NCBI GenBank assembly: GCA_016840545.1
Contig: JAEOSD010000010.1
Coordinates: forward strand, 1 to 33,807
Direction: 5' to 3'
Origin: Promethearchaeota archaeon
GTDB lineage: Archaea; Asgardarchaeota; Lokiarchaeia; Sigyniarchaeales; SOKP01
Length of the DNA stretch: 33,807 nucleotides
In this document: positions 1 through 33,807 of the stretch, piece after piece
Position numbering within the stretch: position 1 is the stretch's first letter
Layout of the letters: each line of letters starts with the position of its first letter
The notes under the pieces: generated by a model
Database searches by the model: none
What the model was told of the DNA's origin: nothing
What the model saw: only the letters and a program-made list of their open reading frames with translations
Made by a program: the position numbers and the translations under genes

Positions 1-1108
1 GTCTTTAAAGATTTTTGAAGGATATCGGGTACATCATTCTACCGTTAGAGGTCCAGGAAAAGGCGGTATCAGATATTCACCAGATGTCTATTTGGATGAA
101 GTTAAAGCTTTAGCCACATGGATGACCTTTAAATGTAGTCTTTTAAATTTACCTTTAGGTGGAGCAAAAGGAGGAGTTTGTGTAGACCCTCGAAAGTTAT
201 CAGAGAGAGAATTAGAGCGTCTAACTCGGAGATATACAGCAGAAATTATAAATGTTATAGGCCCAGATATTGATATTCCCGCGCCGGATATCGCCACTGA
301 CAAAAAAGTTATGAGCTGGATCATGGATACATATTCAATGCAAAAAGGAAGATCTACTCCTGGAGTGGTTACAGGAAAACCTATTGAAATTGGAGGGTCT
401 GTAGGACGTGAGTCAGCAACAGGAATGGGTTTATATTACGTACTTGAAGCGTTATGCAAAAAGATTAACTTAGATTTAAGCAATTTGAAAATTGTTGTAC
501 AAGGATTTGGAAATGTCGGTGGTACAATTGCCGAACTACTTTACAATGATGGATGTAAGGTGTTAGCAGTTTCAGACATCTCAACGGGTATTTATTGTGA
601 GGAGGGATTAAATATTCCTAAACTTTTAGAATGGGTCAAACAAGGAAATTATTTTAAAGATTATACTAATAGCAAGTATAATCTAATATCAAATGAACAA
701 CTCCTGACGTTGAAATGCGATGTTTTAGTTCCTGCGGCTATTGAAAACCAAATTACTAAAAATAATACACCCAATATTGATTGTATAATAATTTTAGAAG
801 GAGCAAACGGTCCTACAACTCCAGAAGCGGATAAAATCTTATTTAAAAAAGGGATTCACGTAGTTCCTGATATTTTAGCAAATAGCGGGGGAGTATGTGT
901 CTCTTATTTTGAATACATTCAAGATATTCATTCATATTTTTGGAAATTAGATCGCATTAATAAAGAACTCAAACGGATTATTATTGAAGCATTTGAAGAG
1001 ACATATAGGATAGCTCAAGAAAGGAAAATAAACCTTCGTACAGCAGCTTATATAATTGCAGTGGGGAGAATTGCTAAAGCAATTGAGTTAAGAGGCTTTT
1101 TCCCTTAA
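1..1108 (+). CDS. gdhA: Glu/Leu/Phe/Val dehydrogenase (glutamate dehydrogenase), 5'-truncated by window edge
   Basis: Frame stays open upstream of the listed Met (IFEGYRVHHSTVRGPGKGGIRYSPDV); catalytic-lysine motif PLGGAKGGV; NAD-binding QGFGNVGG; ILANSGGVCVSYFE. Confidence 0.95.
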   Translation, partial: SLKIFEGYRVHHSTVRGPGKGGIRYSPDVYLDEVKALATWMTFKCSLLNLPLGGAKGGVCVDPRKLSERELERLTRRYTAEIINVIGPDIDIPAPDIATDKKVMSWIMDTYSMQKGRSTPGVVTGKPIEIGGSVGRESATGMGLYYVLEALCKKINLDLSNLKIVVQGFGNVGGTIAELLYNDGCKVLAVSDISTGIYCEEGLNIPKLLEWVKQGNYFKDYTNSKYNLISNEQLLTLKCDVLVPAAIENQITKNNTPNIDCIIILEGANGPTTPEADKILFKKGIHVVPDILANSGGVCVSYFEYIQDIHSYFWKLDRINKELKRIIIEAFEETYRIAQERKINLRTAAYIIAVGRIAKAIELRGFFP

Positions 1109-1131
1109 CCATATATTCCCCTTTTTTATTC

Positions 1132-2448
1132 TTACCCTGAGAATGGTATTAATATTACTAGATATAACATTGAGAAAAGAAGGTGTATTGATGCAAATAC
1201 AGCTCCCATTTTTAATAATCTTTTATAATTAAGATTTTCTACACCACTATCCCTTGCTACTTTAAGTGTCATCATATCTGCCGCTGCTCCCTGAGGAATA
1301 AAATTCCCACCAAGATTAACCGCGACAATTAAGGAGAATAGTAGAGGGATATAAGGAAAATTAAATGATTCTATTAAGGTACCGATTATTGGAATAAAAA
1401 TTAAGGCTGTTGGAGTATTGGCCACAAACCCTGAAATTAAACTAATGGTTATAAGTAATATAAAAGATAATAATATTGGATTTATTAATTGAAAGGGTAA
1501 ACTCGCAAAGATTTCGGCAAATCCTGCTTCTATGAGAGAACCTACTATAACATATAAAGAAATAAAGAAAAATATTATTTCCCACTCAATATCTCTAAGT
1601 AATTCTCCCATTGGTTTTTTTATAAATCTTTTATTGACAATGACTAGTATTAATGCCGCTATGATAGCTGTTAAATAAAGAAGTGGTAAAATTGCAAAAA
1701 GGCTTATTGTTATAATTATTGCGATACTATTAAAATAGAAATATTTTTTATTTTTTATCATTATATCAGCATCTACTAATTCTAATACGAATTGCTTCTG
1801 TTGGTCTTCAATTTTTGGTTCTTTTGATAAAATAAATCTATCTATTAGAAAAATTGTTAGAAATAATAACAAAAAGGAGTATATCCAATAATATTGAATA
1901 AAATATAGTGTACTCAAATCAGGAACCGGTGAAGCCCAGTTATATGTAGAGATGATAATATTTTCTCCGCTTGAGAATGGAGTAATCATAGAACCAATAT
2001 TTATACAGATTGTCATCCCCAATAAATAGGTTCCCGCCCTAATTTTTAAAAAATGGCATAACCTAACTACAACTGGAGCCAAAATCAAAACTACCACTAC
2101 ATCAGTAATAATAGCCGCTAACAAAGTAGTAATGAGACATAACAGATAAAGAAAAGTTCTTTGGTTTCCTCTTGATAGTTTAAACAATTTAACCGCAACG
2201 AATTCTAAAATATTTGAATCTTGAGCTACTTTTGTTATTAAACTCATACTAAGAATAATAATAATTGCTTCCCATTCTATCATTTGGATAAATTCTGTAA
2301 ATTGAATATCTAAAAATACAAATGTGATTGTAGCTCCAATAAACATGCATAATAAAGAAATCGCTACAAAATCTAAATTCTTGATTGAATAGCTTAATAT
2401 AATCAATATAAACAGTGCGAATAGAATGATTAGAACTGGAAGATTCAT
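1132..2448 (-). CDS. ArsB/NhaD-like ion transporter superfamily permease (SLC13/citrate transporter-like)
   Basis: 438 aa polytopic membrane protein; ITDVVVVLILAPVVVRLC and VANTPTALIFIPIIGTLI repeat-type motifs. Confidence 0.75.
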   Translation of the reverse strand: MNLPVLIILFALFILIILSYSIKNLDFVAISLLCMFIGATITFVFLDIQFTEFIQMIEWEAIIIILSMSLITKVAQDSNILEFVAVKLFKLSRGNQRTFLYLLCLITTLLAAIITDVVVVLILAPVVVRLCHFLKIRAGTYLLGMTICINIGSMITPFSSGENIIISTYNWASPVPDLSTLYFIQYYWIYSFLLLFLTIFLIDRFILSKEPKIEDQQKQFVLELVDADIMIKNKKYFYFNSIAIIITISLFAILPLLYLTAIIAALILVIVNKRFIKKPMGELLRDIEWEIIFFFISLYVIVGSLIEAGFAEIFASLPFQLINPILLSFILLITISLISGFVANTPTALIFIPIIGTLIESFNFPYIPLLFSLIVAVNLGGNFIPQGAAADMMTLKVARDSGVENLNYKRLLKMGAVFASIHLLFSMLYLVILIPFSG

Positions 2449-2522
2449 TTATTCAATAACTATGGAAATTAGATTATTAATAATAATGTTAATAAATAGC
2501 TTTTAATAAATCTTGATAAATT

Positions 2523-3371
2523 TTACTTATTCAATAAGAATAGTTGTAAGAGGAATTTAAATAAATTTAATTCATTTAACAGAGATAAATTCGATACTAA
2601 ATAATCAAAAATATTTTCATCAATAAAATATTTCAGACTTTTTTGATATCCTACTTCTGATTTAATCATTTCTACAACTCTTCTGATTAAATTTACAATC
2701 TGCTTCTCGACTATAATCATATCAACATTTTTGGGATCAATGCTAATAATATTAATACCTGTAGCTCTATTAAAAGAAAATTTACATAATTCCGGATTTT
2801 GTTGTACATACTCGTGATTTAAGTAATGCTCAAACATATTTTCAATACGCTTATATATTCTCTCCTTGTTATTAGACTGGAAATGTGCTTCGATAACATT
2901 GATCAATAGGTTTAAAATTTGTTGGAACACTCCTAATATATCAAAATATTCGGCAAGAGCAGAAATATTCTCAGCTGTCAACCACTGTGTATAATATTCA
3001 TCTATCACGTCTTTAAAAGGATTAAAGAGATCCGTATTACCTTTCCATAATGCTTTCCACTCTTCCTTGTCTTGAGCATATTCCTGTATAAAAGTTTGCA
3101 TAATTATGCGTAAACGTGCTTTCAAAATGTCAGAATTCACATCTTTCTCTGCAGCGGCTATAAAAAGTAAATCTAATTCAGTATTTTCCAAATAAACCCA
3201 TCTAAGTCCTGACATATCAATGCTTTCAATTACTTGCTTTAATTCAAACACGGTAAATTGGTTTATTGCTGTCAATAAACCAGAAATTAGATCTTCATTT
3301 AAAGCTAAATCTAAATATGGTTTATATAATAAAGTTATTCCACTTTGAGAATCTAAAACCCATATATTCAT
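2523..3371 (-). CDS. Protein with possible N-terminal longin/roadblock-like domain
   Basis: N-terminus MNIWVLDSQSGITLLYKPYL...SGLLTAINQFTVFEL...LDLLFIAAAEKD has the strand/helix rhythm of longin-like (profilin-like) domains; no motif proof. Confidence 0.4.
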   Translation of the reverse strand: MNIWVLDSQSGITLLYKPYLDLALNEDLISGLLTAINQFTVFELKQVIESIDMSGLRWVYLENTELDLLFIAAAEKDVNSDILKARLRIIMQTFIQEYAQDKEEWKALWKGNTDLFNPFKDVIDEYYTQWLTAENISALAEYFDILGVFQQILNLLINVIEAHFQSNNKERIYKRIENMFEHYLNHEYVQQNPELCKFSFNRATGINIISIDPKNVDMIIVEKQIVNLIRRVVEMIKSEVGYQKSLKYFIDENIFDYLVSNLSLLNELNLFKFLLQLFLLNK

Positions 3372-3457
3372 CTTTAACCCAAATTATCAGATGTTATCTC
3401 TAAGTAAATTAAAACTCTTTATTAATAAATTTCTTTGGTAATCGAACATTAATTTTT

Positions 3458-3943
3458 TTATAATAATTCTTCGAGTTTCTTACTTTTACAATATTTTTCT
3501 AAATTTCTTAGCATATCTGTTATCTTCATTTGCAATGTGAGATCAGCGGCTCCACCTATTAAATTAAGAAAATCACTGCTTAAATTAAAATTTTCGATAA
3601 ATACTCCAATTTTGGATTTAGTGGGAGATACTGCTTTAATTCTTAGCCTTCCCTCCAGATCTTTGACATCTTTATTATTTCTCACATTAAATTCAATCAG
3701 TCTACCTTTATTTTGCTCCTCGCCTTTATCAATTAGCACTAATTCACCTTCCATTTCTATTGGAACCTTAATAACATTGATTTCATCATACACATTAGTA
3801 TATAATACATTAGGAGCGATAAATTCTGCTTCTAATTTCTTAGTTGGTTTAATTTCTTCCCAAAACTTTGCTTTATAAATTGCTTTAACAAGAATTTCAT
3901 TATTACAATTATTAATTTCTAAAACTTTTGAAATTTTAGTCAT
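3458..3943 (-). CDS. Hypothetical protein, possibly SRPBCC (START-like) fold
   Basis: 161 aa, alternating beta strands with a long C-terminal helix; weak resemblance only. Confidence 0.4.
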   Translation of the reverse strand: MTKISKVLEINNCNNEILVKAIYKAKFWEEIKPTKKLEAEFIAPNVLYTNVYDEINVIKVPIEMEGELVLIDKGEEQNKGRLIEFNVRNNKDVKDLEGRLRIKAVSPTKSKIGVFIENFNLSSDFLNLIGGAADLTLQMKITDMLRNLEKYCKSKKLEELL

Positions 3944-4150
3944 GCTAAATTAAAATTTATAATGATTTAATTAAATAAATAGAAATTTAGAAAGTTTATA
4001 ATTGTTTATATCTATTTGAGATTTAAAAGAAAAGCCTCAGACTTCCTAGATTATCTCATGTTTATAGACTTTAAATCATATTAGATTTTTTCATCATTGG
4101 CTAGATTTACTTCTATTCCCTTATATTTAAGTAACGGAAATAAAATTAAT

Positions 4151-4348
4151 TTAAGTTCGAAATAATTTGCTTTTTTCTGTATTTTGTTCCTCATGACAAT
4201 GAGGACAAATCCAAGTTGTTTCATTTTTTTTAACTGAATTTATACAATCAGTACAGATGGTTATGTCACAGATACAGTAATAGCATTCGTTGAGAAGATC
4301 TTCACAACTTTTTCCACAGATATAACAAAAAGGCGGAGTTTTAGACAT
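4151..4348 (-). CDS. Small Cys-rich zinc-binding protein (RING/PHD-like or double zinc finger)
   Basis: CYICGKSC-x6-CYYCICDITICTDC-x12-CPHCH spacing in 65 aa. Confidence 0.6.
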   Translation of the reverse strand: MSKTPPFCYICGKSCEDLLNECYYCICDITICTDCINSVKKNETTWICPHCHEEQNTEKSKLFRT

Positions 4349-4446
4349 CTTTTCTCAAAATAAAAACTTAATTCGATATTGTGTATTATATTTTTAATTT
4401 TAAAAATTATTTTATTTAATAACCACATTAAAGTATATTGTATATT

Positions 4447-4635
4447 ATGAATAATCAACTAAGATCTCGAATAACTCTATTGAGCCTTTTGAGTATATTT
4501 TTTATATATAAAGCCATAATGGGAATAATTGAACAGAATATGTTAGATTTTACCTTATGGTTTCTTATTACTATTATTTACTTAATATCACTTGTAATAT
4601 TGTATTTTGTTATTAGGAATAAGCAGAATGCGTAG
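4447..4635 (+). CDS. Small two-TM membrane protein
   Basis: Short ORF with two hydrophobic segments; internal ATG (MNNQL) is the likelier start. Confidence 0.4.
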   Translation: MNNQLRSRITLLSLLSIFFIYKAIMGIIEQNMLDFTLWFLITIIYLISLVILYFVIRNKQNA

Positions 4636-4686
4636 AAATTGCCTTATACTGCAAAACTCAAAAAATTTAGAAGAAAAAGTTACAAC

Positions 4687-4941
4687 TTACTTTTTCTTCT
4701 TTAAGAAAGAGTCAAATCCAAGAGTTTTGAATATAGTATCTTTAATATCCATCTGGATTTTCATATCTCGCATGATTTTAAGTGATTCTTCAAGAGTTTT
4801 CGAGAAATTTTTACTCATTTCTTTAATTGTATCAGAAGTTAACTGTAATGACTCTCTTATTGCTTTATTTGTTTCACGTAATTCCTCAGCCATTTTATCT
4901 ATACTTTTTCTCAATTCAGATAGTTCATTTTTAATCCCCAT
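4687..4941 (-). CDS. Small coiled-coil protein
   Basis: 84 aa, heptad-like helix (MGIKNELSELRKSIDKMAEELRETNKAIRESLQ...). Confidence 0.55.
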   Translation of the reverse strand: MGIKNELSELRKSIDKMAEELRETNKAIRESLQLTSDTIKEMSKNFSKTLEESLKIMRDMKIQMDIKDTIFKTLGFDSFLKKKK

Positions 4942-5337
4942 GATGAAACGCGCTAATATTTATACCTTTTATGTCAAAAATATTTCAAGACTTTAGTATA
5001 TTTCTAAAATTATTATTGATAATAAATATTCTTTTATAACATCATTTTCTTATTTAATATAATAATTTTAGAAATTAAATTCAAAAATGTCAGATTGGAA
5101 ATATAGAATAGAAGAATCGGAACCTGATGATAACTATTGTTCAGGATGAGTAATCATCGATTCCATCATTGCAAGTTTCAGAAATATAAAAAAAAGGCGA
5201 AATGAAAAGAAGATAAATTCAAAAAAAAATCTCAAAGATTAAGTTAAAAAATGTTAGAATCTAATCTTGTAAGTCTTGTGAGGACTTGAGATAATAACAA
5301 TATTGAATTTTTTTATTTTTAAAAAAAGATTTAAATC

Positions 5338-6705
5338 TTAAAACGGATTATTTGCTCCTTCCCCAACTTTTCGATATATAAATCCCTTTCTTTCAACTAT
5401 TTTTTTATTAAAGATATTCCTGCCATCGATAATAATAGGTGTTTTTACTTTTCTTTTTAGATCATCCAAATCAATATCATAATATTGCTTATGGTTTGTA
5501 GTAAAGATTAAAACATCCGCTTCAGATATTGCTTCATTAAAATCGGTGGTGAAATCTGTTAAATTATAATCTTTTGATTTAACATAAGGATCATGGGCAA
5601 TATACATAATATTATGTGAGTGATATTTACTCGTTAAAGTTTTTACTATATGTTCTGTTGGAGTATTGCGAATATCATCTGTATTTGCTTTATATGACAC
5701 TCCTAATAGAACAACTTTTATATTATCGATCGATTTTCCTACTTCTTCAAGGGCATTCTCCATTAATTCTACCATATGTTTAGGCATATAATCATTTAAA
5801 TCTCTAGAATCAGGGATAATTTTCATCTTCGATTTATGCTTACGTTGGGTATATTTATCATATCCATACAACAATAACCATGGATCCTTTTGGAGGCAAT
5901 GGCCTCCAACTCCAGATCCAGGATAATGCATCATTCTATCCTCTCTTTGATTTATTAATTCAATAATTTCAAAGATATTCCTACTAAAATCTTCACATAA
6001 TAATGCCATTTCATTTGCAAAGGCTATATTCACATCTCTATAAGCATTTTCGATACATTTAGTTAATTCTGCTGTAAGTGTATCGGTTATGTGTAGTTCT
6101 TCTTTAACAATTTTACCATATAGAATTTTAGCTCTTTCATTTGCTTCTTTACAACCCCCGCCAATCACACGAGGGATATCAGTAATAAATTCTAATAGTT
6201 TACCGGGCATAACACGTTCAAAAGAAAAAACTAAATAAAAATCCTCACCCCTTTTTAATCCACTTCCGTCTTCCAGTATTGGTTGTACAATGTTATTGGT
6301 TGTTCCAGGAGCAACAGTTGATTCAATAATTATCGTTACACCTTTTCTCATGTGTTTGGATATTTTCTCAGAGACTTCTATAAGTGATTCATATCTGGGG
6401 ATTTTATCCTCAATCTCAACAGGTGTTTGTACGTCAATTAAAATAAAATCTGCATTATTACAAGCATCATAACTGTCAGTTACATGAAATTTCTTATTCT
6501 TTATTACTCTAGAAAGTAATTCATCTAATCCAGGCTCCTCTCCTTCAAAGGGGTTCTTTCCACTATTAAGCCAATCAATTTTCCACCCCGATCTTTGAGA
6601 TTTTCGCTGAATTCCCGTAACAAAAAAATCCTCAACATCTGCTAGAATAGCAGCCATGGGAATTCCAACATAACCCATTCCAATAACAACAATATTCGTT
6701 GGCAT
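5338..6705 (-). CDS. UDP-glucose/UDP-GlcNAc/ManNAc-type nucleotide sugar dehydrogenase (WecC-like)
   Basis: NAD-binding VIGMGYVGIPMAAILA; catalytic Cys motif GSGVGGHCLQKDPW; C-terminal SYKANTDDIRNTPT. Confidence 0.93.
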   Translation of the reverse strand: MPTNIVVIGMGYVGIPMAAILADVEDFFVTGIQRKSQRSGWKIDWLNSGKNPFEGEEPGLDELLSRVIKNKKFHVTDSYDACNNADFILIDVQTPVEIEDKIPRYESLIEVSEKISKHMRKGVTIIIESTVAPGTTNNIVQPILEDGSGLKRGEDFYLVFSFERVMPGKLLEFITDIPRVIGGGCKEANERAKILYGKIVKEELHITDTLTAELTKCIENAYRDVNIAFANEMALLCEDFSRNIFEIIELINQREDRMMHYPGSGVGGHCLQKDPWLLLYGYDKYTQRKHKSKMKIIPDSRDLNDYMPKHMVELMENALEEVGKSIDNIKVVLLGVSYKANTDDIRNTPTEHIVKTLTSKYHSHNIMYIAHDPYVKSKDYNLTDFTTDFNEAISEADVLIFTTNHKQYYDIDLDDLKRKVKTPIIIDGRNIFNKKIVERKGFIYRKVGEGANNPF

Positions 6706-6814
6706 TATGATTCAACTATTAGTATTTAAACTGTTAAGGTTTTAAATAACTCATAATTGAAAAAACTTTATAAAAAATCAATTTTATTAAAAAAAGAAAA
6801 TTTATGGAATGAAA

Positions 6815-7504
6815 TTAGGATTTCGGTTTCTTCTTATACGATGTGCCTTTTACACCCTTGAATATCCCCGCTATTATAGCACCCGCTATAAAGCCGCCCA
6901 CGTGAGCGAAGTGTGCGGTTTGGGAACCAAAAGGAGCATAGATCGAATAAATAGCATAAGATAACTCTGCTATAAAGTATGTTATTATAAAATAACCCGC
7001 ACTTACTTTTCGCATTGAAGTCCCTGTTGCGGATGGAAGATAAAATTTATTGCCAGGATAAAGAATTAGATAAACGCCCATGAGCCCGAATATTGCTCCA
7101 GAAGCCCCTAGTGAGGGGATGTCTGCTAAAATTGGTCCCCAGACAGGTATAATAAGTGTACTTAGAGCGTGAAGTAAACTACCGCATAACCCTGAAACTA
7201 AATAGGTAATAAAGTATAAGACATGGCCCATAGCATGTTCACAATTATCAGTTATTATGATAAAAAACCACATATTCATGATTATATGTACAATATCACC
7301 GTGCATAAACATCGAAGTAATTAGGGTCCACAATTTCTGCCCCGCAAAAAATTCTGCGGGAACAAATGCGTAATTTTCAATCTGCATCTGACCAGTAGGG
7401 TCCAATAATTGCCAAATAAATACGATTACGTTAGCCACTAATATAGCTACTGAGAAGTATTGTTTAAAGAAAGGAATTTTATCACTTTCTGCTTCTATAA
7501 CCAA
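6815..7504 (-). CDS. Rhomboid family intramembrane serine protease
   Basis: GASGAIFG catalytic Ser motif, HxxxN (HIIMN), HFAHVGGFIAG catalytic His. Confidence 0.93.
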   Translation of the reverse strand: MVIEAESDKIPFFKQYFSVAILVANVIVFIWQLLDPTGQMQIENYAFVPAEFFAGQKLWTLITSMFMHGDIVHIIMNMWFFIIITDNCEHAMGHVLYFITYLVSGLCGSLLHALSTLIIPVWGPILADIPSLGASGAIFGLMGVYLILYPGNKFYLPSATGTSMRKVSAGYFIITYFIAELSYAIYSIYAPFGSQTAHFAHVGGFIAGAIIAGIFKGVKGTSYKKKPKS

Positions 7505-7617
7505 TTTATTTCACGTTTTTTATGTAATTAAAATATTAAATAATTATTTTTAGATTCTTCAGATTATTTAAAAATTTTCATAATAAATCATAAAGAATAG
7601 AAAATGTAAAGTTAAAT

Positions 7618-8451
7618 TTAATATATCTTTGGTGCTTCAGAAGGATTTCCTAACATTTCATTCATTAATTCTACAAAGTTATCAAAGTGCCCAGGTAATA
7701 CTTTTTGCATGTAGAATGCTTCAGCTGCTTTTATATTGGCCTTTTTCCCTATCGTGGATGCTATTGATCTTAATAATTGGTTTGCATATTTTGATAACTT
7801 CTTTAAATCTTCTGGCGAAACATTTGCAGGATCAATATCTGGCGCAAAGAATCGAGCTAACAGTGTTAGAGTAGCCTCGAATTTCAGTGCTGCTTCAACT
7901 TTCTTTTCAATTGTAGAAGAAATGTCTACAAAACTATTAGGATAATGTCCCAATAATCCCATAAACCATACTTCAGAACAAGAATATGGTTTTATATCCC
8001 CCTTTATATGATTAGAATATAATAATGGAAATGCTGCAAAGGCACCTGCTTCTGATGCCATTCTTCCAACAACTACATGATCTGGATGCACTTCGTAAGG
8101 AACCCAAGGATCAAAAGTCATTACTCGGTCAGCGCGTAGCTTTCTAATAAAGTAGATAAGTTTTTCTCTTAATTCTTGCCCGGGTATGAATCCTCCGTCC
8201 GGATAGTTTAACAATATCGTTTCTTTAATTCCAAGTATTATATTTGCTTCTTTTAATTCTTTTTCTCGCATTTTTGCAACATCTTCTTTAGTTAAATCAG
8301 TTCTTAGAGTTCCAAGATTTCCATTTGTACAACATAGAGCATAAATATTATGCCCTTCTTCCGCCCATTTAGCTAAGGTTCCCGCACTAAAAAAAGTTAC
8401 GTCATCGGGATGAGCAAATATAGCCACTATATTTAATGGTTTAGAATTCAA
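7618..8451 (-). CDS. PIG-L/LmbE family zinc deacetylase
   Basis: AHPDD near N-terminus and HPDH downstream. Confidence 0.93.
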   Translation of the reverse strand: MNSKPLNIVAIFAHPDDVTFFSAGTLAKWAEEGHNIYALCCTNGNLGTLRTDLTKEDVAKMREKELKEANIILGIKETILLNYPDGGFIPGQELREKLIYFIRKLRADRVMTFDPWVPYEVHPDHVVVGRMASEAGAFAAFPLLYSNHIKGDIKPYSCSEVWFMGLLGHYPNSFVDISSTIEKKVEAALKFEATLTLLARFFAPDIDPANVSPEDLKKLSKYANQLLRSIASTIGKKANIKAAEAFYMQKVLPGHFDNFVELMNEMLGNPSEAPKIY

Positions 8452-8571
8452 TTCAATTACCTTTTTTTAATTGATGAATAATATTAAACTTATTTATAAG
8501 ACAAATTCAGTAATATTATTTAAAAATTTAAACCTTAATGCAATAAAAAATAAAATTTTAGATGAATATTT

Positions 8572-9765
8572 ATGAAAATTGGACGATTAAACTTAAATAA
8601 TATTGCAAAAATAAGACCCGATTCAGTAAAAAGAAAAAGAATATCTAGTTATGACAAAACTGGTGGAAATTTTGATTGGCTTAAGATAGAATCTGGTGAA
8701 AAAGTAATCATTGCTGAAGATAAGGGCAGTGGGAGTATTAAACATATTTGGTGCACCTCTTGGTGTAGAGCAAAACATTACTTAAGAGACATAATAATTA
8801 GAATGTATTGGGATGGCGAACAAGAAAACAATCCTAGTGTAGAGGTTCCATTAGGCGATTTTTTTGGATTAGGCCATGCAAAGCATAAGAATTTTGTTTC
8901 TTTACCTTTACAAATGAGCCCTAGATCAGGTAGGGGGTTTAATTGCTGGTGGCCAATGCCCTTTTCATCGGGTTTTAAAATTACTATTGAAAATGACAGT
9001 TCGAAAAAATTGACATTCTATTATTATATTGATTATGAAATTTATGAAGATGGATTTGAAAATGAAAACGATTTTGGAAGATTTCACGCTCAATGGCACA
9101 GAGAAAATCCTCCAGAAACAAAAAAATTGGATGTTGTAACGGGGAAAAAGTATAAAAGATCAAAGCCAAAAAGTTTCCAGTTTCTTGGAAATAATACAGA
9201 ACCATTAAAATTTAACTATAAAATTCTTAAAGCAAAAGGAAAAGGGCATTATGTAGGGTGTCATTTAGACATAGACAACATTACTTCCTTACCTTACTAT
9301 CTCAATTGGCCAGGAGAAGGAGATGACCAGATTTTTATCGATGATGATGTAGATAAAGAGATTCCAACTTTATATGGAACTGGAACAGAGGATTATGTGA
9401 ATCAATCATGGTCGCAACAAAAGAAATATTCTGCACCGTACCATGGTACTATTTTAGGAGGGGGTCTTAATTGGTGGGGTAAGATTTCTTATTATCGTTA
9501 TCATATAGAAGATCCAGTCTATTTCAATAAAAAAATTGTCGTCTCAATAGAGCATGGGCATGATAACCACAGGAAGGATGATTGGTCTTCCACAGCATAT
9601 TGGTACCAAATTGAGCCACACGACTCCAGTATATTTCCGAAGTTATTAGATCGGGAAGGAAGAAAGCCAAGATCTCACATTGGGCATAATATTAGAAAAT
9701 CATTCTGCATATTGTTTCTAATTTCAATTGTATTCATATGGATATACTTTACTTATCTAATCTAG
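8572..9765 (+). CDS. DUF2961 / GH172-like protein with C-terminal TM tail
   Basis: SSYDKTGGNFDWLKIESGE...GSGSIKHIWCT...VPLGDFFGLGHA...GTGTEDYVNQSW motifs of DUF2961; C-terminal FCILFLISIVFIWIYFTYLI. Confidence 0.8.
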   Translation: MKIGRLNLNNIAKIRPDSVKRKRISSYDKTGGNFDWLKIESGEKVIIAEDKGSGSIKHIWCTSWCRAKHYLRDIIIRMYWDGEQENNPSVEVPLGDFFGLGHAKHKNFVSLPLQMSPRSGRGFNCWWPMPFSSGFKITIENDSSKKLTFYYYIDYEIYEDGFENENDFGRFHAQWHRENPPETKKLDVVTGKKYKRSKPKSFQFLGNNTEPLKFNYKILKAKGKGHYVGCHLDIDNITSLPYYLNWPGEGDDQIFIDDDVDKEIPTLYGTGTEDYVNQSWSQQKKYSAPYHGTILGGGLNWWGKISYYRYHIEDPVYFNKKIVVSIEHGHDNHRKDDWSSTAYWYQIEPHDSSIFPKLLDREGRKPRSHIGHNIRKSFCILFLISIVFIWIYFTYLI

Positions 9766-9827
9766 AATATCAATTAATTTATGGTAAATAAACAAAAGAA
9801 AATAATAAGAAAGAAAAAGGTTGAATT

Positions 9828-10220
9828 TTAAAGTATGCCCTTTTCTTTTAAAAGTTTTTTAACATATTTTAATAAATCATTTCCAGAAAAAGGTTTAGTA
9901 ATATATCCATCTGCCCCTAAAGCCTTTCCTTTTTGAATATCTTCGTTAAAACTCTTAACAGTAAAAAGTACAACAAGAATATCTTTAAAAAGATCATTAC
10001 CCTTCAAATTCTGGAGTACCTCCCAACCAGAAAGCCCAGGCATCATAACATCAAGCAAAATTAAAACAATTTCGGGATACTTCTCTTCTACAATCTTTAG
10101 AGCCTCTTTCCCATTATTACAAGTAATAGTATCATAATTTTCTAGCTCCAAAAATTTTTGTGTAAGGTTTACAATATCGGGCTCGTCATCAACGACGAGT
10201 ATTGTCTTTTTCTCAGCCAT
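9828..10220 (-). CDS. Stand-alone response regulator receiver (CheY-like)
   Basis: VVDDEPD, LLDVMMPGLSGWE, YITKPFS. Confidence 0.93.
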   Translation of the reverse strand: MAEKKTILVVDDEPDIVNLTQKFLELENYDTITCNNGKEALKIVEEKYPEIVLILLDVMMPGLSGWEVLQNLKGNDLFKDILVVLFTVKSFNEDIQKGKALGADGYITKPFSGNDLLKYVKKLLKEKGIL

Positions 10221-10349
10221 TTTACTTCCGATCTTAAATGTTAAATTTTAATTTGTCTTAATTTATTTGGTATCATTAAAATTTTTAATTATTATATATT
10301 CATTTTTGTATTTAAATAGTTTATCTGATTTTCATATATTTGATCCTAT

Positions 10350-11006
10350 ATGACGCGGAAAAACAAACTTCCAGAATTTCCAAATTCTTATTTAGGTGAA
10401 AAATCCTATGAATATGACAATTCAAAATGGATGGAAAGAAATCAAAAAAAAACTACATTGTTATGTTTGCAATATTTATTTGATGAAAAATTGGACAATG
10501 TAGGAAAAAAAGATGTTTTGGACAAAAAGCCTTATTTGGTTCTTGACTTAGGGTGTGGAACTGGTTTTTCTTCTGAAATATTAATAGACTCAGGTTTAAA
10601 AGTTATTGGTGTAGATCTTTTGTTTGACATGCTTATAAAAGCTAAATCCAAAATATCTCACCTAGAAAATGGTTCGAATCTATATTTTATTCTTGCGGAT
10701 ATGAAATATTTACCGATAAGGTCTAAATCAATTAATCATATAATTTCTATTTCAGCATACAATTTCATATTGCATGAAAAAAAAGATTATAAAGACAGAA
10801 ACAAAACTGTAAATAATACAGCTAAATCTTTAAAAAGAATATTAAAATCAAATGGAAGGATGATTATTGAATTCTACCCAAACAATGAGGAAGAATTGAA
10901 TCTTTTCAGGTCTTCATTTACTGATAATGGGTTTAATGGATTTATGATTAAGCAGAATCCAAAACAGATGAGGGGTCAAACTTTTCTATTATTAAAGAGC
11001 TGGTGA
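10350..11006 (+). CDS. Bud23/WBSCR22-like class I SAM-dependent methyltransferase
   Basis: LDLGCGTGFSSEIL...GVDLLFDML; ISISAYNFIL; C-terminal RMIIEFYPNNEEEL...GFNGFMIKQNP resembles the Bud23 'YPEN...GF.GG...PN' tail. Confidence 0.75.
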   Translation: MTRKNKLPEFPNSYLGEKSYEYDNSKWMERNQKKTTLLCLQYLFDEKLDNVGKKDVLDKKPYLVLDLGCGTGFSSEILIDSGLKVIGVDLLFDMLIKAKSKISHLENGSNLYFILADMKYLPIRSKSINHIISISAYNFILHEKKDYKDRNKTVNNTAKSLKRILKSNGRMIIEFYPNNEEELNLFRSSFTDNGFNGFMIKQNPKQMRGQTFLLLKSW

Positions 11007-11012
11007 TATATC

Positions 11013-12155
11013 ATAGGAGAATGCAAATTCTGTGGAAAGAAAGATAAATTAATTTCAGAAATACTTCAAGTATGTAGGAATTGTATTTTAAATAAAAACT
11101 GGGAAAGCATTAAATTCCATATCTTATCAGTTCATACTCAAGTGAGAAAACTCGTTGGTTTGCCTGCAAAACCTCCCAAAGCAGAAGGTTTAGATATTCA
11201 ATTGAAATGTAATTATTGTATTAACGAGTGCATTTTATCTAAAGATGATATGAGCTATTGTGGGTTAAGAAATATTTCAAAGAAAGAAACAGGCGAATTA
11301 CCATTTCCTTCTAGATCCAAAGGATACATTCATGGATACATTGATGCGAATCCCACAAATTGCTGTAATGCATGGTTCTGTCCAGCAGGTACTTCACGGG
11401 GATATCCAGATTTTTCTGATTACAATGAACCGGAATTTGGCACTTATTCATATGCAGCATTTTTATATGGTTGCTCGTTTTCGTGTCTCTTCTGTCAAAA
11501 TTGGTCTCATAAAAATTTTTCTAAGAGAAATCTGTTAGAAGCTGATACCTTAGCAAACCAAATAGTAAAAAATAAAAAAATTACTTGTTTATGTTATTTT
11601 GGAGGAACACCCGAAGCGCAATTACCATTTACTATAAGCTTGGCAGAATTAATATTAAAGAAAATCGAAAAGCAGGATCCTAAAAGGATAATGCGTATAT
11701 GTTGGGAATGGAATGGAAGTGGAAGACAAGATTTAGTAGAAAAATGCATGAGAATCGCAATAAAAACGGGCGGAAATATAAAATTTGATTTAAAAAGCTT
11801 TGATGAGAAATTAAATTTAGCATTATGTGGTATCAGTAATACCAGAACTCTTGAAAATTTCAAATTTTTGGCTAAAAATTATTTTGGAACCCGAGGAGAT
11901 GATATGCCAGAATTAAGCGGTTGTACATTAATGGTTCCAGGTTATGTCAACCATGAAGAAGTTGAGTTAATAGCAAATTTTATAAGTGAGATAAATCCTG
12001 AGATTCCCTACAGCCTTTTAGTGTTTCATGGTGATTATCAAATGCGAGATTTACCAATAACGCCAAGAGATCAAGCACTTAAATCTTTGAAAGTTGCTCA
12101 AAAATATCTAAATAATGTGAACTTAGGTAATAAGTTCCTTTTAGAATTTACTTAA
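11013..12155 (+). CDS. Radical SAM protein (PflA-like) with N-terminal zinc ribbon; start extended upstream of the tool's GTG call at 11142
   Basis: Radical SAM CSFSCLFC; open frame 11007-11141 encodes YIIGECKFCGKKDKLISEILQVCRNCILN (CxxC-x13-CxxC); start codon non-canonical (ATA proposed). Confidence 0.7.
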   Translation: MGECKFCGKKDKLISEILQVCRNCILNKNWESIKFHILSVHTQVRKLVGLPAKPPKAEGLDIQLKCNYCINECILSKDDMSYCGLRNISKKETGELPFPSRSKGYIHGYIDANPTNCCNAWFCPAGTSRGYPDFSDYNEPEFGTYSYAAFLYGCSFSCLFCQNWSHKNFSKRNLLEADTLANQIVKNKKITCLCYFGGTPEAQLPFTISLAELILKKIEKQDPKRIMRICWEWNGSGRQDLVEKCMRIAIKTGGNIKFDLKSFDEKLNLALCGISNTRTLENFKFLAKNYFGTRGDDMPELSGCTLMVPGYVNHEEVELIANFISEINPEIPYSLLVFHGDYQMRDLPITPRDQALKSLKVAQKYLNNVNLGNKFLLEFT

Positions 12156-12276
12156 TTTTTAATGAATTAATTTTTAAGTTTTATATGATAAAATATTTAT
12201 TTTACAAACAATTATCGTTCATACGATTACTAATTAGAATTAAAATAATCATTAATCTAAAGGAGAACTGGGTAAA

Positions 12277-12582
12277 GTGCAGAAAGCTAGGATCCGCTTG
12301 AGTTCCACTACTCTAGAATCACTAAATTCAGTATGTGAACAAATTGAGAGTGTATGTAAAAACCAGGGAATAAAAAAACACGGCCCAATCCCATTACCTA
12401 CTAAACACTTGAAAGTTCCAGTCATGAAAAATGTTTCCGGTCAAGGCACACTCCATTGGGCTAAATATGAAATGCGGATTCATAAAAGATTATTTGAAAT
12501 TATTGCTAATGAACGAAGTATGCATTTAATTATGAAAATACAAATCCCTGAATCAGTTCTAGTTGAAATAGAGCTAATGTGA
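12277..12582 (+). CDS. rps10: 30S ribosomal protein S10 (uS10), GTG start
   Basis: MQKARIRLSSTTLESL...GPIPLPTKHLKVP...WAKYEMRIHKRL; upstream AAGGAGAA. Confidence 0.93.
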   Translation: MQKARIRLSSTTLESLNSVCEQIESVCKNQGIKKHGPIPLPTKHLKVPVMKNVSGQGTLHWAKYEMRIHKRLFEIIANERSMHLIMKIQIPESVLVEIELM

Positions 12583-12714
12583 ATTTCTTTTTCTATTTTT
12601 TATATTGTTGATTTCTAATTTTATCTGTTTATCTTCTTAAATATTACATCATTGGTAATACGGTCAGTCTGTCGAATATTATTTAAGTTTCCAAAGTTAT
12701 TCGAATTATAGTAC

Positions 12715-12909
12715 ATGGACGATAGAAGTATAGTTGAGATAAAGGACATCGGGAATAAAAACTTAATTCTATTTTTTCTGATAACTTACTCGTTTTCTTG
12801 GTTATTTTGGTTGCCTAGCGTATTAACTTCCTTATTATTTTCTACACAAGTAGTATTATATACTCCTAAAAAAGAGAAAAAATCTCTTATTATTAAGGAT
12901 TTGATTTAA
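12715..12909 (+). pseudogene. Possible remnant of a CPBP/CAAX-protease-like membrane protein
   Basis: LILFFLITYSFSWLFWLPSVLTS resembles the CPBP N-terminal TM; protein ends after 64 aa with no catalytic motifs. Confidence 0.4.
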
Positions 12910-12995
12910 GCAACTATATTTAAATCAATTAATTATTATAACTTAAATAAGTATTTTAGCGTTAATTTGTAAATTTATTCTCAAAATGGGTTATA

Positions 12996-13718
12996 ATGGC
13001 AGACTTTCATACTAAGACTTTTTACGGACAAAAATCGAGTATAATTATAACAAGTCCAGCTAAAACGGTTCCTTATATCTTTATAAGCTGTATAAATAGA
13101 AAAGATGATGGGACTTGGGAAATCCCAAGCAAGAGTGAAGGTAAAACAGTAAAGATTTCAATTGAAGAGATTATCTGCTTTTTGGAAGTACTTAGAAGAA
13201 AAAGTGCTAACTGGAGAGGGTATCATGTCTTTAGAGAGCGAAAAACTGAAATCTACGTGGGGTGGGAAGATGAATCGCGTCAAGTGCTTAAAATTAAAAT
13301 TGGTAATTACACAAAAAAACTACGATTTCCAAATATAAATTTCATGACGCTATTATTAGAACATTTATTACAAGAAAAAATTGAGTTCGCAACAAGCGGT
13401 CCGTTCGAATCTAAAAAGAAAGAAGAGAAAGTTGATGAAGAAACAGAATATAGTTTATTTTCAGAGCATATAACCGCTAGAGATGGATTACAGGTTGTTG
13501 AAACCACTGAATTTGGGGTTTCTGTTGATACAGTAGAAGTGAAAGCAAAAGTAAAAGTAGAAAGTCCAAAAGCGCTCTTAATTATGCTAGATACTGGAGA
13601 AGAGTTTTGGATTCCTAAATCCACAATTCATTCTTTATATGCTGTAGATGACAAGGACACATATCAAAATTTTGTAGTAGATAAGTGGATTATTGAAAGA
13701 AACAAGATCATAAGATAA
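12996..13718 (+). CDS. Two-domain hypothetical protein
   Basis: 240 aa with charged linker (ESKKKEEKVDEETEY) between N-terminal alpha/beta and C-terminal beta domain (KALLIMLDTGEEFWIPKS). Confidence 0.6.
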   Translation: MADFHTKTFYGQKSSIIITSPAKTVPYIFISCINRKDDGTWEIPSKSEGKTVKISIEEIICFLEVLRRKSANWRGYHVFRERKTEIYVGWEDESRQVLKIKIGNYTKKLRFPNINFMTLLLEHLLQEKIEFATSGPFESKKKEEKVDEETEYSLFSEHITARDGLQVVETTEFGVSVDTVEVKAKVKVESPKALLIMLDTGEEFWIPKSTIHSLYAVDDKDTYQNFVVDKWIIERNKIIR

Positions 13719-13811
13719 TGGCTTCAAATACCTTAAAACTATATTGAAAATCAATAAATAAGGTAAATGTTAATTTTTTTCTCAAATTTAGTTTAATAAT
13801 TATAGATTTTT

Positions 13812-14651
13812 ATGATTTCTATGGAATTCACTATTGTTTATTTAAAACAGCTTGCTTTAAAAGTTTATGACGCGGTACATCCACTTCTGGGTCGAAAAGA
13901 GGCATCAGTAAAATCTGAGAGAGGGGCAGGAGGGGATATGACAATGTACATTGATCAGGTTGCTGAAGAAATAATTATTCAGTCTCTAACAAAAGATAAG
14001 GTAAATTGTTTATTAATTAGTGAAGAAATTGGAGAGAAATACATTGGAAATGAACATCAAGCAAAAACAAATCAGCAGGTACTTATAATTGATCCCCTTG
14101 ATGGGTCAAATAATGCTGTAAGAGGTGTTCCCTATTGTTCTGTATCCATAGCATACGCAATTGGGAACAAAATGAATGATATAATAAGAGCAGTAGTTCT
14201 TAATCTAAATACAAGAGAGATATATTGGGCTGAAAAAGGAAAAGGAGCTTATTTTAATAGTGCACAGATTCATGTTTCTGATTTGGATATTACACAAAAG
14301 TGTTTTTTTGAATTAAACCTTCCGATGAAAAATTTAATGAAAAGCTTAAAGGAACTAGCTTCATTAATAAGAAGATTTTATCGAATCAGAATCTTAGGAA
14401 GCACTGCTTTAACTTTATGTCAAATAGCAAGTGGCAGCATGGAAGCCTTTATTAATTTGAGAGAAACTAACCGACTAGTAGATGTAGCTGCAGGTTTTTT
14501 AATATTAAAAGAAGCGGGAGGTAAAATCTTTTCTTTAGATGGAGAAGAAATTAATAAAGATTTATCAATAGAAGTAAAATTTCCATTTATTGCGTGTAAT
14601 GTCAAATTAGAATCGTTTCTAAAAAACGAATTAACCCTAAGAGAGTATTAA
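13812..14651 (+). CDS. Inositol monophosphatase / archaeal FBPase family phosphatase
   Basis: IIDPLDGSNNAVRGVPYCSVSIAY metal site; LVDVAAGFLILKEAGG. Confidence 0.9.
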   Translation: MISMEFTIVYLKQLALKVYDAVHPLLGRKEASVKSERGAGGDMTMYIDQVAEEIIIQSLTKDKVNCLLISEEIGEKYIGNEHQAKTNQQVLIIDPLDGSNNAVRGVPYCSVSIAYAIGNKMNDIIRAVVLNLNTREIYWAEKGKGAYFNSAQIHVSDLDITQKCFFELNLPMKNLMKSLKELASLIRRFYRIRILGSTALTLCQIASGSMEAFINLRETNRLVDVAAGFLILKEAGGKIFSLDGEEINKDLSIEVKFPFIACNVKLESFLKNELTLREY

Positions 14652-14759
14652 TTTGATTTTTTAAGCTTAGTAGAAAAAATAATTTTTATACAAGTACGTC
14701 CTATTTTTTATTAATCCTAGAAATTATGAGATCCGAAATTTTGTCATTATCTCAAATAA

Positions 14760-16298
14760 ATGCAGTTTTCAAAGAATAAGAAATTAAATAAGGCAGAACT
14801 ACTTAAAAATGAGGGAAAGTACAAGGAAGCCCTCCAACTATTAAATAATCTTGAGGAAAAGGCTAATCTTCCTCCTCAAGAAAAACTTGCCTGCCAACTC
14901 CTCAAGAGCACATGTTTAAATAGATTGGGACAAGATGAAGATGCCCTCAAGCTTGCTAAACAAGTATATCAAGAGAGCAAAAGAATGGGAAATCTTCTCC
15001 TATCCTTTGACGCATCTATTGAAATAGCTGAAGCATTACTTTTTCTTGGAAAATTAGATAAAAGCTTTGAAATAATTGATAGAAGCGAAAGTCTGCTCAA
15101 ACTTATTACTCAAGAACCGTCAAAAGAGCTGATGCGAAGGAAGGCATCTATTGCATACCTTAAAGGTTTTTTTCACTCGGAAAAAGGTGAATTAGATTTA
15201 TCCCTACAATTCTTGAAGCAATCTTTAAAGTTGCAAGAAGGATTGGGCTACAAACAAGATATCGCTCGGTCTCTTACTCAACTTGGAATTATTTATCTAT
15301 TTAAGGGTGAATTTGAACGAGCTCATGGATATTATGAGAGGGGGTTAATACTTGAAGAAAATGGTTTTAACAGGAATATACCCCATCTTTATATCGGTAT
15401 TCAGATCACTTCATCGTATAACGGAGAGTTGGAAGCAGCTTTGGAATGTATTAAGCGAGGTTTGGCTTTTGCCGAGGAGTTAAATGATAAATACTTAATT
15501 CCAATGTTTCTTAATAATATGGGACTTACCTATTACCAACAGAATGATTTAATTCGTGCATTTGATTGTATTGAGAGAAGTCTGATCGGTTTTGAGAAGA
15601 TAAATAACATTGGGATGATTATTACCGTTCTAGACTCTCTGATTGAATTAGCTATCCATATGAACTCTTATGAACAAGCCCAACGATATTTTAATCGTAT
15701 GAAATTGTATATAGATCAAGAAAAAAGCAAGCTAAATGATGCTATTTATCGTATGGACGAAATACTGATGTTAAAAATTAGTCCTAAAGCGAATGATCGA
15801 GTAAAAGCTAAAAAATTATTTCTGCAGTTTGTTGAAGAAGAAATCGTTTGGTGGGACATTAGAATTCATGTTCTTCTTCACCTTTGTGATATACTCTTAA
15901 TTGAACTACGTGAATCTAATGATCTGAAAGTAGTGGACGAATTACAATACTATATTACCCAAATATTGGATATTGTTGAGAATCAAAACATTTATTGGTA
16001 TTTAGCTGAAATTTATTTATTCCAGTCAAAAATGTTTTTATTAATCTTGGATTTAAAAAAAGCCCAACGATCTTTGACTCAAGCCCAGCACATATGCGAA
16101 AAATGTGGATTTAGCAGATTGGGCATAAGAGTTTCTAATGAGCAAGAGGAATTGGCTAAACAATTAAGTAGATGGGAAGATTTAAAACAATCAAGAATTA
16201 CTATTGATAAACGTATGGACTTTGCCCGGTTGGATGAGCAATTGCTGCGAATGTTCCAATTACGTTTCTTTTTGAAAAAACAGATTTCTACACAATAA
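14760..16298 (+). CDS. TPR repeat protein (paralogue of 25225..26766)
   Basis: Repeated helical pairs e.g. ALECIKRGLAFAEELNDKYLIPMFLNNMGLTYYQQNDLIRAFDCIERSL. Confidence 0.85.
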   Translation: MQFSKNKKLNKAELLKNEGKYKEALQLLNNLEEKANLPPQEKLACQLLKSTCLNRLGQDEDALKLAKQVYQESKRMGNLLLSFDASIEIAEALLFLGKLDKSFEIIDRSESLLKLITQEPSKELMRRKASIAYLKGFFHSEKGELDLSLQFLKQSLKLQEGLGYKQDIARSLTQLGIIYLFKGEFERAHGYYERGLILEENGFNRNIPHLYIGIQITSSYNGELEAALECIKRGLAFAEELNDKYLIPMFLNNMGLTYYQQNDLIRAFDCIERSLIGFEKINNIGMIITVLDSLIELAIHMNSYEQAQRYFNRMKLYIDQEKSKLNDAIYRMDEILMLKISPKANDRVKAKKLFLQFVEEEIVWWDIRIHVLLHLCDILLIELRESNDLKVVDELQYYITQILDIVENQNIYWYLAEIYLFQSKMFLLILDLKKAQRSLTQAQHICEKCGFSRLGIRVSNEQEELAKQLSRWEDLKQSRITIDKRMDFARLDEQLLRMFQLRFFLKKQISTQ

Positions 16299-16424
16299 AA
16301 TTTTTTCAAATTCTCGATTGATATTAATTATGAAAGAGATTCAATAGAAATTACTAATTAATCGCTAATTATTTGAACTTTAGAAGTTTAGAGTAAAATT
16401 TAATAATAAAAAAAAAGAATATAT

Positions 16425-16486
16425 AGGAAGATAGTTGGTTTAGGTGTGGTTAATTGAGAAGCCATTTATCTAAACTCATTCCTCCC
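16425..16486 (-). repeat. Hairpin element copy A, followed on the minus strand by a T-run (A9 at 16408-16416)
   Basis: TTGGTTTAGGTGTGGT..GAGAAGCCA...CTAAAC core shared with copies B and C; outer stem AGGAA/TTCCT. Confidence 0.75.
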
Positions 16487-16541
16487 ATTTGTAAATTTTT
16501 AGTTAATTTTTCAATTATCCATTGCTATTATGGAATCAATA

Positions 16542-17891
16542 TTAATACCACCATGGTGGCAGATCCCATATGTGATTATCGGTACCCTCATCTAATACTG
16601 TGTTGGCTGTATTTCGCCCAATAACATAGCAATTACTGCTTCCAGGTCCAAGCCAGATGGGAGCCATGTCAGCTTGGAAATTGGTCATATCGTTTCCTAT
16701 CATAAACCAATTAGTACATGGAGCCCATAAACCGGGCCAGTCATCTATTCCGATACAGATTCCTGCTAACCCTAGACCTGTAAATTCATTACATATGACT
16801 TGAACATCATGTACCCAAAATCCATATATCCCAGCAAAACTATCCTCTTCCATGATTATATCGTTGTGATAAATCTTTGCTTTAATTGTGGTATCCCGTT
16901 CATAAAATAAGGTATCAAAATCCATTATTTCAATACCAGCGACTAGTGCTTGGATAGTATTATGCCTAATTCGATACGAGCCAAGTTGCTGATAAACATC
17001 AGGCTCTACTCCAATAAGGGGAATATCTCCATGCAAGATAAATACTCCCTCAACGCAGGAAGAAAGTTCATTATAGGAAAATTCTAAAATGGAACCAAAA
17101 TTATCAATTAATTGTATACCGACTGAAACAGAATTAAGCTTATTGTTTATGAAGCTTAATTTTCCATCTAATAAACCAGCTACCACAAAACTCGTCATAG
17201 TATCTTCAAATGAACAAGAAATTATTCTATGTTTCCCATATACTGGATCAGCAGAAATCATGAAACCACCAGGCTCATTAAGATATTCTCGACCACCAAT
17301 AACATTGCCCTGAGCATTACCGTTATGCCCTTTAAACTTAACAGATTTAAATAGTGAGTTTGAGTGCCCTGCTATTCTTACTATATTACTAACCGCAGTA
17401 GATGTCTCATAAAATGTTTGCCAGGGATAAGCTGGATCGAGTGCCGTGATTTCAAAGGTCAAATCACAAATCTTAATATCACAGTCTTCAAAAAGAAACC
17501 AAATAGAGAAAGGATAAAGAGTAGACGGATCCTCAGGATCAGTTTGGATTAGTTCTATCCCCGCGAGACTCGGATTCAATCCACGTAAAGTATCAATTTT
17601 AGTTAAATCCATACCTGCTCCTTTAAATACACCATTAAAGTTCTGAACGATAATATTATTCGCATAAAATTGTCCAGCAGTAAGTTGGACTATACATCCC
17701 TGTCCTGTTGCGATAGCATCATTGAATGCAGCCTGGATGTTGGCAGTATCATCTCCACCAGAAGGAGACACAAGAAAAGTTTTTGGCCGGGACCACGTAC
17801 TTGCAGGTTGAACTACAAAAGCTAGGAATCCTAATGTAACTCCTAATGTCATTAGTACTAGAATAAAAGTTGATTTTGTACTTTTTTTCAT
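16542..17891 (-). CDS. Secreted right-handed parallel beta-helix protein
   Basis: Signal peptide MKKSTKSTFILVLMTLGVTLGFLAFVVQPAS; pectate-lyase-like repeats; paralogue of 18971..20368. Confidence 0.8.
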   Translation of the reverse strand: MKKSTKSTFILVLMTLGVTLGFLAFVVQPASTWSRPKTFLVSPSGGDDTANIQAAFNDAIATGQGCIVQLTAGQFYANNIIVQNFNGVFKGAGMDLTKIDTLRGLNPSLAGIELIQTDPEDPSTLYPFSIWFLFEDCDIKICDLTFEITALDPAYPWQTFYETSTAVSNIVRIAGHSNSLFKSVKFKGHNGNAQGNVIGGREYLNEPGGFMISADPVYGKHRIISCSFEDTMTSFVVAGLLDGKLSFINNKLNSVSVGIQLIDNFGSILEFSYNELSSCVEGVFILHGDIPLIGVEPDVYQQLGSYRIRHNTIQALVAGIEIMDFDTLFYERDTTIKAKIYHNDIIMEEDSFAGIYGFWVHDVQVICNEFTGLGLAGICIGIDDWPGLWAPCTNWFMIGNDMTNFQADMAPIWLGPGSSNCYVIGRNTANTVLDEGTDNHIWDLPPWWY

Positions 17892-17937
17892 ATTTTTCGC
17901 ACTTTTTTTTCTATTATTTTATAAATTATACAACACT

Positions 17938-18000
17938 TTAGTTGCATTGATTTAAATATTATGCAACGGGTTAGTTGCATTAATTAAAAAATATGCAACG
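17938..18000. promoter_or_regulatory. Double palindromic operator in divergent promoter region
   Basis: GTTGCAT-N13-ATGCAAC (17941-17967) and GTTGCAT-N12-ATGCAAC (17974-17999), 33 bp apart; TATA-like CATATATAAATC just downstream. Confidence 0.75.
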
Positions 18001-18159
18001 ATCCATATATAAATCTTATGATCAAAAATTAAATTATAAATATTCATTTTATAAGAAAGAATAAATATAAGGCCGTACAATTTGTTATTAAGGAACAGAA
18101 ATATTTTTATTCATAAAGGAAAGAAAAAAAGAAAAAATCAGATAAAGGATGGGTAGGTA

Positions 18160-18864
18160 ATGTCGATAAAAAAAGAAATAAAAACTTTTTTTCCAAGTAC
18201 AGAGGAATCTTGGGAAGAATTAATAGATAAACACCCCTTACGGTATGATGTTTGGATGATTCTACAAATTTATCATGAGAAACACGTATCTGACATAGCT
18301 AAATTAACAAAAAGAAACAAATCTACGCTATCAAGAGTTTTACGAAGTATGGAGGAAGATGGGCTCGTACTCTCGAGGAAAGAAAATTTATTAAAAGAAG
18401 GAAAGATTCCTGCAAAATATTATCGTATTAATCCTGAAATTCAGGAGGAGGTGCCAGATTTTGAGGATATACTTTCTTCGAATGATCCCCAAAAACTTCT
18501 AAACTTCTATGAATATGAGCTTACAAATTATCAGAAGGCAATTTATAATGGCAAAAAATTACTCGATTATTTAAATCCTTTATTAAATCACTTGAAGGAT
18601 AATTTGGATGATATTGAAGAAGCTAAACAGATATATGCTAAGTATTGGTTAAATATATCACGACCGTGGTTTAATCTCATATATTTAGATGAAGAATGCT
18701 ATGAAAAATTTTTCGATATACGGTTAGAATATATGCTAAAGTTAGAAAAGCTTGCAAGGGAACATAAATTGGATACCAATAGCGCATTCATTTATTTCGA
18801 TTTTTCATTACCGCTAAAATCTATATTTGAATTGAAAAAACAAGAAAAACAAAAATATGAATAA
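18160..18864 (+). CDS. Winged-HTH transcriptional regulator with novel C-terminal helical domain
   Basis: LRYDVWMILQIYHEKHVSDIAKLTKRNKSTLSRVLRSMEEDGLVLSRK; C-terminal domain shared with 21553..22317. Confidence 0.85.
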   Translation: MSIKKEIKTFFPSTEESWEELIDKHPLRYDVWMILQIYHEKHVSDIAKLTKRNKSTLSRVLRSMEEDGLVLSRKENLLKEGKIPAKYYRINPEIQEEVPDFEDILSSNDPQKLLNFYEYELTNYQKAIYNGKKLLDYLNPLLNHLKDNLDDIEEAKQIYAKYWLNISRPWFNLIYLDEECYEKFFDIRLEYMLKLEKLAREHKLDTNSAFIYFDFSLPLKSIFELKKQEKQKYE

Positions 18865-18897
18865 CAAAATTTAAAAATAAGAAAAAAGTAATATAGA

Positions 18898-18960
18898 ATG
18901 GAGGATAATTGGTTTAGGTGTGGTCATTCGAGAAGCCATTTTTCTAAACTGAGTCCTCCT
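18898..18960 (-). repeat. Hairpin element copy B
   Basis: ATGGAGGATAATTGGTTTAGGTGTGGTCATTCGAGAAGCCATTTTTCTAAACTGAGTCCTCC; nested stems GGAGGA/TCCTCC and GTTTAG/CTAAAC; A6 run on upstream plus side (T-run on minus). Confidence 0.8.
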
Positions 18961-18970
18961 TTTTCCATAT

Positions 18971-20368
18971 TTAAAAATATTTCATTAATTCCTTCTTCTG
19001 CTCCATTGCTTCTTGAATCTCTTGACCTATTACAGGCCCTTGAATTTTACTCACACCTATTAAAATGTTATTTGTGCCATAATCTGCAACCATGTCATTA
19101 GCATGACCTAAAACAATGCAATTTGCGGAGGCTCCGCCTAACCAAATAGGGGCTATTCCCGGAACGAACCCCCACATACCGTTATAATCTGCAACTTCCC
19201 ATCCTTGGAAATTATTGCCAATGATCATTATTCCATCCGTAGGCTCGTACACTCCAACGGCCATCCCAAAAGGACCTGTTCCTTTTATTTTATTATTAGC
19301 TATTAAAACACTCTTACCACCATCAATCCATAACCCAGGCCCATAAAATGAATCTTCACTGTAAAGTTCATTATGAGTTACCACATAGTTTTGCTCTAAG
19401 AAAGTATAGTCATATATTTCGACGGCAGCAGTCCAGCCATCTACTGGATTAGTAGCCTTATTATGCTCGATTAGATAATTATTTGAATAAGTAAATGGCG
19501 TTCCATAGGTTCCAATAATTCCGCTGTTTATCCCGATGTTACGAGAAATTTTAGCATTAGTATATTGACAATTGACAATTGTTGTGCCCCTAATTAAAGA
19601 ATTTTCAAAAGTATTGTAAGAAATATCAATAATCGAATTCGTTAAACCGTATATTGCAATGGGTTGGAAACTATTTGCTATGTAGCAATCACTAATAGAA
19701 ATATCGCCTGATATTGCATGTGGTGTCCACAATGTTATAGGTTCAAGAATATTTGGCACAGATTGTCCCCAAGAATTGATATAGTATTCTCCTAAAATTT
19801 CAATTCCATCTAATTTTACATTATAAAAATATTCTCCCAAATATTGTTCAATACCTATAATAGAGTAAAAAGATTCGTCCATATTGTAAGCCCAAGGCCA
19901 AGAATCCCATAACTCCGTTTTACCAATAGCCTTAAATGTGATATCTGCAACTTCAAGCTTTGCTGGAACCTCTGGATTAGTTCCAATACTTTCCAAGTGA
20001 AAAACAAAAAAATCTGGATAGGGGTCTGCGGGGAATGGATCGCTGTCAGAATGCTCATTTACAACGATTGTCTTACCTTTTCCTTGACCTTTAAAAATTC
20101 CGTCAAAATCAGTTATATAGATTGTATTTTTGATATAAAAGATCCCTTCTCCTAGAATGATACTACTTCCTGATCCTGCGGAAGATGCGGCATCAAAAGC
20201 ATTTTGGATAGCTATTGTATCAGTATCCCCTGTAATATCCCAAGAGGGATCCACATATATAACTTCTGAATCTGCTCTGGTCGTGCCAATAGCAAAAATA
20301 AAAAATCCCATAATCATTGCTAATGCTAAAATTGCGACTAATGGTTTCGATTTTGTTTTTATTTTCAT
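18971..20368 (-). CDS. Secreted right-handed parallel beta-helix protein
   Basis: Signal peptide MKIKTKSKPLVAILALAMIMGFFIFAIGTTRA; AIQNAFDAASSAGSGSSIILGEGIFYI and APIWLGGASANCIVLG shared with 16542..17891. Confidence 0.8.
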   Translation of the reverse strand: MKIKTKSKPLVAILALAMIMGFFIFAIGTTRADSEVIYVDPSWDITGDTDTIAIQNAFDAASSAGSGSSIILGEGIFYIKNTIYITDFDGIFKGQGKGKTIVVNEHSDSDPFPADPYPDFFVFHLESIGTNPEVPAKLEVADITFKAIGKTELWDSWPWAYNMDESFYSIIGIEQYLGEYFYNVKLDGIEILGEYYINSWGQSVPNILEPITLWTPHAISGDISISDCYIANSFQPIAIYGLTNSIIDISYNTFENSLIRGTTIVNCQYTNAKISRNIGINSGIIGTYGTPFTYSNNYLIEHNKATNPVDGWTAAVEIYDYTFLEQNYVVTHNELYSEDSFYGPGLWIDGGKSVLIANNKIKGTGPFGMAVGVYEPTDGIMIIGNNFQGWEVADYNGMWGFVPGIAPIWLGGASANCIVLGHANDMVADYGTNNILIGVSKIQGPVIGQEIQEAMEQKKELMKYF

Positions 20369-20433
20369 TTTTTTACTCCAAATATTTTTTTATTTTCAAT
20401 TTTACATTTTATAATAGAATGAAAAAATAATTA

Positions 20434-20507
20434 TATAGAATGGAGGATAATTGGTTTAGGTGTGGTCATTCGAGAAGCCACTTTGCTAAACTTCCTCCAT
20501 TTCTATA
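20434..20507 (-). repeat. Hairpin element copy C (longest stem)
   Basis: TATAGAATGGAGGA...TCCTCCATTTCTATA outer stem with one bulge, inner GTTTAG/CTAAAC and GTGG/CCAC. Confidence 0.85.
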
Positions 20508-20574
20508 GGTTTGATTTAAGATTTCAACCATCCTGAATAGTCTCCTTATATTGGAATTTAAATTATTTCTGCGT

Positions 20575-21306
20575 CTAATGAAGAATTATGTTATCTATTA
20601 ATGTTATTCCATTTAAACCATAAAGGTTATAATTTGGATTCGACCCGGAATAATCTTCGCCTACTATAACCAAATAGTGGATTGTATGCATTTTTGCTGT
20701 CTCTCCTACTTCCCAAGAGTCATATGGATTTACAAACTCCCCTGATCCACTACCACATATTAAAACTGATTCTAAGGTGAAAGTTACCCAAACATACCAC
20801 CACCATGGCATATATTTAATGTTTCCATCTTCATCAAAATCATCAGGTCCAAGGGTATCTAAATCAATTGTGAATCTTAACTGATATATATAATCCATAA
20901 CTCCAAAAAGTACTGGTGTACCTGCAGGAATAGGTCCGGCGGGAATAAAAACATAAAATGGAGCATCTTTCATACGCAAATTAACGGAAACCAGAACTTT
21001 ATTATCTTTTAGTATTCTCTCCGCTACAAATCCATCATAATCACAGTCCAATGGTGGCTTGTAATACCCCCATGGAACATAAGATGGATCAATTAAATGA
21101 GGTTGTATTGCTAGATTTCTCTCAAAATCCACCATATAACCCACTGGTTGATCATCCACAAGATTATTAGCGATTAGCCAATCCTCTATTGGTCTAATTT
21201 TTATTTTTCCTTTTCCTCTATGTGCCACAGCTGCTGGAATGAAACTAAAAATGACTGTTATTACTATTACTAATAATGCTATTCTTTTTATTTTCAATTT
21301 TTCCAT
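20575..21306 (-). CDS. Secreted protein of unknown function
   Basis: Signal peptide MEKLKIKRIALLVIVITVIFSFIPAAVA; no recognised family. Confidence 0.7.
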   Translation of the reverse strand: MEKLKIKRIALLVIVITVIFSFIPAAVAHRGKGKIKIRPIEDWLIANNLVDDQPVGYMVDFERNLAIQPHLIDPSYVPWGYYKPPLDCDYDGFVAERILKDNKVLVSVNLRMKDAPFYVFIPAGPIPAGTPVLFGVMDYIYQLRFTIDLDTLGPDDFDEDGNIKYMPWWWYVWVTFTLESVLICGSGSGEFVNPYDSWEVGETAKMHTIHYLVIVGEDYSGSNPNYNLYGLNGITLIDNIILH

Positions 21307-21345
21307 TTTTTTTTCACTCTTTTTTTTTAATTAAATTATGATATT

Positions 21346-21382
21346 GAGCAATCCCAATAATATGGTAAAAATGAGACGGCTC
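21346..21382. promoter_or_regulatory. Operator-like imperfect palindrome upstream of regulator 2
   Basis: GAGCAATCCCAATAATATGGTAAAAATGAGACGGCTC aligns without gaps to 24457-24493. Confidence 0.55.
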
Positions 21383-21398
21383 ATCATCATTAATATAT

Positions 21399-21418
21399 GG
21401 GAAAGATTTATATTTAAA
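21399..21418 (+). promoter_or_regulatory. BRE/TATA promoter of regulator 2
   Basis: GGGAAAGATTTATATTTAAA, identical at 24511-24529 region. Confidence 0.65.
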
Positions 21419-21552
21419 TATTGTGATCATCTTTATAGAGAAAAAAAAACAAAGTTTTATTTAAAGTATGAAAAAGACTGTTTTACCTATTAATTTTAAA
21501 AAATAATTGTTCTATATTAAAAAATTACAATTCAACGGGATATTAGATTAAA

Positions 21553-22317
21553 ATGAGTAAAGATAATAACGACAAAAATAAATTAAATTTAAAAAATATA
21601 ACTACTAAGCAGGAAATGTATAAAGACGTAATTCTGGAAGAAGACTGGCTAAATTTAATCGACAAGCATGAATTACGCTATGAAATTTGGGCGATTCTCA
21701 AATTATATAATGAACTGAATGTTACAGAAATTTCCCATTTAGTAAAACAAAGCAAATCTACCGTGTCAAGAGTATTAATAGGGATGAAAAAGGATGGATT
21801 GATTATATCAAGAAGAGGTGTAACCAAAGAAGGTGAAGGAGAAAAAATCCCGCCAAAATACTATCGTATAAACGAAGAATTTAAAGCAAAATTTGAAGGT
21901 GAAATAGGTGAACTTGAAATTCCTACTGATCCTCAAAAACTTCGTGAATTTTTCATTTCAGAGATTATGAATTTCAGAAATGCTATTTACAATATTCATA
22001 AATTACTTGATTTTATGGATCCTTTATTAAACATTTTTGAAGATCAATTAGAGGATATAAATAGAGCAAAAAGTATTTATAGCACATATCTTTCTGGCAA
22101 AAATGAACCATGGTTTAATCTACTGTATTTTGATCATGAACGATATGAACAGTTTTTAGATATACGGTTAGAATATTTGCTAAAATTAGAAAAACTTGCT
22201 AGGGAGCAAGAATTAAACCCTAAAAATGCCTTTGTCTATTTAGATGCCTCATTACCGCTAAAAGCGATAATTGAACTGAAAAAAAACAAACTTTTAAAAT
22301 CAAAAAAAAGTTTATAA
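21553..22317 (+). CDS. Winged-HTH regulator, full-length paralogue
   Basis: LRYEIWAILKLYNELNVTEISHLVKQSKSTVSRVLIGMKKDGLIISRR plus conserved C-terminal domain. Confidence 0.85.
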   Translation: MSKDNNDKNKLNLKNITTKQEMYKDVILEEDWLNLIDKHELRYEIWAILKLYNELNVTEISHLVKQSKSTVSRVLIGMKKDGLIISRRGVTKEGEGEKIPPKYYRINEEFKAKFEGEIGELEIPTDPQKLREFFISEIMNFRNAIYNIHKLLDFMDPLLNIFEDQLEDINRAKSIYSTYLSGKNEPWFNLLYFDHERYEQFLDIRLEYLLKLEKLAREQELNPKNAFVYLDASLPLKAIIELKKNKLLKSKKSL

Positions 22318-22414
22318 AAAGATTTTTTACACATAAATATACTTCTAAAGAAATGATGAGATTTTGATTTTAAAAAAAATCATCCTAACTAAAAATTGAT
22401 TAAAAAAAAGATAT

Positions 22415-24391
22415 TTAATTATTTTTAATTATTTTTTTTTTGCGTTTTTTTTCAGGTTTTCCTTCATCTTCATTTTTACCTAGCTTTCGCTTAATAAGCC
22501 AGAACGCAAGTCCAACTACGCCTGATACAGAAGCGGTAATTATAGTATTCCTAATAATTTTCTCTGTCTCGCGCTGTTCAGCTTGTGTATCTTTTTGTAA
22601 CACCACTTGTTCAGAATCTAAGTGTCCCAAAGTATCAGTTACATAAAATTTAATTGTTACTTCTCCATCTGGAAGAGCTTTCCATGCCGATGGGTCGATT
22701 ACACCCGCATTACTGTAAAAATAATGACTTGGTCCATCATTTAAGGTGTACCATCTTTGGGCGATGTGTGGTTCATCTATATCGAGGTCATATGCTGGCG
22801 CACTATCCCAAACTTCATTGGTTGATGGACTTTGGATTGTTATTCTAGGATTAGTATCATCTGTTGTGAAGGTGAACGATTTACTGTCTGAAATGTATGG
22901 CGTAGTAGTTGTAGCAGACACATGAAGGATATGATCTTTATCCTCAGAAGGAAGCTTAATGATAGTTGATTCAGACCATGGTTCGTTAGGATCACTATCC
23001 CAATGATAAAGTACGCTCTCAAGCAATACAAATTCACTTTTCAGGTCAACATTTATTATAGTATCGCTTTCAAGCACTGAATACTCTGATGGTGAAATGA
23101 GATGAAAATCTAACTGTTCTGGATTTGCATCCCATTTTATTAAAGCATAGCGACTATTTATGTGTCCACAAGTATAGACATAGTTGGAGTCACCCTTTAT
23201 ATTGGTTCCATATGCATTACCTGTAATAGCAGGTGGAAATACTGGTCCCCAAGTGGAATTCCACACCTGATTTCCATAATTATCCCATTTCACGAGTAAT
23301 AGGTCACTATCAGAATCAGCATAAGAGTCGGTATAACCAGTCGTGTAGAGATAATTACCATATCCCCATAGCGACCATGCACTATCATCGAGTGCTCCCC
23401 CCCAAGTTTGATTCCAAACTTCTTTCACAGTACCACCTTCTTCCTGCCATTTCACAAGGAGTAGATCTTTACCTCCATTTCCATCACTTTTCGTAAATCC
23501 ACTTGTATAGATACTATTTCCGTCCAACCATATTTCCTGTCCTCCGTCATCATCATCTCCAGCCCATACTGTCTCCCATTTCCAACCTCTATCTTGAAAT
23601 GGACCAGCAAAAACATACTTTTTCAAAAATAAATCACTGTTTCCACTTCCTCTTCCAGTTATTCCACAGAGGTAGACTGCTCCTCCTGTGAATTGACCAA
23701 GATAGTATCCTGCCATTGAATAGTAGATATCATCGTGTAGTCCTCCAAAAGTAGTATTCCCTAGAGCTTCTCCGGTTGTATCATCCCAAGTTACAAGTAC
23801 AGCATCTGCATCTCCCGTTGTGGTATGTCCACATGTATAAAGATATTGCCCTGCTGCGAAAACTGCAGATGGTGCATCATAACCTGGACCCCCCCAAGTA
23901 CCAACCCATAAACGATTACCATCTGTATCCCATTTAATTAGTACAAAATCGTACTGATCACCATCTTTGTTTGTAATTCCACAAGTGTAAATATATCCTC
24001 CATAACCCCATACGTTAGTACCCTGTTCTATAGTGTATTCGCCATCCCCAGCATACGCTTTGCTCCAGATGACATTGCCATTACTATCCCATTTCGTTAA
24101 GAGCAAATCCCATCCTGTCAGATGCATCATATCCAAGTTTTCATAACTCCCACATGTATACCAGAATGTTCCATCACCCCAAATAGCATTATAATAATCA
24201 TCCCATACTGACTGGCTTACTCTATACCAAACTATATTTGTTTGAGAACTCTTCAGTTTAGTAAAAGTGTCATTACTCAGCTCATTGTATCTTGAGGTAT
24301 ATAGTATAATTCGATTTGTATCAAAAGTAAGAAGTAATGGGAAAATTAGGAATAACATCAATACTAAAATACCAAAATTATTTTTTTTCAA
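22415..24391 (-). CDS. Secreted/anchored beta-propeller (SBBP-like repeat) protein with Ig-like region, C-terminal TM and basic tail
   Basis: About 7 repeats of (D)LLLVKWD..GN..WN.TWGG; C-terminal TIITASVSGVVGLAFWLIKRKLGKNEDEGKPEKKRKKK. Confidence 0.82.
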   Translation of the reverse strand: MKKNNFGILVLMLFLIFPLLLTFDTNRIILYTSRYNELSNDTFTKLKSSQTNIVWYRVSQSVWDDYYNAIWGDGTFWYTCGSYENLDMMHLTGWDLLLTKWDSNGNVIWSKAYAGDGEYTIEQGTNVWGYGGYIYTCGITNKDGDQYDFVLIKWDTDGNRLWVGTWGGPGYDAPSAVFAAGQYLYTCGHTTTGDADAVLVTWDDTTGEALGNTTFGGLHDDIYYSMAGYYLGQFTGGAVYLCGITGRGSGNSDLFLKKYVFAGPFQDRGWKWETVWAGDDDDGGQEIWLDGNSIYTSGFTKSDGNGGKDLLLVKWQEEGGTVKEVWNQTWGGALDDSAWSLWGYGNYLYTTGYTDSYADSDSDLLLVKWDNYGNQVWNSTWGPVFPPAITGNAYGTNIKGDSNYVYTCGHINSRYALIKWDANPEQLDFHLISPSEYSVLESDTIINVDLKSEFVLLESVLYHWDSDPNEPWSESTIIKLPSEDKDHILHVSATTTTPYISDSKSFTFTTDDTNPRITIQSPSTNEVWDSAPAYDLDIDEPHIAQRWYTLNDGPSHYFYSNAGVIDPSAWKALPDGEVTIKFYVTDTLGHLDSEQVVLQKDTQAEQRETEKIIRNTIITASVSGVVGLAFWLIKRKLGKNEDEGKPEKKRKKKIIKNN

Positions 24392-24456
24392 TTGTTTTCG
24401 CCTACTTAATATCGTTTAATGATTTTTTTTATATCATTTTTTAAAATTAAATTTTA

Positions 24457-24493
24457 GGGCTGTCCCATTGAGATGGTCTATATGGGACGGCTC
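24457..24493. promoter_or_regulatory. Operator-like palindrome upstream of truncated regulator 3
   Basis: GTCCCAT (24462-24468) N13 ATGGGAC (24482-24488); same 27-bp geometry as 17941-17967. Confidence 0.65.
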
Positions 24494-24509
24494 ATTATCA
24501 CTAATATAT

Positions 24510-24529
24510 GGGAAAGATTTATATTTAAA
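24510..24529 (+). promoter_or_regulatory. BRE/TATA promoter of regulator 3
   Basis: GGGAAAGATTTATATTTAAA duplicated from regulator 2 upstream region. Confidence 0.65.
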
Positions 24530-24662
24530 GGTTGTGATCATTTTTTTAGAAAAGAAAAGTTAAAATTTCACTTTAAGAACTAAAGTACCGTTTTACTTAT
24601 TAATTTTAAAAAGTAATTGTTCTATATTAAAAAGTAACAATCCTACGAGATGTTGGATTGAA

Positions 24663-25010
24663 ATGAGTAAAGATAATAACGATAGTAATAAACTAAATTT
24701 AAAAAATATAACTATTAAGCAGGAAACGCCTAAAGACATAATTTTGGAGGAAAATTGGTCCAAATTGATGGATAAACATGAACTACGCTATGAACTTTGG
24801 TCAATTCTCAAACTATTTAATGAATTGAATGTTACAGAAATTTCCCATTTAGTAAAACAAAGCAAATCCACCGTGTCAAGAGTATTAATAGGGATGGAAA
24901 ATGATAGATTGCTAATATCAAGGAGAGGAAGAAAGAAACCGGAAGACGGAGAGAAAATTCCACCTAAATACTATCGTATAAACGTAGATTTATTTCCTGG
25001 GAACAAATAA
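24663..25010 (+). CDS. C-terminally truncated winged-HTH regulator paralogue
   Basis: Aligns to first about 107 aa of 21553..22317 (MSKDNND.NKLNLKNIT..KYYRIN) then ends VDLFPGNK. Confidence 0.75.
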   Translation: MSKDNNDSNKLNLKNITIKQETPKDIILEENWSKLMDKHELRYELWSILKLFNELNVTEISHLVKQSKSTVSRVLIGMENDRLLISRRGRKKPEDGEKIPPKYYRINVDLFPGNK

Positions 25011-25224
25011 ATACTATTTTATTCTCAAAGAAGGAAAATATCATACTCATTTCTACGTTCTCCGAAATGTTGAGATATTAAGCTGAGAGAAATGGACTTC
25101 TCTAGAATTAGAGAAAATAATATTAAATATGAAAAGCACTTAAATTTATGTTAACAAGTTTGTAAATATGAAATTCAAAGTAAAATAAACAAAAATTAAA
25201 TATGACATAAAAAAACTTAAACCT

Positions 25225-26766
25225 ATGTTAAATTCAAAGGCCAAGGAATTAACACTGGCAAAAAAACTAATGAAGGAAGGAAAATTGGAAGAAGTTTTTC
25301 AATTAATAAACGAATTTGGGAAAGAGAAAGCTCTCTCACGTGAAGAACAAATCTATTATTATTTACTTAAGAGTTCTCTATCGCTGTACTTATTTCAAGA
25401 CCAAGGTATTCTCAAGTACGCTGAAAAGGCTTATCAAGAAAGCCAAAATCTTGGGATTTCCCTTCAATTACTTGATGTATATGTTCAGATGGCCATGGGT
25501 CTAATATATCGGTTTAAATCAGAAGAAACTCTTGAATTACTAGGAAAGGCTGAAGACCTGTTCAAGATGCTCACTGAAGAACCACCAACAGAGCTTTTAG
25601 AAAGAAAAGCTTCTATCGCTTTTATTAAAGCCTGGCTTTACTCTGACCAAAACGAAAAAGATAAAGCTTTAGAATGGGCTCAACAAGGGCTTAAAATACG
25701 AGAAGAAATCGATCTTAAAGCTGGTATTGGAATCTCTTTATACCAAATTGCATGGATATATTTTAAGAGCGACAATGAACTTGCTTTGAAATATGCAGAT
25801 CGATGCATAGAATTTTGCGAAAAAATTAATTATAAGAATTTGATTCAAAAGTGTAATATGTTAAAAGGGTTGCTTTACTTATGGAAAGGCGAGTTAGCTT
25901 ATGCTTTAAAATACTTTAATCTTAGTAAGAAACTACTAGAAGAATTGCCCAGAGTAAATAAAGATTCATTCAGCGCAGCACAATTGTTCCATCTTATCGG
26001 AAGTGTTTATCGGGACAAAAATGAGTTAGATATAGCCAAGGAATATTTCGAAAGAGCTTTAGTAATTAAAGAAAAGGTTGGTGCTTATTTTCCTAAAGTA
26101 ATGACTCTTGACGAATTGATATCTTTATCACTTTATAAGAGTGATCTTAAGGAGGCGGAGAGATATTTAAAAGAAATGAAGCGAATCAGCGACCAAGAAA
26201 ATAATAAATTTCTAAATTTATGTTATCGCGTAAATATGGCTAGACTACTAAAATTGAGCCCACTTATTAGTAGTCGAGAGAAAGCTGAAGAGATACTAAA
26301 AGAATCTTTACATGATAAGGTGGCTGATAGCGAAGCAAAAGTAATAACTCTGCTTAACTTAAGTGATTTACTCTTAGCTAAGCTAGGTAAGACCAATGAT
26401 CTTAAAATACTCGACGAAATAGAACTATATACAACTCAAATACATGATATTGCTAAGAACCAAAACTCCTACTCATTTCTTGCCGAAACATTCTTGCTGA
26501 AAGCTAAATTGGAGTTATTGACATTAAATTTGAAACAGTGTCAACGATTTTTAGACAAAGCTCAAGATATAGCCGAAACATATGGTCTGGACCTATTACT
26601 TAGGAGAATTATAATAGAGCAGGATGATTTGGTTAAACAAACTGATAATTGGGAAACACTAAAGAGAACCAAGTCTAACATAGCTGAACTCATAAATCTG
26701 GCTCACATTGAAGAGCAATTAAACCATATGCTTAGGAAGCGCTTTCTTTTAAAAAATGCTGTTTAA
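25225..26766 (+). CDS. TPR repeat protein (paralogue of 14760..16298)
   Basis: Collinear similarity: AYQESQNLG / VYQESKRMG; LLERKASIAFIKAWLYS / LMRRKASIAYLKGFFHS. Confidence 0.85.
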   Translation: MLNSKAKELTLAKKLMKEGKLEEVFQLINEFGKEKALSREEQIYYYLLKSSLSLYLFQDQGILKYAEKAYQESQNLGISLQLLDVYVQMAMGLIYRFKSEETLELLGKAEDLFKMLTEEPPTELLERKASIAFIKAWLYSDQNEKDKALEWAQQGLKIREEIDLKAGIGISLYQIAWIYFKSDNELALKYADRCIEFCEKINYKNLIQKCNMLKGLLYLWKGELAYALKYFNLSKKLLEELPRVNKDSFSAAQLFHLIGSVYRDKNELDIAKEYFERALVIKEKVGAYFPKVMTLDELISLSLYKSDLKEAERYLKEMKRISDQENNKFLNLCYRVNMARLLKLSPLISSREKAEEILKESLHDKVADSEAKVITLLNLSDLLLAKLGKTNDLKILDEIELYTTQIHDIAKNQNSYSFLAETFLLKAKLELLTLNLKQCQRFLDKAQDIAETYGLDLLLRRIIIEQDDLVKQTDNWETLKRTKSNIAELINLAHIEEQLNHMLRKRFLLKNAV

Positions 26767-26840
26767 GTATTAATTTTTAAATTCAAAATTTTTTTGAATT
26801 AACCTTTAATTCTTCTATTTATATAGTAAAATACTAAATT

Positions 26841-27440
26841 TTGAGTAAATTGAAACGAATAAATCGCGATTTTTTTAACAGACATACGGTAGAAGTTGCT
26901 AAAGAATTAATAGGTAAATATATAGTGAGAAAGACAAGAAAAGGAGACATCATAGGAAAAATAATTGAAGCGGAAGCTTATTTAGGTCCAGATGATAAGG
27001 GATGCCATAGTTATAATTATAAAAAAACAGAAAGAACCGAGCCAATGTATATGAAACCGGGAACGTTATATATTTACTTTATATATGGAATGTATTACTG
27101 CTTGAACGTAGTCACTGAACCAGAGGATATGCCCTGTGCGGTTCTAATAAGGCAACTATATCCAGTTAATGGAATTGAACTTATGAAAAAGAATAGAAAC
27201 GTTAAAATTGGGAAAAACTATAAAAACCTAGCTGATGGGCCTGCCAAATTATGTATGTCTTTAAATATTACAAAGGAAAAGTTTAATGGAAAAGATTCTT
27301 GTGCTCCTAATTCACAACTTTTTTTTACTTATGGTGAAAATGTTAACCCCAATGACATTACTTTAGGAAAACGAATTGGTATTGAATATGCGCAAGAAGA
27401 TAAGGATAAGCTTTTGAGATTTACATTAAAGAGTCCTTAG
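26841..27440 (+). CDS. DNA-3-methyladenine glycosylase (AAG/MPG family), TTG start
   Basis: AKELIGKYIVRK...IIEAEAYLGPDDKGCHSY...MYMKPGTLYIYFIYGMYYCLNVV. Confidence 0.93.
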   Translation: MSKLKRINRDFFNRHTVEVAKELIGKYIVRKTRKGDIIGKIIEAEAYLGPDDKGCHSYNYKKTERTEPMYMKPGTLYIYFIYGMYYCLNVVTEPEDMPCAVLIRQLYPVNGIELMKKNRNVKIGKNYKNLADGPAKLCMSLNITKEKFNGKDSCAPNSQLFFTYGENVNPNDITLGKRIGIEYAQEDKDKLLRFTLKSP

Positions 27441-27621
27441 ATTTTCATTACTTATTAGCTAAGAATTCACTTTCCTAAATTTGTAAATAATTAATTCTAA
27501 TATAGCCATAATACATTCATTTATCTTAGACAAAAAAGAATAAATTTAAATAACAAATCTAAGACTTTTCAAATAGATTATAAATAAGAATAATTATTCA
27601 AAAAATTATAGGTTATCATTA

Positions 27622-28068
27622 ATGGTAAAAGATGCTCTTAAATTCTTTCATGCATATATTAATGAGATGATTGATCTTGGGGGAAAGGATCTTCCGAAAT
27701 CAGTGTCAACAGCATTAGGCGCGAAATTAGCAAATATCTATAAAAGTAAAGGTATTACCGATTTAGAAACAGCTTTATATCAAATATATAAAGCTTTAGG
27801 TGCTAAAGTATCAATAAAAAAGATAGATGAGAATACTTATAATATAATTCTTAAGCATTCTAAGGGGTTTTGTCCCATAGGTGGCAAAAAGAATCCAAAT
27901 CTAGCAAGGACAATTCAAGAAAGCATATGTATTCCGTATACCAAAAGCTTTTTAGTTAATCTTCTCCCAAATTATATATTAGAATCAGAAATTAAAGAAT
28001 GTATTCTTGAAGAAAATAGGAATAGGCACTGTCATTATGTCTTAAAAGCTAAACCAAAATATAGCTAA
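27622..28068 (+). CDS. Conserved hypothetical Cys-containing protein (possible methanogen-output-domain-like)
   Basis: GFCPIGGKKNPNLARTIQESICIPYTKSFL...ECILEENRNRHCHYVLK; family assignment weak. Confidence 0.45.
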   Translation: MVKDALKFFHAYINEMIDLGGKDLPKSVSTALGAKLANIYKSKGITDLETALYQIYKALGAKVSIKKIDENTYNIILKHSKGFCPIGGKKNPNLARTIQESICIPYTKSFLVNLLPNYILESEIKECILEENRNRHCHYVLKAKPKYS

Positions 28069-28149
28069 ATTCTTTCTAGTTTAATTTTTTTTTTCATTTT
28101 TCAACAAATAATTTTTTATTTTATAACAAATTATTCCATATTGGACAAG

Positions 28150-28449
28150 TTGCGCAATGTCTGAAGTCCCATGCTGGACGGACCGCAAAATGCGCATAGC
28201 GGAAATGCCTGATTTGAGGCATCATGAGTTGTTATTAGCCATTATTGTATCCCGGCGAAGCTCTCCCCATGATGGTGGGTGTCTGTGTGGTGTTTTCTGT
28301 AGGGAAAACATAATCACATAATAGCAAACCCGGCCAGGCCAGGGATGGAGCAGCCGTAAGTTTAGGCGTTCACGCTTCATGGTAAGGGAGTGGAGGGGTA
28401 TGATATTTTTGGACCTAATAATAGGATTGGAGCTGAGGATCGGGTTTTT
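28150..28449 (+). ncRNA. SRP RNA (archaeal 7S RNA)
   Basis: Helix 8 CGGCCAGGCCAGGGATGGAGCAGCCG (28331-28356) with GNRA loop and AGCAG internal loop; helix 6 GTGTGGTGTTTTC/GAAAACATAATCACAT; helix 5 strands TTATTAG/CTAATAA and CTCCC/GGGAG; upstream TATA TTTATAAC about 28119; T6 at 28445. Ends approximate. Confidence 0.85.
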
Positions 28450-28513
28450 TAAAGCTTTTTCTTTAAAGATATAAAATAAAAAGTGTGATATAAGATTTTA
28501 ATTGAAACTAGAT

Positions 28514-28678
28514 TTACTCATTTTTAATTAATTCCTTGCGTAATTTCCGTTTAATAATCGAAATGAATTCGTTAGTATCTGGAAAAACATAAGTTATGTC
28601 TTCTCCATCATTAATATCAACAGTTATTTCTTTGTAAAATTTCCCTTTTACTTTTTCATCCATATCATTTAAAATCAT
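28514..28678 (-). CDS. Small ORF (54 aa), hypothetical
   Basis: MILNDMDEKVKGKFYKEITVDINDGEDITYVFPDTNEFISIIKRKLRKELIKNE; below length cutoff of supplied ORF track. Confidence 0.45.
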   Translation of the reverse strand: MILNDMDEKVKGKFYKEITVDINDGEDITYVFPDTNEFISIIKRKLRKELIKNE

Positions 28679-28832
28679 AAATAACAAGAAAAAGAAAGCA
28701 GTTCAAAAAATTGCATGATATGCTAATAATATATAGAGATTTAATATAAATAGAAATATTAACTAAAGCTTAGCAAACTTGAAATTAAAATAATTCTAGA
28801 ATTGAATAATAACAAATTGAGTTAATAAAAAA

Positions 28833-29936
28833 ATGTCTGAGGATATTATAGTTATCGATGCAAATATTCTTAATAATTTCATGCAAGATGTCTATATTGG
28901 TTTAGGAGTTCCCAAAGAAGATGCTAAAATTATTGCTGATGTTTTAATTACATCTGATTTAAGGGGAATAGAATCGCATGGAATTCAACGATGCAAAATG
29001 TATTATGATAGAATTAAACAAGGAGTTTATGAAATAAATACCAAAATTGATGTTATAAGGGATGGTCCAACTACGGCTCTTTGGGATGGTAATTGTGGTA
29101 TGGGACATGTAATTGCCTATAAAGCCATGAAGGCTGCAATTGAGAAAGCAAAAAAGTATGGTCTTGGGGCTGTTGCGGTTAGAAATTCTACACATTTTGG
29201 AATTGCAGGGTATTACTCTTTAATGGCGATTAAGGAAGGGATGATAGGCTTCACAGTAACTAATGCAAGACCCTCAATTCCTCCTACATTTGGAGTTGAA
29301 CCTATGTTAGGGACTAATCCTTTAACAGTTGGGGCACCAACAGATGAGGATTTTCCTTTTCTTATTGATTGTGCCACATCTATAATACAACGTGGAAAAG
29401 TAGAAGTTTATAGCAGAATAAATAAACCTTTACCAGAAAATACTGTAATAGATGATAAAGGAGAAATTATGACTGATCCTAATAAGGTTTTAGAAGAAAT
29501 GCTTCATAGAAAGGCAGCTTTGTTGCCTTTAGGGGGGAAAGGAGAGGACACAGCGGGATATAAAGGATACGGCTATGCTACCTTTGTTGAACTATTATCT
29601 GCTGCATTGCAAGATGGAATATATCTAAGAGATACACTTGGAATCGAAGAAGATGGAAAAAAAAGGCTTAAAGTAGGTCACTTCTTTCTCGCAATAAATA
29701 TTGATAACTTTGCAGGGTTAAATTCCTTTAAAAAAACTGCTGGTATTATTATGAGGGAGCTTAGAAATGCTAAAAAAGATCCTACAGCTGAAAGAATATA
29801 TACTGCAGGTGAAAAAGAACATCTTGCAGAGATAGAAAGGAAAAAGACAGGAATACCTTTAAACAAAAGCCTTCAAAATGATATCAGAATTATGCAACAA
29901 GAGCAAGGGTTAGATCAATACAAATTCCCTTTTTAA
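28833..29936 (+). CDS. Malate/L-lactate dehydrogenase, LDH2 family
   Basis: SDLRGIESHGIQR, VRNSTHFGIAGYYSLMAI, LGTNPLTVGAPT. Confidence 0.93.
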   Translation: MSEDIIVIDANILNNFMQDVYIGLGVPKEDAKIIADVLITSDLRGIESHGIQRCKMYYDRIKQGVYEINTKIDVIRDGPTTALWDGNCGMGHVIAYKAMKAAIEKAKKYGLGAVAVRNSTHFGIAGYYSLMAIKEGMIGFTVTNARPSIPPTFGVEPMLGTNPLTVGAPTDEDFPFLIDCATSIIQRGKVEVYSRINKPLPENTVIDDKGEIMTDPNKVLEEMLHRKAALLPLGGKGEDTAGYKGYGYATFVELLSAALQDGIYLRDTLGIEEDGKKRLKVGHFFLAINIDNFAGLNSFKKTAGIIMRELRNAKKDPTAERIYTAGEKEHLAEIERKKTGIPLNKSLQNDIRIMQQEQGLDQYKFPF

Positions 29937-30074
29937 AATTTTTTTTCTTCATACTATTACAGTTAAACAGTTTTTGAACTTGTCTATTACTAATTCTCAC
30001 CTTATATTAAATAGGATTTTAATTAAATAGAAAAGAAATAAAATAAATAATATCACTCGATCTATGGTGAAAGC

Positions 30075-31217
30075 ATGTATACAACGGAAACTAGTGATCA
30101 GCAATCAAAGGTTGATTTCGATGAAATCGTTTATATTAAACCACATATTTTAAAAAACTTCATTATAGACGTTTTTATAAAATTAGGTGCCTCCAAAAAA
30201 CATGCAGGAATTGTTTCTGATGTGTTAATCACTTCTGATATAAGAGGTATTGATTCTCATGGTATTCAAAGATTAAAGACTTATTATGAAAGAATCAAGC
30301 AAGGTATTTATAATGTAAAAACTAAACCAAAAATAATTAAGAAAACTCCAACTACTGCCGTTATAGATGGAGGATTTGGATTAGGACCTGTAGTTGCTTA
30401 TAAATCAATGAAGCTAGCAATTAAAAAAGCAAAAAAGTATGGTTTAGGGGCTGTCGCTACTCGTAATTCAACCCATTTTGGTATTGCCGGTTTTTACAGC
30501 TTAATGGCAATAAAAGAAGGAATGATTGGAATTACAACTACAAATACAAGACCTATGGTTCCACCTACATTCGGAGTGGAGCCATTATTGGGCACAAATC
30601 CATTAACCATGGGTGCTCCAACAGATGAGGATTTTCCCTTTCTTATTGATTGTGCCACATCAATTATCCAGAGAGGAAAGGTAGAGGTATATAATAGATT
30701 ACATAAATCACTTCCTGATGGTGTAATAATAACAAAAAATGGAAAAACTGAGGATGATCCTGAAGAAGTATTGCATGAATTGGATGAAGCTTCAGCTGCA
30801 TTATTACCTCTGGGTGGAAAAGGAGAAAGTACTTCAGGGCATAAAGGATATGGTTATGCAACTTTTGTAGAAATATTATCTTCCGCATTACAAGAGGGTA
30901 TCTTTTTAAAAAATACTGCTGGGATTTATGAAAATGGTAAAAAGAGGCTACCAGTAGGCCATTTCTTCTTAGCTATTAATATTGAAAACTTTATGGGAAT
31001 AAATTCTTTTAAAAATACAACTGGAAAGATCATGAGGATTTTAAGAAGTTCTAAAAAAGAACCTGGAGTCGAAAAGATTTATACAGCAGGAGAAAAAGAA
31101 CATATCAATGAAATTGAAAGAAAAAAAACAGGAATTCCTTTAAATAAAAGTATTCAACAAGATATTAAGCTTATTCAAAAGGAATTAGAATTAGAAAAAT
31201 ATATTTTTAATTTTTAA
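30075..31217 (+). CDS. Malate/L-lactate dehydrogenase, LDH2 family (tandem paralogue)
   Basis: Same motifs as 28833..29936; upstream GGTGA Shine-Dalgarno-like site. Confidence 0.93.
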   Translation: MYTTETSDQQSKVDFDEIVYIKPHILKNFIIDVFIKLGASKKHAGIVSDVLITSDIRGIDSHGIQRLKTYYERIKQGIYNVKTKPKIIKKTPTTAVIDGGFGLGPVVAYKSMKLAIKKAKKYGLGAVATRNSTHFGIAGFYSLMAIKEGMIGITTTNTRPMVPPTFGVEPLLGTNPLTMGAPTDEDFPFLIDCATSIIQRGKVEVYNRLHKSLPDGVIITKNGKTEDDPEEVLHELDEASAALLPLGGKGESTSGHKGYGYATFVEILSSALQEGIFLKNTAGIYENGKKRLPVGHFFLAINIENFMGINSFKNTTGKIMRILRSSKKEPGVEKIYTAGEKEHINEIERKKTGIPLNKSIQQDIKLIQKELELEKYIFNF

Positions 31218-32655
31218 ATAATATTCCATCTGTTCGCCCTTTTAATGGCTCTGAATGAAAAACAACTTGATTTAATTCTTCAATATCAAGTTCTTCAATA
31301 ACTTTTTGCTCTAATCCAGTAATAATATCATGAACATATGAAATGTTTAGATTATCATCAAAAAAAATGTGCAATTCAAGAACACAGAAATCAGTGGTTG
31401 ACCAAAACTCAAATCCATGATATCCTTTAACTTCCGGTTGAGTTCTGAGGATTTTTTCAATTCTTTTTTGAATAGAATTCAATTCGTCCTGATTGAATCT
31501 TTTACACGTTAATTGTTTCGTTGATAATTTTTCAGTTAACGCTCCTGATTCAATATGGGTAATTATTCGAGAAATTTGGGGTTCTTCTTTCTTCAATTCC
31601 TGTTCAAAATTATTACTTATATCATGAGCTTTCTTAAGCGATAAATTTTCATCAACTACTATTGATATTGAAAGAAAATAATCACTTTCGATTCTGAACA
31701 CATTTAAATCTTTGAATTTGAGAATTTCATTAAATTCTGCTTTCATAGAATGGAGTAAATTAATAATTTTATCCCCAATAGATATTTCTCCACTAAGAGG
31801 ATTCATCTCGATAATACTTTCAACCTGATAAGGAGGGAAATATGATTTAGACATTGAGGAAATTGCTTTAGTAATTTCATTGGCATGTATTATCGAAATA
31901 TGATCTTCAACAGAAAGCCGTACATCTATAAAGAGTTCATCTCCACTTGCTCTAATTTTCATGTCGTCAACTGCATTAACATGTTCTAATTGCAATATTT
32001 TTTGCTTGATCTCTTCAATGATATACGGGCTTATAGGGTTTACATCAGCTAAATTTGTTATACCTTTTTTTAATAGAAAAGCTGAGCTAAAAATAATCCA
32101 AATTGAAAGAATTATACTAAAAAGTGGATCTAAAAAAGTAATATTAAAAAAAATAACTAAAACAAAACTTACTAAAACTATTATTGCTCGCATAGAATCT
32201 TGGAATAAATTTAACCCTTGTACTTGGAGCGATAAGCTTTTTCTTTTTTTTCCTTGCGAAATTAAAATTCTAGAAAATATTATATTTATGAGAAAAGAAA
32301 TTATAAGAATTTGAAAACCAAAGTTTGGATTAGAGACAATATATGATTGCCTAATTATAACTTGAATTGCATTTAAAATCAAGAAAAAGTAGGTGGTAAT
32401 AAGAAAGACTCCTTGAATCATCGCTCCAATTGAATCCATCTTAGAATGTCCATACATATGTTCATAATCTGGAGGACGCTGACTGATATATATGGAAAAA
32501 ATAGTTAAAAATGCAAATACAATATCAGATAAGGTATCCACTGTTTCAGACAAAAAACTTAAACTTCCAGTAATTAAAACTCCTAATAATTTTAAACCAG
32601 ATTGGAGTAAAATAACTATAAAGGCACTTATTCCAAATTTGAGTTTAATATTCAT
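31207..32655 (-). CDS. Cation diffusion facilitator (CDF) transporter with three C-terminal ZT-dimer-like domains
   Basis: N-terminal TM domain SLSFLSETVDTLSD; KMDSIGAMIQG; three beta-alpha-beta cytoplasmic repeats each containing a 'H(D/E)I' helix. Confidence 0.85.
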   Translation of the reverse strand: MNIKLKFGISAFIVILLQSGLKLLGVLITGSLSFLSETVDTLSDIVFAFLTIFSIYISQRPPDYEHMYGHSKMDSIGAMIQGVFLITTYFFLILNAIQVIIRQSYIVSNPNFGFQILIISFLINIIFSRILISQGKKRKSLSLQVQGLNLFQDSMRAIIVLVSFVLVIFFNITFLDPLFSIILSIWIIFSSAFLLKKGITNLADVNPISPYIIEEIKQKILQLEHVNAVDDMKIRASGDELFIDVRLSVEDHISIIHANEITKAISSMSKSYFPPYQVESIIEMNPLSGEISIGDKIINLLHSMKAEFNEILKFKDLNVFRIESDYFLSISIVVDENLSLKKAHDISNNFEQELKKEEPQISRIITHIESGALTEKLSTKQLTCKRFNQDELNSIQKRIEKILRTQPEVKGYHGFEFWSTTDFCVLELHIFFDDNLNISYVHDIITGLEQKVIEELDIEELNQVVFHSEPLKGRTDGILFKN

Positions 32656-32784
32656 TTTAGAAAAGGCTTACAAAAAACAAATCGATTAAAAAGTTTGAAT
32701 TAAGAGTATAAGTTAAATTTTGCTAAAAAATATTAAAAAATAGATGGTTGATTTAAGGATATTAGATATTATTCACTTTATTTG

Positions 32785-33807
32785 TTATAAATGCCTTGGC
32801 ACCTTAATTTCGAGATTAGTGATTGGATACGAAGCACATGGATGGAAATAATTAAATTTTTTATCTGCTGCTCTTCTCCAGTCTGAAAATGGGCTTACGT
32901 ATATATTTCCTGAAATAAGCAATGATCGACAGAACCCGCATTCACCTGAGCGACACTTTGAAGGAGGAGCTAGATTTGCTCTTTCCATAGCAATTAAAAT
33001 TGATTCAGTTGATAAGGCCGGTATTTCTTTCATTAAATTTCCCACATGAACTTTAACTTTAAAGCTTTTCTCAGCAAGATCTTTTGGAAATTCAGGGAGA
33101 TTAATTACATCCTTGATCTCTCCGAATGCTTCTCTACGTATTCTTTTATGAGGTAGTTTAAACTTTTCCATTTCTTTTTCAACAAAATCATACATTACTT
33201 GAGGTCCACAGATAAAAAATGAACTATTTTTCACGTCACAATATTTTTCGATAATGTTAGCAGTAATAAAACCATGTTCGCATCCCTCTAATGTAATTTC
33301 ATCACAGCTTAAAATATAAACTACTTTAAATTTATCTGGATAATTTCTCTCAAGCTCTTTAAATTCTTTATAATAAATAATATCATCTTCTTCACTGCTT
33401 CCATATAATAAAGTTAGTTTAGCATCTATAAATCCTTCTATGATTGCTTTTGCTATCGAACGGAATGGCGTGATTCCAGAGCCTCCAGCAATCCCCACTA
33501 TATTTTTTAAATCTCGAAGTGGCTCATAATAAAAGAATCCTTCTGGTCCAGAACTTTTAACTTTGGTACCAACCTTCCAATGATCCCATATATAGTGGGT
33601 TAGGAAACCTTCCTCTTCTCTTCTAATAGTGAGCTCATAAAGGCCATGTAAAGCATCTTTAGGAGAAGAAGCGAGTGAATATGGTCTCGTGATTTCTACA
33701 CCATTAACTTTTACTTTTAAACTTAAATATTGCCCTGGTCTAAAATAAGCTAATTCTTTTGTAGCCGAATCTGGATCGGGAGTTAATCTAAATGTTTTTG
33801 ATGATTT
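32785..33807 (-). CDS. Flavin reductase (FNR-like) with C-terminal 2Fe-2S ferredoxin domain; 5' part beyond window
   Basis: Open to window edge: FRPGQYLSLKVKVNGVEITRPYSLASSP, GIAGGSGITPFRS; CRSGECGFC...C ferredoxin motif. Confidence 0.92.
   Translation of the reverse strand, partial: KSSKTFRLTPDPDSATKELAYFRPGQYLSLKVKVNGVEITRPYSLASSPKDALHGLYELTIRREEEGFLTHYIWDHWKVGTKVKSSGPEGFFYYEPLRDLKNIVGIAGGSGITPFRSIAKAIIEGFIDAKLTLLYGSSEEDDIIYYKEFKELERNYPDKFKVVYILSCDEITLEGCEHGFITANIIEKYCDVKNSSFFICGPQVMYDFVEKEMEKFKLPHKRIRREAFGEIKDVINLPEFPKDLAEKSFKVKVHVGNLMKEIPALSTESILIAMERANLAPPSKCRSGECGFCRSLLISGNIYVSPFSDWRRAADKKFNYFHPCASYPITNLEIKVPRHL

Follow-up and report, generated by a model that had tools for sequence, protein, structure and literature searches.

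The stretch of DNA analysed here (the window, 33,807 nt in its entirety) belongs to a 2.88-Mb genome of Lokiarchaeia (Asgard), archaea closely related to eukaryotes. All nine open reading frames assigned to the block by the preliminary description were found in place (9/9; Table 1), and chromosomal genes stand on either side of the block, namely an inositol-monophosphatase-like gene (13812), with a ribosomal protein S10 gene near it, and a methylpurine-DNA glycosylase gene (26841). Four exported proteins are encoded in the block; three of their genes form divergent pairs with a wHTH regulator gene (R), and BH2 lies in tandem behind UNK, convergent with R1. The pairs BH1/R1, UNK/R2 and PROP/R3 are present as described earlier, but the regulator of the last one is truncated. 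The two TPR genes are indeed paralogous, but TPR1 precedes BH1 and adjoins no R, and TPR2 follows R3.

Table 1. Genes, divergent promoters and hairpin elements of the block (positions in the window).
Feature	Position	Strand	Description
TPR1	14760..16298	+	TPR protein of 512 aa, short R-associated type; Pfam TPR
BH1 3' hairpin	16409..16497	-	covariance model, 71 bits
BH1	16542..17891	-	signal-peptide beta-helix cargo; Pect-lyase_RHGA_epim just above cut-off
BH1/R1 divergent promoter	17892..18159	.	two GTTGCAT-N-ATGCAAC dyads (17941-17967, 17974-17999); TATA core 18004-18024
R1	18160..18864	+	wHTH regulator with helical C-terminal domain; TrmB/ArsR-type wHTH in Pfam
BH2-stop 3' hairpin	18883..18971	-	covariance model, 104 bits; 97% identical to the G016 solo element
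BH2	18971..20368	-	signal-peptide cargo, distant BH1 paralogue; reached by BH1 search at 5e-17
UNK 3' hairpin	20425..20509	-	covariance model, 75 bits
UNK	20575..21306	-	exported cargo; founds a family (alignment and family search)
UNK/R2 divergent promoter	21307..21552	.	TATA core 21409-21429
R2	21553..22317	+	full-length wHTH regulator, 254 aa
PROP	22415..24391	-	exported beta-propeller-like cargo with C-terminal membrane anchor; TM segments at 3 and 615
PROP/R3 divergent promoter	24392..24662	.	perfect dyad GTCCCAT-N-ATGGGAC 24462-24488; TATA core 24520-24540; copy of the UNK/R2 promoter
R3	24663..25010	+	truncated regulator, 115 aa, wHTH alone; matches R2 at 80% for 107 aa, followed by a stop
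TPR2	25225..26766	+	TPR protein in the usual position downstream of a regulator; Pfam TPR

Pairwise comparisons support the earlier proposal that a module of regulator and divergent exported protein, with TPR partners, was duplicated, the copy in the window being enlarged and partly duplicated: identity is 53% between R1 and R2 (222 aa), 35% between TPR1 and TPR2 (511 aa) and 25% between BH1 and BH2 (491 aa). Positions 21307-21881 match 24423-24991 (81% over 575 nt), a segment that spans the whole promoter and about 110 codons; the R2 promoter was copied ahead of PROP, and the copy begins exactly at the UNK start codon. Judged by sequence, R3 is a copy of part of R2 that has since diverged, and no remnant of the C-terminal domain could be read in the gap between R3 and TPR2. 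The layout is more than chance, and it is no assembly artefact, because the copies have drifted apart, to 53-86%, and independent assemblies show the arrangement again.

Pfam searches place R1 above the cut-off (TrmB 2.7e-6, HTH_5 5e-5) and R2 below it; a wHTH is predicted in R2 with pLDDT 74-95 across residues 31-90, and a Foldseek search with the predicted structure of R2 gave PadR/Phr matches. The sugar-binding C-terminal domain of TrmB was not found in R: Pfam gave no credible match beyond the wHTH, and the model of the C-terminal domain is of low confidence. A search of genome contigs for relatives returned none with a single-sequence query, and found them with an alignment as the query. 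The distribution of R is patchy (16/228 Asgard genomes), and the genome under study has only one R paralogue outside the window (C153), divergent from a 179-aa signal-peptide gene. The linkage that the preliminary description proposed to look for exists in related genomes, and the layout is not unique to this assembly: an exported divergent partner occurs at 12 of 13 R loci, which are not all independent, orthologous loci recurring among them, compared with 3.4% of the divergent gene sides of a 400-kb background. In relatives, R is followed by a specific TPR gene wherever the contig runs on, the duplicated block excepted; this gene is the immediate 3' neighbour of R in eight genomes (G020, G008, G030, G007, G021, G002, where the R gene is split over two contigs, G073 and G080), overlapping R by 4 nt in one relative; such a neighbour is absent beside the outgroup R genes (G022, G078, G076 and G065). 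The top-scoring homologues of TPR1 in other genomes are mostly linked to R. The R genes of G007 and G021 seemed to carry premature stops, but these proved to be annotation effects, the frame being open and the usual ATG reading ATA.

The preliminary description was silent on the divergent promoter, which was found here to keep its operator while the cargo is swapped. The dyad and CATATTTAAAT-N5-GATCA stand at fixed spacing, from dyad to TATA box, in 13 of 13 divergent promoters, and the leave-clade-out PWM of the operator motif scored above all 300 shuffles in each of the 13 loci. In its perfect form, TCCCAT-N10-14-ATGGGA, the dyad has exactly two occurrences in the 2.88 Mb of the genome, each in an R promoter (control 0). 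The operators of R1 and R2 differ.

In one R clade, homology between loci ends at the edge of this operator: the DNA of TPR, R and operator is 76-84% identical, and the cargo beside it varies between beta-helix, beta-propeller and unknown beta protein. Genomes G008 and G030 share 84% DNA identity from TPR through the operator edge and none beyond it, where G008 encodes a NosD beta-helix and G030 an LVIVD propeller; the break in G007 is at the same point, and the R proteins of the cargo-swapped loci form one clade (100/99). In the window, PROP matches part of CylK among PDB sequences, BH2 has no match in Pfam, and the AlphaFold model of UNK is of low confidence, with no PDB match at E < 0.001; UNK-family members elsewhere adjoin R, wHTH-TPR or TPR genes. 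The exported partners of R are 179-658 aa long (a 141-aa membrane protein in G080), and an adjacent short secreted propeptide of the RRNPP type was not found beside R. SBP_bac_5 (extracellular solute-binding) genes adjoin related cargo in G080 and G020. A defence function was considered and dropped, PADLOC having given only generic wHTH and TPR matches.

Many cargo genes are followed on the 3' side by a conserved hairpin of about 89 nt, newly found here and missing from the preliminary description; there are 1-4 copies per genome, and PROP and the cargo of C153, G020 and G030 are without one. The loop is kept in sequence and the 3' end is a T-run. A comparison with the Rfam covariance models across 16000-25300 gave no match with E up to 1. 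Default RNAalifold found no structure in the first alignment, probably because the arms were misaligned; a 15-row alignment contained compensatory changes without excess, and in a 39-row alignment, which was structure-fitted and whose slid controls also show double changes, 5/5 covariation measures exceeded all 500 shuffles. A small conserved ORF on the strand opposite the hairpin (MEDNWFRCGHSRSH...) was rejected because stops, missing start codons and a changed sequence are seen in many of the copies. In G016, the closest relative, a solo hairpin occupies the space between the two genes bordering the window block; positions 18862-18972 match this empty site at 95.5% identity, and the comparison has one junction, at the hairpin edge. 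The hairpin persists without cargo in four genomes, and G022 and G010 have it where the cargo of G007 is absent. RYYYAAC and GTTRRRY boxes were found on neither strand of the six elements scanned, and on these boxes an attC identity of the hairpin was rejected.

We consider it likely that the block is an enlarged and partly duplicated form of a Lokiarchaeal control chassis (operator, wHTH, TPR) that carries interchangeable surface or secreted cargo. The module would run from the exported-protein gene (cargo) through the divergent promoter with its operator to the wHTH regulator R and TPR. R most likely binds the dyad of the shared promoter as a dimer, where it would block initiation toward the cargo and autoregulate its own gene; toward the cargo the dyad comes immediately after the TATA box and toward R it comes before it, so that the simplest model has R repressing the cargo locally and regulating its own gene. 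The TPR protein most likely senses or relays a signal through contact with R. Over evolution the control part persists while the cargo (beta-helix, beta-propeller or unknown beta proteins) is replaced, with breaks at the operator edge; on the other side, the 89-nt hairpin closes many cargo genes. The module of the window would have grown around a resident hairpin between the inositol-phosphatase and glycosylase genes. Given that R3 lacks the C-terminal domain and that the R1 dyad is different, some decay or cross-wiring of the window block is possible.

Ordinary divergent pairs of regulator and target, duplicated in tandem, with the TPR genes as bystanders and the hairpin as a mere transcription terminator, would be another account: Lokiarchaeal genomes have many TPR genes, the hairpin ends in a T-run and the duplication in the window is a plain partial segmental copy. 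We judge it unlikely, however, as the TPR adjacent to R belongs to the same subfamily each time (TPR-like genes make up 1/414 of the background), near-identical regulators adjoin non-homologous cargo, and the hairpin keeps its loop sequence and also stands without cargo. The same low probability is given to an integron-like or otherwise site-directed cassette system, where the hairpin would be the recombination site for insertion and removal of secreted-protein cassettes. Operator and hairpin do bound the cargo, solo hairpins mark empty sites, G022 and G010 too have the hairpin and lack the G007 cargo, the G016/window junction is at the hairpin edge, and Asgard genomes are enriched in integrons (PMC9668308); but no recombinase was found among the window proteins, the attC boxes are missing from the six elements scanned, the loop is conserved in sequence, unlike that of attC, the copies per genome are few and several cargo genes have no hairpin. 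A wider form of this idea, for Lokiarchaeia in general, envisages site-directed exchange of surface or secreted proteins with a mobile chassis, cassettes bounded by operator and hairpin, and solo hairpins as docking sites refilled by lineage; it seems to us a little less doubtful, though still rather improbable.

Signalling of the RRNPP/Rap type, with the TPR protein sensing a re-imported fragment of the exported protein and then controlling R, would agree with the presence of TPR and wHTH genes beside exported proteins and with the SBP_bac_5 genes near related cargo. It appears quite improbable, given that the cargo of 140-660 aa looks folded and is no short propeptide; moreover, cargo is unrelated between loci with closely related R and TPR, and a cargo-specific ligand is therefore unlikely. 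The suggestion of the preliminary description that the block is a phase- or antigen-variation locus, expressing alternative surface proteins in mutual exclusion, draws on the several alternative exported proteins standing side by side behind related promoters. It gained no support and is very improbable: the block has no long inverted repeats, only AT-rich, chance-like arms of 20-37 nt, an invertase or other recombinase is absent among the proteins scanned in the window, and the R1 and R2 operators differ, which makes independent control equally likely.

Cultured Lokiarchaeia have no ordered S-layer and possess numerous complex surface proteins (PMC9834061); a described regulatory module for such proteins was not found in the literature searched. 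The recurring unit of operator, wHTH and TPR with exchangeable exported cargo offers a testable handle on cell-surface variation in relatives of eukaryotes, and the 89-nt hairpin could be a new RNA, a terminator or a recombination element.

Among known systems, integron cassettes, with attC at the 3' end of the gene, resemble the block in that a conserved hairpin stands at the 3' side of variable genes and solo sites occur; they differ from it in their attC boxes, which were not seen in the six hairpins scanned, and in their integrase, which was not found in the window, and the hairpin here has a sequence-conserved loop and each cargo its own promoter. The RRNPP regulators and Rap of Firmicutes likewise combine a TPR sensor and a DNA-binding protein beside an exported product, but in a single HTH and TPR polypeptide, whereas the module described here is archaeal, has the two on separate genes, and exports a large protein instead of a peptide. 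A second Lokiarchaeal family, found in relatives, is closer in cargo families and layout: a large wHTH(2)-TPR protein (~633 aa) is encoded divergently from genes for UNK, BH or other exported proteins. It is a single polypeptide with two wHTH domains, while R and the short TPR are separate proteins, and the wHTH and TPR domains of the two families show generic similarity only (hhalign probability 24 and 83), so the likeness is one of analogy, and a true gene fusion joining both families is unsupported. R itself is similar to archaeal wHTH regulators of the TrmB/ArsR/PadR type (e.g., Phr of Pyrococcus) in its wHTH, according to Pfam and Foldseek, and in the palindromic operator within its own promoter, and it is distinguished from them by a helical C-terminal domain without a family assignment, the linked TPR gene and a divergent target whose cargo is swapped.

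The preliminary description read the block as a repeated module of wHTH regulator (family R), divergent exported-protein gene ("cargo") and TPR neighbour, and a search of relatives for these three elements bore the association out, an exported divergent partner being found at 12 of the 13 R loci outside the outgroup clade. The sole exception, in G080, has a 141-aa membrane protein in this place. The background rate, estimated with the same crude predictor in 400 kb of the relative G076, was 3.4%, both for genes and for divergent sides; the binomial chance of the observed count is 3e-17, or 6e-13 with obvious orthologues merged. R is present in 14/65 family genomes, spread over two genera, and in 16/228 genomes across the phylum. 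The window genome contains four R genes; the one beyond the window (C153) has the gene of a 179-aa signal-peptide protein as its divergent neighbour. A TPR gene of ~470-520 aa lies immediately 3' of R in genomes G020, G008, G030 (where the TPR and R genes overlap by 4 nt), G007, G021, G073 and G080, and also in G002, whose R is split across two contigs. The top matches in the reciprocal TPR search were almost all R-linked TPR genes, and TPR-like genes make up 1/414 of the background. In G020 the second TPR protein carries a cysteine-rich, zinc-finger-like tail at its end. In the R genes of G007 and G021 the codon at which close relatives start reads ATA, so that their start may lie elsewhere or their function may be lost.

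The positions of the nine genes in the earlier description were correct. Pfam searches indicated TPR in both flanking proteins, a TrmB/ArsR-like wHTH in the first regulator copy (R1), weak wHTH matches in R2 and R3 and a borderline pectate-lyase beta-helix match in the cargo BH1, and gave no match for the cargo proteins BH2, UNK and PROP; in a search of PDB sequences PROP matched a stretch of CylK. R3 is a 115-aa shortened copy of R2. The copied 575-nt segment begins exactly at the UNK start codon, takes in the entire promoter and has its far end ~110 codons inside R2; the UNK/R2 promoter and operator were thus copied ahead of the unrelated cargo PROP. Neither a recombinase nor a transposase turned up among the proteins of the window.

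All 13 divergent intergenic regions have a dyad (the operator) followed at a fixed distance by CATATTTAAAT-N5-GATCA, and with a leave-clade-out weight matrix every region scored above all 300 shuffles. The perfect form, TCCCAT-N10-14-ATGGGA, occurs at exactly two sites in the 2.88-Mb genome, both of them R promoters (C153 and R3), and its reversed control at none. The R1 promoter contains two copies of a separate dyad, GTTGCAT-N-ATGCAAC, and R1 is the longest branch in the R tree, so this regulator and its operator may have changed together. A comparison of G008 and G030 revealed 84% identical DNA spanning the TPR gene and R up to the operator, with no homology past it; the cargo is a NosD/beta-helix protein in G008 and an LVIVD propeller with a KNH domain in G030. 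In G007, with UNK-type cargo, homology breaks within 10 nt of the same point, and these regulators (81-89% identity) form a single clade with support 100/99. On the evidence of these DNA comparisons, cargo has been exchanged beside a retained operator, R and TPR gene. The G008/G030 homology also ends just past the TPR gene, which means that the TPR-R-operator unit itself either moved or was conserved as a block. A second cargo in G002 has a promoter copy of its own.

Coordinates of features in the window and in loci of relatives
Feature	Position	Strand	Remark
Hairpin	18883-18971	-	
Hairpin	20425-20509	-	
Hairpin	16409-16497	-	
Copied segment	21307-21881		575 nt
Its repeat	24423-24991		81% identity
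Ribosomal protein S10	12277		chromosomal neighbour
Inositol-monophosphatase-like	13812		chromosomal neighbour
Methylpurine-DNA glycosylase	26841		chromosomal neighbour
Inositol-phosphatase/glycosylase site	14651-26841		relatives: L266-L294
R genes with ATA at the usual start position	L035:8016-8657, L037:7896-8537		G007, G021
Second TPR protein	L031:11808-13364	-	G020
wHTH-TPR protein (family A4)	L174:6154-8055		example
Small 3-4-TM protein	L173:4916-5308		weak DUF4345 match
Small 3-4-TM protein	L089:3022-3417		
Small 3-4-TM protein	L130:283-687		

An 89-nt hairpin lies ~40-70 nt 3' of BH1 and UNK and directly at the stop of BH2; it combines a long and an inner stem with a conserved loop GGCTTCTCGAATGACCACAC and a T-run, and has no Rfam match. 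A covariance model found 46 hairpins in 22/65 genomes (1-4 each), including three in the window genome, all within the window, and none in the 400 kb background. As read by eye from the table, 20 of the 28 examined non-window hairpins are directly 3' of a co-oriented exported-protein gene. The secondary structure is only moderately supported: pairing measures for 39 hairpins exceeded all shuffles, in an alignment that was fitted to the structure and for which slid controls also show signal, and a 15-hairpin alignment showed no excess over shuffles.

A solo hairpin, oriented as in the window, is located just 3' of the inositol-phosphatase gene in G016, G078 and G076, directly followed by the glycosylase gene, and in G020, followed by a URO-D-like gene. 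The closest relative is G016, whose inositol-phosphatase is 90-91% identical. There, 111 nt that align to window 18862-18972 (95.5% identity) run straight into sequence similar to 26774 onwards (88.6%), which puts one junction at the hairpin edge; everything between 18972 and 26774 is absent, and the stretch from TPR1 to R1 is missing too. Elsewhere, at another site, G022 and G010 have retained the hairpin next to the gene for a 132-aa membrane protein but lack the cargo present in G007. Since solo hairpins occur in two genera, these comparisons suggest that the hairpin is older at the site and that the window cargo was gained later, the alternative being loss in the other genomes. The inositol-phosphatase/glycosylase site differs among genomes, being empty or holding a solo hairpin, a URO-D-like gene, an R/TPR module or, in the window, the large block; G080 has a membrane protein, R, two TPR genes and URO-D there, and further relatives a lone URO-D-like gene or nothing.

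UNK belongs to a family. Many of its other members, and one homologue of BH1, have as divergent or adjacent neighbour the gene for a ~633-aa protein that carries two wHTH domains at its N terminus and TPR at its C terminus. Thirty such loci were sampled, 28 with a 5' neighbour; about 12 of the 28 are divergent from an exported protein, counted by eye from the table (chance 4e-11); at other loci the gene opposite encodes a TPR protein, a Ras-like GTPase or a small protein with 3-4 TM segments. Given the shared cargo and layout, R plus TPR looks like a split counterpart of this protein, with no more than generic homology between them. The wHTH-TPR family has 1-8 copies each in 49/65 family genomes, and some of its members are longer, at about 840 and 990 aa. 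At the R loci of the outgroup and at many wHTH-TPR loci, the divergent gene encodes a small 3-4-TM protein (131-134 aa). Relatives of TPR1 of 600-690 aa (L123, L124, L126, L130, L173, L178) repeatedly adjoin Ras-like small GTPases, wHTH-TPR regulators and UNK-type exported genes, and the TPR/GTPase neighbourhood recurs in Lokiarchaeia. SBP_bac_5 extracellular solute-binding proteins adjoin UNK/BH-type exported genes (L166, L169), a possible link to peptide uptake.

In the proposed mechanism R would bind the dyad and, as the simplest guess, repress the cargo, since in the cargo's reading direction this site comes after the TATA box; TPR would modulate R, and the cargo would act at the cell surface. 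A limited literature search for an operator-wHTH-TPR chassis with swapped cargo and the hairpin found nothing. Regulators divergent from their targets and regulators under TPR control are both familiar types of system; what appears to be new, to our knowledge, is the pairing of a conserved operator-wHTH-TPR chassis and exported cargo that is non-homologous between loci, together with a hairpin that outlasts its cargo.

Follow-up and report, generated by a model that had tools for sequence, protein, structure and literature searches.

Lokiarchaeia are an archaeal group with close kinship to the ancestors of eukaryotes. In metazoans, histone mRNAs end in a common 3'-terminal stem-loop that tags one functional gene set. 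Archaeal terminators are U-tracts for which a hairpin is not required, and Lokiarchaeal aCPSF1, that of Lokiarchaeum, cooperates with U-tracts (PMC8716108). In the literature searched, no Lokiarchaeal 3' UTR element was found described, and searches of Rfam and the literature gave no archaeal parallel to a sequence-conserved 3' hairpin tag on unrelated secreted-protein mRNAs. The window analysed here, a whole stretch of 33,807 nucleotides from a Lokiarchaeial genome, contains an element that may be such a tag: in two Lokiarchaeial genera, the same hairpin and T-run end quite different secreted-protein genes, and together they most likely represent an unusual shared control signal that forms and marks mRNA ends.

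Several described systems resemble the element in part. Like the metazoan histone-mRNA stem-loop, it is a shared 3' mark on one gene set, but it is larger and of unrelated sequence, is followed by a U-tract, has no known binding protein and accompanies genes that are not all homologous. With bacterial intrinsic terminators it has in common its place 3' of genes and a hairpin that leads directly into about 8 T, whereas its host is an archaeon whose terminators need no hairpin, its stem is long and nested, its core is conserved in sequence across species, and it belongs to one gene set. The archaeal U-tract/aCPSF1 terminators (PMC8716108, PMC7515710) likewise have a U-tract at the presumed 3' end, to which the element adds a conserved hairpin and core upstream. 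Finally, the attC sites of integrons, also described from archaea (PMC9668308), are imperfect hairpins 3' of each gene, and some gene-element units stand in tandem here too; the element differs from them in its T-run, its repeat polarity, which is wrong for attC, and the lack of both long arrays and an integrase above cut-off.

Position and anatomy of the element

Three type-1 copies lie on the minus strand of the window, where the initial annotation had placed them. Element A (16406..16498; R2 86.8 bits, E 1.7e-16) consists of an outer stem, a conserved inner core and a T-run; element B (18880..18972; R2 109.8 bits, E 3.7e-22) touches with its 5' end the stop codon of the gene at 18971; element C (20422..20510; R2 86.7 bits, E 1.9e-16) has the longest outer stem of the three. 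Their cores (16438-16475, 18912-18949 and 20454-20491) match a degenerate core pattern with zero mismatches, and these are the only 3 perfect matches in the whole genome, against 0 in 100 shuffles. Each copy is located 3' of a minus-strand signal-peptide gene (stops at 16542, 18971 and 20575), and each hairpin is followed on that strand by a T-run, both as first described: 9 T after A (16408..16416, an A-run on the plus strand), 6 T after B (18882..18887) and 6 T after C (20422..20427).

In the aligned copies, the outer stem is AUAUAGAA/UUCUAUAU, then comes a stem GGAGGA/UCCUCC, an inner stem GUUUAG/CUAAAC, and an apical UGG/CCA with the loop CUUCUCGA, with AUCUUUUUUUU after it. A T7 run stands on the sense side of the hairpin in 39 of 47 copies and on the antisense side in 7 of 47. 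A short ORF in the core was considered and discarded, since 15 of 33 copies lack an ATG and 4 of the 18 that have one run into an early stop.

Distribution and conservation

A first covariance model, built from the three window copies, was run on their own genome and on related genomes. The former yielded the window copies only (next match, E=1.2), while strong matches in related genomes supplied the further copies whose existence the initial annotation had made a test of its reading. Two refined models were then run on 66 family genomes, one built from 19 type-1 copies and the other from 8 type-2 copies, whose core differs. Of 232 phylum genomes, 23 were positive with the type-1 model at E<=1e-4, all within two genera of one Lokiarchaeial family (2 of 63 genera), which together comprise 44 genomes; outside these two genera, the refined model gave no match at 1e-4 in the 232 genomes, and weak matches in other families (E of 0.0015 and above) were dismissed as chance level for 198 genomes. 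The exact core pattern, searched over 85,488 species, occurs in Candidatus Lokiarchaeota/Lokiarchaeia records only. It was not found in viral contigs, and a viral origin of the element was rejected on that ground. The comparison with Rfam proposed at the outset matched no family, a sensitive search giving no covariance-model match above the gathering score.

Cores are about 83% identical whether compared within or between genera, whereas c0 proteins, the most often element-linked family, are just 20-34% identical to the c0 protein of the window. Within genomes the cores are 85% identical (0.85 vs 0.83 between genomes), and within-genome gene conversion was accordingly rejected as the source of core conservation. 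Since identities are near-equal at all levels, recent spread and gene conversion are poor explanations, and purifying selection on the core would be the simplest reading.

The secreted-protein gene set

The nearest same-strand upstream gene encodes a signal-like N-terminal segment in 34 of 38 cases, as compared with 71 of 273 in the background (p=3e-14), such segments being called by a simple hydropathy rule (N-terminal hydrophobic segment) rather than by SignalP; secretion is improbable for 2 of the 34 positives, namely a URO-D-like and a small membrane protein. The element-linked families are c0, c9 (beta-helix), c11, c20 and c28. In the window, the minus-strand gene upstream of A (16542..17891) encodes a secreted right-handed beta-helix protein of family c9, pectate-lyase-like (PF12708, 27.2 bits vs a cut-off of 27), and the one upstream of B (18971..20368, minus strand) its secreted c9 homologue, with no Pfam match. 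Upstream of C (20575..21306, minus strand) lies a secreted 'RPxxDW' protein of the uncharacterised family c0. The initial view that the adjacent ORFs are not all homologous is thus correct for the gene at C, which is of another family, but not for those at A and B, which are homologous at 30% identity. Neither the c0 protein of the window nor three relatives had a Pfam match, and a structure model of the c0 cargo (pLDDT 77.5) gave no significant PDB match; that of c11 was too poor in quality for use.

The element and c0 co-occur: among the 66 genomes, 18 have both, 5 the element only, 2 c0 only and 41 neither (p=8e-10), and the association also holds within the two genera (p=4e-6). One of the two genomes with c0 only, G020, has a diverged hairpin with a T-run. 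A similar distribution is seen for relatives of a TrmB/MarR-like HTH protein (c3; 18160..18864, plus strand, Pfam TrmB) encoded divergently from the 16542 gene; 15 of 66 genomes have such relatives, and 14 of these 15 also have the element. A paralogue with 54% identity (c3; 21553..22317, plus strand) is divergent from the 20575 gene. The protein at 18160-18864 is, we infer, a candidate regulator of the secreted set. There is also a third, short HTH paralogue (24663-25010, 115 aa), whose DNA is 86% like the start of 21553-22317 and which looks truncated. In three genomes (L142, L143 and L147), the element is immediately followed by genes that, by eye, resemble those of Ras-type small GTPases.

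The 3' ends of c0 genes

A protein search for the c0 family returned 32 genes in 20 genomes, again of the same two genera; its profile was made from element-linked genes, so recruitment is not wholly independent. One gene ends at a contig edge, and in 31 of the 31 testable ones a hairpin and T-run follow the stop. By an automatic rule (<=150 nt) the count is 27 of 31, vs 19 of 204 control genes, with the element itself present in 6 of these 19 positive controls; in the other 4 c0 genes the element is present, with the T-run further out or shorter (by eye). The intrinsic-type arrangement, in which a U-tract comes directly after a hairpin located 3' of a gene, is found in 39 of 47 copies and in all 31 c0 genes. 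Moreover, in G008:C41 (z -4.8), G006:C20 (z -2.3), G020:C57 (z -8.7), G011:C24 (z -6.3) and G008:C48 (z -6.7) the inner domain is different or lost while hairpin and T-run are kept. Because these survive core replacement or loss, the outer hairpin with its U-tract is the constant part, and the sequence-conserved inner core is an optional, recognition-like domain.

Two further observations concern these 3' regions. In G022:C40 (L077, 3' of the c0 gene 4400-5032), a type-1 core is inverted within a normally oriented outer stem with a T-run. In the 3' UTRs of c0 genes, a second motif, GAGGGTTGAAATCTT, precedes the outer stem by about 24 nt, and 12 of 31 UTRs have it with <=3 mismatches, vs 0.3% of shuffles; its counterpart in the window is GATGGTTGAAATCTT, ahead of element C.

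Folding and covariation

The minus strand folds better than shuffles at A (z -2.2), B (z -2.0) and C (z -5.3). The plus strand of all three folds at least as well, so the strand is not decidable from folding alone. As the antisense strand is the more stable (-26.0 vs -19.0 kcal/mol for sense), the element may act through this strand or as DNA.

The initial annotation had taken the outer stems of the three copies for different sequences kept by covariation; they are one GGAGGA/TCCTCC stem in shifted register, and the changes are mostly one-sided. Two-sided changes number 3 across the 19 type-1 copies and 0 across the 8 type-2 copies. The type-1 covariation score (0.090 vs 0.071) is equalled in 2 of 500 shuffles, yet it comes with just those 3 changes. 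About 92% of cells remain paired, mostly because the sequence itself is conserved, and G-U cells (16) and A-C cells (13) are near-equal in frequency, G-U not being clearly favoured. Covariation support for the element is weak, and the diverged copies described above are the stronger structural evidence.

Constant ends and variable cargo

Profile comparisons of the families show c0 and c20 to be alike over the 29-residue signal peptide only, c0 and c11 to be weakly alike over the N-terminus only, and c0 and c9 not at all. At the DNA level, whole genes of different families are homologous at both ends and not between: in a c11/c0 pair the 5' end matches over 126 nt at 79% and the 3' end over 133 nt at 89%, with similar homology in c20/c0 and c9/c0 pairs, while one c11/c0 pair (G038 and G002) matches at the 5' end alone. 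The shared 5' end is the leader plus signal peptide, and the mature proteins are unrelated. The suggestion that the element travels independently of its genes is therefore right in part, as it follows unrelated cargo proteins; however, the carrier genes also have a homologous 5' end, and so both ends seem to travel jointly while the middle varies. In G023:C46, as judged by eye, a reading frame resembling a signal peptide continues directly into the element, as though the mature part had been deleted.

Shared ends around different middles would fit cargo replacement by recombination; alternatively, a fast-evolving middle may simply have diverged. In its fuller form, the first of these holds that secreted cargo is swapped by recombination while one promoter, signal, mRNA end and regulator family are kept, giving a variable surface or secreted set, and this can be put forward only tentatively.

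The window copies lie in a variable locus of about 12 kb (14760-26840) between the genes for IMPase (13812) and MPG (26841). In 13 same-genus relatives, the IMPase-MPG gap contains one URO-D-like gene without the element, and the idea that the element is an ancestral feature of this site was rejected on that ground. In G017, G047 and G054, a lone element is found there without a secreted gene; because the flanks of the lone copies differ, separate losses of the secreted gene are likely. Two TPR proteins of similar length, encoded on the same strand (14760-16298 and 25225-26766) and probably paralogues, flank the variable region. Further downstream, positions 28207-28445 (plus strand) match the archaeal SRP RNA (RF01857) at 73.8 bits, under the Rfam gathering score of 96.5, and a tandem gene pair (28833-29936 and 30075-31217; repeats D2 and D3) has about 70% DNA identity.

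Proposed function and alternative explanations

Position, orientation, structure potential, T-run, conservation and gene set together argue that the element is probably the 3'-end module of the mRNAs from a set of secreted-protein genes in two Lokiarchaeial genera, serving to terminate these transcripts or to protect their ends, with a core bound by a putative factor. RNA polymerase would transcribe the gene, a short 3' UTR, the hairpin (AUAUAGAA/UUCUAUAU plus GGAGGA/UCCUCC) and a U-tract of about 8, the last acting as an archaeal termination or aCPSF1-cleavage signal. A hairpin just ahead of the U-tract would leave a defined, exonuclease-resistant 3' end and so protect or mark the mRNA end, and the sequence-conserved loop core, about 40 nt in most copies and of type 1 or type 2, is probably the recognition site of a putative protein or RNA acting jointly on these mRNAs. 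The initial interpretation as a 3' UTR or terminator-like element of secreted genes thereby survives in its position, T-run, presence in 23 genomes and co-occurrence with c0, though not in its covariation. Against the 3'-end module stand the weak covariation, the better folding of the antisense strand, the few copies without a secreted gene between the IMPase and MPG genes, the inverted core of G022:C40, and the fact that archaeal termination can be hairpin-free (PMC8716108).

Some of the same observations could be explained by a DNA recombination site, in which the hairpin serves, like integron attC, as a folded-DNA or homology anchor for exchanging secreted-protein cassettes. Genes with unrelated middles have both ends in common, gene-element units stand in tandem in the window, L043 and G058:C64, lone copies occur at the variable locus, the core of G022:C40 is inverted, and G-U and A-C are equally frequent. 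On the other hand, this leaves the constant T-run and orientation unaccounted for, copies are few and scattered in each genome, and no dedicated recombinase was found. The polarity of attC is RYYYAAC ... GTTRRRY, and by inspection the element has GTTTAG ... CTAAAC. An integron integrase (TIGR02249) above cut-off was found in 0 of 66 genomes, with weaker tyrosine-recombinase matches only, likewise seen in 13 of 14 control genomes. The integron reading was rejected on these last two grounds, and a recombination site in general is unlikely. A small RNA acting in trans, stand-alone or derived from the 3' UTR, and using the conserved loop CUUCUCGA as its seed for pairing, is quite unlikely: the core is indeed better conserved than the genes and is kept in the gene-free copies G017:C33, G047:C23 and G054:C1, but inspection revealed no promoter-like motif common to all variants, and in G047 and G054 the copies that lack a gene have different flanks, so that gene loss looks independent and possibly recent. 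Pairing with SRP RNA, at 7 nt, is no better than chance (97 of 200 shuffles reach or exceed this length) and was discarded.

Regulated attenuation, with the element controlling whether transcription continues into the gene that follows, would agree with the same-strand gene that often begins 100-250 nt downstream; given that the next gene is convergent, on the opposite strand, at window copies A and B and at many others, and that downstream gene families vary, it is very unlikely. Least credible is a mobile palindromic repeat, REP or MITE-like, that landed after genes by accident. The element is palindromic and patchily distributed, but the many dispersed copies without fixed gene context expected of such repeats were not seen; copies are few per genome, with mostly constant orientation and stop-codon distance, and the occurrence of nearly all of them after one gene set counts as refuting this origin.

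Significance

If the element is indeed a 3'-end module, a gene set in Asgard archaea would be under common control by way of its 3' UTRs, and a factor binding the element could be sought. If cargo swapping were also true, a constant 5' leader and signal peptide and a constant 3' hairpin would frame variable surface or secreted proteins. The mosaic genes make the exchange of secreted-protein cargo in Lokiarchaeia directly testable from genomes.
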